The notes under the pieces are model-generated. The model did not search any database, had not been told where the DNA came from, and was given only the letters and a program-made list of their open reading frames with translations. A DNA stretch of 64,000 bases, taken from contig NZ_CP117258.1 in NCBI RefSeq assembly GCF_003240565.2, positions 368,999 through 432,998 on the forward strand, in the 5' to 3' direction. Positions 1 through 64,000 of the stretch are shown in pieces (position 1 is the first letter of the stretch; each line of letters starts with the position of its first letter). The position numbers and the translations under genes are program-made. The stretch is from Rhizobium tumorigenes. Its GTDB lineage: Bacteria > Pseudomonadota > Alphaproteobacteria > Rhizobiales > Rhizobiaceae.

Positions 1-588
1 ATCAATATCCGTTTGTTGCTGCTCGATCGCCACGTTCACCTTGTCGAGGATCACGTCGATATGGCGGTCCGCATAGGAAAACTTCCCGACAGTGCGATGA
101 TTGCGACCGGGATCGGATCGATGCGCACGGTCGTGTGCGCGAGCCCGGATTTTCTCGCCGGACACGGCATGCCGCTGACGCCGAGCGACCTGGCGAAGCT
201 GCCTTGTGTTACGTTCGATGGGCCAATGCCGTCACCGTCGTGGCAACTCAGGAACCCGAAAACGGGAGCGTCGATTGACATTCCCATCGTCTCCCGGCTG
301 TCCGTGACAACCACGGGGGCGGCAGTTGCCGCTGCGATCCGCCACGTCGGCGTGACACGCCTCCTGCATTATCAGGTGGCGGACGCGATCAAGGCTGGCA
401 CGCTGCGGATCGTCCTCGAAGACTACGAGCCGGAGCCAACGCCGGTGAGCCTGGTTCATGCCGCACGTGGTCAGATGGCACTCAAGATGCGCCGGTTCCT
501 CGATTTCGCCACGCCCCGGCTGCGTGCCATACTTCCGGACTTTTACGAGGGATCGCAGGGCAAGGGCAGTCACTCCCGCGTGTCCTGA
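1..588 (+). CDS. LysR-family transcriptional regulator, C-terminal part (5' end outside window)
   Basis: The frame is open from the first base, so the DNA-binding N-terminus lies upstream of the window. The visible 195 residues read as a LysR effector-binding domain. They include the usual stretch 'VDMAVRIGKLPDS' followed by 'VVCASPDFLAGHG', and end with the conserved 'RRFLDFATPRLR' helix. The gene points away from the sulfur operon that follows, and about 290 bases separate it from sfnB, which runs toward it. Whether it regulates that operon cannot be judged. Family assignment is firm; the target is unknown. Confidence 0.85.
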   Translation: MNIRLLLLDRHVHLVEDHVDMAVRIGKLPDSAMIATGIGSMRTVVCASPDFLAGHGMPLTPSDLAKLPCVTFDGPMPSPSWQLRNPKTGASIDIPIVSRLSVTTTGAAVAAAIRHVGVTRLLHYQVADAIKAGTLRIVLEDYEPEPTPVSLVHAARGQMALKMRRFLDFATPRLRAILPDFYEGSQGKGSHSRVS

Positions 589-874
589 TTAGACACTTTT
601 ACCACCACCTGGTGGGCCGAGAGTAACCGCAGCACTCGTCCACATGGCCATCGCGTGTTTTGTCACGTTCGTTGCCGATTGGCTGGAAAGGACGCTGAGG
701 GCCTGGGCATGGTTCCTTCGTCATATGCTAGCCCGACAGTTGAACACAAAAGGCTATTCCACGCCTTGAAGTGATGTGGAACGGTCGGCCCTTCAATTCC
801 ATTTGAACGATACTGCATGCCAGGGACAACACCGGCGCGGTGCCTTCCGGCACCGTGCTCGAGGACCACCGGCA

Positions 875-2122
875 CTAGCTCCACGCGTGAAGCGGGGGTT
901 TTTCGCCATTGAGAAAGTACTTTCCGAGAATAGAGTATTTCCAGCGGACCGGATCGTGGAGCGTATGGGTACGGGCATTGCGCCAATGCCGATCCAGCCC
1001 ATGTTCGGCGAGGGTCGATCGAGTTCCAGCCAGCTCAAACAGCTTATTGGTGGCCTCGATAGCAATCTCGGTCGAAAGTATTTTGGCTTCCGCCGTAACG
1101 ATCTGGGCTTCGGCCACTGTTTCTGCATTCGGATGGGCCACGGCGCGGTCAATTGCGTAGCCAGCCTTTTCCAGAAGCGCTTGCGCTGCATGAAGGCGCA
1201 GCGTCAAGCTGCCGATGGCTTGAATAGTGTATGGGTCGTCCCAGGCATTGTCGACGCCGCTGTCCACCCAAGCCCGGCTCTTTGTTCGCACGAAACTGAC
1301 CGTCTCATCAATTGCGGCCTGGGCGATGCCAGTATCCACGGCCACCTGGATGATCTGGAAAATTGCCCCATCCGCCGTCGGCACCTCGTACCCTTTGTAT
1401 CCTGGCACGAGATGCGACTTGGGAACCTTCACCCTGTCAAGCAGCACTGTTCCGGACAGTGTGGTACGCTGCCCGAAAGAGGACCAATCATCGATGACGG
1501 TCAGTCCCGGTGCGTCGCGCTCGGCAATCGCATACCATGCCCTCCCCTCGTCATCGAGCGCCACAATCGGCACCAGATGCGCAAGCAGGGCGCCGGAGGA
1601 ATAGAATTTCTTGCCACTGACGACGACATGGTCGCCCTCGTCGACGAATTTCGTTTCGAAATCCACGGCTCGCTTCGAGCCGTATTCCGAAAACGCATTG
1701 CCAAAGCGGACGCCTTTCAGAACCTCGCCGAACAGGAAAGTCTGTTGCTCCTTGTCGGAAACCGTGCGGATGGCCGCAACGACGCCAAGATGGTTCTGCG
1801 CAACCTGACCTATCGACGGATCGGCGGCAGAGATAATCTCGATGACCTTGGCGAGCGTGGCGTAGGACAGTTCCGGGCCGCCAAATGCCTTGGGGACGTT
1901 AATCGACCACAGGCCACTTTGCGAAAATGCATCCAGCTCGGCCACAGGCCATATCCGTTCGCGGTCACGTTTGGCGGACTCCTTGACGAATTCGGACGCG
2001 AGCGCCTTGGCAACCGCAATTGCTTCCACATCGTCCTTGATGATGTGAGCAGCCGTCCTGGGCCTCGGAATTGCGGGAACCGCCTTGGCGGCATTCTCAG
2101 TGTTGACGGTCGAGAGTGTCAT
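875..2122 (-). CDS. sfnB: SfnB-type acyl-CoA-dehydrogenase-like oxidoreductase
   Basis: This 415-residue flavoprotein belongs to the acyl-CoA dehydrogenase fold, in the branch annotated as sulfur acquisition oxidoreductase SfnB. N-terminal, beta-barrel ('FGNAFSEYGSKRAVDFETK') and C-terminal helical domains are all present, and the length is normal. The ATG at 2122 follows a good ribosome site (AAGGAG). It is the last gene of a minus-strand operon that begins with sfnG, which supports a role in releasing sulfur from dimethyl sulfone or a related C1 sulfur compound. The exact reaction of SfnB is not settled in the family; a role in sulfonate or sulfinate turnover is inferred. Confidence 0.85.
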   Translation of the reverse strand: MTLSTVNTENAAKAVPAIPRPRTAAHIIKDDVEAIAVAKALASEFVKESAKRDRERIWPVAELDAFSQSGLWSINVPKAFGGPELSYATLAKVIEIISAADPSIGQVAQNHLGVVAAIRTVSDKEQQTFLFGEVLKGVRFGNAFSEYGSKRAVDFETKFVDEGDHVVVSGKKFYSSGALLAHLVPIVALDDEGRAWYAIAERDAPGLTVIDDWSSFGQRTTLSGTVLLDRVKVPKSHLVPGYKGYEVPTADGAIFQIIQVAVDTGIAQAAIDETVSFVRTKSRAWVDSGVDNAWDDPYTIQAIGSLTLRLHAAQALLEKAGYAIDRAVAHPNAETVAEAQIVTAEAKILSTEIAIEATNKLFELAGTRSTLAEHGLDRHWRNARTHTLHDPVRWKYSILGKYFLNGEKPPLHAWS

Positions 2123-2153
2123 GGGACGTCTCCTTTGTGATGGCCGGTCGGGT

Positions 2154-2948
2154 CTAGACGACGGCGGCGGCTATAGGGTTTTGGGAATTCAGTGCAGTCG
2201 AAATCGCTTTGTGGCCGAGATAGAAAGCCTTGATGTCATTCCGCGCTGCGAGGTCCTTTGCCTTGCCGCTGAGCACGGTAATGCCGTTCTCGAGAACCGA
2301 CGCACGGTCGGCAAACTTTAGGGCGACGGTGGAGTTCTGTTCTGCGACGAGAACCGACAGCCCTGTGTCCCGGTTGATCTGACGCAATGTCCTGAAGATG
2401 CTTTGAACAACCAGTGGCGCCAGCCCCATGGACGGTTCGTCGAGCACCAGAAGGCGAGGCCTCGCCATCAGCGCCCTGCCAATCGCTGTCATCTGCTGTT
2501 CGCCCCCGGAAGTGAGGCCCGCGAGCGTGTGCCGCTTTTCTCTCAGCCGAGGGAAGTGGACGTAGACTTTTTCCAGATCGTCGTTGAGATCAGCGCGTTT
2601 GCTGCCACGTCCGATTCCGCCGCAGATAAGGTTCTCCTCGACGGAAAGGCTCTTGAAGCAATGGCGGCCCTCAAGCACTTGGACCAATCCATTGCGGACG
2701 AGTTCGGACGGCTTCACTTTGAGGACATCGACACCTTCGAAAAGGATAGATCCTTCGGTAATCTGTCCTCTCTGGGCCGGAAGCAGGTTCGATATTGCCT
2801 TGAGCGTCGTTGATTTGCCGGCGCCGTTTGAGCCTAGGAGGGCTACGATCTCTCCACGCCCAACCGTCAGGTTCACCCCGTGGAGAGCTGAAACAGCATT
2901 GTTGTAGGTTGCCTTCAGGGCGCTGACGGTGAGGATGATGTCGGTCAC
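2154..2948 (-). CDS. LivF-type ABC transporter ATPase
   Basis: This is the second ATPase of a branched-chain-amino-acid-type (HAAT) importer, 264 residues. Visible motifs are Walker A 'GSNGAGKST' near residue 39, a signature loop 'TSGGEQQ' with T in place of the usual L, and Walker B 'LLVLDEPS'. Translation probably starts at the GTG at 2948, which has a very strong AAGGAGG site. It lies 31 bases upstream of sfnB on the minus strand. Because sfnG and sfnB flank the five transporter genes, the cargo is more likely an organosulfur compound than an amino acid; that is inference. Confidence 0.88.
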   Translation of the reverse strand: MTDIILTVSALKATYNNAVSALHGVNLTVGRGEIVALLGSNGAGKSTTLKAISNLLPAQRGQITEGSILFEGVDVLKVKPSELVRNGLVQVLEGRHCFKSLSVEENLICGGIGRGSKRADLNDDLEKVYVHFPRLREKRHTLAGLTSGGEQQMTAIGRALMARPRLLVLDEPSMGLAPLVVQSIFRTLRQINRDTGLSVLVAEQNSTVALKFADRASVLENGITVLSGKAKDLAARNDIKAFYLGHKAISTALNSQNPIAAAVV

Positions 2949-3024
2949 GAATGCCTCCTTCGAATGGGACGGCTGTGCAAAGCCGGGCGCACGCTACCCG
3001 GCCGGTTGACGGACCCGCGAGTCC

Positions 3025-4356
3025 TCAATTGGTCGCGGGTGTTTCCCCGGAGGTGCGGACCGTAATGCCCTTTTCCTTCGCATAGGCCTCGGATGATTTC
3101 TCGATGATTGGACGAAGCAGCGCCCAGTCGGGAGCAATCCAGTCAGACACGACATTCCATTTCTTGCCGTCCCACTGTTGGAAAGTCACGTAGCCGTTGC
3201 CCTCGTGATTATCCCAGGAGACGTCAATCGAGTGGAACAGATCTTTGGCGCCCAGGGCTTCGACACGGGCCGGATCGAGCTTCAGATGTTCGAAGCCCCA
3301 GCGCACCTCGTCGCCGGTCAATGTACGATTGCCGAACTTCGCCTGCGCAATGCGGATGGCTTCAACGTTGAGAATGCCGTTGACGATACCGAGGTTGTGA
3401 TAGACGGAGCCGATGCGCTTCCTGTCCTGCAGGTTACCCTTGCCGGCATCGTAGACCGTCTTGACGATTTCCTTGACAACGGGGTATTCGGCGCCCGATG
3501 CCTGGGTGGTGATTGCGGTATAACCCTTGGCGGCGTCCCCTGCCGGAATGACGTCCTCTTCAGAATTCGACCAGACGTTGCCGACGATATGATCTGCCGG
3601 AAAGCCGACTTTGGCGGCCGTCTTCAGAGCCACCGGGTTCATGACGCCCCATCCACGCAGAACCACATAGTCAGGCTTGGCGCGACGGATGGTTAGCCAC
3701 TGCGACTGCTGTTCATTGCCGGGATGAGGTACCTCGATCTGTTGCAGGTCGAAACCGTATTTCTTCGAAAGCAACTCGTAAATCGGTATCGTTTCCTTGC
3801 CATAGGGCGAGCCGTGATAGAGCACGACGATCTTCTTGCCCTTCAAGCTCTCAAGGCCGCCAAGCTTGGAAGCAATGTAGTTCACGATACCAGAGCTTTC
3901 GCTGTAGGGATTGAGCAGCAGCGGGAAGACATAGGGGAAGATGCGTCCGTCTGTGGAATCTGTGCGACCGTGATTGATGGTGATCAGCGGTATCTTGTCC
4001 TGCGTCACCCGGTCGATCATGGCATAGGCTATACCGACGGAAAGCGGGTTCCAGGCCGCCGCATTGGGATGGCTCTTCTGGCGCTCGTAGCATTCGACAC
4101 CGCGCTCGACCTCATACTGGGTTTCGCATTCGTCCCAGGTGAGCTTTACGCCATTGACGCCACCGTCGCGGGTGTTGATCAGGTTGAGATAGTCGATGAA
4201 ACCGCCGAAGAAACCGGTGCCGCCAGCTGCGTAAGGCCCGACGCGGTAGCTCTGCAGCGGAAAATATTGCTCGTCGGCATGGGCAGCCGGAAGCCCGATG
4301 ATCAGCGCGATGCCGGTCGCCATCGCCGCCAGTTTCAGTCTACTGAAAATCGTCAT
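3025..4356 (-). CDS. Periplasmic substrate-binding protein of the Liv-type transporter
   Basis: This is a type-I periplasmic binding protein of 443 residues with a Sec signal peptide ending near 'GLPAAHADEQ' (about residue 27). It is the ligand-binding component for the two permeases and two ATPases encoded around it. The fold is shown by the Leu/Ile/Val-binding pattern, including 'GKKIVVLYHGSPYGKETIP' and 'DYVVLRGWGVMNPV'. It is longer than classic LivK, as is usual for members that bind non-amino-acid ligands. It sits between livM and livF. The ligand is not readable from sequence; dimethyl sulfone or a related organosulfur compound is the contextual guess. Confidence 0.85.
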   Translation of the reverse strand: MTIFSRLKLAAMATGIALIIGLPAAHADEQYFPLQSYRVGPYAAGGTGFFGGFIDYLNLINTRDGGVNGVKLTWDECETQYEVERGVECYERQKSHPNAAAWNPLSVGIAYAMIDRVTQDKIPLITINHGRTDSTDGRIFPYVFPLLLNPYSESSGIVNYIASKLGGLESLKGKKIVVLYHGSPYGKETIPIYELLSKKYGFDLQQIEVPHPGNEQQSQWLTIRRAKPDYVVLRGWGVMNPVALKTAAKVGFPADHIVGNVWSNSEEDVIPAGDAAKGYTAITTQASGAEYPVVKEIVKTVYDAGKGNLQDRKRIGSVYHNLGIVNGILNVEAIRIAQAKFGNRTLTGDEVRWGFEHLKLDPARVEALGAKDLFHSIDVSWDNHEGNGYVTFQQWDGKKWNVVSDWIAPDWALLRPIIEKSSEAYAKEKGITVRTSGETPATN

Positions 4357-4447
4357 TTAGGCGAACCCTTGGTATGGACCGGCGCAATGCCGCTCCTGGT
4401 TGATAGAATGTTGAATTTCTTCTGCTTGTTGGCGATGGCGCCGAGCG

Positions 4448-5491
4448 CTACGCGCGTCGGAATACCGCGCCGACGCGCTGTCGGCCCCTGTCCCAAAGCG
4501 CGACCAGTCCGTCGGGCTCCATGACGAGGAATAGGATGATGAGGGCCCCGAGGATGACCCTCTGGCTCATGTCGAGAACACCGGAATCGAAGATGTCGCC
4601 GAGGAAAAATGCACCCAACCGCGAGAGGATCAGGGGAAAGATGACGATGAGTGCCGCGCCGAAAAAGGCGCCGCGTACCGATGCGAGCCCGCCAATGATC
4701 ACGATGAAGAGTATCTGAAAGCTGCGATCGAGATTGAAGCCTGCAGGCTCCACCGTCTTTAGGTAGGTGAAAGCCCAGAGAACGCCGGCAATGCCGATGA
4801 TAAAGGATGAGATCGAGAACGCCAGAAGTTTGGTCTTCAGCACGGGGACGCCGATGATCCGCGCGGCGGTCTCGTTGTCGCGCACGGCGATGAAATTGCG
4901 GCCTGTCTGAGACTTCACCAGCCTCGCCGTTGCCCATGTTATCAACAGCACGGTCGTCAACGAGAACAGGTAGCGACCGATGCCGCCGTTGAATGAAAGT
5001 CCGGCGATGCTCAGCGACGGCGCATCGATGACGCCTGAAGCGGATTCGTTGGAGAACCAGCTGAATTTCGTGAGTGCCCATTGCACAAAAAACTGCGCCG
5101 CAAGGGTCGATACCGCGAGGTAGAAGCCCTTGAGGCGGAGGCTTGGGAGGCCGAATATAAGTCCGATCGCTGCCGCCGACAGCCCTGCAAGGACAAATGT
5201 CGCGATCAATGGCAGGCCGGGAACCCGAAGATTGACATTATAGGCGGCAAACGCGCCTGCAGCCATGAAAGCGGCGCTCCCAAGCGATACCTGTCCGGCA
5301 TAGCCAGTCAGGATATTCAACCCAAGTGCTGCCAGGCTCAACGATAGAAAGGGAAGGAGGATAGCTTCCAGCAGATAGTTGTTTCCGATCAGGGGCACCG
5401 CCACGTATGCGATCAACAGCAGCGCTGCCAACGGAAGCCTCGGTGTGGTAACCTGCGGCAAGCGATCGGCCTGGGAAAGGACAGCGGACAT
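4448..5491 (-). CDS. LivM-type ABC transporter permease
   Basis: This is an inner-membrane permease of the LivM type, 347 residues with about nine or ten hydrophobic segments. The family's characteristic stretch 'LNILTGYAGQVSLGSAAFMA' lies near residue 60, and a cytoplasmic coupling loop near 'DNETAARIIGVPV' contacts the ATPases. The ATG at 5491 is 3 bases from the end of livH, so the two are probably translated together. A gap of 91 bases separates it from the binding-protein gene downstream. It is part of the sfnG-sfnB operon and should carry the same substrate. Confidence 0.88.
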   Translation of the reverse strand: MSAVLSQADRLPQVTTPRLPLAALLLIAYVAVPLIGNNYLLEAILLPFLSLSLAALGLNILTGYAGQVSLGSAAFMAAGAFAAYNVNLRVPGLPLIATFVLAGLSAAAIGLIFGLPSLRLKGFYLAVSTLAAQFFVQWALTKFSWFSNESASGVIDAPSLSIAGLSFNGGIGRYLFSLTTVLLITWATARLVKSQTGRNFIAVRDNETAARIIGVPVLKTKLLAFSISSFIIGIAGVLWAFTYLKTVEPAGFNLDRSFQILFIVIIGGLASVRGAFFGAALIVIFPLILSRLGAFFLGDIFDSGVLDMSQRVILGALIILFLVMEPDGLVALWDRGRQRVGAVFRRA

Positions 5492-5494
5492 GCG

Positions 5495-6391
5495 TCAGAC
5501 CCTCTCGACAAGCTTCTGGCCAAACAGACCAGAGGGGCGGACTAGCAGAAATGCTAGCGCAACCACATAGGCAAACCAGCTCTCGATACCGCCGCCGAAA
5601 TAATCGCCGATGTAGACCTCGGCAAGCTTCTCCGCTGCGCCGATGATGAGACCACCGACGATCGCGCCAAGGATTGAGTCAAAGCCGCCGAGAACGAGGA
5701 CCGGCAGAGCCTTCAGGACCACCAGGGACAACGAAAACTGCACGCCCAGCCGCGCGCCCCACAGAAGGCCGGCAACCAGTGCAATAAGCCCTGCAGTCGC
5801 CCAGACGGTCGCCCAGATAAATGGAAGTTTGAGGCCCACGGCTAAGGCTGCGAACTGATCGTCAGCAACGGCACGAAACGATAGACCGATCCGGGTATAG
5901 CGGAAAAACACGGAAAGCAGCGCCACCATAGCGGCCGCGACGACGGCCGCGAAAATGTCAAACTGGCTCACCAGCACGCCGCCGAATTCCAGCGGCACGT
6001 CATCAATTCCGAGTTCCAGGCCATGGACCTGTGTGCCCCAGATGAGCTGGGCGGCACCTTCGATGACATAGGACAATCCGAGGGTGGCCATGAACAGCGT
6101 GATCGGTGGCTTGTTGGTCAGCGGTCGAAGGACAGTCCGCTCGATAGCGAGGCCGAGCAGCACCATGATCGCAAATGTGATGACGAAAGCCAGCCAGAAA
6201 GGAATGCCACGTTCGGTGAGGCTGACGAAGGTAAGGGCCGCGAACAAAAGCATGGCGCCTTGCGCGAAGTTGAGCACGCCCGATGTCTTGTAAATGAGTA
6301 CGAAACCGATGGCGACGAGCGAATACATTACGCCGGAGAGAAGTCCGCCGATGAGTACTTCGATAAAAAATTGCCAGTCGACGTCCGCCAT
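5495..6391 (-). CDS. LivH-type ABC transporter permease
   Basis: This 298-residue permease is the partner of LivM. It is highly hydrophobic and has the LivH hallmark 'SGVLNFAQGAMLLFA' near residue 35 and the loop 'DDQFAALAVGL' facing the ATPase. I chose the ATG at 6391 over the TTG one codon upstream because it makes a TGATG overlap with the livG stop codon, typical of translational coupling. Its position in the organosulfur operon is the only hint to its cargo. Confidence 0.88.
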   Translation of the reverse strand: MADVDWQFFIEVLIGGLLSGVMYSLVAIGFVLIYKTSGVLNFAQGAMLLFAALTFVSLTERGIPFWLAFVITFAIMVLLGLAIERTVLRPLTNKPPITLFMATLGLSYVIEGAAQLIWGTQVHGLELGIDDVPLEFGGVLVSQFDIFAAVVAAAMVALLSVFFRYTRIGLSFRAVADDQFAALAVGLKLPFIWATVWATAGLIALVAGLLWGARLGVQFSLSLVVLKALPVLVLGGFDSILGAIVGGLIIGAAEKLAEVYIGDYFGGGIESWFAYVVALAFLLVRPSGLFGQKLVERV

Positions 6392-7293
6392 CAAATACCC
6401 TCCCCTTCCTCGTTCTCGGGAGCGACACCGAGATAGGCATCGATGACGCGCTGGTCAGAGCGAATGGCATCCGGCCTTCCATCGGCAATCTTGCGGCCGT
6501 AGTCGAGCACGGCAATGTGGTCGGACAGATCCATCACCACGCCGATGTCGTGCTCGATCAGAATGATCGTCGTTCCGTATTCGTCGCGCGCAGCGCGCAC
6601 GAAGCCCGCCATTTCCCCTTTCTCCGTAGCGGTCATCCCAGCCATTGGCTCGTCCAGAAGCAGAATTTGAGGTTCCGCGACCAGCGCCCTCGCCAGTTCG
6701 ACCCGCTTCTGCAGCCCATACGGCAATGTCGACACCAAGCGGTTGCGAACATGGGCAAGACGCAGGAATTCGAGCAGGCGGTCGGCTCGCTCCTGGCTGT
6801 CCCTCTCTTCCAACCGCGAGCGACCCAGCCCGGTGATCTGACCAATGAAGTTCGAACGGACCTTGAACGCCCTGCCTGCCGTTACGTTCTCGATGACGCT
6901 CAAACCCTTGAAGAGGGCAAGGTTCTGGAAGGTTCTGGCGACACCTAGCTGAGCTAGTCTCTGTGTCGGCACCTGTTTGTAGCCAACACCATTGATGTGC
7001 ACATGACCGCGATCGGGACGATAGACACCGCTGATGACGTTGAGCAGCGAGCTCTTTCCCGCGCCGTTCGGCCCGATGATCGCGCGTATCTCGCCCGCTG
7101 CGACTGACAGATCGATATCCGTCAACGCCGTCACGCCGCCGAACGAGAGGTTGACGCCATGAAGCTGCAACTCGCCAGTGCGGGGAGCAGTTGGCGCAAC
7201 GGCCGCAAACGCGCCTCGCTCGATGTGTTCGGGGGCTGCCGTCCGGAACGACGGGGCAGCATCCATGAACAGCGGATAGGTTATTGCGTACAT
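6391..7293 (-). CDS. LivG-type ABC transporter ATPase
   Basis: This is the first ATPase of the Liv-type importer. It shows Walker A 'GPNGAGKSS', a signature 'LPYGLQKRVELARAL' and Walker B 'ILLLDEPMAGM', then the LivG-type C-terminal segment with 'YGRKIADGRPDAI'. It carries an N-terminal extension of about 45 residues before the ATPase core, longer than usual. The frame could start at a GTG at 7332 or at the ATG at 7293; neither has a strong ribosome site, so the start is uncertain. It lies 120 bases downstream of sfnG and overlaps livH. Confidence 0.85.
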   Translation of the reverse strand: MYAITYPLFMDAAPSFRTAAPEHIERGAFAAVAPTAPRTGELQLHGVNLSFGGVTALTDIDLSVAAGEIRAIIGPNGAGKSSLLNVISGVYRPDRGHVHINGVGYKQVPTQRLAQLGVARTFQNLALFKGLSVIENVTAGRAFKVRSNFIGQITGLGRSRLEERDSQERADRLLEFLRLAHVRNRLVSTLPYGLQKRVELARALVAEPQILLLDEPMAGMTATEKGEMAGFVRAARDEYGTTIILIEHDIGVVMDLSDHIAVLDYGRKIADGRPDAIRSDQRVIDAYLGVAPENEEGEGI

Positions 7294-7413
7294 TTGCGGC
7301 TCTTCGGTAGGTGCGAAAGGTGGTCTCAGCACGGGTCACAGCAGTTTGTTCGCCGACCAGCCGATCAGCGTTGCCAGGGGTCGTCGGATGGCGACCTTCT
7401 GTACTTCAGCTAT

Positions 7414-8514
7414 TTATTCTGCAGCGATAGCAGCCGTGCTCTCACGCTCTTCCAGCTTCCGGACGAGAGGTAGGACATGCTTTCCGAAGTACTCGACCTC
7501 CTCCTGGAAGTGCAGGAATGCGAGAAGGATCAGATCCGCACCCGCATGCTTCAACGCGACGATGCGTTCTGCCACCTGTTGCGGTGTTCCGATGAGGTTT
7601 GACCGGAAGCCGTCATTGTATTGCACGAGATCTTCAAAGCTCGATTTTGCCCAGTTTCCCTCACCTTCCGGAGAGGATTTGCCGGCATTCTTGACCTCAT
7701 GGCCGAACGCATTGACGGCCTCTGGATTTGCCTTTTCGATAATTTCCGCGAGAACGGCCTTAGCTTCTTCCTCCGTTTCGCGGACGATGGCAAAAGCGTT
7801 GACGCCGACGCGCACGGAATGATTGTTGGCCTTGGCTTTGTCCTGGATATCGTCGACCTGCTTGGCAATCTCTTCCGGCGTATTGCCATTGGTAAAATAC
7901 CAGTCGGACACGCGGGACGCCATGTCGCGCGCAGCACGCGATGAGCCGCCCTGGAAAATTTCTGGCTGCGGATCGAGCGGCTTCGGCTTCAGGGAGTATT
8001 CGTTGAAGCGGTAGAAATCGCCTTTGAAGGTGAAGTTGTCTTCGGTCCAGATGCCGCGAAGCGCCCGGATGAATTCCTCCGACCGGCGATAGCGTTCGTC
8101 ATGGTCGAGCCAGTGCTCGCCGATGGCATGGAATTCGCCGCGGAACCATCCGCTGACGACGTTGACCGCGACGCGGCCGTTGGTCAGGTGATTGATGGTG
8201 GCAATCTGCTTGGCGGCAAGTGCCGGGTTCCATGGCCCTGGCAAAAGCGCTGCAATAACTTTCAGCGTTGTTGTCGATTCGAGCAGCGAGTGGCTGAAAG
8301 CAACGGATTCGTGCTGAAATTCAGCACCGTAACCAGCGGTGAACCGGATCTGGCTCAGGGCATATTCGAAGCCGCTCGCCTCGGCAATCTGCGCGAGCTT
8401 GCGATTATACTCGATCGTCCAGCTCGTCCGCTGTTCGATGTTGGAAATGACCAAACCGCCAGAGACGTTTGGAACCCAGTAGGCAAACTTTAGAGCTTCT
8501 CTGGTCTGCGACAT
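7414..8514 (-). CDS. sfnG: Dimethyl sulfone monooxygenase SfnG (FMNH2-dependent)
   Basis: This is a bacterial-luciferase-fold, FMNH2-dependent monooxygenase of 366 residues. It converts dimethyl sulfone to methanesulfinate and formaldehyde in the known family. It matches SfnG through its start ('FAYWVPNVSGGLVIS'), the flavin-site segment 'VVSGWFRGEFHAIGE' and the 'GTPQQVAERI' region near the C-terminus. It is the first gene of the operon and has a good ribosome site (GAGGGAGA) before the ATG. The window holds no flavin reductase (SfnF/MsuE type) to supply FMNH2, nor an MsuD/SsuD desulfonase, so the pathway depends on genes elsewhere. Confidence 0.9.
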   Translation of the reverse strand: MSQTREALKFAYWVPNVSGGLVISNIEQRTSWTIEYNRKLAQIAEASGFEYALSQIRFTAGYGAEFQHESVAFSHSLLESTTTLKVIAALLPGPWNPALAAKQIATINHLTNGRVAVNVVSGWFRGEFHAIGEHWLDHDERYRRSEEFIRALRGIWTEDNFTFKGDFYRFNEYSLKPKPLDPQPEIFQGGSSRAARDMASRVSDWYFTNGNTPEEIAKQVDDIQDKAKANNHSVRVGVNAFAIVRETEEEAKAVLAEIIEKANPEAVNAFGHEVKNAGKSSPEGEGNWAKSSFEDLVQYNDGFRSNLIGTPQQVAERIVALKHAGADLILLAFLHFQEEVEYFGKHVLPLVRKLEERESTAAIAAE

Positions 8515-8942
8515 TGTGTTCTCTCCCTCAGATCAATTACCCGACAAGCCGGCGCACCTGCTGTATGGAGATAGTCTATCAATCGGATAGAGAACTAAAA
8601 CAAACCTTTGCCAATGGTGGGGGTAAAGGTCTCTTCTCTGCGTCCCTCCTGTCGTATTTTTTGGAATAAAAATCTAAAGGGAGGCTTAGTATGGCTGAGC
8701 CGGCGAAAGGCCGCCGTACGGCTCACGCGCTGTCATTTAGACAAGCGAAGGCGCAGGTTGCGGGTGCTGTCGCCGTGATGTCTTTCCGTGGGGCAGTTCG
8801 ATCACGCCATCTCGAACCAAGGCGTTCGCGCAGGTACGCAGTTCAAACGTCAAACATGCGCGTGCCAACCAAACAACGCGAAAGGGCGCAGCCGAGATAG
8901 GGCTTGGTCTGCAGGACGTCTGACCACTCCCAAGGCTGTTTC
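8515..8942. other. Intergenic region between LysR gene and sfnG; one weak ORF candidate
   Basis: These 428 bases hold the sfnG leader and the inverted repeats at 8570-8590. On the plus strand there is a 69-codon open frame (8691-8900) preceded by AT-rich DNA and an excellent ribosome site (AAAGGGAGG, 7-base spacing). Its product ('MAEPAKGRRTAHALSFRQ' at the start, very Arg-rich later) resembles nothing I recognise, so it may be a gene remnant, a leader peptide or chance. I see no clear terminator. Confidence 0.4.
8570..8590. promoter_or_regulatory. Overlapping inverted repeats upstream of sfnG (candidate operator)
   Basis: About 60 bases upstream of the sfnG start there are three boxes: GATAG, CTATC, GATAG. 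The first two form a perfect inverted repeat with a one-base spacer, and the last two form one with a five-base spacer. Nested palindromes of this kind often bind a dimeric regulator. No protein can be assigned. I did not find a sigma-54 -24/-12 pair here, although sfn genes in pseudomonads depend on the sigma-54 activator SfnR. Confidence 0.4.
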
Positions 8943-9842
8943 TCAACGCCTGTTCCGATGCCGGAGTGCGTCGACAATCACAGTCATGGCCGGAGACATC
9001 TGGCGTCGGCTTGGATAGTAAAGGTGGTAGCCGGCGAACGGCTGGCTCCAGTCGTCCAGAACGGCTTGTAATCTGCCTGCCGCAACGTGTTCTTCGACGA
9101 TATCTTCTGGAACGTAAGCAATCCCGTACCCTTGAAGGACCGCTTCGATCTGTGCGATCGACGAATTGAAGCTGAGCTGGCCTTCCACCCTGACCCGCAG
9201 TTCTCGCCCGTCTTTCTCGAAGTCCCACAAGTAGAACCCGCCCCAGGTTGCCTGGCGCATGTTGATGCAGACGTGTCGAACGAGATCCTGGGGCGTGACT
9301 GGGATGCCTTGCTTAACGAAGTAGTCTGGCGAGGCCACCGCCCGGAGCCGCCAATCTGGCCCGATGCGCACCGCAATCATGTCCTTGTCGACGCTCTCCC
9401 CGAGCCGCACGCCTGCATCGAAGCGCTCTTCGACGATGTTGCGCATGCCGTTATCGCTGTAGAGTTCCACTCGGATATCGGGGTAGTCCGCCAGTACGCG
9501 GCTCAATTTCGGCCATACCGTCGTCTGCAGGACATGGTCTGATAGCGTCAGTCGAACGGTGCCGGAGGGCTTCTCCCGGAAGGCGACAAGTGCTGCCAGA
9601 TCTGCCTCGATCTCCTCAAATCGAGGAGCCAGCGACTGCAACAGGCGCTCGCCCGCTTCCGTCGTCGCTACGCTGCGTGTTGTTCGCGTGAGCAGCCGGA
9701 CGCCAAGGCGAGCCTCCAACTGCTTGATCGTGTAGCTGAGCGTCGGCTGCGACGTTCCAAGCGCTGCCGCCGCCTTGGTGAAGCTCTTTTCCTTCGCGAC
9801 CTCCAGAAACCAGAGCAGGTCCTTCATGTCCTCGCGCTGCAT
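8943..9842 (-). CDS. LysR-family transcriptional regulator
   Basis: This is a full-length LysR regulator of 299 residues. The N-terminal winged helix has the typical 'SFTKAAAALGTSQPTLSYTIKQ' pattern in the first 40 residues, followed by an effector domain with 'DAGVRLGESVDKDMIAVRI'. The ATG at 9842 is preferred over one 15 bases upstream because GGAG sits 5 bases before it. It is divergent from the MFS exporter gene (127 bases between the starts), the standard arrangement for a LysR protein that controls its neighbour. The exporter-hydrolase-cupin set at 9970-14157 is therefore its likely regulon. The effector is unknown. Confidence 0.88.
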   Translation of the reverse strand: MQREDMKDLLWFLEVAKEKSFTKAAAALGTSQPTLSYTIKQLEARLGVRLLTRTTRSVATTEAGERLLQSLAPRFEEIEADLAALVAFREKPSGTVRLTLSDHVLQTTVWPKLSRVLADYPDIRVELYSDNGMRNIVEERFDAGVRLGESVDKDMIAVRIGPDWRLRAVASPDYFVKQGIPVTPQDLVRHVCINMRQATWGGFYLWDFEKDGRELRVRVEGQLSFNSSIAQIEAVLQGYGIAYVPEDIVEEHVAAGRLQAVLDDWSQPFAGYHLYYPSRRQMSPAMTVIVDALRHRNRR

Positions 9843-9969
9843 CGGGCACTCCATCATTCATATCAAGATCCGATAGGTCCATGTGGATTAGCACGGATAG
9901 TTCATAAAGTCCGTTGGCACTACCTTGTTCCCCAGAAGCAAAACCGAAATCTCCAACGAAATCGCGACA

Positions 9970-11157
9970 ATGACGCTGACCTATAACGAAACCATCGAAA
10001 GCAGACGATCAGCCTGGGGCGCAGTGTTCTCCATGACCTTGTGCGTGTTTGTACTGATCGCCTCGGAGTTCATGCCCGTAAGCCTGCTGACGCCGATCGC
10101 TGCCGATCTCGGCGTTTCAGAGGGAAACACCGGGCAGGCGATCTCGATCTCAGGCATCTTTGCAGTGTTCACCAGCCTGTTCATTGCAGGTCTGACACAG
10201 CGGCTGGATAGGCGCGTGGTCGTGCTCGCATTGACGATCCTGCTGATGCTGTCCGGAATTGTCGTCACGCTGGCGCCGTCCTATCCGGTCCTGATGCTGG
10301 GCCGCGCACTGCTGGGGATTTCCATCGGCGGATTTTGGTCGATGTCGACATCGATCTTGATGCGCTTGGTCACAAACGATCAGGTACCGAAGGCACTCGC
10401 CCTCCTCAACGCTGGCAATGCAATCGCGGCGACCATCTCCGCACCCTTGGGAAGTCTCCTTGGAGCCTATGTCGGTTGGCGCGGCGCCTTCTTCCTTGTC
10501 GTCCCTGTCGGGTTTCTCGCGCTCGTCTGGCAGTGGATCACCCTGCCGACGCTTCCACCCCGCCGGGACCGAGCAACCTTGAACGTGTTCCGATTGCTGC
10601 GGCGTCCGCCGGTGGCACTGGGCATGGCCGCTATCCTGCTTCTGTTCATGGGCCAGTTCGCCCTCTTCACCTATCTGCGACCGTTCCTGGAGCAAGTAAC
10701 TCATCTTGGCATCGAAACCCTCTCGCTCGCCCTCCTCCTGATGGGACTGGCGGGAGCCGTGGGAACGTGGGTCGTGGGTCGACTGCTGAACCATCGTCTG
10801 TTCAGCATACTGATCGTCATCCCGGCTCTCATGGCCTGTATCGCTCTGGCGACGATCGCCGTCGGTGACAAGCAGGTTCCCGTCTTCATCTCCCTTGTCT
10901 GCTGGGGCTTTCTCGGAACTGCAGCGCCGGTTGGCTGGGGCACGTGGCTGAGCCGGATCCTCGCCGATGACGCAGAGGCAGGAGGCGGTCTTCAGGTCGC
11001 GGTCATCCAGTTCGCCATCACTGCCGGAGCATCTGTGGGTGGGCTTCTGTTCGACGCTGCCGGTTGGCAGTCGACCTTCGTGCTCAGCGCCGCCCTTCTG
11101 TGCGGTTCTTCTTTCGCGGCCTTCGCCGCATGGCGTGCGTCCAGGACGCCATCATGA
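9970..11157 (+). CDS. MFS transporter (AraJ/DHA1-type exporter)
   Basis: This is a twelve-segment major facilitator of the drug:H+ antiporter-1 / sugar efflux branch, 395 residues from the ATG at 9970. The frame stays open upstream to a TTG at 9925, but nothing supports that start. Visible family features are 'VLIASEFMPVSLLTPIAADLG' split over the first helix and loop, 'GLTQRLDRRVV' between helices 2 and 3, and 'GRALLGISIGGFWSM' in helix 4. It is divergent from the LysR gene and leads a run of four same-strand genes. It probably exports a small metabolite; the substrate is unknown. Confidence 0.85.
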   Translation: MTLTYNETIESRRSAWGAVFSMTLCVFVLIASEFMPVSLLTPIAADLGVSEGNTGQAISISGIFAVFTSLFIAGLTQRLDRRVVVLALTILLMLSGIVVTLAPSYPVLMLGRALLGISIGGFWSMSTSILMRLVTNDQVPKALALLNAGNAIAATISAPLGSLLGAYVGWRGAFFLVVPVGFLALVWQWITLPTLPPRRDRATLNVFRLLRRPPVALGMAAILLLFMGQFALFTYLRPFLEQVTHLGIETLSLALLLMGLAGAVGTWVVGRLLNHRLFSILIVIPALMACIALATIAVGDKQVPVFISLVCWGFLGTAAPVGWGTWLSRILADDAEAGGGLQVAVIQFAITAGASVGGLLFDAAGWQSTFVLSAALLCGSSFAAFAAWRASRTPS

Positions 11158-11263
11158 GCAGGGCAGTTTTTCTAATCGGACGTCCAGGACGCTCTGACCC
11201 GCAGTTTCCGGCTTCGCCCGGGCGTCCACCGTATCACAACCTCAATGTCAAAAGGATCGCAGG

Positions 11264-12343
11264 ATGAGCAAGCACATCGATAACAACGACACCGTCAACG
11301 CCAGCAAGCGCAGTCTGATGAAGGGAGCAGGCCTCGCCGTCGCGGCAATGAGCATGATCCCCGCTGTGACGGCAACACAGGCTCTCGCGCAGACCTCGTC
11401 CTGGGACAAGGTGTTTCCCAAGAGCGACAATGTCGATCACCAGAAGGTGTCGTTCAAAAACCGCTACGGTATCACCATCGTCGCCGATCTCTACCTCCCG
11501 AAGAACCGCGGCAGCCAACCATTGCCAGCTCTTGCCATCGGTGGCCCCTTCGGTGCCGTCAAGGAGCAATCTTCGGGGTTGTACGCTCAGACCATGGCCC
11601 AACGCGGCTTTGCGGCCTTGGCATTTGACCCTTCCTATACCGGCGAAAGTGGCGGCGAACCCCGCAACGTCGCTTCACCGGACATCAACACCGAAGACTT
11701 CAGCGCTGCGGTCGATTACCTGGGGCTGCAGCCCTCCATCGATCGTGAGCGGATCGGCGTTATCGGTATCTGCGGCTGGGGCGGCATGGCTCTGAATGCC
11801 GTCGCAATGGACAAGCGCGTCAAGGCTGTCGTTGCGACCACGATGTATGACATGACCCGCGTCATGTCGAAGGGCTACAACGACAGCGTCACCCCGGAAC
11901 AGCGGACGCAGGCGCTTGAGCAGATGAGCCGACAGCGCTGGGCGGACGCGGAAAAGAAGACGCCGGCTTACCAGCCGCGCTACAATGAACTCAAGGGCGG
12001 CGAGGCTCAGTTTTTGGTCGATTACCACGACTACTACATGACGCCCCGCGGCTATCATCCGCGCGCTGTCAACTCCGGCAATGCCTGGACACAGACGACG
12101 CCGCTGTCCTTCATGAACATGCCGATCATGACCTATATTGCCGAGATCTCCCCTCGCCCGCTCCTGCTCGTCCATGGCGAGAACGCCCACTCGCGGTACT
12201 TCAGCGAAACAGCCTTTGCCGCCGCAGCGGAGCCGAAGGAACTGATGATCATCCCGAACGCCAGGCACACGGATCTCTACGACCGCATGGACAAGATCCC
12301 GTTCGACCGGATCGCTGCGTTTTTCGGGCAGCATCTGGCGTAG
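11264..12343 (+). CDS. Exported alpha/beta hydrolase (YcjY / dienelactone-hydrolase-like)
   Basis: This is an alpha/beta-hydrolase-fold protein of 359 residues with an N-terminal export signal. The signal carries a Tat-like 'SKRSLMKGAGLAVAAM' (KR rather than RR) and ends near 'ATQALAQ'. The nucleophile elbow reads 'GICGWGG', which puts a Cys where most hydrolases have Ser, as in dienelactone hydrolase-like members. The acidic and His residues probably lie in 'LLVHGEN' and 'NARHTDLYD'. It follows the MFS gene by about 100 bases. The substrate is unknown; carboxylic-ester or lactone hydrolysis is inferred from the fold. Confidence 0.8.
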   Translation: MSKHIDNNDTVNASKRSLMKGAGLAVAAMSMIPAVTATQALAQTSSWDKVFPKSDNVDHQKVSFKNRYGITIVADLYLPKNRGSQPLPALAIGGPFGAVKEQSSGLYAQTMAQRGFAALAFDPSYTGESGGEPRNVASPDINTEDFSAAVDYLGLQPSIDRERIGVIGICGWGGMALNAVAMDKRVKAVVATTMYDMTRVMSKGYNDSVTPEQRTQALEQMSRQRWADAEKKTPAYQPRYNELKGGEAQFLVDYHDYYMTPRGYHPRAVNSGNAWTQTTPLSFMNMPIMTYIAEISPRPLLLVHGENAHSRYFSETAFAAAAEPKELMIIPNARHTDLYDRMDKIPFDRIAAFFGQHLA

Positions 12344-12486
12344 CCAAAGCTGCGACGTCAAGGCCGCGTACGGCAGCGCAGGTTTGCGCTGTCGCCGCCC
12401 TACGTTTGGTGCGTCTAAGATTATCCGATGTGCGATGCTTTCAACATGACCTCGCTGTCCCTGACATGAAATTTAAGGATATCAAG

Positions 12487-13674
12487 ATGAAGAACATTGC
12501 CGCAAGCATTGCCATCTCCGCTCTCGCCGCAACAAGTGTGGACGCGCAGGAAGAGCGCCGCGTCGCGCCATCAGCCGTCTATGCCGTCGCGCCTGGGCTT
12601 GGCCATTTCACCGATGATGTCCTTTTCGGCGAAGTGTGGGAGCGGACCGAACTTATGCCTCGCGACCGCAGCCTCGTCAACCTCTCGGCGATAGTCGCAA
12701 CGGGAAAAACTGGGCAGATTGCCGCGCATGTCAGCCGAGCGTTGGACAATGGTGTGAAGCCCGCCGAGATCGGTGAACTCATCACGCATCTTGCGTTTTA
12801 TACGGGCTGGCCCAATGCCATCTCCGCCGTGATGGAGACAAAGAAGGCATTCGATGAACGGGAAATCGGTCCGGTCACGAATAGCGATGCCTCGCGGATC
12901 GAATTCGACCCGGCATCCGAGGCTGCTCGGAGCACGGCGGTTAATACCACAGTTGCACCGACAGCGGCGGCACTGGCCGAATTCACCAACCGCGTGCTGT
13001 TCGACGATCTGTGGAAGCGACCAGATCTTGTCGCGCGGGACCGGAGCCTAGTGACGATGGCCGCCTTGATCGCAGTTGGTCAGCCGGAAAAATTGCCGTT
13101 TCATGCCAACCGCGCCATGGATAACGGCTTGACGTCGTCAGAAGCTTCCGAGGTGCTGACGCAGGTCGCCTTCTACGCCGGCTGGCCGAGAGCCATGTCC
13201 GCCGTACCTGTCCTCAAACAGGTTTTCGAAAACAGGAAAGGAAATCAGGTGAGCGCTCCTCAGGCAAACCTTACCGTCACTCCCGCCGGCACCGGTGCTG
13301 CGGCAGCTCCAGATGCGTATTTCACAGGCAGCGTCCAGATCTCGGGCCGCTATCAAGCCGACGCTCCTGCGCGCATTGGCGGGGCCATCGTCTCCTTCTC
13401 GGCTGGTGCTCGCACGGCATGGCACACACATCCTCTCGGGCAAACCCTGTTCATCGTCAGCGGACGCGGCTGGGTCCAGAAAGAGGGTGAGCCAGTTCAG
13501 CATGTCGGCCCGGGAGACGTGGTCTGGATACCACCTTTGATCCGGCACTGGCATGGCGCTTCCAGCAGTGAGCCAATGGCGCATTTCGCCGTGGCCGAGG
13601 CGCTTGATGGAAGCTCGGTAACCTGGATGGAGAAGGTGTCCGACGAGGACTACGGCAAGGGCGCCGGAGAGTAG
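12487..13674 (+). CDS. Secreted carboxymuconolactone-decarboxylase / cupin fusion
   Basis: This is a 395-residue three-domain protein. A signal peptide (about residues 1-21, ending 'SVDAQ') is followed by two carboxymuconolactone-decarboxylase-like repeats: 'RALDNGVKPAEIGELITHLAFYTGWP' and later 'RAMDNGLTSSEASEVLTQVAFYAGWP', each shown here split by function. A C-terminal cupin carries the metal-site pattern 'WHTHPLGQTLFIVSG' and 'HWHGASS'. The ATG at 12487 is chosen because AAGGA lies 7 bases upstream; the open frame extends further without support. No CxxC peroxidase motif of the AhpD type is seen. It belongs to the LysR-linked cluster; the substrate is unknown. Confidence 0.85.
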   Translation: MKNIAASIAISALAATSVDAQEERRVAPSAVYAVAPGLGHFTDDVLFGEVWERTELMPRDRSLVNLSAIVATGKTGQIAAHVSRALDNGVKPAEIGELITHLAFYTGWPNAISAVMETKKAFDEREIGPVTNSDASRIEFDPASEAARSTAVNTTVAPTAAALAEFTNRVLFDDLWKRPDLVARDRSLVTMAALIAVGQPEKLPFHANRAMDNGLTSSEASEVLTQVAFYAGWPRAMSAVPVLKQVFENRKGNQVSAPQANLTVTPAGTGAAAAPDAYFTGSVQISGRYQADAPARIGGAIVSFSAGARTAWHTHPLGQTLFIVSGRGWVQKEGEPVQHVGPGDVVWIPPLIRHWHGASSSEPMAHFAVAEALDGSSVTWMEKVSDEDYGKGAGE

Positions 13675-13746
13675 AGCCGAAACCGATGACGGCGGGCGGG
13701 TGTCCAATCCGAGCGCTCGAAGCAAAAGCGAAACGGAGACGAACAC

Positions 13747-14157
13747 GTGCCCAAGACAATATTGGCATCTGCTGTCGTCGCACTGGGGTTGGCGGGACCG
13801 GCCATGGCTCAACAAAGCATCCGAATTTCCTGCGCGTGGGGCGAAGTTACCGCCACCCTCGCCGACAATCAAGCCGCCAGATCCTTGGCCCGGATGCTAC
13901 CACTGACGATCGAGATGTCCGACCATCTCCGCCAGGAGAAGACGGGAGACCTGCCCTCCGCGCTGCCTAAGCTCACACGGCAGCGAGATTTCTCGGTCGG
14001 CACGCTCGGCCTGTGGAATGCCGATCATTTCGTGATCTACTATCGGACAGGCCGCGTACCCACCCCCGGCATCATCATCCTTGGGCAGGTGACGGGCGAT
14101 GTTGCGATCTTCGACCGCCCCGGATCCGTCACTGTAAAGCTCGAAGTGGTCAACTGA
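13747..14157 (+). CDS. Exported cyclophilin-like fold protein
   Basis: This is a 136-residue protein starting at a GTG, with a signal peptide of about 21 residues ('GLAGPAMAQQ'). The mature part ('LADNQAARSLARMLPLTIEMSD' in two pieces, and 'YYRTGRVPTPGIIILGQVTGD') matches the bacterial cyclophilin-like domain, a small beta-barrel without the prolyl-isomerase active residues. It is the last gene of the exporter/hydrolase/cupin group. The same set of families is often found together in proteobacteria. Function is unknown; a periplasmic small-molecule-binding role is possible. Confidence 0.7.
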   Translation: MPKTILASAVVALGLAGPAMAQQSIRISCAWGEVTATLADNQAARSLARMLPLTIEMSDHLRQEKTGDLPSALPKLTRQRDFSVGTLGLWNADHFVIYYRTGRVPTPGIIILGQVTGDVAIFDRPGSVTVKLEVVN

Positions 14158-14321
14158 ACGACGCATGAAGCGGTGCCTTGGCTAGTTGGTTGGGAGCGGC
14201 TTGATGAGTAAGATTTCAAGAGCGGCGGCTGCATCGCGGCCGCTCGAACAACACGCTTGTCCCCCGGAACGGCTCCCCGGCAGGTGCGAAACAGAGGTCC
14301 GATAGCAGATCTCGTGCAAAC

Positions 14322-16269
14322 TTACGGCGCAGCCGCCAGCGAATTGGTCATCGCGGGGATCTTTGGTTCGACGGGTCCGAAAGAAGCTACGCTCTTGTTG
14401 CGACCCGTTCGTTTCGCTTCGTAAAGTGCTTGATCGGCAGCCACCATAACCTCGTCCTCCGATCCGGCTCGCCAAAGCAGCTCAGTGGCGTGGCCCAAGC
14501 TTACGGTAACATATCCATAGGGCGCGTTCGGCTCGTGTGGAATTTCGAGCGCCAGAATTCCCTGGCGGATATTTTCGGCAATCCGGCCTGCATCTTCGGC
14601 GTCGGCACCAGGCATCAGGACGGCAATTTCTTCGCCCCCTACCCGTGCTGCGATGGCATCGCGTCCAACCAAGATTTCCCTTATGGTGGCTGCCACGTCG
14701 CGTAAGCACTTGTCGCCTTGGAGATGGCCGTAGGTATCGTTGAATTTCTTAAAAAGATCGAGGTCGATCATTATAAGCGAATTCATTCTCTGCTGGCGCT
14801 TGTTGCTCAATTTCTTCAGCGCGCTCGCGAAGTACCGCTTGTTGAATAGCCCGGTCAATTCGTCCGTGATGGCGAGGACACCAAGTTCCCTTTTTGCGAC
14901 TTCTTGCTGGGTGACATCGCGAGTGACCACGACGTAGCCATCGCTCATGCCGCCGGTCGACAGTGGAACGGAAGAAATAACGCTTTCAAGCCATATGACA
15001 TCCTCGTCGGGACGCCTCCTGCTGGAAAGCACCGTCTGGTTCGACATCCCCTCGTGTAGTTTCGCCAGTGCGTCCTGCCACACCTTTGCTTCCTCAGCGT
15101 CCGCCAAGTTGTAAATGCTGCTCCCGATCAGATCCTGAGGGGTGCTGGCCGAACACTTTTTCTGCGGCTCGCGATACATACTGTCGGCTTCCATTCATAT
15201 CTATCTTCTGGATGACATCGGCAGACGCATCGGCAATGACGCGAAACTCCGCTTCGCGAGCCGCGATCTTTTGCTCGACAATTTCACTCTGCCGTCGCTG
15301 CCTGAGCCATCTGATAGCGATCGCTGCTGCGGCCAACGCTGTTAACAACAGACAGAGCCACGGATACTGGGAGTAACGAACCCAACTCTTAAACAAGACG
15401 GATTTCGACCGCGCCGCCAGTACGGTTACGCCCGTCTGTTTACTTTTGTAGAAGCCCCCGATGCGATCTGTGCCGTCGAATGGCGAGACATACCTGTAAA
15501 CTCCTTGCTCTTCTTTCGACGAGTGCTCGCGGTAGAATGGCGTTGAAGCGATACTGGCTCCCATGGCGTTTGGATCCACAGGCAATCTCACGATTATTTT
15601 CCCGTCGCCCCGCATCAAAGCGAACGAGCTGTCGTCCCCGAGGTTGAAGCCCTGCATGAACGAGAAAAAGTGATCGAGATCGATCGTTGCAACCATGACC
15701 CCGCCGAAACTTCCGTCGGGGCGGTCTATTCTTTGGGTTATGGGCAGGAACCATCGTCCATCCGACTGGCTTTTGGACGGGAGACCAAGGCGCGCATTCC
15801 GGTCGGGATTGAACTGATGAAATTGGAAGTACTCGCGGTACGCGACGTCTGTACCTGCCGAATTGGTATTCAACGTCGACTCGATCAGCTTTCCGGAGGC
15901 ATCGGCATAGGCGACGCTCCTGAAAAGGCTCGTACTTGCGGCAATTCGGTGCATTTCCTCGACAACAGCGACCATCCCCGTCCCATCCGACAAAGATTTT
16001 TCAGCGCCAACGACCAGTTCTTCGAGTGGCATCTTGGCCAACGCATAAACATCGTCGGTGTGGGTTGCGATGGAATGCGCTGTTTCCACCAGTCGAACTT
16101 CGGTGGAGGACAACAACGTCGACCAACTATCCGACTGGCTCCACAGTGTGAAGGCTACAAATAACAGTGCCATGGTGATCAAAGACAGTGGCCGCAGATC
16201 CAGTGTCTTCTTCTTGAATAATAAGGGCATGTGGAATTTACCAGCAAAGAACGAGGCCAACACATACAA
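14322..16269 (-). pseudogene. Frameshifted Cache-PAS-GGDEF diguanylate cyclase
   Basis: Two overlapping frames make one protein of about 648 residues if one C is removed from a CCCC run (plus-strand GGGG at 15139-15142). The first part has a transmembrane helix near residue 30, an extracytoplasmic Cache-like sensor, a second helix near residue 310 and the start of a PAS domain ('ASADVIQKIDMNG'). The second part resumes with 'PQDLIGSSIYNLADAEEAK' and holds a GGDEF domain with active-site 'GGEEI'. The RxxD inhibitory site five residues before it is not in register. The ATG at 16269 has an AAAGGA site. As written the gene yields only a truncated membrane sensor; sequencing error or real inactivation are both possible. 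Confidence 0.8.
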
Positions 16270-16493
16270 AACAGTCCTTTAGAAACGGTGACCTTTGTTA
16301 TAATCTGCGCCGATGAAGTTGTGTCTTTATGCCGCGATACAGTCGCGCAAGTGGCAACGCCCGCTCCCGTTGAGGTCGATGCCGACGCGAGCATATCGTC
16401 GGGGCAACATCTGACGGTCCGGGTGGCGATAGACATTAGCTGAATGGAAAGCTGTCCCTGCGCCACGCAGCGGAGTCATGTGGGTCTTGACAA

Positions 16494-16543
16494 ATTCGCG
16501 TCCACGAAAAGGAGAAGCCCGACTCTCTAGGCTTTACGCGAAT
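16494..16543. repeat. Nested inverted repeat, unassigned
   Basis: An outer perfect 8-bp pair (ATTCGCGT at 16494-16501 with ACGCGAAT at 16536-16543) encloses an inner 5-bp pair (AAGCC at 16515-16519 with GGCTT at 16530-16534). There is no U-run after either strand of the structure, so it is not an ordinary terminator. It could be a small RNA fold, an operator or a recombination-type site. Confidence 0.45.
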
Positions 16544-16566
16544 CTCGGTGGCGGCGCGGTATGCAC

Positions 16567-16597
16567 AAAAAAATACACCGGCCGCAAGGGGCCGGTG
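16567..16597 (-). terminator. Rho-independent terminator of the host-attachment gene
   Basis: Read on the minus strand, an 8-bp perfect GC-rich stem (CACCGGCC with GGCCGGTG, 16576-16597, six-base loop) is followed after two bases by a run of seven T (16573-16567). It lies 27 bases past the stop codon of the gene at 16624-17028, the expected place and direction. Confidence 0.88.
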
Positions 16598-16623
16598 CAA
16601 CTCAAACATTCGTTCTGCTGCTG

Positions 16624-17028
16624 TTAAGCAGCAGCCAGGGCCTTTTCGATGTCCTGCATGGAATGACCTGTGAGGTCCTTGGCGAGTTCGCCGATGAGCA
16701 CGTCGGATACAGTCTTGTGGTAGCCTTTGCGCAATTCGCCAAGTGTCCGGGGCGCCGCTATCACGACGAGGTTTTTGATCTTCCCCGCCAGCACCTTCTT
16801 GTTCAAAAGATCGGCTACACCGGCACCGAAACCATCTTCATCCTGTTGGCTGTCATCCGGATTGGCGGAGCTGCTCGAATGGCGGCTGCCGGAGCCGATT
16901 TTGGAACTATCAACTGCCTCGTCGGGCATGGCCTTCAGCTTGACGTTGGCAGCATCACCCTCGTTCTGGAAGAGGTTGAGCTTTTCGCCGTCGGCGACGG
17001 CAATGACGGTGTGCTGAGGAATTTGCAT
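16624..17028 (-). CDS. Host attachment family protein
   Basis: This is a 134-residue cytoplasmic protein of the family annotated as 'protein required for attachment to host cells', first linked to plant attachment in Agrobacterium. It starts 'MQIPQHTVIAVADGEKLNLF', has the family's variable middle (Ser/Asp/Gln-rich, residues 45-65) and ends with the conserved 'APRTLGELRKGYHKTVSD' region. The ATG at 17028 is used because GGAAA precedes it; an in-frame upstream start at 17091 lacks support. It is a single-gene unit closed by its own terminator. The biochemical function of the family is not established. Confidence 0.85.
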   Translation of the reverse strand: MQIPQHTVIAVADGEKLNLFQNEGDAANVKLKAMPDEAVDSSKIGSGSRHSSSSANPDDSQQDEDGFGAGVADLLNKKVLAGKIKNLVVIAAPRTLGELRKGYHKTVSDVLIGELAKDLTGHSMQDIEKALAAA

Positions 17029-17190
17029 ATCTGATTTCCATTCACAAAGTGGCATTTCGCCGGTTTGGCCGACTGACATCAGCTCCTCCAATAACCCCTT
17101 GCGCGCTTATCTGTTCCGCCCTGGCATAGCGACGGATGGTGCGTCTCTAAGCGTTTTCACTGCGCGCGACTGTTGGCGCTGACCCGAAAC

Positions 17191-17940
17191 TCATGTTTTC
17201 CGGCCAAATACCATCATGACCAGCATCGCCAGCCAGGTGAGGAAGAAGCTGATCATCGACAGGGCGGCGGCCTGCGTCGGAGAGCTTTTGCCGACCTCAT
17301 TGATTGCCACCGGCAAGGTCGGAAACAGCAGGATGTTGGAGACCGTGAATTCTCCGATGACGACGGTGAATGTCAGCAGCGCACAGTTGACGGCTGCCGC
17401 GCGGATGCCGGGAACAACGACCAGCCGGATCGTCGTCAGCCCTCCTGCCCCAAGGCTTTCCGCGGCTTCCTTCAAGGTGCGGATATCGAGCGCCGCAAGG
17501 CCGACATCGAGTGCCCGGAACGCGAAGGGCAACGCCACGAAGAAATAGGGGATGACGAGATAGAACGGCGATCCGATCAGCCACATCGGGCCTTTGACGA
17601 GCATCGAAAGACCACCGACAAGGGCTATCGCCGGCACCACGAAGGGCAGGATCGCGACGAACTCGATGACCGCACGCATGCGCGGCATGTAGAGATGTGC
17701 GGCGATGACTGCGGGTGCGAGGATGACGTAGATCGCCGCTATCGTTGCCGCCCCCAGTTCCAGCGACAGGACCAGGGGTCGCAGCAGGGCCTTGTGGCTG
17801 AAGACGGCGGCATAGGAGGACAGCCCGTAGGCGGCGCCGCCTTCCCAAAGGCTGAAGATTGCAGTCATCGCCAATGGCAGCACGAAATATGTCGCCGCGA
17901 GACCGAGGATCAGCCAACGCAGCATCTTACCGGCGTTCAT
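17191..17940 (-). CDS. ABC transporter permease (PotC/PhnV-like)
   Basis: This is an inner-membrane permease of 249 residues with about six transmembrane segments and the binding-protein-dependent permease loop 'EAAESLGAGGLTTIRLVVVPGIRA' (seen in two halves). It belongs to the polyamine / 2-aminoethylphosphonate / ferric-iron class. It is the last gene of a minus-strand set: binding protein, permease, permease. It begins two bases from the end of the preceding permease. No ATPase follows; the next gene is the unrelated host-attachment protein. Confidence 0.85.
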   Translation of the reverse strand: MNAGKMLRWLILGLAATYFVLPLAMTAIFSLWEGGAAYGLSSYAAVFSHKALLRPLVLSLELGAATIAAIYVILAPAVIAAHLYMPRMRAVIEFVAILPFVVPAIALVGGLSMLVKGPMWLIGSPFYLVIPYFFVALPFAFRALDVGLAALDIRTLKEAAESLGAGGLTTIRLVVVPGIRAAAVNCALLTFTVVIGEFTVSNILLFPTLPVAINEVGKSSPTQAAALSMISFFLTWLAMLVMMVFGRKT

Positions 17941-17941
17941 C

Positions 17942-18847
17942 TCACATTCCCCGACGCCGGGCGCGGCGCATCAGCAGGTTGCTCGTGGCAACGACCACCG
18001 CCATCGTCGCAATCATGGCAACGGAGAGCGCCGCTCCGGTCTGGGGCGAGTTCATGACATCACCGGACAGCACATTTCCGATTTCCGTGGTCAGCAGCAC
18101 GAGATTGCCGGAGGTCAAGGCATAGGCGGTGGCATAGCCGGAGAAGGCTGACCCAAACAGCAGGATGAATGCCGATATCAGCGACGGAGCGAGGATTGGC
18201 AGGACGACCAGTCGCCCATATTGCCAAGGCGTTGCGCCAAGGCTTTCTGCCGCTTCCGCCCATTCGCGGCGAAGGGCTTTCAAGGCCGGTACGATGATGA
18301 TGATCATCAGCGGGATCTGGAAATAGGCATAGACGATCGTCAATCCGGTCAGCGAGAACAAGCTGAAGCCGGCGGCATAGATATCGATGCCTACGAGCTT
18401 CAGCGCCCGGGTGAGAAGGCCGAACATGCCGAGGCTGGAAATGAATGCGAAGGCGAGCGGCACGCCGGCAAAGTTTGCCGCGACTGCGCTGAAACTCGAG
18501 GCGATAGAACCGAGTGCCGGGTGCGCATCACGATGAACGACGGTTGCCGCAATGGCGCCGCCACAGGTGACGCCGACCGCTGCTGACGCAACGGAGAGCA
18601 CGATCGAATTGTAGGTGGCAAGACGGAATGTCTCGCCACCCAAAGCCACAATGTATTCCAGCGTGAAGCCGGTGCGGGTGCTGACCGACTGCACGACAAG
18701 CATGAGCGCGGGCGCCACCATGAATGCCAGTGAGAACAGCAGGAACGGTGCCACCAGCAGTACCGGCAGGCCCCACTGCCTGAGCATCGAGCCAAGGAAG
18801 TACCCGGAGCGGGACCGTCTCCTCGGGGGGTCGAAGGGCTGCACCAT
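17942..18847 (-). CDS. ABC transporter permease (PotB/PhnU-like)
   Basis: This is a 301-residue membrane permease. A basic N-terminus ('PPRRRSRSGYF') precedes the first helix, and the coupling loop 'EAAESLGATPWQYGRLVVLPILAPS' is seen in two parts. It pairs with the permease at 17191-17940 to form the channel, and starts 7 bases after the binding-protein gene. The substrate class (polyamine, phosphonate, phosphodiester or iron) cannot be decided from sequence. Confidence 0.85.
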   Translation of the reverse strand: MVQPFDPPRRRSRSGYFLGSMLRQWGLPVLLVAPFLLFSLAFMVAPALMLVVQSVSTRTGFTLEYIVALGGETFRLATYNSIVLSVASAAVGVTCGGAIAATVVHRDAHPALGSIASSFSAVAANFAGVPLAFAFISSLGMFGLLTRALKLVGIDIYAAGFSLFSLTGLTIVYAYFQIPLMIIIIVPALKALRREWAEAAESLGATPWQYGRLVVLPILAPSLISAFILLFGSAFSGYATAYALTSGNLVLLTTEIGNVLSGDVMNSPQTGAALSVAMIATMAVVVATSNLLMRRARRRGM

Positions 18848-18854
18848 GCTGGGC

Positions 18855-19970
18855 TTAGTTTGTCTTGACGGTCTTGGGCCACAGGTCGGCGACTACCTTC
18901 TTCGCGGCATCGATCTGCGCCTGGCTTGCAAAACGCACACTCTTGTAGGCCTCCGGAGATGGCAACTTGGCCAGCAGCGCGGCAGGCAGGACGCCGGCGT
19001 CGAGCATCTTGGCAAAGCGGATCGGATGGGCGTAGCCGGCAAGAAAGCCGAGCTGTCCTTCATCGCTGTACAGATATTCCTGCCACAGCTTGGCGGCGTT
19101 CGGGTGCGGCGCATAGGCACTGATCGCCTCGCAATAATAGTTGCCGAACGGGGCGCCATCATTGGGAACGACGACTTCGAAATCGACCTTGCCGGCCTCG
19201 TCGTCGCGAATCGTCAGGTTGAGGTAGTCCCAGCGCAGCGCTATCGGCGTCTGGCCGCTCATCATGGTACCCTTGTCGCTCTGCATCGGATTGTAGTTGC
19301 CGGCTGCTGCAAGCTTGCCAAAAAACTCCACGCCGGGTGCGATGTTGTCGAAGCTGCCACCGTTTGCAAGAGCTGCCGCCATCACGGCTGCGAAGGAATC
19401 GCCGGCCCGCACGGGACTGCCGCCCATCGACACCATGCCCTTGTATTCCGGCTTCAGGAGGTCAGCCCAGCTACGCGGCACGGTCTTGACGACGCTCTTG
19501 TTCACGGCGAATGAGATGATGCCGTAATAGCAGCCCTGCCAGAGGCCATCGGGGTTTTTGACCTCCGAGGGAATATCGTTCCAGGTCGCGACCTTGTAGG
19601 GCTGCAGCAGGTTGTCGGTGACGGCCTGCAGCGCGAAGGACGGCGCCAGATCGAGCGTGTCCGGACCGCGATCCTGGCCCTTCAGGCTGCGAACGGCCTG
19701 CAGTTCTTCGGCCGACGAACCCTCCGGGTTGGCGGCATTCACCTCGATCCCGTAGAGCTTGGAGAAGTCGGTCATCATCTTGCCGAAGACCCAATTCGGC
19801 GACAGGGCCACGACGTTCAGCGCGCCTTCTTTCTTGGCGGCAGCGACGAGAGCTTCCGGCATGGTGGTCGCAGCCTCGGCACGCAGCGGGCCGAGGTTGA
19901 GCAGCGATGCGCCGAGCGCCGCCGAGCCCGCCTGCAGTAAAGTCCTGCGATTGATGTGAAACGAGTTCAT
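18855..19970 (-). CDS. ABC transporter substrate-binding protein (type 2, Tat signal)
   Basis: This is a periplasmic binding protein of 371 residues in the FbpA/PotD-like extracellular solute-binding family. The N-terminus 'MNSFHINRRTLLQAGSAALG' carries a twin-arginine signal. The ATG at 19970 is preferred over an upstream start at 20045 because AAGGAT precedes it and the signal then sits at the true N-terminus. It is divergent from a metallophosphoesterase gene, so the ligand may be a phosphoester such as a glycerophosphodiester or an aminoethylphosphonate; this is contextual inference only. Confidence 0.85.
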   Translation of the reverse strand: MNSFHINRRTLLQAGSAALGASLLNLGPLRAEAATTMPEALVAAAKKEGALNVVALSPNWVFGKMMTDFSKLYGIEVNAANPEGSSAEELQAVRSLKGQDRGPDTLDLAPSFALQAVTDNLLQPYKVATWNDIPSEVKNPDGLWQGCYYGIISFAVNKSVVKTVPRSWADLLKPEYKGMVSMGGSPVRAGDSFAAVMAAALANGGSFDNIAPGVEFFGKLAAAGNYNPMQSDKGTMMSGQTPIALRWDYLNLTIRDDEAGKVDFEVVVPNDGAPFGNYYCEAISAYAPHPNAAKLWQEYLYSDEGQLGFLAGYAHPIRFAKMLDAGVLPAALLAKLPSPEAYKSVRFASQAQIDAAKKVVADLWPKTVKTN

Positions 19971-20267
19971 CGAAAAATCCTTCGGGTTGCATATCGCCTG
20001 ATGGCCATTTGGGAGAGCCGTCAAAAGCTTGTGGCGATTTGCCAATAGGGATCGTCAGTGACAGGCAATTGACAGATTTAAGAAGTTTCAAAAGCGTGAC
20101 GGGTCATATCGCGCCAAGGTATCTAATTGAAATATATTCGCTTTCTGCGTGCGCCTTCTGGCGGGAAGCTGTCACCGGACTGTCGCGTCGATCCGTTACG
20201 GGAATGCGGCCCTTGCGTCGGAGGGCCGACAAACCGTGCGCCACCGGACAGAACCAGAGAGGCCATC

Positions 20268-21092
20268 ATGCAGATTGCGATCCTCGCAGATCCCCATATC
20301 GGCGCGAAGACCGATGATTTTGTTGCTAACTGGAATGCAGCGGTAGCGCACGTCAACGATCTCGATGTGGCATTCACGATTGTGCTGGGAGACCTGACGC
20401 TCGATGGCGCTAATCTTGAAGCGGACATCGTTTTCGCGCGACAATCGCTCGACACACTCCGCCGGCCGGTTCTCGTGCTGCCCGGCAACCACGACGTTGG
20501 CGATATCTCGCGCGCCAGCCGCCAGCCGGCAAGCCACGAAAGGATGGTGCGCTGGAACCGGCATCTCGGCGCAGACCGCTGGATTTGCGACGATATTCCG
20601 GGATGGCGGCTGATCGGCATCGACAGCCAGGTTATAGCGACAGGATTGCCGCAAGAAGCCGAGCAGTGGCATTGGCTTGACGAGGCGTTTGGCGGACGGG
20701 GCGAGCGCGTCCCTGTCTTGCTCACCCACATGCCGCTGTTTCTGGAAAGCTGGGACGAAGCCGATCGACCCTACTGGGCCATCCCGACTGCGGCGCGGCA
20801 TCGGTTGCGGATGCTGGTGGAGAGCACCGGAACGGCTGCCATCGTCAGCGCCCATATCCACCGGACCCTCGATCTTCCCGGCGCCGATGGTCCTCGCCAG
20901 ATCTGGGCAGCGGCGACGAGCTTCCTGTCACGCGATGCGTCGATGCCGTCACAGCCGGGCGCGGCAAACCTCGGTGTCACGATACTCGACTTTACCGATG
21001 GCGCGCTCAAGGTCCGCTTCGACAGCGTTGCGGGAATTTCGGAAACCTACATCGAGGATTATAACGGCTCGATCTATCCGAAACCGGAATAG
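20268..21092 (+). CDS. Calcineurin-like metallophosphoesterase
   Basis: This is a 274-residue two-metal phosphoesterase. The ordered metal-site motifs are 'ADPHIG' (residues 7-12), 'LGDLTLDG', 'GNHD', 'THMP' and 'SAHIHR'. They fit the class III cyclic nucleotide / glycerophosphodiester phosphodiesterase group. The ATG at 20268 has an AGAGAGG site; the longer open frame upstream is unsupported. There is no signal peptide, so it is cytoplasmic. It is divergent from the ABC transporter genes at 17191-19970, and the pair would make sense as uptake and cleavage of a phosphodiester. Confidence 0.85.
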   Translation: MQIAILADPHIGAKTDDFVANWNAAVAHVNDLDVAFTIVLGDLTLDGANLEADIVFARQSLDTLRRPVLVLPGNHDVGDISRASRQPASHERMVRWNRHLGADRWICDDIPGWRLIGIDSQVIATGLPQEAEQWHWLDEAFGGRGERVPVLLTHMPLFLESWDEADRPYWAIPTAARHRLRMLVESTGTAAIVSAHIHRTLDLPGADGPRQIWAAATSFLSRDASMPSQPGAANLGVTILDFTDGALKVRFDSVAGISETYIEDYNGSIYPKPE

Positions 21093-21213
21093 CGGTCTTC
21101 GTTCCGGGCATCGCAATTGCAGATTTGGATCGTGGCTGGCTAACGACGTCGTTTTATGGCAAACGTTGGGGCATCAGTCCAACGCAGGCGACGACGTCAA
21201 TCGGAACGCGAGA

Positions 21214-21480
21214 ATGATCGAAAGTCAAACTAGGCAGGCAGATTGGCGCCGTGCCAACCCGATGAAGTACAATGCTCATCTTGCCGTGCAGCGTGCCATT
21301 GTCGCCGGCGATCTCGAAAAGCTCGGCTGTGAAGTCTGTGGTCACGACGCCGTCGACGCCCATCACGACGAGTATGACGAACCCCTGAGGGTTCGTTGGC
21401 TTTGCCGCAGACATCACACGCGTCTTCATCGCTACGGCGAAGATATGTTTCCGCTGCGGTCGAAAACAGACCAACGCTGA
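21214..21480 (+). CDS. Small Cys/His zinc-site protein (HNH-like), function unknown
   Basis: This is an 88-residue protein with a single predicted metal site. 'CEVCG' at about residues 45-49 is followed by 'DAHHDEY', then 'WLCRRHHTRLH' near residue 70. The arrangement resembles the small zinc-binding HNH-like proteins common in phages and alphaproteobacterial genomes, but it is too short for a complete HNH nuclease. It starts at an ATG inside a longer open frame that otherwise overlaps the metallophosphoesterase out of frame. It stands alone and is followed by a likely terminator. Nuclease activity is not claimed. Confidence 0.65.
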   Translation: MIESQTRQADWRRANPMKYNAHLAVQRAIVAGDLEKLGCEVCGHDAVDAHHDEYDEPLRVRWLCRRHHTRLHRYGEDMFPLRSKTDQR

Positions 21481-21524
21481 TCCTTTTTTGAATTTTGCTG
21501 TCCTGTCGTCTCCGACAGTTTTTG

Positions 21525-21566
21525 GGCCACTGGCAATGTCGATCGCCGGTGGCCTTCTTCGTTTTA
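21525..21566 (+). terminator. Probable rho-independent terminator
   Basis: A 10-bp stem (GGCCACTGGC at 21525-21534 with GCCGGTGGCC at 21545-21554, one G-U pair) is followed on the plus strand by TTCTTCGTTTT. It lies 44 bases after the small Cys/His gene and would stop transcription before it runs into the convergent prc gene. The opposite strand has no T-run after the stem. Confidence 0.6.
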
Positions 21567-23648
21567 CTTCGAGGTCGCCGCCTGAATGCCGGCGTCGTCG
21601 GCCATGATGGATGCCGCCTCGTTCAAGAGGACATCCTTGGCGTTCTTGCGGGCGGTTTCGATAGCGATATCGGCGCTCAGGCTGCGTTCGTTCGCCTGCA
21701 GGCCATCGTCTTCCCCGGGGTCGACGCCATCGTTTATCTTCTCGCGTGATTTGTCACGGGTAGCCTGGGCTGCCAGTTCCTTGCGACGCTCTGCCTCGTT
21801 GAGGGAAACGATGCCCTTCTCGCGCTGCGCCTTCAACTCGGCGATGTCTCCGACCAGACGCTTGAAATCCGGATCGTTGGCAACGCGTGCGTCGTGGCGG
21901 CTCTGCAGCTGCGGTATCTTTGCCGCCACATCGCCTTCCGGCTTGTAGTTTGCCGGCTTGATCTGCGTCCATGGAAGAGCATTGTCGTAGCTGGCCTCGC
22001 CAAAGGTCTTCGGGTCCGACAGGCTCGGCAGCCCGATATCTGGTGTTACGCCGCGCAGTTGGGTGGTGCCGCCATTGATGCGGAAGAACTGCGCTATCGT
22101 CATTTTAAGTTCGCCGAACTTCGGTTTGGCGTTGTGGGCGACCTGGTCAAGGTTGACGACCGTCTGCACGGTGCCCTTGCCAAAGCTCGGTTCGCCGATG
22201 ATGACACCGCGGCCATAGTCCTGGATTGCGGCCGCGAAAATCTCGGATGCCGATGCAGAGCCGCGGTTAATGAGAACGCCGACCGGACCTGTCCAGGCAG
22301 CTGGCGAGCGGTCGTCGCCCTCGATGGCAACCTTGCCGCCAGCATCGCGCTGTTGGACGACGGGACCCTTGCCCGTAAACAGACCGGTGAGATCGATCGC
22401 TTCGGCGAGCGACCCGCCGCCATTGTTGCGCAGGTCGATGAGAACGCCGTCGGCCTTGTCCTCTTTCAATTCGTCGATGAGCTTGGCCACATCACGGCTG
22501 GCGCTACGGTAATCCTTGTCACCCTTGCGGCGAGCGTCGAAGTCCTCGTAGAAGGCCGGTAGCGTGATCACGCCAATCTTGCGCGTCGCATCGCCGTCCT
22601 TGATGGAGAGCAGCGTTTTCTTGGCGGCCTGCTTTTCGAGGCTGATCTTGTCGCGCGTCAGGTTGACGATGTGATGGGCGCCATCGGCGCCTGCTTCCGC
22701 CGGCAGGATATCGAGGCGAACGATGGAGTCCTTGGCGCCGCGGATCATCTGGACGATCTCGTCGAGGCGAGTGCCGACCACTTCCTTCACCGGACCATCG
22801 GCGCCCTGGCCAACGCCGATAATGCGGTCGCCGACGGCAAGCTTGCCCGACACCTGCGCCGGGCCACCCGGAACGAGCTCGCGGATCGTGGTGTAATCGT
22901 CGCGTTCCTGCAGCACTGCGCCGATGCCGACCAGCGACAGCTTCATCGAGATATCGAATTCAGCCGATGCGGTGGCGCCGAAATAGTCCGTGTGCGGGTC
23001 GATGGACGTCGTGTAGGCATCCATGAACGACTGGAACACGTCTTCGCTCTTGTATTTGTAGGCCCGCTCCAGCGAATTTTCATAGCGCTTGTCGAGGGTA
23101 TCGCGAATGGCCGCGTCGTCCTTGCCTGCAAGTTTCAGGCGCAGCCAATCCCCTTTGACGCGCTTGCGCCAAAGGTCATCGATCTCGGCTTCCGACTTCG
23201 GCCAGGGCGCATCTTCGCGCAGGAAGGAATAGCTCTCGTCCTTGTTGAAATCGAAGCTCGTCTTCAGCAAGTCGCGCGCATAATTCATACGGTCGACGAC
23301 ACGCTGCTCGTAGAGATTGAACATCGAGAAAGGGATCTGCAAGTCTTCCTTGTTGACGGCATCGTCCAGCTTGGCGTCCTGAGCCTTGAACTTGTCGATG
23401 TCGGCCTGCAGGAACAGCATCCGGTCCGGATCCAGCGACTTGATGAACCTGTCCATGATCTTCACCGACAAAGCGTCGTCGAGCGGAACCGGTTTGTAGC
23501 TGAAGCGCGTGAGGAACTGGGCGCTGAGATGTGCAGCCTGTCCCTGTTGCGGTAGTGGCGCCAATACGGGCAGCGGTCCCATTTCCAGAGCATAAGCCGA
23601 AGATGAAAGCGCCAGAAAGATGCCGAGGAAACCAGAAAGTCTACGCAT
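21564..23648 (-). CDS. prc: Tail-specific (carboxy-terminal processing) protease Prc
   Basis: This is a periplasmic serine protease of 694 residues that degrades or trims proteins from the C-terminus and takes part in envelope and peptidoglycan-hydrolase turnover in related bacteria. A signal peptide (about residues 1-20, 'SSSAYA') is followed by an N-terminal helical domain, a PDZ domain near 235-320 and the S41 protease core. The Ser/Lys dyad is S466 in 'GSASASEIFA' and K491 in 'GEPSFGKGTVQ', with the same 25-residue spacing as E. coli Prc. A charged C-terminal domain completes the long Tsp/Prc form. It is a single gene. Confidence 0.93.
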   Translation of the reverse strand: MRRLSGFLGIFLALSSSAYALEMGPLPVLAPLPQQGQAAHLSAQFLTRFSYKPVPLDDALSVKIMDRFIKSLDPDRMLFLQADIDKFKAQDAKLDDAVNKEDLQIPFSMFNLYEQRVVDRMNYARDLLKTSFDFNKDESYSFLREDAPWPKSEAEIDDLWRKRVKGDWLRLKLAGKDDAAIRDTLDKRYENSLERAYKYKSEDVFQSFMDAYTTSIDPHTDYFGATASAEFDISMKLSLVGIGAVLQERDDYTTIRELVPGGPAQVSGKLAVGDRIIGVGQGADGPVKEVVGTRLDEIVQMIRGAKDSIVRLDILPAEAGADGAHHIVNLTRDKISLEKQAAKKTLLSIKDGDATRKIGVITLPAFYEDFDARRKGDKDYRSASRDVAKLIDELKEDKADGVLIDLRNNGGGSLAEAIDLTGLFTGKGPVVQQRDAGGKVAIEGDDRSPAAWTGPVGVLINRGSASASEIFAAAIQDYGRGVIIGEPSFGKGTVQTVVNLDQVAHNAKPKFGELKMTIAQFFRINGGTTQLRGVTPDIGLPSLSDPKTFGEASYDNALPWTQIKPANYKPEGDVAAKIPQLQSRHDARVANDPDFKRLVGDIAELKAQREKGIVSLNEAERRKELAAQATRDKSREKINDGVDPGEDDGLQANERSLSADIAIETARKNAKDVLLNEAASIMADDAGIQAATSK

Positions 23649-23925
23649 TCAGCTTTGATCCAATTCGTAATGCCGAGTCTCGATGCTTAGCGTTGGTGGA
23701 ACAATTTTAGACTTTTGGCAACCGAGGGGATGAGCAAAGCGTATGGCGTTTCTCAAACGTCGTTACCCCTATAGTCCGAAGGCTGGCCTGGAAATCGGCT
23801 GAAGATGCCGCTCGAGCGCCGCCTTGTACGCATTCCAGCGAATTTATAATGGAAATTCCGGCATGAAAGCGGCAGTCAGGGGCTGCCGCCGTCACCAAAG
23901 CGTGAATGCCAATTTCGCACGATTG

Positions 23926-24645
23926 TTATTGTGGGGCAGCGTTCTTCGTCTGCGCCACCATTGCCTCGATGTGATCGACGAGACCGTCGGCAAGGCCAAG
24001 GCGTCCTGCGAGAAGATCCAGATAGCCTCGCTCTGCGCGAGTATCCGGCTCGATCGTCAGCCTCGAGGCTGTGTAGAGTTCGACCTTCTGTTCCTCGCTG
24101 ACGGCCGCTGCGATCAGGGCGTCGAGGTCAGTTGGCACGGTCAATTCTCGCTGGATGAAATTGGCAGCCTCGCCGGTCACGTCGGCCGCTGCAATCTTGT
24201 CCATGATCAGCGCCCGCTCGTCATCGTCTACATGGCCATCGGCCTTGGCAGCGGCAATCATTGCGCGGATAAGCACCAGCACGAACTCGTTGCTGTTGGC
24301 AGGCGAAGACGGTGCGAAGGGGGAATTATCCGGCGGCGGCAGCACGGCCTGTTGTCCCTGCGAGGAAACCTGTGGCGATGTTACAGGCGCAGAGCCCGAC
24401 TGGTAATTCTTATAGGCCTGGTAGCCAAGCCCTGCGATGGCGGCAAGGCCGCCGACAGCAAGCGTATTTCCAGCGATGCTGCGCCCGGTCTTGGTGCCAA
24501 GCAACATGCCGAGGATCGCGCTTGTTGCCATCGGGTTTTCCCGGGCTTTGCCGATCGCATCTCCCGCCCGGTCCCGCACTGTCCCTCCGAGCCCGGGAAC
24601 CTGCGACGTCAGGAACTGGTCGAGAAGTTTCTTCGCATCGAACAT
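23926..24645 (-). CDS. DUF533 (YebE-like) TerB-fold membrane-associated protein
   Basis: This is a 239-residue protein. An N-terminal Gly-rich hydrophobic stretch ('GNTLAVGGLAAIAGLGYQAY', near residues 60-80) precedes a Pro/Ser linker and a C-terminal TerB-like helical domain ('AKADGHVDDDERALIMDKI'). This is the DUF533/YebE architecture. The ATG at 24645 has a near-perfect AGGAGG site, while the open frame extends to 24723 without support. The function of the family is not known; TerB-like domains occur in stress proteins. It stands alone. Confidence 0.85.
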   Translation of the reverse strand: MFDAKKLLDQFLTSQVPGLGGTVRDRAGDAIGKARENPMATSAILGMLLGTKTGRSIAGNTLAVGGLAAIAGLGYQAYKNYQSGSAPVTSPQVSSQGQQAVLPPPDNSPFAPSSPANSNEFVLVLIRAMIAAAKADGHVDDDERALIMDKIAAADVTGEAANFIQRELTVPTDLDALIAAAVSEEQKVELYTASRLTIEPDTRAERGYLDLLAGRLGLADGLVDHIEAMVAQTKNAAPQ

Positions 24646-24833
24646 AGTCAACTGCCTCCTTGATGATGATTGATAGATAGGAGCAGTCCGCACGAATACA
24701 AATTCCGCCAAATCGGAACGCAACCGGATGGGAGGGTTGATGGCTCTATCAGCTGTCGTCAGGCGTGGCGGCGCATGGTATGTCGATAGGAAAATCTATA
24801 TCTTCTGATGTGAGGATCTACAGGGAGATACCG

Positions 24834-25076
24834 ATGGCCATCAACGTCAACAACCCGCAGGCCGATGCTCTGACCCGCAAGTTCGCAAGTGTCGCCGGTG
24901 TGAGCATCACGGATGCCATCGTCATCGCCATGAAGGAAGCGCTGGAGCGACGCCTTGATCTGGAGAGCACGGAAACGGCTGCGCGGCTGCGCGCCAAGCA
25001 CGGCCTCGTCTTGTCCGCCCGGGGCAAGGAGCCTCTTCCCAGGTCGGTTTTTGACGAGATGTGGGACGGGAAATAA
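24834..25076 (+). CDS. vapB: VapB-type antitoxin
   Basis: This is an 80-residue antitoxin of the Rv0623/VapB class. The N-terminal part ('MAINVNNPQADALTRKFA') forms the ribbon-helix-helix DNA-binding dimer, and the C-terminal tail ('PLPRSVFDEMWDGK') would wrap the toxin. It has a good ribosome site (AGGGAGA). The stop codon overlaps the toxin ATG by one base, the usual coupled arrangement. Such antitoxins repress their own operon. Its toxin partner is frameshifted in this sequence, so the antitoxin may be all that is functional. Confidence 0.85.
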   Translation: MAINVNNPQADALTRKFASVAGVSITDAIVIAMKEALERRLDLESTETAARLRAKHGLVLSARGKEPLPRSVFDEMWDGK

Positions 25077-25482
25077 TGTACGTTGACGCGTGCGCCATCA
25101 TTGCTCTTGCATCTGACGAACCTGAAGCGAAGCGTGTCGGAGATGCCCTTTTTTGTCCGCAAAGACGCGGATCACATCCGCCGTCGCTGTCCTCGAAGCA
25201 GCAATGGCCTTGGCAAGGCCCGATAAGTTCGACCGGTCGATTGCTGACATCGAGCCATTCTTGATGGAATTCCTGGAGGCGCGCGGCATCGAATTATACG
25301 ACCTGCCGCCCGGCAAGAGCGCCACGACCCTATCAACGATGGCGGCCGACAAATACGGTAGCGGTCGCAACGGACTAAACCCTGGCGATTGCCTCCATTA
25401 TGCATGCGCCAAATATTACCAAGTGCCGATGCTCGCGACTCATGACGAGTTTCGTCACACCGATCTCCAGACAATTCCCTGA
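25076..25482 (+). pseudogene. vapC: VapC PIN-domain toxin, frameshifted in a T run
   Basis: The gene starts at the ATG overlapping the vapB stop. It reads 'MYVDACAIIALASDEPEAKR' and then loses frame at a run of six T (25149-25154). Adding one T restores a continuous 135-residue PIN-domain RNase. All four acidic residues would then be present: D4, E41 ('VLEAAM'), D105 ('NPGDCLHYA') and D124 ('ATHDEF'). Without the extra base the product stops after about 60 residues. Alternatives are sequencing error, real inactivation, or polymerase/ribosome slippage on the T run. VapC toxins cleave RNA, often initiator tRNA. Confidence 0.85.
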
Positions 25483-25636
25483 CGCCATCGCGCGCTGTTC
25501 GACACGCGCGCGAGCAGCTCGGCGGCATTTCTCGCGCGGGCTGCAGTCAAAAAGCAGCCGTGTTTCATTCGCAAAATGCTGCAACGCACACTATCTGATT
25601 TGACGTCGCTTCGATTTTCACAACGGGAACCGCTGC

Positions 25637-26536
25637 ATGGTTTTGCCCCAGTCAGCTCGTCTACACCGGATGCTCGGCTATATCGGCTGGCCTCTTGCCC
25701 TGCTCTTCCTCTGGGATATCGCCGTCACTCTGGCCTATGTCTATCTTCCCCACCCGTGGCTGGATCTGCCAGCGCTGCCGATGAGCCTGCTCGGATCGGC
25801 ACTGGCCCTGTTTCTGGGTTTCCGGAACAACAACGCCTATAATCGCTGGTGGGAGGCGCGGACGCTTTGGGGGGCGATGGTGAACGCGTCGCGCTCCTAC
25901 GGGCGAGAGGTGTTCCACCTGATCGACAAAAACGGTGAAAGCTTCGATCTGCGCCACGACCTCGTTCGACGCCAGATCGCCTATGTGAACGCGCTGCGCT
26001 GTCATCTGCGTCGGCAGCCGAACGAGGAGGAGATCCGAGCCTTCCTCTGCGACAACGAACTCGAGTCGTTGAAGGGGGTGACGAATGTGCCGAACGCAAT
26101 CCTCAACGAGACTGCCGCGCTACTGGCCGAGGCACGCCAGCAAGGCTGGATCGATTCGATGCGCAGTATCCAGATCGAAAGCGTCATCGTCGACATGAGC
26201 AATGCCCAGGGCGGAATGGAGCGGATCAAGAATACCCCTCTGCCGCGTGAATATGGCTACTACCCGACGCTATTCGTGCACATTTTCTGCATTCTGCTGC
26301 CGATCGGTCTTGTCGATAGCCTGACGATCTACACACCGCTTGCATCGACCATCGTAGGTTTCATGCTGCTGGCCATGGATCGCATCGGCTCCGATCTGCA
26401 GGATCCGTTCGAAAACCGTGCCCACGACGTGCCCCTGACCTCGCTTTGCCGGACAATACAGATCGACCTCGAGCAGCTGGTCGGCGGAGGCAATGCCACG
26501 AAGCCGATCCGACCGGTCGGGAATGTCCTCTGGTAA
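25637..26536 (+). CDS. Bestrophin-family ion channel
   Basis: This is a 299-residue membrane protein of the bacterial bestrophin (UPF0187/YneE) family, which forms pentameric ion channels. Conserved elements visible are 'LGFRNNNAYNRWWEARTLWG' near residue 60, 'REYGYYPTLFVHIFCILLP' near 195 and 'GSDLQDPFENRAHDVPL' near 255. It starts at an ATG with a weak GGGAA site. It ends 18 bases from the convergent tcyN-like gene. Ion selectivity in bacterial members varies and cannot be read here. Confidence 0.9.
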   Translation: MVLPQSARLHRMLGYIGWPLALLFLWDIAVTLAYVYLPHPWLDLPALPMSLLGSALALFLGFRNNNAYNRWWEARTLWGAMVNASRSYGREVFHLIDKNGESFDLRHDLVRRQIAYVNALRCHLRRQPNEEEIRAFLCDNELESLKGVTNVPNAILNETAALLAEARQQGWIDSMRSIQIESVIVDMSNAQGGMERIKNTPLPREYGYYPTLFVHIFCILLPIGLVDSLTIYTPLASTIVGFMLLAMDRIGSDLQDPFENRAHDVPLTSLCRTIQIDLEQLVGGGNATKPIRPVGNVLW

Positions 26537-26554
26537 ACCGCCAGACCGCCGCGC

Positions 26555-27316
26555 TCAGATATCGTAGGTGTTGGCGGCATTGATGGTCGAGATGAACTGC
26601 CTGGTGCGGTCGCGCTGTGGCGCAGTGAACAGGAGCCTTGCATCGCCGGTCTCGACGACGCTGCCGGCCTCCAGAAACACCACGTTGTTGGCGATCTTCG
26701 ACGCCAGCCGGAGGTCGTGCGTCGCCATCACCATGGTCGTCCCCTCAGACGCAAGCTTGCTCAGGACATCGACAACCTCGGCGGCAAGTTCCGGATCTAG
26801 CGCCGATGTCGGTTCGTCGCAAAGCAGGACGCGGGGCGACGGAGCGAGCGCCCGGGCGATTGCTATCCGCTGCTGCTGGCCGCCGGACAGGGTCGCGGGC
26901 CACGCATCTGCCTTGTGCTCCATACCGACCTTCTTCAGAAGATCCATAGCGCTGGCACGCGCTTTGTCACGTGGCCATTTCAGCACTGTGACCAGGCTTT
27001 CCATGACGTTTTCAATGGCAGTCTGATGCGGAAAGAGCTGGAAATTCTGGAAGACCATGCCGGTCTGGCGGCGGATTTTCTGGATCGCCTGCCAGCTGGT
27101 TTTTTTGCCCGGTGCGAAGGTCAGCGTCTCCCCGCCGAGGCGGATTGCGCCCGAGGTCGGGATTTCCAGCAGGTTGATGCACCGCAGCAGTGTGCTCTTG
27201 CCGCCGCCGGAAGGGCCGACTAGCGCAGTCACGCTGCCCTCCGGGATGGTGATATTGATATCCTTGAGGACGACTATGTCGCCGAAACGCTTCTCGATGT
27301 TGGTAAGCTCGATCAT
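26555..27316 (-). CDS. tcyN: ABC transporter ATPase, polar amino acid / cystine type
   Basis: This is an ATPase of 253 residues with Walker A 'GPSGGGKST', Q-loop 'MVFQNFQLFPHQ', signature 'LSGGQQQR' and Walker B 'VLLCDEPTSALDPE'. It starts at an ATG that overlaps the permease stop by four bases. The reading frame is open for 738 bases further upstream, but that part is a shadow of the permease gene. With the binding protein and permease it forms a TcyJLN-like importer. The symbol is given by similarity to the E. coli cystine system; other polar amino acids remain possible. Confidence 0.85.
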   Translation of the reverse strand: MIELTNIEKRFGDIVVLKDINITIPEGSVTALVGPSGGGKSTLLRCINLLEIPTSGAIRLGGETLTFAPGKKTSWQAIQKIRRQTGMVFQNFQLFPHQTAIENVMESLVTVLKWPRDKARASAMDLLKKVGMEHKADAWPATLSGGQQQRIAIARALAPSPRVLLCDEPTSALDPELAAEVVDVLSKLASEGTTMVMATHDLRLASKIANNVVFLEAGSVVETGDARLLFTAPQRDRTRQFISTINAANTYDI

Positions 27317-27993
27317 GCGTTGGCCTCCATCATGCCACCATACCGGGCGAAGCGTCGCTCCAGTCGCACTTGCAGCGTCGATAGGACCGAGCTCAGTGCA
27401 AGGTAGATCAGGGCAGCCTCGATATAGAGAATGAGCGGCTCGTAGGTGGTGGCGACGACACGCTGTGCGGCCTGGAACAGTTCCGGCACCGTGATCGCTG
27501 CGGCGAGCGACGTGTCTTTCACCAGCGAAATGAAGGTATTCGACAAGGGCGGGACCGCGACGCGGGCGGCCTGGGGCAGGATCGTCCGGATCATCGCCTG
27601 CCGCCAGCTCATGCCGATCGAATAGGCCGCCTCCCACTGTCCCTTCGGAACCGATGAAATGACGGCACGGATGATCTCGGAGCTGTAGGCGCCGATATTC
27701 AGCGTGAAGCCGATCAGGGCTGCCGGAAACGCATCGAGCAGGATCCCGACGCTCGGCAGGCCGTAGAAGATTACGAAGAGCTGCACCAGCAGTGGCGTCC
27801 CACGAATGATCCAGACGTAAAAGCGAGCGATCGCTGCCACAGGAGCCGGGCCGAACAGGCGCGCTATTGCCGTGACAAGTCCGAGAATAAGCCCAAAGGC
27901 AAAGGACATCAGGGTCAGCGGTATCGTAAAGATCAGCCCTGCCCAGAGCAGCGGCGCGAGCGAATCCGCCATCAATTGAAGCCAGTGCGGCAA
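27313..27993 (-). CDS. tcyL: ABC transporter permease, polar amino acid / cystine type
   Basis: This is a 226-residue permease with about five helices and the HisM-like loop 'IRGTPLLVQLFVIFYGLPSVG' (in two halves). The start is best placed at a TTG at 27993, because AAGGGAGA lies five bases before it and the resulting N-terminus 'LPHWLQLMADSLAPLLW' matches the family length. A GTG at 28035 and an ATG at 27972 are alternatives. It overlaps the ATPase gene by four bases. It forms the membrane channel for the amino acid bound by the protein encoded at 28096-28869. Confidence 0.85.
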   Translation of the reverse strand: MPHWLQLMADSLAPLLWAGLIFTIPLTLMSFAFGLILGLVTAIARLFGPAPVAAIARFYVWIIRGTPLLVQLFVIFYGLPSVGILLDAFPAALIGFTLNIGAYSSEIIRAVISSVPKGQWEAAYSIGMSWRQAMIRTILPQAARVAVPPLSNTFISLVKDTSLAAAITVPELFQAAQRVVATTYEPLILYIEAALIYLALSSVLSTLQVRLERRFARYGGMMEANA

Positions 27994-28095
27994 GGGTATC
28001 TCCCTTAAAAAGCGATGCGCCCAGCGAAAGATCACTGAGCGCCCGTTCGTTCACTATCGCGGTTTTCAGAATTTGGAAACGGCTTTCGCCTTCCG

Positions 28096-28869
28096 CTACT
28101 TGGAGACGTCCTGGCCGAAGTACTTTTCGGAGATCGTCTTGTAGGTACCATCAGCCTTGATGTCGGCCAGCGCCTTGTTGATGGCAGCCAGCAACTCGGG
28201 CTCCTGCTTGCGGATGATGACGCCCGAATAGTTGGCGTCGGCCTCCTCTGCGACAACCTTCACAGGCGCATCCGGCTTGTGCTTCTTGAAGTCGAGGAAG
28301 GACAGGCTGTCATTGATCGTCGCATCGGCGCGGCGGGTGAGGACCAGCTGAATCGACTGGTCGAAGCCATCCGTGCCCACGAGCTCGGCACCGGATTGCT
28401 CGGCCAGCTTGCCATAGTTGCTCGTCAAAGACTGCGCTGCCTTCTTTCCCTTCAGATCGGCAAAGCCCTTGATGCTGTCGTCGTTGTCGCGGACGATGAG
28501 TGCGGCTTTCGATGCGATGTATGGGTCCGAGAAATCGTACTTCTGCTTGCGGGCATCAGTGATGCCTACTTCGTTGATGACGCTGTCATAGCGCTTGGCA
28601 TCGAGGCCGGCGATCAGCCCATCCCACTTGCCTTCGACAAATTCGGCTTTGACACCCAGCTTGGCAGCGATCGCCTCGGCGATCTCGACATCGAAGCCGG
28701 CGAGCTTGCCGTTGGCATCATGAAAGGTGAAAGGCGCGTAGGTGCCTTCCGTCCCGACCTTGAAGACACCGGCGGATTTGATGGCAGCGAGGTTTTCGCT
28801 AGCATGGGCCGGCAACAGCAATGCTGCCTGAACGAGCGCGATGGCGGCGATGGATTTCAGCAGTGTCAT
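28096..28869 (-). CDS. tcyJ: Cystine/polar amino acid-binding periplasmic protein (TcyJ/FliY-like)
   Basis: This is a 257-residue type-II binding protein with a Sec signal ending near 'LLLPAHASE'. The binding lobe reads 'GTEGTYAPFTFHDANGKLAGF' (two overlapping halves), then 'KWDGLIAGLDAKRYDSVIN' and 'KYDFSDPYI', a pattern close to the L-cystine-binding protein of E. coli. The ATG at 28869 is used because it begins the signal peptide; the frame is open to 29025. Cystine uptake would fit the sulfur-scavenging operon at 875-8514, although the two loci are 18 kb apart. Confidence 0.82.
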   Translation of the reverse strand: MTLLKSIAAIALVQAALLLPAHASENLAAIKSAGVFKVGTEGTYAPFTFHDANGKLAGFDVEIAEAIAAKLGVKAEFVEGKWDGLIAGLDAKRYDSVINEVGITDARKQKYDFSDPYIASKAALIVRDNDDSIKGFADLKGKKAAQSLTSNYGKLAEQSGAELVGTDGFDQSIQLVLTRRADATINDSLSFLDFKKHKPDAPVKVVAEEADANYSGVIIRKQEPELLAAINKALADIKADGTYKTISEKYFGQDVSK

Positions 28870-29280
28870 GTCGGTACCGATCCGGTGTTGATGTTCGAGT
28901 GCGAAAGATCGCAGAAACTGTCTCTCAAATATGCACAGGAAACTGCGAAGGAAATGAGCAATTGCAAATAATTTTCTCAATTCCGCGTCATTCGGTGATG
29001 ATCTGTCTCCAAGAGCCCGCGTCACCCTCCAGCGGCCCAGAGCGCGGGTGGTCCGAGCGCGCCAGTGGGCCCCGCTCCCTGCAGCCTATAGACACTTCCG
29101 GCACAGCGGCATCGACGTCTACGATACCGTTCGCGACGATTTGAAATTCCTGTTTACGTCCATGTATTTGCGATCTAATGCTTTATGCGTGTCATGCAAA
29201 GGCGCTACCAAGATCCAAGGCAGGGCCGCGAAGGGCCTGGACCCGATTTCAATCCAGTTTGTCACCCGTAGATAAGTTCA
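28870..29280. other. Divergent intergenic region between two ABC transporter operons
   Basis: These 411 bases contain the promoters of the cystine-type operon (minus) and the Thi-like operon (plus). I looked for a TPP riboswitch (CTGAGA and ACCTGATCTGG boxes) ahead of the Thi-like genes and saw none. No sigma-54 element and no convincing gene are visible. The segment near 29160-29280 is AT-richer than the flanks and probably holds the plus-strand promoter. Confidence 0.5.
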
Positions 29281-30078
29281 ATGAACAACCTGCCTGCGCT
29301 GTTGCCGGTCATTCGTGCCATTGCAAGGAACTGGCCGGCCTTGGCGTTAATGACGGGTCTGCTCGTCGCCTGGGAACTCTATGCCCGCTATTCCGGCATC
29401 CGGCCGACGACCCTGCCTGCGCCGTCGCGGGTGTTCGAGCAGATCGTCGTCAACTGGCAGGCGCTTCTCGAAAATGCCATCCCGACCGTTGCGGCCACGT
29501 TTACCGGCTTCGGCTTCTCGCTGACCGTGGCGTTCCTGATGTCTGTCGTGGTCGATTTCTTCCAGCCGGCGCGCCGCGCGCTGGTGCCGGTCTTCATCGT
29601 CAGCCAGACGTTGCCGCTGGTCGCCATTGCGCCTCTGGTGGTGCTGTGGTTCGGCTTCGGGCTGCTGCCGAAAATACTGCTGGTGGCGCTCGTAACGTTC
29701 TTCCCGATGATGGTGGCCCTCGTGCAGGGCTATGAATCGACCGAGCGTGAGATGGAATGGCTGCTGTCCTCCATGGGTGCCTCCCGATGGCGGGTCTTCA
29801 TTCTGGCGCGCCTGCCGTCGGCCATTCCCTACTTTTTTACCGGACTGCGCATTTCCATCACCTATGCGGTCGTCGGCGCCATCTTTGCGGAATATGCTGG
29901 CGCGGCAAAAGGGCTCGGCATCTACATGCTATCGGCGAAGAACAATTTCCGACCGGACCTGGTGCTGGCGGCGGTGACTGTCAGTTCTTGCCTGACACTA
30001 TTGCTGTTCGGACTGGCGGTTGGCGCGGAGCGTCTCGCTACACCCTGGAATACGGATCGCAAGGACCGCCAGCCATGA
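29281..30078 (+). CDS. ABC transporter permease (SsuC/TauC/ThiX family)
   Basis: This is a 265-residue permease of the nitrate/sulfonate/taurine/pyrimidine class with about six helices. Family marks are 'LPAPSRVFEQIVVNW' near residue 43 and the coupling loop 'EREMEWLLSSMGASRWRVF' near 160. Its stop codon overlaps the ATPase start (ATGA). It is the first gene of a three-gene plus-strand operon. The binding protein at the end of the operon points to a thiamin-precursor-like pyrimidine, so this may be ThiX. Confidence 0.85.
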   Translation: MNNLPALLPVIRAIARNWPALALMTGLLVAWELYARYSGIRPTTLPAPSRVFEQIVVNWQALLENAIPTVAATFTGFGFSLTVAFLMSVVVDFFQPARRALVPVFIVSQTLPLVAIAPLVVLWFGFGLLPKILLVALVTFFPMMVALVQGYESTEREMEWLLSSMGASRWRVFILARLPSAIPYFFTGLRISITYAVVGAIFAEYAGAAKGLGIYMLSAKNNFRPDLVLAAVTVSSCLTLLLFGLAVGAERLATPWNTDRKDRQP

Positions 30079-30863
30079 GCCAACCGGCCCGCCTGTCGCT
30101 TGCCGGCATCCGCAAATCCTTCGGTCCGGTGGACGTGCTTGCGGACGTGACGCTGCATGTCGGGCACGGCGAGTTCGTGTCCATGCTTGGGCCTTCCGGC
30201 GCCGGCAAATCCACGCTGTTCCAGGTGCTGACCGGGGCCATTGCCGCCGATGCCGGCCATATCGTCTTCGATGGCGCGCCCTTGGAAAAGGCGAGCGACA
30301 AGTTCGCCTTCATGCCGCAGCGCGATGCCCTCATGCCGTGGCGCCGGATCATCGACAACGCGACGCTCGGGCTGGAGGTGCAGGGGCTATCGAAAAGGAT
30401 GGCCCGTGCGCAGGTCGAGCCCTTGCTGGAAACCTTCGGGCTTGCGGGTTTCGAGCGGCACTACCCCAACCAGCTATCCGGCGGCATGCGACAGCGCGTC
30501 GCGCTACTGCGCACCGTCGTCCAGCAACGCAAGATGCTGCTGCTTGACGAACCCTTTGGCGCCCTCGACGCGCTGACGCGGATTTCCATGCAGCGTTGGC
30601 TCGAGCAGATGTGGGAGCACAACAGGTGGACCGCGCTGCTGATCACCCATGACATCAGGGAGGCGATTTTCCTCTCCGACCGGATCTACGTTCTCTCGGC
30701 TCGACCCGCCCGGGTGCTTGCTGAAATCGATGTCCCTCTACCGCGCCCCAGGACACTTGCGGACCTCGCCTCCCCCGCTGCCGCCCGTATCGAGGCGGCG
30801 CTGCTGGAGGCGCTGATCGGTCCGGAAAATCCGCCCGGTTTCCCACCCAATCCCATCACTTAA
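30075..30863 (+). CDS. ABC transporter ATPase (SsuB/ThiZ family)
   Basis: This is a 262-residue ATPase with Walker A 'GPSGAGKST', Q-loop 'FMPQRDALMPWRRI', signature 'LSGGMRQR' and Walker B 'MLLLDEPFGALDA'. The start is the ATG at 30075 inside the permease stop. An in-frame upstream extension over the permease is a shadow. Q-loop and D-loop sequences match the SsuB/TauB/ThiZ group. It powers the importer formed with the adjacent permease and binding protein. Confidence 0.87.
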   Translation: MSQPARLSLAGIRKSFGPVDVLADVTLHVGHGEFVSMLGPSGAGKSTLFQVLTGAIAADAGHIVFDGAPLEKASDKFAFMPQRDALMPWRRIIDNATLGLEVQGLSKRMARAQVEPLLETFGLAGFERHYPNQLSGGMRQRVALLRTVVQQRKMLLLDEPFGALDALTRISMQRWLEQMWEHNRWTALLITHDIREAIFLSDRIYVLSARPARVLAEIDVPLPRPRTLADLASPAAARIEAALLEALIGPENPPGFPPNPIT

Positions 30864-30882
30864 TATCAAAGCAGGAGTTCCC

Positions 30883-31902
30883 ATGCCCTCATTCACTCGC
30901 CGCAGCGCCTTCGGGCTCGCGCTGTCCGCTTTCTCTGCCCTCGCCTCGATTGGCCCTGCCGCGGCGGCGGATCTGAAAACCGTCAATATCGCGCTGGATT
31001 GGACGCCGAATACCAACCATGTCGGATTGTTCGTGGCCGAGCAGAAAGGCTATTTCCGGGATGCGGGCCTCGACGTCAAGATCCTGCCCTACACCGATAC
31101 GGCGGCTGGTACGCTGGTCAGCAACCACATTGCAGATTTCGGCATCGCCGGCATCGGCTTCTATTCGCAGAGGGCTGCCGGAGCGGACCTCAAGGCAGTC
31201 TATGCGGTCGTCCAGAAAGAAACTGGTCGGTTGATCGTCGATGCCAAGCGCACCGACATCCAGTCGCCGAAAAATCTCGACGGCCTCACCTATGGCGGTT
31301 TCGGCAGTGCCTGGGAAAATGCGCTGATCACCGACATCATCAAGCACGATGGTGGCAAGGGTGATTTCAAAACGGTGACGCTGGGCACATCCGCCTATGA
31401 GGCGCTGGCCAACGGTTCCGTCGATTTCACCCTGGAAGTGGCCACCTGGGAAGGCGTCGAGGCCGAACTGCGCGGCGCCAAGCTCAAGGAATTCACGTAC
31501 AGCGATTATGGCGTGCCTGACGAGTACACCACCTTCATCGTCTCCAGTGACGGCTACCTGAAGGCCAATGGCGACACCGCCAAGGCGTTTCTGGCCGCCG
31601 TCCAGAAGGGATATGCCTTTGCTGCAGATCATCCCGATAAAGCCGGAGACATTCTGATCGCCGCCAATCCGGACACGCTCACCAACCACGCCCTTGTGGC
31701 GCAGTCGATGAAGGTACTGGGCTCCGGCCATTACCTGCGCAGCGCCGATGGTGTCATCGGCAATATGGATCTCGCCAAGATCGATGCCTTTGGCCAGTAT
31801 CTGGTGAAGGCCAAGATCCTCGTCGATGGCGACGGCAAGGTCCTGACCTCAGCGCCGGACTTTTCGACCTTCGTCACCAACGATTATCTTCCGAAGAAGT
31901 AA
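30883..31902 (+). CDS. NMT1/THI5-type substrate-binding protein (ThiY-like)
   Basis: This is a 339-residue periplasmic protein with a signal peptide containing 'TRRSAFGLALSAFSALA' (Tat-like RRS) and ending near 'GPAAAADL'. The mature protein opens with 'IALDWTPNTNHVGLFVAEQK', the hallmark of ThiY-type proteins that bind thiamin-related formylaminopyrimidines, and continues with 'GTLVSNHIADFGIAG'. It is last in the operon, 19 bases after the ATPase. No thiamin biosynthesis gene and no TPP riboswitch lie nearby, so the pyrimidine assignment is provisional. Confidence 0.78.
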   Translation: MPSFTRRSAFGLALSAFSALASIGPAAAADLKTVNIALDWTPNTNHVGLFVAEQKGYFRDAGLDVKILPYTDTAAGTLVSNHIADFGIAGIGFYSQRAAGADLKAVYAVVQKETGRLIVDAKRTDIQSPKNLDGLTYGGFGSAWENALITDIIKHDGGKGDFKTVTLGTSAYEALANGSVDFTLEVATWEGVEAELRGAKLKEFTYSDYGVPDEYTTFIVSSDGYLKANGDTAKAFLAAVQKGYAFAADHPDKAGDILIAANPDTLTNHALVAQSMKVLGSGHYLRSADGVIGNMDLAKIDAFGQYLVKAKILVDGDGKVLTSAPDFSTFVTNDYLPKK

Positions 31903-31911
31903 ACGCCACGT

Positions 31912-31946
31912 CGCCAGCCGAGAGACGCCCGACACTCCGGCTGGCG
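31912..31946 (+). terminator. Stem-loop after the ThiY-like gene (possible terminator)
   Basis: A perfect 9-bp inverted repeat (CGCCAGCCG at 31912-31920 with CGGCTGGCG at 31938-31946) begins nine bases past the stop codon. The position suits transcript termination or 3'-end protection, but no T-run follows, so it is not a canonical intrinsic terminator. Confidence 0.4.
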
Positions 31947-32136
31947 CGGCTTCAGATCACGGCACAGGCCGTCTTTGTAGCCAGTATTTATCACGGCCCG
32001 GTACACCGTTGGGACGAGTTCGACCACGGTGACCAGATCCTCCAGACGTTCACGGCCGCCGCGTCGCGGGCAAACCTCTCGGCCATCTGGATCGACAAAC
32101 TGACGGCCAGCCGGTCAGACGAGAGGACTTCCGGTG

Positions 32137-33051
32137 CTACGGGCGCTGCGCACCGTTGGTCGTGAGGTAGATGGCGTAGACCGACGTCGTCGCTGTTATG
32201 AAAAGGCGGTTGCGGCGTGGTCCGCCGAAGGTGAGGTTGGCAACGGTTTGCGGCACCTTGATCTTGCCGAGCAATATACCATCTGGCGAGAAGCAATGCA
32301 CACCGTCCGCAGCACTGGACCAGAGGTTGCCCTGGTCATCGAACCGGATGCCATCCGGTATGCCTGCATCGATGTGGCAGAACACCTTCGGGTTCTGAAG
32401 GCTGCTGCCATCAACGACGTCGAAGACGCGGATGTGGCGCGGCGCTGACGGTTCGTGGCTGGCCCCGCTATCGGCAATATAGAGCTTCGTCTCGTCCGGT
32501 GAGAAGGCTAGCCCGTTCGGTTGCAGGAAGTCGCTGACAACGGCGGTGAGATCGCCGGTCTCTGGATCCAGCCGTAAGACATTGCGTTGGCCCTGTTCCG
32601 GGTCGGACTTGTAGCCCTCGTAGTCCGACAGGATTCCGTAGGTCGGGTCGGTGAACCAGATCGTCCCGTCCGAGCGGACGATCACATCGTTGGGCGAGTT
32701 CAGGCGCTTGCCTTCGAAGCTGTGGGCAAGAACGGTGATGCTGCCATCGACCTCCGTGCGGGTGACGCGGCGCGTGCCGTGCTCGCAGGAGATCAACCGG
32801 CCCTCCCGGTCGCGCGTATTTCCGTTGCTGAAGTTCGAGGCGTGCCGGAACACCGAGACGCCACCGTCAGGTATCCAGCGCATCATCCGCTGGTTCGGAA
32901 TATCGCTCCACAGTAGATGTTGCGCATCGTCGAACCAGACCGGACCTTCCGCCCAGCGGCACCCGTTGTAGAGTTCTTCCAGCCGTGCGCTGCCGACAAA
33001 CAGCGCCGTGAAGCGTGGGTCGTGAACTTCGAATGGGGATGTGTCGGGCAT
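32137..33051 (-). CDS. SMP-30 / gluconolactonase family protein
   Basis: This is a 304-residue six-bladed beta-propeller lactonase. Metal-site residues of the family can be placed in 'WAEGPVWFDDAQ' (Glu), 'PNGLAFSPDE' (Asn) and 'DGIRFDDQGNLW' (Asp). It hydrolyses sugar lactones to aldonic acids in oxidative sugar pathways. It is the last gene of a minus-strand sugar-transport operon, 15 bases after a permease. It has no signal peptide. The imported sugar probably goes through a dehydrogenase to a lactone, but no dehydrogenase is encoded here. Confidence 0.88.
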   Translation of the reverse strand: MPDTSPFEVHDPRFTALFVGSARLEELYNGCRWAEGPVWFDDAQHLLWSDIPNQRMMRWIPDGGVSVFRHASNFSNGNTRDREGRLISCEHGTRRVTRTEVDGSITVLAHSFEGKRLNSPNDVIVRSDGTIWFTDPTYGILSDYEGYKSDPEQGQRNVLRLDPETGDLTAVVSDFLQPNGLAFSPDETKLYIADSGASHEPSAPRHIRVFDVVDGSSLQNPKVFCHIDAGIPDGIRFDDQGNLWSSAADGVHCFSPDGILLGKIKVPQTVANLTFGGPRRNRLFITATTSVYAIYLTTNGAQRP

Positions 33052-33066
33052 GAGGATATTCCGCGT

Positions 33067-34017
33067 TCAGTGATTGCGAAGACTGCGCCCACCGGCAACG
33101 ACGATGACGCCGATGATGATGAGGCCGGTCATGACGAGGCGGATGCCGGCGCCAAAGCCGTAGGTGTTGAGCATGGAGACCACGAGAAACATGAACAGCG
33201 ACGCGCCCCATATGCCGGCGACATTGCTGTCCCCGCCGGCAACCGCCGTCCCGCCAATGACGACGACGGCAATCGACATCAACAAATATTCCTGGCCCAT
33301 GTTAAGCGCGGCACCGCCGGAGAAGCTCGCCAGCAAATATCCGCAGACGGCGGCCAGAACTGCGCACAGCACATAGGTTGTCAGGCGTACGCCATCGACG
33401 GGTATGCCCGCCATGCGCGCGGCATTGACGCTCTGGCCGATTGCCGCCGCCCAGCGCCCGTAGACGGTTCTTTGCAGCAGCACGTAAGCGAGGAGCGAAA
33501 GAACGAGCGCGAGGAGCGCGACGTTCGGCAGGCCCAGCGTCGTTTGCGTCGAAAAGCTTGCCAGCGCCTCCGGTGGCTTGATCCGCAGGCCGCGGTTCGT
33601 CCAGATGGCCGTTGACTGCACGATGAAGCTCATCGACAGGGTGGCGATGATTGGCGGTATCTTCAACAGCTTGATCAGAGCGTAATTGCCGAGCCCCACT
33701 GCCACTCCGACGGCGACAGCCACCAGCAGGCCCACGGCGATCAGCGAGTTTTCGCCAGCCATGAATTTCAGCGCGACTGTGCCGGACAGCGTCATCGTCG
33801 CCGGCACGCAGAGATCGATATTTCCCGGGCCGAGGGTGATGACGAACATCTGACCGACGCCGACCACGATCGAGAACGCGGCGAAGGTCAGCGCTGCCTG
33901 ACTGAGACCCAATGTGCTGGCGCCGCCGGTAAACATGATGGTGACGAACCAGACGACAAATGCAGCGACAAACGACCAGATCCATGGCTTGCGCATGAGC
34001 GAAGTGAGGGTTGTCAT
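33067..34017 (-). CDS. CUT2 sugar ABC transporter permease 2 (RbsC-like)
   Basis: This is a 316-residue permease with eight to ten helices. It has the RbsC-type stretch 'VITLGPGNIDLCVPATMTLS' near residue 60 and 'LLMSIAVVVIGGTAVAGGDS' near 250. The ATG at 34017 overlaps the preceding permease by four bases. The same frame stays open for more than a kilobase upstream, but only as a shadow of the neighbouring genes. Two different RbsC-like permeases in one operon suggest a heterodimeric channel. Confidence 0.86.
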   Translation of the reverse strand: MTTLTSLMRKPWIWSFVAAFVVWFVTIMFTGGASTLGLSQAALTFAAFSIVVGVGQMFVITLGPGNIDLCVPATMTLSGTVALKFMAGENSLIAVGLLVAVAVGVAVGLGNYALIKLLKIPPIIATLSMSFIVQSTAIWTNRGLRIKPPEALASFSTQTTLGLPNVALLALVLSLLAYVLLQRTVYGRWAAAIGQSVNAARMAGIPVDGVRLTTYVLCAVLAAVCGYLLASFSGGAALNMGQEYLLMSIAVVVIGGTAVAGGDSNVAGIWGASLFMFLVVSMLNTYGFGAGIRLVMTGLIIIGVIVVAGGRSLRNH

Positions 34018-34961
34018 GCGCGCTTCTCCCTTTTTTCCATGCGGTTGAGCAGCAGTCGCAGCCCGAGCACGACGATGAGGATCGCCCCCTGTGCGCCGAT
34101 CTGCCAATCCGACGAAATGCGCAGGAACGACAGGAACGAGCCCGCAAGTGTCAGGGTCAGCGCGCCGATGACTGCACCGATGGGCGAAACGCGGCCGCCG
34201 ACGAACTCGCCGCCGCCGAGGATGACGCCGGCAATCGATAACAGGGTGTAGCGCAACGCAATGTTGGCATCGGCCGACGTCGTCAGGCCGACAAGCGCAA
34301 TTCCGGCCAGAATGGCGAAGAAGGCTGCCAGCGCATAGGTGGCTGCCCTTGCCGCCAAGATCGACCAGCCGGCGCGCTCGACAGAGCGTGCGTTGCCGCC
34401 GACGCCGCGCAGGATAACGCCGAACGAGGAGCGCATGATGAGAAAATGGGAAAACAGCGCGATGATGACACTGGCAACGATGGCCATCGGCACCAGCGGC
34501 GGCTTTGACGTCATCACCGCCCTCGCCCATTCCGGCGCATGGCCTCCCGGTGCCGGCAGCAGGAGGATGGCAAGCCCGCTCCAGACGAAGCTCATGCCGA
34601 GCGTGACGACGATGGATGGCAGGTCTCGGATGTGGATAAGCACGCCGAGGCCGGCATAGACGGCGATGGCGGCGAGCAGAATGACGATGCCCAGCGCCGG
34701 ATCGGATTGCAGGAAGGTCGCCGTGACGCAGGCGATGAAGCTGACGAAGGAGCCCATGGAGAGATCGAGGTCGTTGACGGTCATGATCAGCATCTGGGCG
34801 ATTGTCGCGAGTGCAATCGGAACCGCCAGATTGAACAGCAGGTTCAGGCCGATGTAGCTCATAGCACGCGGCTGCAAATAGAAGACCGAAATGAGCAGGA
34901 TTGTCAGCGACAGGGCGGGAATGACGAGGCGGATGGTATCCGAAGACAGGCGAAGCTTCAT
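34014..34961 (-). CDS. CUT2 sugar ABC transporter permease 1 (RbsC-like)
   Basis: This is a 315-residue permease of the ribose/xylose class. It has 'IMTVNDLDLSMGSFVSFIAC' near residue 60 and 'LLSIAGVILGGGEFVGGRVS' near 235. A terminal run of basic residues ('RMEKREKRA') faces the cytoplasm. It overlaps both neighbours by ATGA, so ATPase, permease 1 and permease 2 are translationally coupled. The sugar is unknown. Confidence 0.86.
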   Translation of the reverse strand: MKLRLSSDTIRLVIPALSLTILLISVFYLQPRAMSYIGLNLLFNLAVPIALATIAQMLIMTVNDLDLSMGSFVSFIACVTATFLQSDPALGIVILLAAIAVYAGLGVLIHIRDLPSIVVTLGMSFVWSGLAILLLPAPGGHAPEWARAVMTSKPPLVPMAIVASVIIALFSHFLIMRSSFGVILRGVGGNARSVERAGWSILAARAATYALAAFFAILAGIALVGLTTSADANIALRYTLLSIAGVILGGGEFVGGRVSPIGAVIGALTLTLAGSFLSFLRISSDWQIGAQGAILIVVLGLRLLLNRMEKREKRA

Positions 34962-36424
34962 GCCGCCACTCCTGTGAAGGACGCTGACAGAATGTTTTCC
35001 TCGGTGACCTCGGTGCCAACGAGTTCGCGGACGATGACGCCTTCGTTAAAAACGAAAACGCGGTCGCAAAGACTGACCTCTTCCATCTCCGTCGAATACC
35101 ACACGAAGGTCCGTCCCTTGGCCGCTTCGGCCCTGATGATGGCGTAGACTTCCTGCTTGGTGCCGACATCGACACCGCGCATCGGATCGTCCATGAGCAC
35201 GACGGGCGCAGTCGTTGCCAGCGCGCGGGCGAAAAGCACCTTCTGCTGGTTGCCGCCTGAGAGCGACAGAATGCGATTGTCCATGTCCTTGGTGCGGATC
35301 TCGATCCTTTCCTTCCACGACATGCCGAGCGCCTCTTCCTTAGCGTCTCGCAGCATTCCGCCCGGAGACAGGACGTTGAGATTGGCAATGGTGAGGTTCT
35401 TCAGAATGCTCCATAGCGGAAAGACACCGTTGAGAGCGCGGTCGCCGGCAACGAACGTCACCTCGGCATCGCGCCGCCGCATCCAGTTGCCGGTGCGCGC
35501 CAGATAAAGCTCGAGGAGGATATCCGTCTGTCCATGGCCCCCGAGCCCTGCCAGTCCGACGAGTTCGCCCGGGAACGCGCTGAACGGCAATCCCTTGCCT
35601 TTGCGCGGGGGAGCTGACAGCAGAGGCGGGGCTTGGTGTGCCAGAGCGCGCGCCGGCGCGGCGTCGCGTGCCTTCACGACACTGCCCATGACGGCCACCA
35701 GGCTGTGATGGTCGAATTCGGCGGACGGTTTCTCTGCGACGACCTTGCCATCCTTCATGACGATGATGCGGTCGGTTGCCGACAGGATTTCACCAAGGAT
35801 ATGGGAGATCAGTATGATCGAGCCGCCGTTCCTGACGAAGACACGCACATAGGCGAGCAATTGCGCCGCAAGGCTTGCGTCCAGTGACGAGGTGGGCTCA
35901 TCGAGGATCACCAGCTTGACCGGAGTGGAGATCGTTGAGAAGGCCGTGGCGATCTCGACCATCTGCCGTTCGGCAATCGAGAGGTCGCCGATGGTTGCTT
36001 CCGGCTCGATGCCATGGCCGGGAAAGATCGCATCCAGCGACTGGCCGATGATGGCGGCAGCACGCCTGCGCCAGCCCCAGCCGGTCAGGCCCCGATGCAT
36101 GACGCGGGTGTTCTCGATGACGGTCAGGTTGGGACAAAGCGACAATTCCTGGAAAACGCATCGCACACCATGGCTTCGCGCGGCAGCGATGCCATAGCGC
36201 TCGACCTTCTCGCCACCGCAACTGACGCTACCGGAATGCGGTGTCAGCCCGCCGTTGATGATGTTGACGATCGTCGATTTTCCAGCGCCGTTGTGACCGA
36301 CGAGGCCGACGCACTCACCGGCAACAATGCGGATGGTTACGCCGTCCAGCGCCTTGACTGCGCCGAAATGCACCTTGGCGTCCGTCACCTCGACGACGGC
36401 CGGGCCTTGCGTTTTCACGTCCAT
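34958..36424 (-). CDS. CUT2 sugar ABC transporter ATPase (RbsA-like, two domains)
   Basis: This is a 488-residue tandem ATPase. The N-terminal domain is canonical (Walker A 'GHNGAGKST', Walker B 'LVILDEPTSSLD'). The C-terminal domain has the degenerate P-loop 'GLAGLGGHGQTD' that is normal for RbsA/XylG, but retains 'LSGGNQQK' and 'VVLMDDPMRGVD' (D in place of E after the second Asp). It follows the binding-protein gene by 73 bases and precedes the two permeases. It powers uptake of a sugar bound by the protein at 36498-37514. Confidence 0.88.
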   Translation of the reverse strand: MDVKTQGPAVVEVTDAKVHFGAVKALDGVTIRIVAGECVGLVGHNGAGKSTIVNIINGGLTPHSGSVSCGGEKVERYGIAAARSHGVRCVFQELSLCPNLTVIENTRVMHRGLTGWGWRRRAAAIIGQSLDAIFPGHGIEPEATIGDLSIAERQMVEIATAFSTISTPVKLVILDEPTSSLDASLAAQLLAYVRVFVRNGGSIILISHILGEILSATDRIIVMKDGKVVAEKPSAEFDHHSLVAVMGSVVKARDAAPARALAHQAPPLLSAPPRKGKGLPFSAFPGELVGLAGLGGHGQTDILLELYLARTGNWMRRRDAEVTFVAGDRALNGVFPLWSILKNLTIANLNVLSPGGMLRDAKEEALGMSWKERIEIRTKDMDNRILSLSGGNQQKVLFARALATTAPVVLMDDPMRGVDVGTKQEVYAIIRAEAAKGRTFVWYSTEMEEVSLCDRVFVFNEGVIVRELVGTEVTEENILSASFTGVAA

Positions 36425-36497
36425 GACTCAGATCTCCCTTTGAAGGACCGGCCGCCCGACGTCAATCGGGCGGCGCAATGCGGTGGGAGGATGGGGG

Positions 36498-37514
36498 TTA
36501 CTTGCTGTCGGCGATGACTTTTTGCGTATCGGCCAGCGAGTACTCGACATTGGCAACACCGCCCGAGGGGGTGGTCGCAAGGTTAGCCTCGAGATTGTCC
36601 TGGTTGATTTTCAGGAACGGCACGACCAGGTCCTTCTTCACGGTCTTTCCGTCGAGGATCTGTTGCGCGACCCAGAAGGCCAGCGTCGAAACGCCGGGAG
36701 CGATGGACACCGACATGGTTTCATACTTGGTGGCGTCCTTCTGCTTTTTCCACCAGACGAGTTCATCTTGGCGATTGCCCATGACGATGGTCGGGATAGG
36801 ACGTTTTGCCGCCTCGAAGGCCTGGGCTGCGCCATAACCGTCGCCACCCTGGGTCACCACGGCTGCCACTTCCGGCAGGCTCGGCAGGATGCCGGCAACG
36901 GCCTTCTGTGCAACATCCTGTGCCCAGTCGCCGTGAACGGAGCCGACGATCTTGAACTGCGGGAATTTGGCGACGCCCGCATGGATGCCAGCGGAGATTT
37001 CGTCGTCAACGGACACGCCGGCAAGGCCGCGGATCTCGAGCAAGTTGCCACCTGCGGGGATCTTCTTGGCGAGGTAGTCGACCTGGCTTTCGCCCATGCC
37101 CTTGAAGTCGACGGCGATGCGCCAGGCACAGGGTTCGGTCACGATGCCGTCGAACGAGACGACGACGATGCCGGCATCGCAGGCCTCCTTGATGGCGCCA
37201 TTCAGCGCCGTCGGCGACGCCGCGTCGATGACGATGGCGTTGTAACCCTGAAGGATCATGTTCTGGATCTGGGCTGCCTGCTCGGTCGCCTGGTTTTCAG
37301 ACGTGGTGAATGGGTCTGCGGCAGCGACGACGCCGGACTTGACGGCTTCGCCGGTGACCTTTTCCCAGCTGGTCAGCATGGCCTGGCGCCACGAGTTTCC
37401 GGCGTAGTTGTTGGACAGCGCAATCTTCTTGGCGGACGTGTCGGCCATGGCAGCTGCGGGCAATGCCACGCAAACAAGCGTTAACGACGTCAGAAGCAGA
37501 TTTCTGAAATTCAT
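36498..37514 (-). CDS. CUT2 sugar-binding periplasmic protein
   Basis: This is a 338-residue RbsB-type binding protein with a signal peptide (about residues 1-25, 'CVALPAAAMADT'). The binding cleft pattern 'ALSNNYAGNSWRQAML', 'GYNAIVIDAASPTALNGAI' and 'VVTQGGDGYGAAQAFEAAK' is clear. The ATG at 37514 has a GGGAGAGA site; the frame opens 126 bases further upstream without support. It is the first gene of the sugar operon and divergent from a histidine kinase gene, which may sense the same compound or its metabolic state. Confidence 0.87.
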   Translation of the reverse strand: MNFRNLLLTSLTLVCVALPAAAMADTSAKKIALSNNYAGNSWRQAMLTSWEKVTGEAVKSGVVAAADPFTTSENQATEQAAQIQNMILQGYNAIVIDAASPTALNGAIKEACDAGIVVVSFDGIVTEPCAWRIAVDFKGMGESQVDYLAKKIPAGGNLLEIRGLAGVSVDDEISAGIHAGVAKFPQFKIVGSVHGDWAQDVAQKAVAGILPSLPEVAAVVTQGGDGYGAAQAFEAAKRPIPTIVMGNRQDELVWWKKQKDATKYETMSVSIAPGVSTLAFWVAQQILDGKTVKKDLVVPFLKINQDNLEANLATTPSGGVANVEYSLADTQKVIADSK

Positions 37515-37632
37515 TGTCTCTCTCCCTGTTGACCCGAAATCCCCTCCCGGGCGGATAGTTTGTGTCAAACGCCGAGTTCCTCCTCTCGACCCCTTCAGGA
37601 TGTTATAGATTGGCGGGGTTGTATAGTAACAA

Positions 37633-37670
37633 TGCGGCATTGCATTTGCGGCAATTCCTGTAATTGCTGC
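37633..37670. promoter_or_regulatory. Repeat-rich control region between sugar operon and two-component genes
   Basis: An inverted repeat with nine-base arms (GCAATT/AATTGC core, spacer CCTGT, one G-T pair in the arm, 37648-37670) lies in the middle of the divergent intergenic region. Just before it TGCGGCA is repeated directly at 37633 and 37647. The segment also fits a weak sigma-54 pattern toward the kinase (GG at 37636-37637 and GC at 37648-37649, ten bases apart), although the -24 box is poor. The response regulator at 39013-39735 is the obvious candidate to bind here. Confidence 0.4.
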
Positions 37671-37762
37671 GGGATCCTGCAGGACGTGGCGCCATCGCGT
37701 GGCGCTTACTGGCGGGAACGGACTGAGCCGCGACCTGGGAGGGGACGGCTGGAGGAGGAACC

Positions 37763-39016
37763 ATGCTCAAGTTGGCGCCCTCGGCGCTTCTCGACCATTA
37801 TCTCGGAATTTCTCGCGTGCTGGCGGGGCAGCTGGAGTTCCGCTCCGCTATTCGCGCGGTGGCAGCGGAAATCTGGCATATCATCCCCCACGATCATCTG
37901 GACGTCTGCATCATCATGCATGGCGGCAAGTATCACACCGCCTACGAGACCGGCATTGAAACCGCATGGGGCAACAACCCGCCGGCGCTGGTGTCGGGAA
38001 GCCCCATCCGCAGCCTTCTCTGGGGCGAGGTCGGCTACCTCCTGACCGACGATGCCTGCGTCGATCCGCGCTTCAGTTTCGAGGGTGCTTTCGTGCGCCC
38101 GATTTTCGACCAGGCCCTTTGCAGCCGCCTGCATGTTCCGCTCAAGGTCGAGGGTGACGTCATCGGCGCACTCAGTTGTTCGGCCCACGCCGTCGCTCTT
38201 TATGGCCTCGACGACGTGGCCAATGCGCGGTCGATCGCAGACCTGCTGTCGCCCTATTTCTTCGCCTTGCGCGCTGCCGAGCAGGCCCAGCAATGGGCGA
38301 TCGTCGAGGCGGAAGCGCGAGCCCGCGAAGAGGGCCTGCGGCTCGGTGCGCTCAAGCTGACCGAAGCGCTGGAACTGGAGCGTCAGCGTATCGGCATGGA
38401 TCTTCACGATCAGACGCTGGCCGACCTGACGCGCCTGTCGCGGCGCCTGGAGAGGCTGACCCATGAGCAGGAGATCTCCGGAGAAGCGCTGGAGCCGCTG
38501 GCCCGCAGCCTGCAGCATTGCATGCAGGACCTTCGCCAGATCATCGAGGAGGCCAAGCCCTCCGTGCTGCAGCTGTTCGGCTTTGCCCAGGCTGTCGAGA
38601 ACGAGCTCGACCGATCGATTCGCGACAGCGGGTTGTCGATAGCGCAAAAGCTCGTCGACAACACAGGCGGGGTGATCGACAGGCTGGAGCCGACGGTCAG
38701 CATCGCGCTTTTCCGGATCGTGCAGGAGGCTATCAACAATGCTGTCCGTCACGCGCAGGCCGACCATATCATCGTGACGCTGACGGGAAAGGCGGACGGA
38801 ATTTCCATCGAGGTACGCGACGACGGCATCGGTATCGACAGGCCGGGCCGCCGCCGTGGTGCCGGCATCGACAATATGCAGACGCGAGCGCAACTGATAT
38901 CCGCCGCATTTTCCGTCAGCGACGGGCGCCAAACCCGCGGCTCCGTCGTCTCCATCCATCTGCCCATCGCAGAACAGCCGTCTCCGCGTGATGGCAAATC
39001 GAGGCTGCACGCATGA
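37763..39016 (+). CDS. Soluble NarL-type sensor histidine kinase with GAF-like domain
   Basis: This is a 417-residue kinase without transmembrane segments, so it senses a cytoplasmic signal. Residues 1-170 form a GAF-like domain. The HisKA_3 helix has the phosphoacceptor H215 in 'QRIGMDLHDQTLADL', and the ATPase domain has 'RIVQEAINNAVRHAQ' (N box) and 'RDDGIGI' (G1 box). The ATG has a GGAGGAGG site. The stop overlaps the response-regulator start by four bases. Divergent orientation to the sugar operon suggests that operon as target; the ligand is unknown. Confidence 0.88.
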   Translation: MLKLAPSALLDHYLGISRVLAGQLEFRSAIRAVAAEIWHIIPHDHLDVCIIMHGGKYHTAYETGIETAWGNNPPALVSGSPIRSLLWGEVGYLLTDDACVDPRFSFEGAFVRPIFDQALCSRLHVPLKVEGDVIGALSCSAHAVALYGLDDVANARSIADLLSPYFFALRAAEQAQQWAIVEAEARAREEGLRLGALKLTEALELERQRIGMDLHDQTLADLTRLSRRLERLTHEQEISGEALEPLARSLQHCMQDLRQIIEEAKPSVLQLFGFAQAVENELDRSIRDSGLSIAQKLVDNTGGVIDRLEPTVSIALFRIVQEAINNAVRHAQADHIIVTLTGKADGISIEVRDDGIGIDRPGRRRGAGIDNMQTRAQLISAAFSVSDGRQTRGSVVSIHLPIAEQPSPRDGKSRLHA

Positions 39017-39735
39017 AAGTTCTGATTGTCGAGGACGATCCCCTGCATCGCTCCTATCTCCACGAGGCGATCGGCGCCTCCCTGCCGGAATGCGAAACGA
39101 TCCTGGAGGCGCAGAACGGCAAGGAGGGCGAGAAGCTGGCGCGGGAAAACAAATCCGCCCATGTCGTCATGGATCTGCAAATGAACAACCGCAACGGCAT
39201 CGAAGCCGCGCGAACCATCTGGAACGAGCGACCGGACACGCGTATCCTCTTTTGGTCGAACTATTCCGACGAGGCCTATGTGCGCGGCGTATCCCGCATC
39301 GTGCCGGATGGAGCCGCCTATGGTTACGTTCTCAAGTCGGCCTCCGACGAACGTCTGAGGCTGGCGTTGCGCAGCATCTTCATCGAGGCGCAATGCGTCA
39401 TCGACCGCGAGGTTCGCGGCATGCAGCAGAAGAGCCTTGGCCAGGCAAAGGGTTTCAGCGATACAGAATACGAAATTCTCGTGGACATCGCGCTGGGCCT
39501 GACCGATCGCACGATAGCCCGCCGGCGAAACCTATCGCTCCGCAGCGTCCAGAACAGGCTGCAGCAACTGTACGAAAAGCTTGAGGTCTATCAAAATTCA
39601 GCCGAAGATCATGAGGATGGTCGCTTTAATCTAAGGGCCAGGGCGGTGACCGTCGCAATGTTGCGCAAATTATTGAATTACAGTGCCCTGGAGCGGGCCG
39701 AAACGGAACTCTCCGAATGGCTCGCCTCCCTGTAA
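39013..39735 (+). CDS. Response regulator, NarL/FixJ family (divergent)
   Basis: This is a 240-residue response regulator. The receiver has acidic residues D8/D9, phosphoacceptor D54 ('VVMDLQMNN') and the conserved Lys in 'YVLKSASD'. The C-terminal LuxR-type helix-turn-helix ('IALGLTDRTIARRRNLSLRS' then 'VQNRLQQLYEKLEV') is followed by about 45 extra residues ending 'ELSEWLASL', which is unusual for the family. It is translationally coupled to the kinase. It probably controls the divergent sugar operon through the repeats near 37650, and may also affect the nitrogen genes 80 bases downstream. Confidence 0.87.
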   Translation: MKVLIVEDDPLHRSYLHEAIGASLPECETILEAQNGKEGEKLARENKSAHVVMDLQMNNRNGIEAARTIWNERPDTRILFWSNYSDEAYVRGVSRIVPDGAAYGYVLKSASDERLRLALRSIFIEAQCVIDREVRGMQQKSLGQAKGFSDTEYEILVDIALGLTDRTIARRRNLSLRSVQNRLQQLYEKLEVYQNSAEDHEDGRFNLRARAVTVAMLRKLLNYSALERAETELSEWLASL

Positions 39736-39818
39736 GCCGCGCCGGAGTCAACCTCTAAGCGACTTCCAATTTCCGATGGCCTCGCGCCTTAAAAAGTCTG
39801 AAGACAAGGAGTTATGAA

Positions 39819-40700
39819 ATGGCAAAGGAAATTTTCTGCAGCTTCGGCATCGATGTCGATGCGGTCGCCGGCTGGCTCGGCTCCTACGGTGGCGAGGATT
39901 CACCGGACGACATTTCGCGCGGGCTTTTCGCCGGCGAAGTCGGCAGTCCGCGTCTTTTGAAGCTGTTCGACCGGTTCGGCATCAAGACGACCTGGTTCAT
40001 TCCTGGCCATTCCATCGAAACCTTTCCGGAGCAGATGCAGGCCGTCGCCGATGCCGGCCACGAGATCGGTATCCACGGCTACACCCACGAAAATCCGATC
40101 GCCATGACGCGCGAGCAGGAGATCGAGGTGCTCGACCACTGTATCGATCTCGTCACCAAACTCTCCGGCAAGCGGCCGACCGGCTATGTCGCACCATGGT
40201 GGGAATTCTCCAACGTTACCAACGAATTGCTGCTGGAACGGGGCATCAAGTACGACCACTCACTGATGCACAATGACTTCACGCCCTATCGCGTCCGCGT
40301 CGGCGATAGCTGGACGAAGATCGATTACTCGAAGAAGCCGTCCGAGTGGATGGTGCCGTTGAAGCGCGGCCAGGAAACCGACCTCATCGAGATTCCCGCC
40401 TCCTGGTATCTCGACGACCTGCCACCGATGATGTTCATCAAGAAGTCGCCGAACAGTCACGGCTTCGTCAACCCGCACGACATCGAGCAAATGTGGCGGG
40501 ACCAGTTCGACTGGGTCTACCGCGAGATGGACTACGCGGTTTTCCCGATCACCATCCACCCCGACGTCGCCGGCCGCCCTCAGGTGCTGATGATGCTGGA
40601 GCGCCTGTTTGCCCATATGAGCAAGCATCCCGGCGTCAAGTTCGTCACCATGAACGAGATCGCCGACGATTTCGCGGCACGCTTCCCGCGTAAATCCTAA
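39819..40700 (+). CDS. Polysaccharide-deacetylase-fold amidohydrolase, imidase (cyclic imide hydrolase)-like
   Basis: This is a 293-residue NodB-fold enzyme with no signal peptide. The family's metal/catalytic pattern is visible as '[11 protein letters not shown]' (D12, D14), '[12 protein letters not shown]' and 'APWWEF', with a late His in '[13 protein letters not shown]'. Length and sequence recall the zinc-dependent bacterial imidase of Pseudomonas and the allantoinase PuuE group rather than a chitin or peptidoglycan deacetylase. That fits a cytoplasmic enzyme in a nitrogen-compound island. It has an AGGAG site. The substrate (a cyclic imide, ureide or similar) is inferred. Confidence 0.72.
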
Positions 40701-40715
40701 AAGGTGGACTGATCG

Positions 40716-41048
40716 ATGTGCTCGCTTTGCGGCATTCTTGGAGGCAACGAGCACTGGGCCGATGCCGTTGCACGGCCCGGCGTCTACACGCGCAACACCG
40801 AGCGCATCGATCGACGGCGGGAAAGGGCGGCGCGCGTGCGCATCGCAAACCGCGTACTGGCGGCCTTCGGCCTTTCCCTCTCGGACTGGCAGGGCACGTC
40901 GTTCCTGCTGTCCACCCGGACCGGCAAGACCGAGATCATCGAGGATCTCGGCCATTTGTGGCCGGCAGCCGAGACGCTGGCGGGCCGGCCGCTCGATCCG
41001 CTGTCGCTACCTTTGCTCGACAGGCTGGAGGCGGAGGCGAATGGCTGA
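40716..41048 (+). CDS. Small CxxCG protein, function unknown
   Basis: This is a 110-residue cytoplasmic protein. It begins 'MCSLCGILGGNEHWADAV', giving a CxxC plus a nearby His as a plausible metal or thiol site at the extreme N-terminus. The remainder is a basic helical stretch ('RNTERIDRRRERAARVRIAN') and 'TRTGKTEIIEDLGHLWPAAE'. I do not recognise a named family. It is 15 bases after the imidase-like gene and overlaps the CobW gene by eight bases, so the three are one unit. A role as metal carrier or adaptor with CobW is inference. Confidence 0.7.
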   Translation: MCSLCGILGGNEHWADAVARPGVYTRNTERIDRRRERAARVRIANRVLAAFGLSLSDWQGTSFLLSTRTGKTEIIEDLGHLWPAAETLAGRPLDPLSLPLLDRLEAEANG

Positions 41049-42027
41049 TGCATACCCCGCCTTCACGCCGGTCAATCTCCTGACCGGCTTTCTGGGATCG
41101 GGCAAGACCACACTGCTTCGCCGTATGCTGGGGGACCCGGCCATGGTCAACACCGCCGTTTTGATCAACGAATTCGGCGAGATCGGCCTCGATCATCACC
41201 TGCTCGAGCGGATCGACGAGACCATGGTGCTGCTGCAATCGGGCTGTCTCTGCTGCACCGTGCGCGGCGAACTGGCTGAGGCAATGCGCGACCTCCACGC
41301 CAAGCGGGAAAAGGGCCTCGTCCCCGCCTTCGACCGCGTCGTGATCGAAAGCACCGGCCTTGCCGATCCTTTTCCCGTATTGTCGACGCTGAAGGCCGAC
41401 CCGGTTCTGCGCCATCACTTCAAGGCATCGAACACCATCGCAACTGTCGACGCCGTCAACGCGACTACGCAGCAAGGCCGCGTGGAATTCTCGCGCCAAG
41501 TATCGGTTGCCGACCGTATCGTACTCACCAAGACCGATCTTGCCACTGCATCGGACGCAGACAATGCGTTTGCGGCCATCCGTGCACTCAATCCCGACGC
41601 TCCGATCTGGCTTGCTGCCGGAGCGGATCTCGAGCTGCAGATGCTGCTTGCCGACAGCGAAACCGGTGAAACCAGCCTTTTCCGCTGCGACGAGCCAGTT
41701 CCAGCCGATGGCTCGACCCACGCGGGTGAAATTCGGTCTTTCGTTATCGAGGCAGAGACCGCTGTTGACTGGACCGCCTTTGGCATATGGCTGACGATGC
41801 TGCTCAATCGCCACGGGGATAGGATCCTCAGGGTCAAGGGCATCCTCGACGTCGCCGGGGAGCCCCGGCCGGTCGCGATCCATGGTGTCCAGTATCTCGT
41901 GCATCCCCCGACACACATGCGGGCCTGGCCCTCGGAGGAACGTCGCTCGGCGATAGTTTTCATCGTCGATGGCATCGAACCCGCCCTGATCGTCAGGTCA
42001 TTCCGAGCCTTCAATGCACTCGGCTGA
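41041..42027 (+). CDS. CobW/COG0523-family GTPase (metallochaperone)
   Basis: This is a 328-residue G3E GTPase. It has the P-loop 'GFLGSGKTT' (residues 16-24), the metal-binding 'CLCC' at 69-72, Walker-B-like 'VIESTGLADP' and 'LTKTDLA' for base recognition. The C-terminal CobW domain includes 'RILRVKGILDVAGEPRPVAI'. The ATG at 41041 lies inside the end of the small CxxCG gene; the open frame further upstream is a shadow. COG0523 proteins deliver Zn, Co or Fe to client enzymes. The imidase-like enzyme or the downstream DUF1989 proteins are candidate clients. Confidence 0.88.
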   Translation: MADAYPAFTPVNLLTGFLGSGKTTLLRRMLGDPAMVNTAVLINEFGEIGLDHHLLERIDETMVLLQSGCLCCTVRGELAEAMRDLHAKREKGLVPAFDRVVIESTGLADPFPVLSTLKADPVLRHHFKASNTIATVDAVNATTQQGRVEFSRQVSVADRIVLTKTDLATASDADNAFAAIRALNPDAPIWLAAGADLELQMLLADSETGETSLFRCDEPVPADGSTHAGEIRSFVIEAETAVDWTAFGIWLTMLLNRHGDRILRVKGILDVAGEPRPVAIHGVQYLVHPPTHMRAWPSEERRSAIVFIVDGIEPALIVRSFRAFNALG

Positions 42028-42130
42028 CGCTGGACATCCGCGCCTGCTCATATAATCGCCATCCGCCGCCAAAACTGTGTGCAGTTTGACAGGTGCGCTT
42101 TTGAAAGCCCTGTATTCCCGGGATTGCAAA

Positions 42131-42147
42131 CTGGCACGCGGTTTGCT
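42131..42147 (+). promoter_or_regulatory. Sigma-54 (RpoN) promoter of the guanidine operon
   Basis: CTGGCACG, four bases, then TTGCT gives an exact match to the sigma-54 consensus YTGGCACGN4TTGCW. The -12 GC is at 42145-42146, so transcription should begin near 42158, just before the riboswitch aptamer. A sigma-70-like alternative (TTGACA at 42086-42091 with TGTATT at 42111-42116, 19-base spacer) lies upstream. Partial NtrC-like half-sites are visible near 42079-42096 but are not convincing. Confidence 0.72.
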
Positions 42148-42162
42148 TCGCTCATTTCAGAG

Positions 42163-42280
42163 TTGGTGGCTAGGGTTCCGGCGCTTTCATGGCGTGCTGG
42201 TCCGAGAGCCACCACCGGTCGGGAGAGAAATCCCGCCGGGTGCACGGCGGGAGAAAAGCCCGGGAGACCTCGTTAGCCAA
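42163..42280 (+). promoter_or_regulatory. Guanidine-I riboswitch (ykkC aptamer)
   Basis: The three conserved blocks of the ykkC/guanidine-I aptamer are present in order: CTAGGGTTCCG at 42170-42180, CTGGTCCGAGAG at 42197-42208, and the CACGGCGGGA...AAAGCCCGGGAGA block at 42243-42267. The closing P1 helix can form between TGGCTA (42167-42172) and TAGCCA (42274-42279). This class binds guanidinium and turns gene expression on. It lies between the sigma-54 promoter and an operon whose genes fit guanidine uptake and breakdown. Confidence 0.95.
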
Positions 42281-42335
42281 GGGATTGGCTGCGTGAGTCG
42301 ATGCCAATCCCTTTTTGAGTAAAAGCAAAAAGGGA
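42275..42335 (+). promoter_or_regulatory. Riboswitch expression platform and ribosome site
   Basis: Three hairpins compete. A: AGCCAA (42275-42280, also the P1 strand) with TTGGCT (42285-42290), closed by a GGGA tetraloop. B: GGGATTGGC (42281-42289) with GCCAATCCC (42303-42311), followed by five T. C: CCCTTTTT (42309-42316) with AAAAAGGG (42327-42334), which hides the AGGGA ribosome site. Guanidine-stabilised P1 would block A, allow B and so free the ribosome site from C. That gives a translational ON switch. B followed by T5 also resembles a terminator, so the mechanism is not certain. Confidence 0.65.
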
Positions 42336-42342
42336 AATTGTC

Positions 42343-43416
42343 ATGCAAAGCATTTCGAAAGCATTTTCCGTCGCGGCGTTGGCTGCCTCTCTGGCAATAG
42401 GCCTCGCGCAAGGCGCTGCTGCCGCTCCGAAAACAGAGTTCAAGGTGGCTTGGTCGATCTATGTCGGCTGGATGCCGTGGGGCTATGCGGCAGATCACGG
42501 CATCGTCAAGAAATGGGCCGACAAATACGGCATCAAGATCGATGTCACGCAGTTCAACGACTATGTCGAATCGATGAACCAGTACACCGCAGGCGCCTTC
42601 GACGCGGTTACGCTCACCAATATGGACGGCCTGTCGATCCCGGCCGCCGGCGGCGTGGACACCACGGCTGTCATCGTCGGCGACTTCTCCAACGGCAATG
42701 ACGCGGTCATCCTCAAAGGCAAGGACAAGCTCGCCGACATCAGGGGGCAGCCGGTCAATCTCGTCCAGTATTCGGTCTCCGAATATCTGCTGGCCCGCGC
42801 ATTGCAGAGCCTCAACCTGACGGAAGCGGACGTCAAGGTCGTCAACACCTCCGACGCCGACATGGTTGCCGCCTACAAAACAGCGGACGTCTCGGCAGTT
42901 GTCACCTGGAACCCGCTGGTCTCGACCATTCTCGAAGACCCGACGGCAAAGAAGGTTTTCGACAGCTCGCAGATCCCGGGCGAGATCATGGATCTCATGG
43001 TCGCTAACTCGGCAGTGCTGAAGGAAAACCCGAATTTCGGCAAGGCTCTTGCCGGCATCTGGTACGAAACGGCAGCCTTGATGACGGCCGAAAGCGACCA
43101 AGGAAAGGCAGCCCGTCTCGCGATGGGAACAGCGTCCGGCACCGATCTCAAGGGTTTCGAATCGCAACTTTCCGCCACCAAGCTCTTTTCGAAGCCTTCC
43201 GACGCAGTGACCTTCACGGCTTCGGCCACCCTGCCGAAGACCATGGATCTCGTCCGCAACTTCCTCTTCACCAAGGGCCTGCTCGGTAGCGGTGCGGCAT
43301 CCGCCGATGTCATCGGCATCGAAATGCCGGACGGCGAGGTGCTCGGCGACAAGGGCAACGTCAAGCTCCGCTTCACCGAGACCTACATGAAGGCCGCGGC
43401 CGACGGCGCGCTCTGA
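42343..43416 (+). CDS. ABC transporter substrate-binding protein, probable guanidine binder
   Basis: This is a 357-residue periplasmic protein of the NMT1/SsuA-like fold, commonly annotated 'putative urea ABC transporter substrate-binding protein'. A signal peptide ends near 'AQGAAAAPKT'. Aromatic residues line the start of the mature chain ('AWSIYVGWMPWGYAADHGIV'), suitable for a small cation. The gene follows the guanidine-I riboswitch with an AGGGA site, so the ligand is probably guanidine or a close derivative rather than urea. It heads the operon of six genes. Confidence 0.85.
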   Translation: MQSISKAFSVAALAASLAIGLAQGAAAAPKTEFKVAWSIYVGWMPWGYAADHGIVKKWADKYGIKIDVTQFNDYVESMNQYTAGAFDAVTLTNMDGLSIPAAGGVDTTAVIVGDFSNGNDAVILKGKDKLADIRGQPVNLVQYSVSEYLLARALQSLNLTEADVKVVNTSDADMVAAYKTADVSAVVTWNPLVSTILEDPTAKKVFDSSQIPGEIMDLMVANSAVLKENPNFGKALAGIWYETAALMTAESDQGKAARLAMGTASGTDLKGFESQLSATKLFSKPSDAVTFTASATLPKTMDLVRNFLFTKGLLGSGAASADVIGIEMPDGEVLGDKGNVKLRFTETYMKAAADGAL

Positions 43417-43421
43417 CCGCC

Positions 43422-44297
43422 ATGCAGGAGCGGCGCGCCCGTGCCGCTCCCGTCCACTCGAAACGCGGAGCCAACGCCTTGCGATGGATCAACACCAAGC
43501 CCAGCCCGGGTGCCCGGCTGGCATTGACACTGCTGCCATTCGCCCTGCTTGCGGTCGCCTATACCGCAGGGTCGGTTGCGCGGCTCGCCGAGAATGCCAA
43601 TGACAAGCTCTTGCCCGGCCTTACTCAATTTGCCGATGCGATAAACCGGATCGCCTTTCTGCCGGATACGCGCACCGGCGACTATCTCTTCTGGAGCGAT
43701 ACCGCCGCAAGCCTTGAGCGTCTTCTGGCCGGCCTGGGGATCGCGACGGCGATTGCGCTGGCAATCGGCATGGCGATCGGCATGCTGCCTTATCTCCGCG
43801 CATTGTTTTCGCCCTTCGTCGCCGTCATCTCCATGGTGCCGCCACTGGCGCTGCTGCCGATCCTGTTTATTGTGCTGGGGCTTGGGGAAACGTCGAAGAT
43901 TGCCCTCATCGTGATCGGGATCGCGCCGACGATGATCCGTGACCTCGCCCTCCATGCGCTCGAACTGCCCCGCGAGCAGATCGTCAAGGCGGAGACGCTC
44001 GGGGGCTCGTCCTGGCAGATCGCCCTGCGCGTCGTGCTGCCACAGATCCTGCCGCGTCTGATCACCAGCATCAGGCTGCAGCTCGGCCCGGCCTGGCTGT
44101 TCCTCATCGCTGCCGAGGCGATTTCCTCCGATGCCGGGCTCGGCTACCGGATATTTCTGGTGCGCCGTTATCTCTCGATGGACGTGATCTTTCCCTATGT
44201 CGTCTGGATCACGCTTTTGGCCGTCATCGCCAATGTGCTGCTCGATCAGATCCGCATCGCCGTCTTTCCCTGGTCCGCACTGGAGAAACAGGGATGA
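43422..44297 (+). CDS. ABC transporter permease of the guanidine operon
   Basis: This is a 291-residue SsuC/TauC-like permease. An N-terminal cytoplasmic Arg-rich stretch precedes six helices. The coupling loop is 'QIVKAETLGGSSWQIALRVV' near residue 188, and 'ISSDAGLGYRIFLVRRYLSM' follows near 230. It starts 5 bases after the binding-protein gene and overlaps the ATPase start by ATGA. It is the membrane channel of the riboswitch-controlled importer. Confidence 0.86.
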   Translation: MQERRARAAPVHSKRGANALRWINTKPSPGARLALTLLPFALLAVAYTAGSVARLAENANDKLLPGLTQFADAINRIAFLPDTRTGDYLFWSDTAASLERLLAGLGIATAIALAIGMAIGMLPYLRALFSPFVAVISMVPPLALLPILFIVLGLGETSKIALIVIGIAPTMIRDLALHALELPREQIVKAETLGGSSWQIALRVVLPQILPRLITSIRLQLGPAWLFLIAAEAISSDAGLGYRIFLVRRYLSMDVIFPYVVWITLLAVIANVLLDQIRIAVFPWSALEKQG

Positions 44298-45121
44298 GCG
44301 CACTGGTCATCGAAAACGTCTGGAAGGAATACGGCGACCAGATCGTCCTGGAGAACGTCTCGCTGACGGTCGAGCCGCGCGCCTTCGTGGCCCTTGTCGG
44401 CCCATCCGGCTGCGGCAAGAGCACGTTCCTGCGCATGCTGCTCGGACAGGAGCAGCCGACGCGCGGACGCATCTTGCTGGATGGAACGCCGCTGCCGGCT
44501 GAACCCGGACGCGATCGCGGCGTCGTCTTCCAGCGCTATTCGGTCTTTCCGCATCTAACCGTGCTCGGAAACGTGCTCCTCGGCAAGGAAATGACCGCCT
44601 CGCCGCTCACGGCAAAGCTCAGGGGCGCCTCGCGCCGGCAGGCGATAGAGGAGGCACGGGCGCTGATCGCAGAAGTCGGGCTTTCCACATCGGAAACCAA
44701 ATATCCAGCCCAGCTGTCCGGCGGCATGCAGCAACGCCTCGCCCTTGCGCAGGCGCTGATCATGAAACCGAAAGTGCTGCTTCTCGACGAGCCGTTCGGC
44801 GCGCTCGATCCCGGCATCCGCGCGGAAATCCACACGCTGATGAAGCGCCTCTGGCATGAGACGCAGATGACCGTCGTCATGGTTACCCACGACATGCGGG
44901 AGGCCTTCACGCTCGCCACGCGGGTCATTGCCTTCGAGCGGCCACGCGATCGGCCGGAGGAAAAAATCCGCTACGGCGCAACGATCACCAACGACATCTC
45001 GATCTGGCCGCCGCGGCGCGCCGGATCATCGACAGCTTCCAGCCCTGACCGGGACGGCCCGGTTCCCTCTCTGGGCCCTCGCCAGGACGACCTGGCAATC
45101 CGTGAGACAGAGGAGAAATAG
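44294..45121 (+). CDS. ABC transporter ATPase of the guanidine operon
   Basis: This is a 275-residue ATPase with Walker A 'GPSGCGKST', Q-loop 'VVFQRYSVFPHLTV', signature 'LSGGMQQR' and Walker B 'VLLLDEPFGALDPG'. A C-terminal tail of about 50 residues beyond the ATPase core ('ISIWPPRRAG' onward) is polar and poorly conserved in character. It overlaps the permease gene and ends two bases before the first DUF1989 gene. It belongs to the SsuB/TauB/NrtD-like group. Confidence 0.87.
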   Translation: MSALVIENVWKEYGDQIVLENVSLTVEPRAFVALVGPSGCGKSTFLRMLLGQEQPTRGRILLDGTPLPAEPGRDRGVVFQRYSVFPHLTVLGNVLLGKEMTASPLTAKLRGASRRQAIEEARALIAEVGLSTSETKYPAQLSGGMQQRLALAQALIMKPKVLLLDEPFGALDPGIRAEIHTLMKRLWHETQMTVVMVTHDMREAFTLATRVIAFERPRDRPEEKIRYGATITNDISIWPPRRAGSSTASSPDRDGPVPSLGPRQDDLAIRETEEK

Positions 45122-45123
45122 CC

Positions 45124-45942
45124 ATGCACATGCATCGCACGACTGACGAGATAGCAGCAGACCGGGCGCGCTACGAAGAGCACCAGCGACGCGGCCTCGA
45201 CTTTGCGCCAAAGACCCTGCCGGCGCCAAGCGCGGTGCCGGCCCCGGAAATTCCCGGCGACACGGTCATCCATCAGGAGGTCATCCCGGGCGGATGGTAC
45301 TGGTCCACGCTGCTCAAGCGTGGTGAGGGGCTCAGGATAGACCAGAACGAGGGCACGTCGACAGTCGCCCTCGTTGCCTGGAATGCTGCCGGCACCAGCG
45401 AGCGCCTGAACCTTGTCGACACGGCAAAAATCCAGTGGACGACGGCGCTTAGCAAAGGCCGCGTGCTGTTTTCCGACATGGGCCGTGTGATGTTTTCGAT
45501 CACCGAAGATAGCGCCGGTACCCATGATTGCCTGATGGGCGGCTCGAATGCGGCCTCGAATGCGATGAAATATCCGGGCGTGAAAGCACGCAATACCAGA
45601 GACAACCTCGTTCTGCTGGCTGGCAAGCTCGGCCTGCAGCGCCGCGACATTCCCGGCATGTTGAACCTGTTCGCACCGGTCAGCCTCGACGAGGACGGCG
45701 GGTTCCATTGGCAGAAGAAGCGTTCGAACAGCGGCGACTATGCCGAGTTGCGGGCGGAAATGGACCTTCTCGTCGGCTTTTCCAACTGCCCCCATCCGCT
45801 CGACCCAAACCCCACCTATGCGCCCACACCCGTGACCATCACCCGGTTTCGCGCCCCCGCACCGACCGGTGAGGATCTGGCGAGGACGGCAACTGCCGAG
45901 GCCATCCGTGGCTTCGAGAACAACGCCATGATGCAGGCTTGA
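45124..45942 (+). CDS. cgdA: Carboxyguanidine deiminase subunit (DUF1989; formerly urea-amidolyase-associated UAAP1)
   Basis: This is a 272-residue DUF1989 protein. These proteins were long annotated as urea carboxylase/amidolyase-associated and are now known as subunits of carboxyguanidine deiminase (CgdAB), which removes ammonia from carboxyguanidine to give allophanate. Visible features are 'VIPGGWYWSTLLKRGEGL', 'DMGRVMFSITEDSAGTHDCL' and 'GFSNCPHPLDPNPTYAPTPV' with conserved His/Cys residues that may hold metal. Its paralogue lies immediately downstream, and the gene pair precedes the carboxylase, as in known guanidine operons. The A/B naming is tentative. Confidence 0.85.
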   Translation: MHMHRTTDEIAADRARYEEHQRRGLDFAPKTLPAPSAVPAPEIPGDTVIHQEVIPGGWYWSTLLKRGEGLRIDQNEGTSTVALVAWNAAGTSERLNLVDTAKIQWTTALSKGRVLFSDMGRVMFSITEDSAGTHDCLMGGSNAASNAMKYPGVKARNTRDNLVLLAGKLGLQRRDIPGMLNLFAPVSLDEDGGFHWQKKRSNSGDYAELRAEMDLLVGFSNCPHPLDPNPTYAPTPVTITRFRAPAPTGEDLARTATAEAIRGFENNAMMQA

Positions 45943-45954
45943 GGGAGCGCGACC

Positions 45955-46605
45955 ATGACAGACTTTATCCAGACCTCCATCGCCCGCACGATCGACAACG
46001 CCGTCGCCGATCATCGCATTCCCGCCGAGGCACCCTGGTCGGGCATCGTGCGCAAGGGACAGACAATTCGCGTCGAGGACAGCTACGGGCAGCAGGCCAT
46101 CGACACCCTGTTCTATCGTGCCGATGATTTTTCTGAGCGCTATTCCAACCAGGATACGATGCGCACCCAGGGTGCCGCCTATGTCAGCGTCGGAACCCGG
46201 ATCGTTTCCAGCGAAGGCAACGTGATGCTGACGATGACGGCTGACAGCTGTGGCCGTCACGATACGTCCGCCGGTGCGTGTTCCTGCGAAAGCAATACGG
46301 TCCGCTTCGGTCACGGGACTAAATACCTCCACGCCTGCCGCGACAACTTCATCCTGGAGGTGACGAAGCATGGCATGGACAAGCGCGACATCGTCCCGAA
46401 CATCAACTTCTTCATGAACGTGCCGATATCGCCCGATGGCAAGATGACCATCGTCGACGGCATTTCGGCGCCAGGGGATTATGTCGAGCTAGTGGCAGAG
46501 ATGGACGTCCTTTGCGTCATCTCAAACTGCCCTCAGGTCAACAATCCCTGCAACGGCTTCGACCCGACGCCCATCCGTGTCCTCGTCTGGGATCCCGAGG
46601 TCTGA
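45955..46605 (+). CDS. cgdB: Carboxyguanidine deiminase subunit (DUF1989; formerly UAAP2)
   Basis: This is a 216-residue DUF1989 paralogue of the preceding gene. It has 'PWSGIVRKGQTIRVEDSYGQ', the Cys-rich 'DSCGRHDTSAGACSCESN' near residues 97-114, and 'VISNCPQVNNPCNGFDPTPI' near the C-terminus. It is expected to form a heteromer with the first subunit and convert carboxyguanidine to allophanate and ammonia. It starts 12 bases after its partner and ends 3 bases before the carboxylase gene, so all three enzymes are co-translated. Confidence 0.85.
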   Translation: MTDFIQTSIARTIDNAVADHRIPAEAPWSGIVRKGQTIRVEDSYGQQAIDTLFYRADDFSERYSNQDTMRTQGAAYVSVGTRIVSSEGNVMLTMTADSCGRHDTSAGACSCESNTVRFGHGTKYLHACRDNFILEVTKHGMDKRDIVPNINFFMNVPISPDGKMTIVDGISAPGDYVELVAEMDVLCVISNCPQVNNPCNGFDPTPIRVLVWDPEV

Positions 46606-46608
46606 CGC

Positions 46609-49600
46609 ATGTTCAAGAAAGTCCTGATCGCCAACAGGGGCGAAATCGCCGTCCGGATCATCCGGACACTCAAGCAAATGGGAATAGCATCCGTCGCCGT
46701 TTATTCCGATGCGGACAGGTTCTCCCTGCCCGCGCGTGTCGCCGACGAAGCCGTCAGGCTCGGGCCGGCCATGGCCACCGACAGCTACCTCAACATCGAC
46801 GCCGTCATTGCGGCCTGCAGGCAAACCGGTGCTGAGGCTGTCCACCCGGGCTACGGCTTTCTCTCGGAGAATATCGGCTTTGCCGAGCGCCTGGCAGCAG
46901 AAGGCATCGCCTTCATCGGGCCGAGGCCGGAGCACCTGTCGGCTTTCGGCCTGAAACATACGGCAAGAGCGCTCGCGCAGGCGAGCGGCGTCCCGCTGCT
47001 GCCCGGCAGCGGATTGCTGGAGAGCCTGCAAGAGGCATGCGCCAAGGCAGCCGAGATCGGCTATCCCGTCATGCTGAAAAGCACGGCCGGTGGCGGCGGT
47101 ATCGGCATGCAACTCTGCCACGACGAGGCGGCACTGAAGTCCGCCTTCGAAGGGGTGCGTCGTACCGCCAATGCCAGCTTCGGCGATGCCCGCGTCTACA
47201 TCGAACGCTTCGTTGCCAACGCCCGACATATCGAGGTGCAGATCTTCGGCGATGGCAAGGGTAACGTCGTCGCTCTCGGCGAGCGCGATTGCTCTTTGCA
47301 GCGGCGAAACCAGAAGGTCGTCGAGGAGACCCCTGCCCCCGGCATTTCCGTAGATGTCCGGGCACGCCTCCACAAGGCCGCTGTCGACCTCGGTGCCTCC
47401 ATCTCCTATTCTTCCGCCGGCACCGTGGAGTTCATCTACGATCCACGCCTACAGGAATTCTATTTTCTCGAGGTGAACACCCGCCTGCAGGTGGAACATC
47501 CCGTGACCGAAGCCGTCTTCGGCATCGACCTCGTCGAATGGATGATCCGGCAGGCAGCCGGCGAAGATGTTTTGTCAAAGGCGATGGATCTGCGTCCGAA
47601 GGGGGCGGCCATCGAGGTGCGGATCTACGCCGAAATGCCGCATGCTGATTTCCGCCCGAGTGCCGGCCTTTTGACCGAAGTGGCATTCCCCGCCGATGTC
47701 CGCGTCGACAGCTGGATCGAGACCGGAACGGACGTCACCCCCTTCTACGACCCGATGCTGGCCAAGCTCATCGTTGCCGCCGATGACAGGGCATCGGCCA
47801 TCGAAAAGCTCAAGGCCGCGCTTTCGGAAACCGCGATTTCGGGCATCGAGACCAATCTCGGCTATCTGCGAAAAATCGCTTCCTCCGAATTGCTCGCCAG
47901 CGGCAATGTCGCGACAACCGCATTGCGTGACTTCGTGTTCATCCCCGATGTCATCGAGGTGCTGGTGCCCGGCGCCCAGTCCAGTATTCAAGAATTGCCG
48001 GGCCGCCTCGGCCTATGGCATGTCGGCGTGCCGCCAAGCGGGCCGATGGACGAGCGGTCCTTCCGGCACGCAAATCGCCTGGTCGGCAACCATGACGACA
48101 CGGCTGCACTGGAACTGACCGTCTCGGGGCCGACGTTGCGTTTCTTCACCGACATGACAGTTGCCCTTGCCGGTGCGCGGATGGCCATGAGCTGCGATGG
48201 CACGCCGTTGCCGCATGGTGAGCCTGTTGTCATTCCTGCAGGCGCCGTCCTGACGATCGGCAGCATCAGCGGCCCCGGTCAGCGCGCCTACCTTGCCGTT
48301 GCGGGAGGATTTTCCGCGCCAACGGTGCTTGGTTCGCGCGCAACCTTCACGCTCGGGCAGTTCGGCGGCAATGCGACCGGCGCGTTGAAGACCGGGCATG
48401 TCCTGCATCTCGCCCGCCATGAAAAGACGGAGGCTGCCAAGCGCCCCGGCGCGCCGGCGGAGCTGACGAACGCCTGGAATGTCGGCGTGGTCTACGGCCC
48501 GCATGGGGCGCCCGATTTCTTCCAGCCGGGCGATATCGACGCACTGTTCTCCCTGCCCTACGAGGTGCATTTCAACAGCGCCAGGACCGGCGTCCGGCTG
48601 GTTGGGCCAACGCCCAAATGGGCACGGGCTGACGGCGGCCAGGCAGGGCTCCATCCCTCCAACCTGCATGACAACGCCTACGCCATCGGCGCCATCGACT
48701 TCACTGGCGACATGCCGATTATCCTCGGTCCCGATGGCCCGAGCCTCGGTGGCTTCGTCTGCCCTGCCGTCATCGCGCGTGACGAACAGTGGAAGATGGG
48801 CCAGTTCAAGCCCGGCGATACCATCCGTTTCCATCCGGTGGCACGGCCTGACGATCCCCGAACGGGGCCAGCCATGCTGCCCGGCACGGCGGAGGCGGGA
48901 TCTCCCATCGTCGGGACATTCGATACCGCGCCGGTAACTGTCGTCTATCGTCGGCAGGGGGACGACAATCTCCTTGTCGAATACGGGCCAATGGAACTCG
49001 ATATCGCGCTGCGCCTGCGCGTCCATCTGCTGATGACTGCCATACAGGAGGCACGCCTTCCAGGCCTGATCGACCTGACGCCGGGCATCCGATCGCTGCA
49101 GATCCATTATGACGGCTCGACGCTGCCGCGCCGCCGGCTTCTCGGCTTGCTGGAGGACATCGAAGCCGGACTTCTGCCGGCAGAACAGGTCACGGTTCCA
49201 AGCCGCATCGTCCATCTGCCGCTGTCGTGGAACGACCCTGACGCAGAGCTGGCGATGCGCAAATATCAGGAGCTCGTCCGGCCGGATGCGCCCTGGTGCC
49301 CTTCCAATGTCGAGTTCATTCGCCGGATAAACGGCCTGGCGGACGAACAGGCGGTCAAGGACATCGTCTTCAATGCCAGTTATCTCGTGCTCGGGCTGGG
49401 CGATGTCTATCTCGGCGCGCCTGTGGCCACGCCGATCGATCCAAGGCACCGCCTCGTCACCACCAAATACAATCCGGCGCGCACATGGACACCCGAAAAC
49501 GCCGTCGGGATCGGGGGCGCCTACATGTGCATCTACGGCATGGAGGGGCCGGGAGGCTACCAGCTCTTCGGCCGCACGATACAGGTCTGGAATACGTGGC

Positions 49601-50148
49601 GGCAGACGCCTGCCTTTGCCAAGGGCAAGCCGTGGCTTCTGAACTTCTTCGACCAGATCCGCTTCTTTCCCGTCAACCACGAGGAATTGGCTGAGGCCAG
49701 AGCCGCCTTCCCTCACGGCGGCTACCCGATCCGCATCGAGGAAACAGAATTCTCCTATGCCGATTATGCGCGTGAACTGAGCGACAACGCCCCGTCCATC
49801 GCAGCCTTCCAAGGCCGGCAGCAGGCGGCATTCGAGGCCGAGCGGCAGCGATGGAAGGAGGATGGCCTCGACAGCTTCGTCACCGACGACGGCAGCGGAG
49901 AGGGTTTCGACAGCGACGTACCGGCCGGTTGCATCGGCATCGCCAGCAGCGTTCCAGGCAACATATGGAAGCTGCTTGTCGGGCCAGGTTCCGATGTGGC
50001 CGCCGGCGAGACCGTCGCCATCATCGAGTCCATGAAGATGGAGATCAACGTCACCTCCCATGCCGCAGGCCGCGTCCGCGAACTCCGCGCCGCCCCCGGC
50101 CGCACCATCAAAGCCGGCGACGTCATCGTCATCCTCGAGGAAATCTGA
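46609..50148 (+). CDS. Biotin-dependent guanidine/urea carboxylase
   Basis: This is a 1179-residue single-chain biotin enzyme. Residues 1-450 are a biotin carboxylase with ATP-grasp ('MLKSTAGGGGIGMQ', 'ERDCSLQRRNQKVVEETPAP'). About 465-1085 is a KipA/KipI-like carboxyltransferase pair. The last 75 residues are a biotinyl carrier with the target Lys in 'ESMKM' (K1143). The enzyme carboxylates urea or guanidine with bicarbonate and ATP. Placement under a guanidine-I riboswitch with CgdAB shows the physiological substrate is guanidine, giving carboxyguanidine. No allophanate hydrolase domain is fused; atzF lies on the other strand at 51486-53297. Confidence 0.9.
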   Translation: MFKKVLIANRGEIAVRIIRTLKQMGIASVAVYSDADRFSLPARVADEAVRLGPAMATDSYLNIDAVIAACRQTGAEAVHPGYGFLSENIGFAERLAAEGIAFIGPRPEHLSAFGLKHTARALAQASGVPLLPGSGLLESLQEACAKAAEIGYPVMLKSTAGGGGIGMQLCHDEAALKSAFEGVRRTANASFGDARVYIERFVANARHIEVQIFGDGKGNVVALGERDCSLQRRNQKVVEETPAPGISVDVRARLHKAAVDLGASISYSSAGTVEFIYDPRLQEFYFLEVNTRLQVEHPVTEAVFGIDLVEWMIRQAAGEDVLSKAMDLRPKGAAIEVRIYAEMPHADFRPSAGLLTEVAFPADVRVDSWIETGTDVTPFYDPMLAKLIVAADDRASAIEKLKAALSETAISGIETNLGYLRKIASSELLASGNVATTALRDFVFIPDVIEVLVPGAQSSIQELPGRLGLWHVGVPPSGPMDERSFRHANRLVGNHDDTAALELTVSGPTLRFFTDMTVALAGARMAMSCDGTPLPHGEPVVIPAGAVLTIGSISGPGQRAYLAVAGGFSAPTVLGSRATFTLGQFGGNATGALKTGHVLHLARHEKTEAAKRPGAPAELTNAWNVGVVYGPHGAPDFFQPGDIDALFSLPYEVHFNSARTGVRLVGPTPKWARADGGQAGLHPSNLHDNAYAIGAIDFTGDMPIILGPDGPSLGGFVCPAVIARDEQWKMGQFKPGDTIRFHPVARPDDPRTGPAMLPGTAEAGSPIVGTFDTAPVTVVYRRQGDDNLLVEYGPMELDIALRLRVHLLMTAIQEARLPGLIDLTPGIRSLQIHYDGSTLPRRRLLGLLEDIEAGLLPAEQVTVPSRIVHLPLSWNDPDAELAMRKYQELVRPDAPWCPSNVEFIRRINGLADEQAVKDIVFNASYLVLGLGDVYLGAPVATPIDPRHRLVTTKYNPARTWTPENAVGIGGAYMCIYGMEGPGGYQLFGRTIQVWNTWRQTPAFAKGKPWLLNFFDQIRFFPVNHEELAEARAAFPHGGYPIRIEETEFSYADYARELSDNAPSIAAFQGRQQAAFEAERQRWKEDGLDSFVTDDGSGEGFDSDVPAGCIGIASSVPGNIWKLLVGPGSDVAAGETVAIIESMKMEINVTSHAAGRVRELRAAPGRTIKAGDVIVILEEI

Positions 50149-50268
50149 TCACGTACTTGCACCGCTATGTCACGCCGGGGCCCTAGGCGTCGTGGGGTAT
50201 TAGGTGATGGTTAAAGACTTCACTGGTCTAGGGTCAAAGGCCCGACCGGCCGCTGTGTTCATCGGAAG

Positions 50269-50460
50269 CTAGATCAGGCGGAATAGGGAGACGAAGCCTT
50301 CTACGAGGGTGGATCCACAGAAGGGGGCAAACAAGGCCAGGACGAGGTTGAAGGCGATGGCGATGAGGAGGGTTCGCTCCTGCTTTGGCGTGAGCTGCTT
50401 GTATTTTCGCTCGGGCGGGGGTTCTCGTCTTGGCTGATAGGCATTGAGGTCGCGAAACAT
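50269..50460 (-). CDS. Small one-helix membrane protein, unknown function
   Basis: This is a 63-residue protein beginning 'MFRDLNAYQPRREPPPERKY', with a basic Pro-rich cytoplasmic part, then one hydrophobic helix ('TLLIAIAFNLVLALFAPF') and a short tail. The ATG at 50460 is preferred over a TTG at 50487 because AAGGA lies seven bases before it. Similar short proteins occur in rhizobia without known function. It is transcribed against the flanking guanidine operon and tfuA-like gene. Confidence 0.6.
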   Translation of the reverse strand: MFRDLNAYQPRREPPPERKYKQLTPKQERTLLIAIAFNLVLALFAPFCGSTLVEGFVSLFRLI

Positions 50461-50647
50461 CTGCTCATCCTTTGGATCGGGGAACAATGAAAGAGGGCGA
50501 AGGAAACGATGTCCAGATACTGTGCAAAGTCTACGCCATCTGTCATCGGTTGCAAGCGCTGCTTGGGTGCCAAAAGCGCGCAGGTGCGGGTCATTCGGAT
50601 CGGCATATAGTGGGCGTAAACTGGGCTGTTTCGAATTCGAGATCAGA

Positions 50648-51361
50648 ATGAGAGTGATTTTTGCCGGGCCGACTGTCTACGGTGCAAATCTGCAACCGGA
50701 TGGGAAATACCGGCTTCGTCCGCCTGCCGGGCAAGGCGATGTCTACAGGGCAGTGGAGGAAGGTGCTTCGGTTATCGGTCTGATCGACGGGGTCTACGAG
50801 AGCGTACCCGCGATCTGGCACAAAGAAATACTCTACGGCCTGTCCAGGGGTGTACACATGTTTGGCGCTGCGAGCATGGGGGCGCTGAGGGCAGCCGAAT
50901 GTGCGGCGTTCGGCATGGTCGGCATAGGTGACATCTATGAGGGATATGCGAGCGGCCTGCTGGAGGACGATGCCGACGTGGCGCAGTCCCACGCGCCGGC
51001 GGATCTTGGCTACCTGCCTCTCAGCGAGCCCCTCGTCAACGTCCGAGCGACGATCGCGCGATGTCGGCAGCTGTCGCTCATCACGCTCGAGGAGGCGGCT
51101 TGCCTGCAACAAACGGCTGAGGCTAGCTTTTTCAAGAACAGGACGTATCGTCAGCTGGTGCAGGTTGCCATTGCCGATATCGAAAGGGCAGCGACGGTTC
51201 TGGCGCATCTGCGCGCCAATGCGGTCGATCTCAAGCGTGAGGATGCCCGCCGCCTAATAGACACGGTGGTGAGCACGCCGGATCAACGGTTCGTTCCGGA
51301 GTTCGAATGGACGTTCCAAGCCACCGGCTTCTGGAACAAGCTGTTTCCCCCAGCATCGTGA
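50648..51361 (+). CDS. TfuA-like protein without YcaO partner
   Basis: This is a 237-residue protein with the TfuA core. It opens 'MRVIFAGPTVYGANL' and has 'GDVYRAVEEGASVIGLIDGVYES' (two halves), 'HKEILYGLSRGVHMFGAASMGALRAAEC' (in parts) and 'IGDIYEGYASG'. TfuA proteins assist YcaO enzymes in making thioamides in ribosomal peptides (trifolitoxin, thioviridamide class) and in methyl-CoM reductase. No YcaO gene, precursor peptide or exporter is visible in this window. The ATG at 50648 begins the family core; the open frame upstream is unsupported. It is convergent with atzF. Confidence 0.82.
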   Translation: MRVIFAGPTVYGANLQPDGKYRLRPPAGQGDVYRAVEEGASVIGLIDGVYESVPAIWHKEILYGLSRGVHMFGAASMGALRAAECAAFGMVGIGDIYEGYASGLLEDDADVAQSHAPADLGYLPLSEPLVNVRATIARCRQLSLITLEEAACLQQTAEASFFKNRTYRQLVQVAIADIERAATVLAHLRANAVDLKREDARRLIDTVVSTPDQRFVPEFEWTFQATGFWNKLFPPAS

Positions 51362-51485
51362 GAGACATCCGCGCTAGCCTCTCTTCCATGCGTTTCAACG
51401 CTATCAATCCTGTGGTTGTCCCCCCGATCTATCTCGGGACGAAAAATCGACCGGGGAGGCGCCATGAGGGGCTGGCGCGAAAGCG

Positions 51486-53297
51486 TTACCGCGCGCCAGC
51501 ATTCCGGTTGACAAAGGCCCGCCAGCCGCCGAAGGACGAGATATCCTCTGCACCTTCGAGACCCACCGGCTCGGCCAGAAAGCCCTTTGCCTGGCTGCCG
51601 TCGCTGAGCATGATGGTTCCGATGCCGAGCGGCGGGGGAATTGCGGCGACGAACTTTCCAAAGCCGGCTGCGGAAAGTCGCCAGACTTCGACTTCGATCT
51701 TCGTGCCGGTGTTTTCAGCGCATCGGATCAGACCGGGCTTGGCCGGCGTCTGGTTGGCGAGGCTGAAAAGCTGGTAGTCGGCGGCGGTTGTGGTCGTGCG
51801 GACAAAACGCGCTTGGAGATCACGGAGCTGGATGTTGAGCGGCATGCCGGAAAGGTGCGCGCCGACAACCACGACGTCGATCAGGCCGGGTTCCTCGATC
51901 TCCGGGAGCTCGGGTCGGGGCGGCTGCGCCCAGCCGGTGGCGCCGAGGGTCGCCCCGCTTCGTTCATGGATATCGGCCGCCAGCGCTGCGGTCAGCCCGT
52001 CCCGGCCTGCCTGCGCAAGCAGCGTGACGCTTGCCGGCAGGCCGTCGCTCCGGATGCCAGTCGGCACCGCGATGCCGCACATGTCGAGCAAATTGACGAA
52101 GTTGGTGTAGGTTCCGAGCCGGCTGTTTTCGCGGATCGGCTCGGCTTCGAGCTCAGCGCGGGTGTAGTGACGCGGGGCTGTCGGGACACAGAAAAGATCG
52201 ACCGATGCGATCAGCGGTGCGACCGATCCCTTCAGGGTCTGCAATGCGTAGAGCCCGTTGAAGGCATCCGCCGCCGACAGCGATTTGGCACCACCGTAGA
52301 TCTTGGCAGTCACGGGGTGGAAGCTCTCCGGGCGGGCATCGAAGAAATCCTTCACGGCAGCATAGCGTTCCGCCACCCACGCACCTTCATAGAGAAGATC
52401 GGCCGTCTTGTAGAAGTCTGCAAACGGCACCTGGACGAGCTTGTGCCCGAGCGTTGACAGCGTCGAAAGCGCGTCCTCGTAGGATGCCTCCATTGCCGCA
52501 TCGCCAAAGAATTTTCTGTCTTCCGGCGCAAGCACGCCGATGGTGAGCACCGCCGGCAGCGGGCCGTATCCTGTTACCTGGATCGCTCTCGAATAGGCGT
52601 CCGCTGCATCGTATTTGGCGGCCACAGAGAATACCTTGAAGGCGTCGTCAGCCGTCAGGGCGAAGATCGAAACACAGTCGAGCGTGCGGCAGGCCGGCAG
52701 CACGCCCGTTGTCGAAAGCGCACCGACACTCGGCTTTAGGCCGACGATGTTGTTGAGGCCGGCGGGAATGCGGCCGGAACCAGCGGTATCGGTCCCGAGC
52801 GCAAAGCTGACGATGCCGTGCGACGTGGCAACGGCCGAACCGGAGCTCGAGCCGCCTGGCACCAGCGTCGGATCGATGGCATTGCGGGGCACTGGAAAGG
52901 GTGTGCGAACGCCGACGAGACCGGTGGCGAACTGGTCGAGGTTGGTCTTGCCGATGACCAGTGCACCGGCTTCCTTCAACAGCCGAACGACTGTTGCGTC
53001 CACATCCGGGTGGAAAGTAAAATCCGGGCAGGCGGCCGTGGTCGGCATGCCGGCGACATCGATGTTGTCCTTGACGGCGAAGGGGATGCCCCAGAGCGGC
53101 TTTGCCACCGGGTCGAATGGCCCGAGGGCTGCCGCCTCCGCCAACAGCGCGTTACGGTCTGCCAGATGCAGGAAGATGCCGCGGTCGTCGACATCGGCGA
53201 TGCGGGCAAAAACCGTGTCGACCATCTCGGCGACGGTCCAGCCGCCAGCGTAGGCCCGGCGCAGGGAGGCGATGTCGAATGCTTGTCCTTCAGTCAT
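51486..53297 (-). CDS. atzF: Allophanate hydrolase AtzF
   Basis: This is a 603-residue amidase-signature enzyme that hydrolyses allophanate, releasing two ammonia and carbon dioxide. The Ser-cisSer-Lys triad is K76 ('FAVKDNID'), S150 ('PGGSSSGSA') and S174 ('DTAGSGRIPA'), each exactly 15 less than the AtzF numbers I recall (K91, S165, S189). The C-terminal domain after about residue 450 is present. It is the last gene of the cyanurate operon, overlapping the cupin gene by eight bases. It is the only allophanate hydrolase here, so it must also serve the guanidine pathway unless another copy exists elsewhere. Confidence 0.93.
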   Translation of the reverse strand: MTEGQAFDIASLRRAYAGGWTVAEMVDTVFARIADVDDRGIFLHLADRNALLAEAAALGPFDPVAKPLWGIPFAVKDNIDVAGMPTTAACPDFTFHPDVDATVVRLLKEAGALVIGKTNLDQFATGLVGVRTPFPVPRNAIDPTLVPGGSSSGSAVATSHGIVSFALGTDTAGSGRIPAGLNNIVGLKPSVGALSTTGVLPACRTLDCVSIFALTADDAFKVFSVAAKYDAADAYSRAIQVTGYGPLPAVLTIGVLAPEDRKFFGDAAMEASYEDALSTLSTLGHKLVQVPFADFYKTADLLYEGAWVAERYAAVKDFFDARPESFHPVTAKIYGGAKSLSAADAFNGLYALQTLKGSVAPLIASVDLFCVPTAPRHYTRAELEAEPIRENSRLGTYTNFVNLLDMCGIAVPTGIRSDGLPASVTLLAQAGRDGLTAALAADIHERSGATLGATGWAQPPRPELPEIEEPGLIDVVVVGAHLSGMPLNIQLRDLQARFVRTTTTAADYQLFSLANQTPAKPGLIRCAENTGTKIEVEVWRLSAAGFGKFVAAIPPPLGIGTIMLSDGSQAKGFLAEPVGLEGAEDISSFGGWRAFVNRNAGAR

Positions 53298-53646
53298 TGT
53301 TACTCTCTTCCAAAATCATTACCGGCCGGTCCCACTGGATGAGAACGACACACCCTGTTTTTGTCCAGACGGAGTGCTCCGATCCCATCCTGTTGATCAC
53401 CACGGTGCCCGGACCATAGTCTCCGGCCTCGTCCGACTGGATGCCATCGAGCACGAGGATGGTTTCGAGCCCCATATGCCGATGACGCGGGACGGCGGCA
53501 CCGGGCTCGTATTTCAGCAGGGCTACGCCCGGCTGGTCGTCCTCGAAATTCTGGAGCCAGTGCAGGGTGACGCCGGGTCGGAAGGGGCCGAATTCGAGGT
53601 TTTTCCAGCTACCCGATGTCAGGTTTTCTCGCGTCGTCTCAGGCAT
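53290..53646 (-). CDS. Small cupin-domain protein
   Basis: This is a 118-residue single cupin of the ChrR-like type. The metal-site pattern 'PRHRHMGLETILVLDGIQSD' (residues about 52-71) and a second motif around 'MGSEHSV' support a metal-binding beta-barrel. It overlaps its neighbours by eight bases on each side within the cyanurate operon. Its role is unknown: it could bind a pathway intermediate, act as an isomerase, or be a regulator. Confidence 0.8.
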   Translation of the reverse strand: MPETTRENLTSGSWKNLEFGPFRPGVTLHWLQNFEDDQPGVALLKYEPGAAVPRHRHMGLETILVLDGIQSDEAGDYGPGTVVINRMGSEHSVWTKTGCVVLIQWDRPVMILEESNND

Positions 53647-54307
53647 CGGCCAGTCCCTCCAGAATATCGTCGAGATGCGCGGTCCAGCCGACGATCGCCC
53701 CTTGCGCGCGGATCATCGCAATGGCTGCGCGCTTGAAGTCCTCGAAATAGCTTTCCGTCGCCTCTTCGCAGAGCAGGCATTCGTAGCCACGATCGTTTGC
53801 CTCGCGCATCGTCGTCTGGACGCAAACCTCTGTCGTTACGCCGGCAAACACAAGCTGCTCGATGCCCCTGCTCTTCAGGATGTCGCCGAGGGGCGTGGCG
53901 TAAAAAGCGCCTTTGCCGGGCTTTTCGATCACTACCTCACCGGCCACCGGCGCAACCGCTTCGAGGATAGCAGTGCCGGGTTCACCCGATATGAGAACCC
54001 GTCCCATCGGTCCTTCGTCGCCAATACGCAGTGCCGGATTACCGCGATTGCGCTTGGCAGCCGGCAGGTCGGAGAGATCAGGCCGATGACATTCCATGGT
54101 GTGGATGACAGGCAGCCCAGCCGCGCGGAAGCCTTCGATCAGCGTTGCGACATCGGGGACGATGCGGGCGATGCGGCCGACATCGTTGCCAAGGCTCTCG
54201 CCGAAGCCGCCGGGCTCTGCAAAATCACGCTGCATGTCGATGACGATGAGCGCAATCCTGTCCCGTTTGAGCGGAAAGGCGAATGGCTGTGCATTGATCC
54301 CGGCCAT
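53639..54307 (-). CDS. Isochorismatase-family cysteine hydrolase (second, role uncertain)
   Basis: This is a 222-residue cysteine amidohydrolase related to biuret hydrolase and ureidoacrylate hydrolase. The triad is visible as D24 ('IVIDMQRDF'), Lys in 'VIEKPGKGAFYAT' and Cys in '[15 protein letters not shown]'. It shares 'CHRPDLSDLPAAKR' with BiuH but is clearly divergent. It overlaps the cupin and touches the ATPase gene by one base. It may hydrolyse another ureide or amide formed in the pathway, such as carboxybiuret-derived or formyl products. The substrate is not known. Confidence 0.82.
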   Translation of the reverse strand: MAGINAQPFAFPLKRDRIALIVIDMQRDFAEPGGFGESLGNDVGRIARIVPDVATLIEGFRAAGLPVIHTMECHRPDLSDLPAAKRNRGNPALRIGDEGPMGRVLISGEPGTAILEAVAPVAGEVVIEKPGKGAFYATPLGDILKSRGIEQLVFAGVTTEVCVQTTMREANDRGYECLLCEEATESYFEDFKRAAIAMIRAQGAIVGWTAHLDDILEGLADA

Positions 54308-55860
54308 CAGTGGTGTCCCGCCATGTGCGCGCCGATGACAGCGACATCTGCGTCTCGGATCGGCGTCTCATAGACGAGCTTGCCGTCTGACATCACCATG
54401 ATGCGGTCCGACATCTCCAGGAGTTCGTCGAGATCCTCGGACAGCAGCAGCACGGCGGTGCCGGCGTTGCGCGCCCTCATGATGCGTGCCCGGATTTCGG
54501 CTACCGCCGAGAAGTCGAGGCCGAAGCATGGATTGGAGACGATCAGCAGATCGACCTCGCCCGTCAGTTCGCGGGCGAGCACCGCGCGCTGGATGTTTCC
54601 ACCGGAGAGCGAGGCGATCGGCGACGAAGCCGAGGCGGTTTTCACTTTGAAATCGGCGATCAGCGCCTCAGCGCGCTTGCGCATCGATGTCTTGTCGAGC
54701 CAGGAGACCTTGCGCCCGGTCTTGTCCTTGACGTCGAACGTGCGGAACGCGAGGTTTTCCGTCACTGTCATTCTGGGCGCGCAGGCATTTGTCAGCGGTT
54801 CCTCGGGAATGAAGCGGACATTGTTGGCGCGCGTTTCCTTCCGCGTGGCACCGTATGGCCTGCCCTTGACCGCGATTGTGCCCGCCTCGAGAGGCCTTTG
54901 TCCGGCCAGCATTTCGGCCAGTTCCTTCTGGCCGTTCCCGGAGATACCGGCGATGCCGACGATCTCGCCGGCGCGGACGTAGAGACCCTCGATGTCGATG
55001 CTCTTCAACCCGGAGCGATCCCGTGCCCGGATGCCGCTGACGGCCAGAACCGGGTCTGACGTATCGGCGACCGGCAATCGCGAGTCGAGTTCGGCGAGCT
55101 TGACGTCGCCGATCATCATCGATGCCATGTCCTGCGTGGTGAGATCGGCCACCTTGCCGCTGCCTGCCATCTTGCCGCGCCTGAGGACGGTGACGGAATC
55201 GGCGAACTTGGTGACCTCGTGGAATTTGTGGCTGATCATCAGCACGGTGAGTTCGCCGCGCTCCGTCATGCCGCGCACGACGCCGAGCATCTCATCGGCT
55301 TCGGCCGGTGTCAGCACCGATGTCGGTTCATCGAGCACCAGGAATGAGCGGCCGAGATAGAGTTGCTTGACGATTTCCAGCTTCTGCTTCTCGCCGGCGG
55401 CCAGTTCCTGAACCGGACGGTCGAGGGGAATCTTGAAGGGCATTGTCTCCATGAACTCTGCCAGATCCCGGTTCTCCCTGGCCCAGTTGATCACGGCCGG
55501 CACGTGCGCGCGGCTGATCACCAGATTTTCCGCCCCCGTCAGCGACGGCACCAGCGTGAAATGCTGGTAGACCATGCCGAGCCCGTAGCTTGCCGCATCC
55601 TTGGGCGAGCCGATGGCGACCTCCCTCCCCCCGACGGACAGCGAGCCGGATGTCTGGTGGTAAAAGCCCATGATGCATTTCACGAGTGTCGATTTGCCGG
55701 CACCGTTTTCGCCGAGCAGCGCGTGAAAGGAGCCGGCAGGAACGTCGATGGAGACGTGGTCGAGCGCCGTAAAGCTGCCAAAGCGCATGGTCATGTCGTG
55801 CGTCTGGATGCCGACGGCCTTGCCACGGGCCGGAAGTGGCGTGTCGCGGATCTGGATCAT
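54307..55860 (-). CDS. BMP-type ABC transporter ATPase (two domains)
   Basis: This is a 517-residue tandem ATPase of the YufO/NupA nucleoside-type family. N-domain motifs are 'GENGAGKST' and 'FLVLDEPTSVLTP'. The C-domain has 'GIAGISGNGQKEL', 'LSGGNIQRAV' and the typical degenerate 'LLIVSNPCFGLDF'. It is separated from its permeases and binding protein by three enzyme genes but shares their operon. With them it would import a nitrogen-rich heterocycle such as cyanuric acid. It overlaps the cyanuric acid hydrolase gene by four bases. Confidence 0.87.
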   Translation of the reverse strand: MIQIRDTPLPARGKAVGIQTHDMTMRFGSFTALDHVSIDVPAGSFHALLGENGAGKSTLVKCIMGFYHQTSGSLSVGGREVAIGSPKDAASYGLGMVYQHFTLVPSLTGAENLVISRAHVPAVINWARENRDLAEFMETMPFKIPLDRPVQELAAGEKQKLEIVKQLYLGRSFLVLDEPTSVLTPAEADEMLGVVRGMTERGELTVLMISHKFHEVTKFADSVTVLRRGKMAGSGKVADLTTQDMASMMIGDVKLAELDSRLPVADTSDPVLAVSGIRARDRSGLKSIDIEGLYVRAGEIVGIAGISGNGQKELAEMLAGQRPLEAGTIAVKGRPYGATRKETRANNVRFIPEEPLTNACAPRMTVTENLAFRTFDVKDKTGRKVSWLDKTSMRKRAEALIADFKVKTASASSPIASLSGGNIQRAVLARELTGEVDLLIVSNPCFGLDFSAVAEIRARIMRARNAGTAVLLLSEDLDELLEMSDRIMVMSDGKLVYETPIRDADVAVIGAHMAGHH

Positions 55861-56918
55861 GTCAGTCCCTGCCTTTCAACGATGACGGCAACGGGTCCGC
55901 CGCCAGGAGGCCCCTGGTGTTCAGCGCCGCCGGAGACGTAGAGATCCGTCGCCCCGAACAGGCCGGCAAGGACGCCGCCGACGAAGGCGCGCGCATGGCG
56001 GGTGGAGGAGATGTCGCTGTCGTCAAGCATGGTATGCCGGCGACCGCGGACAGAACCGGAAGGGTCTGCTTCGGCCTTGGCGAGCACAGCCACGAGGGTG
56101 GCGGTTTCGCCAAGGCGGTCGCGTGCATCCCTTACAGCGGCTGTGTCGATCGCATCGCGCATGATGGCGTGGTCGATGGCGAGCGGGCCGGACCAGTGGG
56201 GACTCATGCCAAGCACGATGATCTCGTGGTCCTCAAGTTCGACGCCGGCGGATGTGGAGGCACGGCCGGAGAAGAGGTCGAGCCGGGTGCAGATATCACT
56301 GTCCGAAATCGTATCCGGGTCCAGTTCGCCGAGGGCCACCGCCACGCCGAGCGCCGATGCGCCACGGGAATAGGCCATGGATTTCAGTGCGTCGCGGGTG
56401 ACTGTCGTGCCGCCGGCGTGCTCGACTTCGAGGACCCGTCGCTGGGTCAGAAGCGGGCACTTGATCTGCACGAAATGCACGTCTTCCAACGTTTCGATCC
56501 CGGCATCCACAACTGCCGCGCGTACCGCCTCTGCCACGCTCAGCACCTGTTGCCTGCGGCCGAGATGCTGCCACGGCAGTACAGGCGTGCGGGCAACGCC
56601 GATTGCCAGCGCGCGGGTTCCCGCATCTGCCACCTGCTGCCGGCCAAAAACTGTCCAGTGCGGCGATAGCGCGCCTTCGGTGCCGCCGGACATCACGATC
56701 GAGGCTCCGGATATGCCGTGCTTTGCAAACAGCGTTTCGAAGCTCGTCGTGGCGAAGGCGCGAGTGAAATCGTTGACGCAGCCATTGCCCTCGGTCTTGC
56801 CGAGAATGGCAACGAGATCGCCGGGTGGCAGGGCAGCATCGAATAAGGCCTCGACGCCGGCAATGTCATTGGGGCCATCTGCTGCGATGCGAGCGACGAA
56901 GGCGCGGCGGGAGGGCAT
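55857..56918 (-). CDS. atzD: Cyanuric acid hydrolase (AtzD/TrzD; barbiturase family)
   Basis: This is a 353-residue member of the cyanuric acid hydrolase/barbiturase family, which opens the triazine ring to carboxybiuret and then biuret. The family has three repeated units, each with a Ser-Lys pair. The first is K41 ('GKTEGNG') with S77 ('MSGGTEG'). The others are seen around 'IKCPLLT' with 'SMAYSRGASALG', and near the C-terminus. The ATG at 56918 forms a TGATG overlap with biuH, so the two enzymes are translated together. Barbiturase activity is an alternative, but the adjacent biuret hydrolase favours cyanuric acid. Confidence 0.9.
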   Translation of the reverse strand: MPSRRAFVARIAADGPNDIAGVEALFDAALPPGDLVAILGKTEGNGCVNDFTRAFATTSFETLFAKHGISGASIVMSGGTEGALSPHWTVFGRQQVADAGTRALAIGVARTPVLPWQHLGRRQQVLSVAEAVRAAVVDAGIETLEDVHFVQIKCPLLTQRRVLEVEHAGGTTVTRDALKSMAYSRGASALGVAVALGELDPDTISDSDICTRLDLFSGRASTSAGVELEDHEIIVLGMSPHWSGPLAIDHAIMRDAIDTAAVRDARDRLGETATLVAVLAKAEADPSGSVRGRRHTMLDDSDISSTRHARAFVGGVLAGLFGATDLYVSGGAEHQGPPGGGPVAVIVERQGLT

Positions 56919-57619
56919 CAGCCGATCCCCTCGATGATCGCCTGCGATGTCGAGACGGCGCCGAACACGCCGCCCTGCATCTTGATCATCTTGATGGCGG
57001 CGAGGTGGTTTCCGTAATCGGTAGCGCCGCAGCAATCCTCCAGCATGACGCATTCAAACCCGCGGTCGTTCGCCTCGCGCATCGTCGTGTGGACGCAGAC
57101 GTCCGTCGTAATGCCGGTGAGGATGATGTTTTCGATGCGCTTCTGGTGAAGAATGAGTTCGAGGTCGGTCGCGCAGAACGAGCCCTTTCCGGGCTTGTCG
57201 ATGATCGTCTCGCCGGCGATGGGGTAGAGTTCCTCGATGATGTCCCAGCCGGGCTCGCCCCGTACCAGGATGCGGCCGCAGGGGCCGACGTCGCCGATGC
57301 CGGCGCCGATGCGCTGCGAGCGCCAGCGCTTGTTGGCGGGCAGGTCGGCCAGGTCAGGCCGGTGGCCTTCGCGGGTATGGATGATGTGATAGCCGTTCGC
57401 GCGCATGGCTGTCAGCACCGCCTTGATCGGGGCGATCGGCGCGCGCACCAGCGAGAGGTCATAGCCCATATGGTCGACATAGCCGCCGGCGCCGCAGAAA
57501 TCCGTCTGCATGTCGATGATGATGAGCGCCGTATTATCGGGGCGCAGCGCGCCGTTATAGGGCCAGGGATAGGGGTCGGACTTGATGTAGCGTGCCTTGG
57601 TTTCCGTCTGCAAATCCAT
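56918..57619 (-). CDS. biuH: Biuret amidohydrolase BiuH
   Basis: This is a 233-residue cysteine hydrolase that converts biuret to allophanate and ammonia. The catalytic residues fall at D36 ('IIDMQTDF'), K142 ('IDKPGKG') and C175 ('TTDVCVHTT'), the numbering I recall for the Rhizobium leguminosarum enzyme. The long N-terminal motif around '[16 protein letters not shown]' is also characteristic. It sits between formamidase and cyanuric acid hydrolase. Confidence is high from both motif positions and context. Confidence 0.94.
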
Positions 57620-57629
57620 ATCGGGCCTC

Positions 57630-58646
57630 CTATTCGCCGGCTATCTTGCGTGTTTCGCGATAGGACCTGGTCGGCTTCTCAAAGCCGCAGGTCGTTCCAT
57701 CCTTGACCTTGATCTCGTCTTCCCAAGGCAGCTTGTACTGCCCAGCCATCAGATCGTGCATGTAGGTATAGGGCGCATCGCCGGCGCCGCCGGCAATGGC
57801 CACATAGCCGCGATGGCCGAATTGGTAGATGTTGTTTTCGACGGCCCAGCCGCGCCGTGCCTCGCGGACTAGATCAGGCCGCACCTCGGCGGTGATGATC
57901 TCGTTGACGCGGCCGGATGTTCCATGGGCGATGATCGAGCCGTCGAAATTGCAGATCATCCCCTCCCCCATGGAATCGAAGCTGCCATCCGAGCCGGACA
58001 TGCAGACATTGGCGGTGACCATCAGGTTGCAGAAGGCATTCGACTGGTTGGTGAAACGCCAGCTTTCGCGGATAGGGGCGGTGTAACCAGCAGTGCGGAT
58101 CATGATCTCGGCGCCCTTGTAGGCGCATTCGCGAGCCATTTCCGGGAACATGCCGTCATGGCAGATGATCAATGCCAGCTTGGCGCCCTTTGGGCCGTCG
58201 ATGACCGGAATGCCGAGATCGCCGGGTTCCCACGGCTCGACCGGCACCCACGGATGCATTTTGCGGTAATAGAGTTTGAGTTCGCCCTGGTCGTCGATGA
58301 TGATGCCGGAGTTGTAGGGCATGCCACCGGGATTGAATTCCATGATGGAGAAGCATCCCCAGATATGGTTGTCGCGACAGGCCTGCTTGAATGCGGCCAC
58401 TTCCGGACCATCCATCCGGCACATGATGTCCGGGTTGATGTCCATCGACAGTCCGTGCAGCGCATATTCCGGGAAGACAACGAGATCCATGCCGGATTGG
58501 TTGCGCCGCGCTTTGCCGACGAGGTCGACGATCACCTGCGTCTGGCGGGCCAGATCGGCCTTCGTCACCGTCACCGGCAACTGGAGCTGAACCAGGCCGA
58601 TGCCGACGCCGTTTTCCGAGATGTTCAGTCCTCCGAGACCGTTCAT
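57630..58646 (-). CDS. amiF: Formamidase (AmiF-type, nitrilase superfamily)
   Basis: This is a 338-residue carbon-nitrogen hydrolase. The Glu-Lys-Cys triad is E60 ('[10 protein letters not shown]'), K129 ('[10 protein letters not shown]') and C162 ('[10 protein letters not shown]'), with the 33-residue Lys-Cys spacing of Helicobacter AmiF. Length and sequence fit formamidase (formamide to formate and ammonia) rather than aliphatic amidase. It lies 10 bases before biuH. In this operon it may remove formamide or a related short amide, adding to nitrogen release. Confidence 0.88.
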
Positions 58647-58656
58647 GGCGTGTCCT

Positions 58657-59583
58657 TTACTTGGTTATCGATAGCGAGGCCGGCGCGCCTGAAAGCGACC
58701 GGGTGGGCGAGGATGTGGCGATCAGGATGACGAGCGTCAGAACATACGGCGCCGCATAAAACAGGTAGTAACCCTGCGTCACGCCGACCGATTGCAGTGA
58801 AGGACCGAGCGCACCGGCGCCGCCGAACAGCAATGCTGCGAGAAAGCAGCCGATCGGGTTCCAGCGGGCAAAGATCACCAGTGCCACCGCCATCAGCCCC
58901 TGCCCCGATGAAATGCCCTCGTTCCAGGAACCGGGATAAAACAGCGACAGATATGCGCCCCCGATGGCTGCAAGTGATCCTCCGGCGGCCGTTGCCAGCA
59001 GGCGAACGGTGTCAGGGTTCAGGCCCATGGCGCGGGCCGCGTCCGAGCTATCGCCGACCACCCGCAGGATCAAGCCGAGACGCGTGTTGCGGAAGCCCCA
59101 CCACAGCGCCACCGCCAGAAGCGCGCCGATGACGAACAGCACGTTGATGTTCAGCGCCGCCTGGATCTGTGGCAGACGCGACCAGCCGCCGAGCGGGATC
59201 GATGGCAGATGCGGTGCCGCAGGCTTGATGAAGGACTTGCCGAGGAAGAAGGCAAGGCCCAGGCCGAACTGCATCATCGCGATGCCGATCGCGATATCGT
59301 TGACCTTGGGGAATTTGCAGATGAAGCCGTGCACGAGGCCGAAGACTGCCCCGGTCGCCATCGCGGCGAGCACGCCGAGCCAGGGCGAACCGCTCATGAC
59401 GGCAACAGCGTAGGCGGTCATCGCGCCGAACACCAGCGTCCCTTCGAGGCCGAGATTGATGCGGCCGGAGCGCTCGGTGATCGATTCCCCAAGGCTGACG
59501 AAGATGAATGGCGTCGAGACGCGGATCGCGCCAGCGAAAATGGCGAGCGGTACGCCCCAGAGACCGATTGCGGTGTCGTCCAT
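58657..59583 (-). CDS. BMP-type ABC transporter permease 2 (YufQ/NupC-like)
   Basis: This is a 308-residue permease with about nine helices. Family marks are 'SLGESITERSGRINLGLEGT' near residue 30 and 'GWSRLPQIQAALNINVL' later. Its ATG overlaps the stop of permease 1 (TGATG). It is the second membrane subunit of the nucleoside-type importer. The substrate is presumably cyanuric acid or a related heterocycle, from context. Confidence 0.87.
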   Translation of the reverse strand: MDDTAIGLWGVPLAIFAGAIRVSTPFIFVSLGESITERSGRINLGLEGTLVFGAMTAYAVAVMSGSPWLGVLAAMATGAVFGLVHGFICKFPKVNDIAIGIAMMQFGLGLAFFLGKSFIKPAAPHLPSIPLGGWSRLPQIQAALNINVLFVIGALLAVALWWGFRNTRLGLILRVVGDSSDAARAMGLNPDTVRLLATAAGGSLAAIGGAYLSLFYPGSWNEGISSGQGLMAVALVIFARWNPIGCFLAALLFGGAGALGPSLQSVGVTQGYYLFYAAPYVLTLVILIATSSPTRSLSGAPASLSITK

Positions 59584-60713
59584 CAGGCGCTCCTCTTCCA
59601 GAGGTCGGGATTGAAGATCTTGAAGCGGCCGTAAAAGGTTTCGCAGAACAGGATGATGAGAAAGAGCGTCCCCTGCAGCACAAGTACGGTCGCGTCCGGC
59701 AGGCCCATGCGTCGCTGGATCAACCCGCCCGACGCATCGATTCCGCCGAGAAGGATGGCGACCGGTATGATTGCCAGGGGATTATGGCGCGCGAGGAATG
59801 CGACAAGAATCCCGGTATAGCCGTATCCGGCCGCGAGCGATGCATTGGCAGTGCCCTGCACCGCTGAGACCTGCACCATGCCGGCCAGACCGGCAAAACT
59901 CCCGGCCAGTGCCGTGAAACCGACCATCAGGCGGCCCACCGGCAATCCTTGGATTTGCGCCGCGCGGACATTGCCGCCGGCAATGCGGGCGGCAAAGCCG
60001 ATGCTGGTGGCCTCGATCAGGATGAAGCAAAGGATGCAGGCGATGACGCCGATGGCAAGACCCCAGTTGACGTCCATACCCGGGATATGGCCGAGCATGA
60101 AATTCGCCGGCAGAGGTGCAGTCGAGGGCTTGTTGAGGCTGGCGGGGTCCCGGAGCGGTCCCTCGATGAGATGGTTCATCAAGGCAATGGCTATGTAGGC
60201 AAGCAAGAGACTGGAAATTGTCTCGTTGACGCCCCTGTAGTGGCGCAGAAATCCGGCAAAGCCGATCCAGATGGCCCCGGTCAGCATGCCGGCCAGCGCC
60301 ATCACCGGGATGACGACGATCGGCGACAGGGTTGCGGTAAGCGGCAAGGCGATCGCAGCGGCCGCAACGCCGCCGAGAACAACCGCGCCCTCGCCGCCAA
60401 TGATGACCAGCCCCAAGCGCGCCGGCAGCGCCACGCAGAGCGCGGTCAACAGGAGCGGGGCTGCCCGGCTGAGTGCATTCTGCATTGAAAACCAGCTGCC
60501 GAAGCCACCGGCATACATCAACTGAAAGAGGACGGCCGGCGATTTGCCGACCGCCAGAATGAACAGGGAGAAGATGGCGAGGCCGGCAAAAACTGCTCCG
60601 AGCGAAATCGCAACCGGCTCTGCCCGACGCGCCAGCCACTCCAGCGCCGGCCGGAATGACGCGGCTCGCGCTGCCGGTGACGCTATCGTGGTCGTTTCGA
60701 TCTCGGCGGTCAT
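59583..60713 (-). CDS. BMP-type ABC transporter permease 1 (YufP/NupB-like)
   Basis: This is a 376-residue permease. Its N-terminal cytoplasmic stretch is followed by eight to ten helices; 'RLGLVIIGGEGAVVLGGVAA' near residue 100 and 'YRGVNETISSLLLAYIAIAL' near 165 are typical of the nucleoside/BMP class. The ATG at 60713 is preferred because GAGGGGAGG lies just upstream. It follows the binding-protein gene by 23 bases and is coupled to permease 2. Confidence 0.87.
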   Translation of the reverse strand: MTAEIETTTIASPAARAASFRPALEWLARRAEPVAISLGAVFAGLAIFSLFILAVGKSPAVLFQLMYAGGFGSWFSMQNALSRAAPLLLTALCVALPARLGLVIIGGEGAVVLGGVAAAAIALPLTATLSPIVVIPVMALAGMLTGAIWIGFAGFLRHYRGVNETISSLLLAYIAIALMNHLIEGPLRDPASLNKPSTAPLPANFMLGHIPGMDVNWGLAIGVIACILCFILIEATSIGFAARIAGGNVRAAQIQGLPVGRLMVGFTALAGSFAGLAGMVQVSAVQGTANASLAAGYGYTGILVAFLARHNPLAIIPVAILLGGIDASGGLIQRRMGLPDATVLVLQGTLFLIILFCETFYGRFKIFNPDLWKRSA

Positions 60714-60736
60714 TGCCTGCCCTCCCCTCTTCACGC

Positions 60737-61867
60737 TCAGGCCGTCGAGCCGACGACGCCCTCGACAAGGTAGCCCATGCTTTCAAGCTCGATGGCGTCC
60801 TCGGCAAGGGACTGCGCTGCGGTCACGACGACATTGCCCTTGTTGTCCTTCAGAGGCCCCTTGAACACCGAGAAGCCACCGGCCTTCATCGTTGCCAGCG
60901 TTGCTTCGAACTTGGTGCGGGATTCTGCCGACACGCCGGGTCCAAGAGGGCTCATCTTGACGAAGCCATCTTTCAGTCCGCCGCGGACGAAGTTTCCAAG
61001 CGGCTTGCCGGCCTGGGCCTGGGTGACGAAGTTTGTGTAGACATTCCCCCAGGCCCACTCGGCGCCGGTCAGGTATTTTCCGGGCGAAAGCGGGCTCTGG
61101 TTGGCGTGGTATCCGCAGACGAAGGCGCCTCTGCCGGCGGCCGTCTCGACGACGACCTTGGGGCTGTCCACGTGGCAGGTGATAACGTCGGCGCCTTGGT
61201 CGATCAATGCATTGGTGGCCTCGGCCTCCTTGACGGCTAGCGACCATTCGCCGGTGAAGATGACCTGGCAGGTGATGGCTGGATCAACCGAGCGGGCGCC
61301 GAGAAGGAAGGAATTGATGTTCTGCAACACCTGCGGGATCGGCTTTGCAGCGACGAAACCGATTTTCTTGCTCTTCGACGCGTAGGCTGCCGTGATGCCG
61401 TTCAGGTACTGCCCCTGGCCGATATAGCCGAAATAGGACCCCGTGTTCATCGGGTTCTTGTCCTTCTGCCAGAGACCGCCGCAATGTCGGAATTGGATAT
61501 TCGGATACTTTGCTGCAACTGCCAGCATATGGGGGTCGAAGTAACCGAAGGAGGTCGGGAAGATCAGCGTCGCGCCATCGAGATTGATCATCGATTCCAT
61601 CGTTTTCTGGACGTCGACGGTTTCCGGAACATTCTCCTCCTCGACGACGGTGACGCCCGGCATCGCCTTGACGACAGCAGCGCCTTCCGCGTGGGCCTGG
61701 TTGTAGCCGTAGTCGTCCTTGGGGCCGACATAGATGAAGCCAACAGTGAGCGCTGTTTGCGCCGCAGCACCGGTCGCGAAAAGGGAAGACGAGAGGCCGA
61801 GGGCCGCGCCGGCCCCTGCGGTCGTCTGGAGAAATGTACGGCGGTTCATAGGCAGGAGTTTGGTCAT
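60737..61867 (-). CDS. BMP-family substrate-binding protein (first gene of cyanurate operon)
   Basis: This is a 376-residue periplasmic binding protein of the Med/BMP family with a Tat-type signal ('MNRRTFLQTTAGAGAALG', cleavage near 'ATGAAAQ'). Family pattern: 'VGFIYVGPKDDYGYNQAHAE', 'MINLDGATLIFPTSFGY' and 'DVITCHVDSPKVVVETAAGR'. The ATG at 61867 has a GAGGAGA site. BMP proteins usually bind nucleosides or purines; an s-triazine such as cyanuric acid is a plausible ligand of similar shape. A sigma-54-like promoter lies about 50 bases upstream. Confidence 0.87.
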   Translation of the reverse strand: MTKLLPMNRRTFLQTTAGAGAALGLSSSLFATGAAAQTALTVGFIYVGPKDDYGYNQAHAEGAAVVKAMPGVTVVEEENVPETVDVQKTMESMINLDGATLIFPTSFGYFDPHMLAVAAKYPNIQFRHCGGLWQKDKNPMNTGSYFGYIGQGQYLNGITAAYASKSKKIGFVAAKPIPQVLQNINSFLLGARSVDPAITCQVIFTGEWSLAVKEAEATNALIDQGADVITCHVDSPKVVVETAAGRGAFVCGYHANQSPLSPGKYLTGAEWAWGNVYTNFVTQAQAGKPLGNFVRGGLKDGFVKMSPLGPGVSAESRTKFEATLATMKAGGFSVFKGPLKDNKGNVVVTAAQSLAEDAIELESMGYLVEGVVGSTA

Positions 61868-62174
61868 GGTGATCTCCTCGCGGCATTGCCGGTTCAAAAG
61901 GTTACGAAAGTCTTGAAGCAACTGTCGTGCCACTTTGAAAATATGATGATATCAATGCCTTATGGGATACCAATGTGAAAAACACAAAACTGTATGCACT
62001 TTTTCTGAGCTGATGAATAAATTATCGGCTTTTTGGATTTCTGCGAGCTACCGATTGGCTCGAACCCCAAATTCTAGACAAATAATGTTTTATAACAATG
62101 GCTTGTGCTAACATTGACATCCTGCTGTTCTCGATGCATCTGTAGGCAGTACGGTTTAGATATAGAGACAACGT
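61868..62174. other. Divergent control region between cyanurate operon and GntR gene
   Basis: This region is AT-rich compared with the rest. Besides the sigma-54 element it contains candidate GntR sites. TGGGATACCA (61963-61972) is palindromic except for one base pair. TTGA/TCAA arms bound an imperfect 21-base repeat (61935-61955). CAATG (62096-62100) pairs with CATTG (62112-62116). None can be assigned with confidence. The TGGGATACCA site is most like known FCD-type GntR operators. Confidence 0.45.
61918..61933 (-). promoter_or_regulatory. Sigma-54 (RpoN) promoter of the cyanurate operon
   Basis: On the minus strand TGGCACG, four bases, then TTGCT (61932 down to 61917) matches the sigma-54 consensus at every conserved -24 and -12 base; only the preceding pyrimidine is missing. 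Transcription would start near 61906, about 40 bases before the binding-protein ATG. This implies nitrogen control through an NtrC-type activator. Confidence 0.7.
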
Positions 62175-62870
62175 GTGAAATCGCCCTCGAAAAAAGCAGT
62201 CGTGCGCGCTGGGACTACCGTCGAGCAAATGGTCCGCGCGATCGCCGACATGATCATCACCGGCGCCATGCAGCCAGGTGACAAGCTTGACGAGGTGTCT
62301 CTCGCGGGACGTTTCGAAGTTTCGCGAACACCGGTGCGCGAAGCGCTGGGCCAGCTTTGCGCCATCGGCCTTGTCGGCCGTGAACCAAACCGCAGCGCCG
62401 TGGTGACCAGGGTGACGCAGCAGCACCTTGTTTCGATGTTCGAGGCCATGGCCGAACTGGAAGGCATCTGCGCCCGGCTATCCGCCGAGCGCATGACCGT
62501 CGATGAAAGACGCCAGCTGGAGCTTGAGCACCGTTCATCGGCGCGCCTCGTTCATCTCGGCGGGGAAGAGGAATATGCGGCGCATAACACCGAGTTTCAT
62601 ACGCGCCTCTATCGCGGTGCGCACAACGACCACGTATACGAGCTCGTAACCCAGACCCGCGCGCGGCTTGCGCCGTTTCGAAGGGCGCAGTTCAGGCTTT
62701 CCGGGCGTATGGCGAGGTCCTTTGAGGAACACGAGACCATCGTCATGGCCATCCTGCGCGGCGAGGCGGCGCTCGCCGGCCGCGCTGCCCACGCGCACGT
62801 CGCCACGGTCAGCGACGCCAGTCTGGTGTTTGCCCGCGATAGCGATAACCAGGCGCCGAACAAGGAGTAG
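62175..62870 (+). CDS. GntR-family regulator (FadR/FCD subgroup)
   Basis: This is a 231-residue regulator starting at a GTG. The winged helix covers residues 10-75, with 'MQPGDKLDEVSLAGRFEVSR' and 'TPVREALGQLCAIGLV'. The FCD ligand domain follows, with metal-ligand positions in 'HNTEFHTRLYRGAHN' and 'EHETIVMAILRGE'. It is divergent from the cyanurate operon and is its likely local regulator, perhaps sensing cyanuric acid or a breakdown product. In Pseudomonas strain ADP this job is done by a LysR protein (AtzR), so the regulator type differs. Confidence 0.87.
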   Translation: MKSPSKKAVVRAGTTVEQMVRAIADMIITGAMQPGDKLDEVSLAGRFEVSRTPVREALGQLCAIGLVGREPNRSAVVTRVTQQHLVSMFEAMAELEGICARLSAERMTVDERRQLELEHRSSARLVHLGGEEEYAAHNTEFHTRLYRGAHNDHVYELVTQTRARLAPFRRAQFRLSGRMARSFEEHETIVMAILRGEAALAGRAAHAHVATVSDASLVFARDSDNQAPNKE

Positions 62871-62875
62871 GCTCC

Positions 62876-63661
62876 CTACACGACCACAGGATACTGGGCA
62901 CCATCCATGGTGATGGTAATGCCGGTGATATAGCGTGCCTTGTCCGAGGCCAGAAAGAGCGCGAGGTCGGCCACTTCTTCCGGTAGCGCCATGCGCCCGA
63001 TCGGGATCTTTTTAACGCTGTTCTCGATGGCGGCTTCGATGGTGATGCCAGCAAGGCGCGCATCCGCTGCCACACCCTCCGCCACTCTCCCGGTTTGCGT
63101 CAGACCCGGACTGATGCCGACGATACGGACGCCGGAGGCGGCATAGGCATTACCGAGACCCGCCGTCGCCAACATCAGTGCCGCATTCGCCGAACCGCCC
63201 GCAAGATGGATAGGGCTCGCCACCTTGCCGCCAGCGCCGATGATATTGATAATGACGCCATGACCCCGCGCAGCCATCGCCTTCACCACCGGATCGACGA
63301 CGTTGATGGTCGAGAAGAACTTTGCATCCATGGCTGCGCGCCAGAAGGCGGGCGTTAGGTCCTCCGGTGGCGACCGCTTCGCTGCACCCGCCGAGTTGAC
63401 GAGGACGTCGATAGCACCGACTTCCAGCCTGACCCTTTCGACCAGCGCCGCTGCAACTTCACCATCGGATAGATCGGCTGCAAAGCCAACAGCACCGGGC
63501 AACTCTTTCAGCGCTTCGTCGATATTGGCTTGCGAGCGAGAACTGATGACGACACGGGCCCCCTGCCCGATAAACTGCTTGGCACATGCCAAGCCGATAC
63601 CCTTCGAGCCGCCGGTGACGAGAACGATCTTGTTGTCGAAGCTTTTCGTATGCACCTTCAT
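62876..63661 (-). CDS. SDR-family protein lacking the catalytic Tyr and Lys
   Basis: This is a 261-residue short-chain dehydrogenase/reductase fold. The NAD(P) motif 'TGGSKGIG' (16-23) and 'NSAG' (89-92) are intact. In place of the Ser-Tyr-xxx-Lys catalytic set it has 'NIIGAGG' and 'HLAGGSANAALML'; by alignment Tyr becomes G155 and Lys becomes N159. It may act with a different mechanism or only bind nucleotide. The ATG at 63661 abuts GGAG with no spacing; a GTG at 63655 would have better spacing. It is convergent with the GntR gene, six bases away. Confidence 0.8.
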   Translation of the reverse strand: MKVHTKSFDNKIVLVTGGSKGIGLACAKQFIGQGARVVISSRSQANIDEALKELPGAVGFAADLSDGEVAAALVERVRLEVGAIDVLVNSAGAAKRSPPEDLTPAFWRAAMDAKFFSTINVVDPVVKAMAARGHGVIINIIGAGGKVASPIHLAGGSANAALMLATAGLGNAYAASGVRIVGISPGLTQTGRVAEGVAADARLAGITIEAAIENSVKKIPIGRMALPEEVADLALFLASDKARYITGITITMDGAQYPVVV

Positions 63662-64000
63662 CTCCTGTCCATATTCATCCGACCGGTCGCAAAGCATTTT
63701 CGCCAGCCACCACGACCGGAATGGTTGTCGAAGCAGCAGGCCGACGGTTCGAGCATTACGCCTGAAGCTAAGAGAAACCATTCACGTTTTCATGATGGCT
63801 ACAGTCGCAGCTCGTACAAGCCGTACTGATACGAGGCGCGCGCCGGCGTCAAAATTGCGCGGCGAGAGCTCTGATGGCTGCGCCTAAGCCCCTTTCACCA
63901 TTTGCCAAAATTCTAAATTGCTTGTCAGAATCAAAGAATCGGAGATAATGGCGGCAATTCATCGATAGACAGAAAAATATCGCCAGAACGGTCCTCTGAC
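63662..64000. other. Terminal region without a recognised gene
   Basis: I see no supported gene in these 339 bases. A 6-bp inverted repeat (CTCGTA at 63811-63816 with TACGAG at 63830-63835) lies upstream of the SDR gene and could be an operator. The last 100 bases are AT-rich and look promoter-like, probably for a gene beyond the window. Confidence 0.5.

Follow-up and report, generated by a model that had tools for sequence, protein, structure and literature searches.

In Vreelandella boliviensis, a guanidine operon like that of the window described here is known (PMC12508155). According to the available portion of that paper, this operon has a guanidine-I riboswitch upstream and a guanidine-II riboswitch inside, encodes an ABC importer, CgdA/B, a carboxylase and allophanate hydrolase, and gives higher protein levels on guanidine than on ammonium; this portion gives no promoter type. 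The two inputs are not separated by this comparison, since replacing ammonium by guanidine alters the nitrogen status along with the guanidine supply. Guanidine-I riboswitches are described as transcriptional switches that turn genes on with guanidine (available parts of PMC12186494 and PMC11410670), and guanidine riboswitches are discussed, in the literature as far as it was accessible, as though guanidine alone sets expression.

A second related operon is that of Burkholderia cenocepacia H111, for which the following is taken from the accessible part of PMC5491218. I35_7283-7286 are expressed at lower levels in an ntrC mutant (no value is given for 7283 and 7285), with a log2 change of -6.0 by RNA-seq for the 'urea carboxylase' I35_7286, and 95% of the top 150 genes are also regulated by sigma-54. 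The operon encodes a 'urea carboxylase-related' ABC transporter, an aminomethyltransferase and a urea carboxylase, and is annotated similarly to that of the window. It is treated there as an operon of urea metabolism, and that part of the paper does not mention a riboswitch. In a computed sigma-54 regulon (PMC12316311), 102 COG3665 genes are predicted in alpha, beta and gamma groups, 59% of them named urea carboxylase; in the text available, 'guanidin' is absent and 'riboswitch' occurs once, in the reference list.

Promoter element, riboswitch and operon of the window

The window is the whole stretch of Rhizobium tumorigenes DNA that was analysed (64,000 nucleotides), and the coordinates of its features are summarized in Table 1. 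It contains C-TGGCACG-CGGT-TTGC-T at 42132-42147, which reads as a perfect sigma-54 element and agrees with TGGCAC-N5-TTGC at 10 of 10 positions. Eleven bases separate the end of this element from the start of the guanidine-I aptamer at 42159. The original prediction, made from the sequence of the window, proposed a perfect YTGGCACGN4TTGCW element with a start five bases before the aptamer. The element is present and is supported by the comparison described below, and the position given for the start is right, with the first paired base of the aptamer at 42164 in the minimum-energy fold and the predicted +1 at about 42158/42159. The perfect consensus is found twice in the window by pattern search, as compared with a chance estimate of 0.015 for 64 kb if equal base frequencies are assumed. 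Matches with up to two mismatches are not enriched in the window (14 found versus 12.45 expected), and therefore it is the exactness of the match and its location that carry the case made from this single window. The genome of the window encodes RpoN (PF04552, 231 bits). The second perfect element lies 5' of a BMP-type ABC gene, which opens a minus-strand run that includes isochorismatase, AtzD/TrzD-type, nitrilase-type and allophanate hydrolase genes. In R. etli, TGGCATGACCATTGC begins 72 nt ahead of the gene corresponding to this BMP-type ABC gene.

Table 1. Positions of the features in the window, counted from its first nucleotide
Feature	Position	Strand	Evidence
Candidate NtrC enhancer TGCTCATATAATCGCCA, degenerate TGC-N11-GCA	42045..42061	+	Aligned with the palindromes of Rhizobium relatives
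Sigma-54 -24 element TGGCAC	42132..42137	+	Sequence, pattern match, spacer control
Sigma-54 -12 element TTGC	42143..42146	+	Sequence, pattern match, spacer control
Predicted transcription start, C or A	42158..42159	+	Placed 12-13 nt past the GC of the -12 element
Guanidine-I riboswitch aptamer (RF00442)	42159..42268	+	cmscan 82.6 bits (gathering cut-off 63), E 3.3e-13
Candidate antiterminator hairpin AGCCAA-GGGA-TTGGCT	42275..42290	+	Minimum-energy fold; overlaps the 5' arm of the terminator
Predicted intrinsic terminator	42279..42316	+	11-bp stem AAGGGATTGGC / GCCAATCCCTT, 13-nt loop, T-run
ABC substrate-binding protein (SBP), NMT1-like	42343..43416	+	Pfam PF13379
ABC permease	43422..44297	+	Pfam PF00528
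ABC ATPase	44294..45121	+	Pfam PF00005; 3' coding end holds the guanidine-II aptamer
Guanidine-II aptamer (RF01068)	45046..45095	+	cmscan 32.6 bits (gathering 32)
DUF1989 / UAAP1, CgdA-like by gene order	45124..45942	+	Pfam PF09347
DUF1989 / UAAP2, CgdB-like by gene order	45955..46605	+	Pfam PF09347
Urea/guanidine carboxylase, biotin-dependent	46609..50148	+	Pfam biotin carboxylase and CT domains
Allophanate hydrolase, last pathway step	51486..53297	-	Pfam Amidase and AH_C
Second perfect sigma-54 element	61917..61932	-	5' of BMP-type ABC gene

Downstream of the guanidine-I aptamer lie genes for guanidine transport and metabolism, namely those for an ABC importer, two DUF1989 proteins and a carboxylase, and the gene set of the window is that of the guanidine carboxylase pathway (PMC12508155). 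Unlike in V. boliviensis, the allophanate hydrolase gene is located apart from the operon; it closes a run of minus-strand genes that converges on the operon. The R. etli and R. tumorigenes annotations name the product of the substrate-binding gene 'putative urea ABC transporter'. Guanidine and urea carboxylases are distinguished by an aspartate that replaces an asparagine at the substrate-specificity position (PMC12186494, in the portion available); for the carboxylase of the window, the riboswitch and the DUF1989 partners point to guanidine as the probable substrate. The translation of the UAAP2 gene and a protein encoded by a Rhizobium tumorigenes plasmid are 100% identical. A named Rhizobium ecuadorense record contains a locus of this kind as well. 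The reading frame of the ATPase contains the guanidine-II aptamer, upstream of the first DUF1989 gene, so that the same letters encode the tail of the ATPase protein and the two hairpins of the aptamer. The orthologous aptamer of R. etli scores 40.6 bits and likewise lies (6100-6149 of locus L348) within the ATPase coding sequence (5348-6172). In R. etli CFN 42, the promoter and the two aptamers, guanidine-I and guanidine-II, are arranged on p42e as they are in the window.

The putative terminator downstream of the guanidine-I aptamer is kept in four Rhizobium relatives, in which an A-to-G change (GCCAAT to GCCGAT) still permits pairing. It was missed by a standard terminator scan, the loop limit of which is 8. 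The core of the candidate antiterminator, GCCAA-GGGA-TTGGC, is retained in three of the four Rhizobium relatives shown, and the fourth has TTGGT. Since guanidine-I is a transcriptional on-switch according to the papers cited above, guanidine binding should favour read-through. Terminators are recognised by a relaxed scan in 12 of 73 promoters of the order of the window (Rhizobiales), as compared with 1 of 144 control windows (an exact-stem scan recognises 3 of the 73), and outside the order in 2 of 35 promoters versus 2 of 68 control windows, which is little better than the control. This low frequency suggests that the expression platform varies, and that other lineages either use another platform or have terminators that the scan misses. 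Within 42309-42335, CCCTTTTT can pair with AAAAAGGG across the likely Shine-Dalgarno sequence of the first gene; the letters of this region are similar in four relatives, and the pairing would be free to form after antitermination.

Occurrence and geometry of the element before guanidine-I riboswitches

The decisive support for reading the element as a putative sigma-54 promoter is comparative. RF00442 was searched for in 397 genomes of the order, 101 of which have a match, and in 398 genomes of the phylum, 43 of which have a match; the second sample overlaps the first. The upstream DNA was read at 111 of 122 places in the order and 45 of 46 outside (156 in total); the 11 other places in the order score 33.1-39.1 bits, and the one left out outside the order (G577) scores 42.6 bits. 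At 138 of the 156 places the aptamer scores at least 61 bits. TGGCAC-N5-TTGC is found with a score of at least 9 of 10 at 108 of these 138 places, and with a score of at least 8 at 121, the places being related by descent and hence not independent. None of the 18 weaker hits (below 61 bits) has an element with a score of at least 8. When the spacer is changed to N1, N2, N3, N4, N6, N7, N8 and N9, the numbers of places with a score of at least 9 are 3, 1, 1, 0, 7, 2, 4 and 3 respectively, as compared with 108 for N5 (n=138). This spacer control rules out a chance match in one window. Among dinucleotide shuffles of the upstream DNA, 0.6% attain a score of 9. A general feature of the riboswitches of the order is ruled out by control riboswitches, because the element is found at 0 of 26 glycine and 1 of 28 TPP riboswitches of the same order (4 glycine and 2 TPP loci too short to be used were dropped). 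The original prediction had proposed a sigma-54 promoter in front of the guanidine-I aptamer and a genome search for TGGCAC-N5-TTGC near ykkC-class riboswitches in Rhizobiales; the search bears out this promoter and is positive well beyond the order. Of the families with such aptamers, 19 of 21 in the order have the element, as do 10 of 16 among the remaining families of the phylum sample.

This recurrence bears on the possibility that a sigma-70 promoter, with TTGACA at 42086-42091, drives the operon, the -24/-12 element being incidental and guanidine the sole control. This hexamer is present in the window, but no sigma-70-type site passes a scan of 41900-42500, the hexamer is TTGGCA in the R. 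tumorigenes record compared and has no visible counterpart at that place of the alignment in other relatives, and 108 of 138 homologous leaders share the -24/-12 element with N5. A sigma-70 promoter is therefore highly improbable as the driver of this operon.

The element is also placed at a nearly constant distance from the aptamer. In the order, the predicted start is 10-17 nt before the TAGGG of the aptamer in 68 of 73 promoters (13 nt in the window). Outside the order, it is 35-85 nt before TAGGG in 34 of 35, and the exception, at 13 nt, belongs to the class of the window. In the genus of the window, all four other aptamers, which were selected without regard to the promoter, have an element with a score of 10 at 12-13 nt. 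In the rest of the family, one aptamer has an element with a score of 9.5 at the usual place, and that of G349 has one with a score of only 8, 44 nt away. In one further family (f109), which is taken as Burkholderiaceae because its nearest named DNA is that of Caballeronia (84%), all 27 newly read places score at least 8 and 20 score at least 9, with the predicted start 34-54 nt before TAGGG; 9 of 36 places were left out (3 already counted, 6 without a locus). In six genomes of this family (G682, G774, G790, G841, G845 and G857), guanidine-I aptamers occur in back-to-back pairs of opposite orientation, with about 360-430 bases between the two. Conservation, an exact spacer, a near-fixed distance to the aptamer and the enhancer-like sites described below strongly support the identification of a sigma-54 promoter, as far as comparison of sequences can tell.

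A pattern scan of named genomes yielded at least 119 stretches, but these were picked by the promoter pattern and are uninformative on its frequency; matches less than 200 bases from the end of a stretch were dropped before counting. Among the matches listed, a second aptamer core is found as a letter pattern in 90 of 118 read, 21 of the other 28 pass RF00442 and 7 fail; the matches listed are mostly from Alphaproteobacteria, with 21 from Acinetobacter and 3 from Solimonas. A match in Gracilibacillus (L105), which is antisense to a transposase-like open reading frame and does not contain RF00442, was rejected.

The presence of the element varies with the first recognised gene downstream (Table 2). 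The 18 hits below 61 bits are those of the EamA and TRAP-type groups, which are perhaps not guanidine switches. Seventeen RF00442 hits of 39-58 bits precede EamA-type-like genes (one of them tested with Pfam) and are without the element; some of their cores are identical, and they are possibly a variant ykkC-like RNA. Peptide-type ABC genes follow a guanidine-I aptamer and a sigma-54 element at L192, L031 and five further loci, and the substrate of these transporters may be a guanidino compound. Two loci with no recognised first gene (L158 and L161) have arginase-family-like genes (one tested) and are without the element.

Table 2. First recognised gene downstream and places with a high sigma-54 score
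First recognised gene	Score at least 9	Score at least 8
SBP	87 of 103	
Permease	6 of 7	
DUF1989	5 of 13	10 of 13
Carboxylase	1 of 1	
Peptide-type ABC parts	7 of 7	
EamA	0 of 17	
TRAP-type	0 of 1	
APC	0 of 1	
None recognised	2 of 6	

Seventeen of the 138 places score below 8, with SBP (8), DUF1989 (3), permease (1), APC (1) or none recognised (4) as the first gene. Ten of these exceptions lie in the order, and the search for RpoN covered exceptions from outside it. Two genomes (G606 and G695) give no rpoN hit and have aptamers without the element (scores of 6 and 4). G425 and G723 have rpoN and assimilation genes, yet are without the element, and G738 and G440, with scores of 6 and 7, both have rpoN hits (in two pieces in G440).

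The element is likewise absent from one family (f102) in which the aptamer is found in 68 of 81 genomes. None of the 41 places read (of 72) has the element, the highest score being 6, and the first recognised gene is an APC permease at 40 places and a carboxylase at one. RpoN is encoded in all 40 genomes searched (in two pieces in one of them). A search for amoA (PF02461) is positive in 27 of 40 genomes of this family, and all 11 genomes that consist of at most 4 contigs contain three copies; the 13 amoA-negative genomes are in 20-340 contigs. None of 10 genomes from other families has amoA. Based on this distribution, the family is taken to be bacterial ammonia oxidisers; a possible assignment to Moraxellaceae was dropped on GC content and amoA. 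Ammonia oxidisers are described as having guanidine degradation genes controlled by guanidine-I (available part of PMC11410670). A straightforward interpretation would be that bacteria with ammonia as their fuel are ill served by a gate that opens at nitrogen limitation; guanidine nitrogen can probably serve them as fuel as well. This contrast counts as one evolutionary case, a single family with a different first gene.

The comparison also bears on the possibility that the operon moves as a cassette and that the element is inherited baggage, to which nitrogen gating is irrelevant. In R. tumorigenes and R. etli the operon is plasmid-borne, as would be expected of a mobile cassette. However, the upstream DNA diverges among Rhizobiaceae and the element stays, in rows that were picked by a pattern demanding the element, and four rows of the same genus that were not picked by the promoter pattern have it as well. 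In addition, the element persists though its spacing from the aptamer differs between classes, and it is absent from the ammonia-oxidiser family and from the two genomes without an rpoN hit. Inherited baggage is the least probable of the explanations considered, with hardly any likelihood left to it.

Enhancer-like sites and the candidate activator

Sigma-54 promoters outside the order are often accompanied by the classical NtrC consensus. GCACY-N5-RGTGC is found with at most one mismatch in 20 of 35 of these promoters (1.0 expected) and in 8 of 20 promoters of the putative Burkholderiaceae family (0.48 expected). This E. coli-type consensus is not enriched in the promoter set of the order. 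De novo counting in the latter set led to a palindrome, TGCCYAA-N3-TTRGGCA, which is found with at most three mismatches in 36 of the 73 promoters (1.0 expected), this set being the source of the motif. It is found under the same condition in 47 of 77 named alphaproteobacterial promoters (1.4 expected), a set that is not identical to the first but shares genera with it, and in 0 of 108 control regions. These results suggest that the enhancer sites take two class-specific forms, as judged from their letters. The palindrome is a TGC-N11-GCA, the form that has been tested by EMSA and DNase footprinting for NtrC of S. meliloti and noted in rhizobial glnII promoters (PMC10746234, in the part available).

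The distances from the palindrome to the element bunch near 50, 60, 72, 80 and 92. With seven periods tried, those of 10-11 bp have Rayleigh p values of 0.0009-0.007 in the first set. In the second set, p is 1e-4 at 10 bp, 2e-9 at 10.5 bp and 2e-11 at 11 bp, and the NtrC dyad of promoters outside the order gives 0.02-0.04. All these values overstate the significance because related sequences are not independent. A joint search for the palindrome and the promoter with a gap of 25-55 and zero mismatches gives 0 of 150 genomes, many sites lying farther off.

The genome of the window encodes NtrC (TIGR01818, 696.5 bits, cut-off 558.6). The candidate site at 42045-42061 is centred 79 nt upstream of the -24 element and about 105 nt upstream of the predicted start, and a centre spacing of about 80 nt is the commonest in the relatives. 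This site has five mismatches to the alphaproteobacterial consensus by hand count and is weak alone, so that it is a weak candidate NtrC site, in the right place with a weak sequence. The best palindrome found by script in the window, CGCCAAAACTGTGTGCA, has four mismatches, a level that about 9% of shuffles reach. The original prediction had attributed activation to RpoN with an NtrC-type activator. The sigma-54 part of this interpretation stands. The NtrC part is supported outside the class, where it agrees with the motif and with RNA-seq of the B. cenocepacia ntrC mutant; within the order, the palindrome matches the published rhizobial site, but the copy in the window is degenerate.

The promoter may instead depend on sigma-54 and an activator other than NtrC, perhaps one specific to guanidine or amides. 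The weak NtrC-like site of the window is consistent with this possibility, as are three further proteins of its genome that match the NtrC model over at least its 363 first positions, and the presence of the palindrome (at most three mismatches) in only 36 of the 73 promoters of the order. In Acinetobacter, other repeats lie beside the -24 element: GTATTAC/GTAATAC is found within 60 nt upstream of it in all 21 named promoters (L032, L035, L049, L064 and L139 among them) and at least twice in 14, and NtrC-type enrichment is weak in these promoters. These repeats suggest a different activator, or a repressor, in this genus. Nevertheless, the enrichment in the order amounts to about 35-fold for TGC-N11-GCA, that of the NtrC consensus in promoters outside the order to about 17-20-fold, and the similarly annotated B. 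cenocepacia operon is NtrC-dependent (available part of PMC5491218). A non-NtrC activator is thus unlikely, while retaining an appreciable share of the probability.

Proposed serial control and relation to known systems

The elements, their spacing and conservation, and the gene content, which come from sequence and comparison, make it very likely that the window contains a guanidine-assimilation operon under two-input serial control, in which initiation depends on sigma-54 and NtrC and is followed by guanidine-dependent read-through. Sigma-54 RNA polymerase would occupy 42132-42146, and initiation would require an enhancer-binding activator, most likely NtrC phosphorylated at nitrogen limitation and acting from 42045-42061. 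With a transcription start 5-6 nt ahead of P1, the guanidine-I aptamer would be the first part of the transcript to be made. Without guanidine, the leader would stop at the terminator at 42279-42316. With guanidine, the antiterminator form at 42275-42290 would be favoured, and the importer, CgdA/B-like and carboxylase genes would be transcribed. The guanidine-II aptamer in the end of the ATPase gene probably controls translation of the CgdA-like gene. We infer promoter use in vivo, the role of NtrC at this locus, control of termination and AND behaviour from this arrangement; the operon would be off unless nitrogen limitation and guanidine are both present.

It is also reasonably probable, with less confidence than for the window itself, that in much of the Pseudomonadota guanidine use is gated serially by nitrogen starvation, guanidine-I and sometimes guanidine-II, that the start is locked to the aptamer in the order, that the ammonia-oxidiser family keeps the aptamer and has dropped or never had the gate, and that the promoter tells nitrogen feeding from another role. 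If so, the promoter would serve as a sequence test for the use of guanidine as nitrogen food. Should guanidine-I be preceded as a rule by a nitrogen-starvation promoter in nitrogen-feeding Pseudomonadota, tests with guanidine in rich or ammonium-containing media would miss the response.

The components of this arrangement are known and their combination is apparently undescribed. As the original prediction had supposed, no description of a guanidine riboswitch joined to sigma-54 or NtrC was met among the papers listed from the accessible literature, to which most subscription papers do not belong; a 2025 review on guanidine does not contain 'sigma', 'NtrC' or 'RpoN'. The leader of gifB from Synechocystis (PMC6316151, as far as available) is like that of the window in that one leader combines a riboswitch, for glutamine, with control of its promoter by a nitrogen regulator. 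In gifB, however, the regulator NtcA is a CRP-family protein that acts as a repressor, both inputs report nitrogen status, and the product inhibits glutamine synthetase, without sigma-54 and without sensing of a substrate. The window, by comparison, probably represents a natural case of a sigma-54 promoter and a riboswitch arranged in series with near-fixed geometry.
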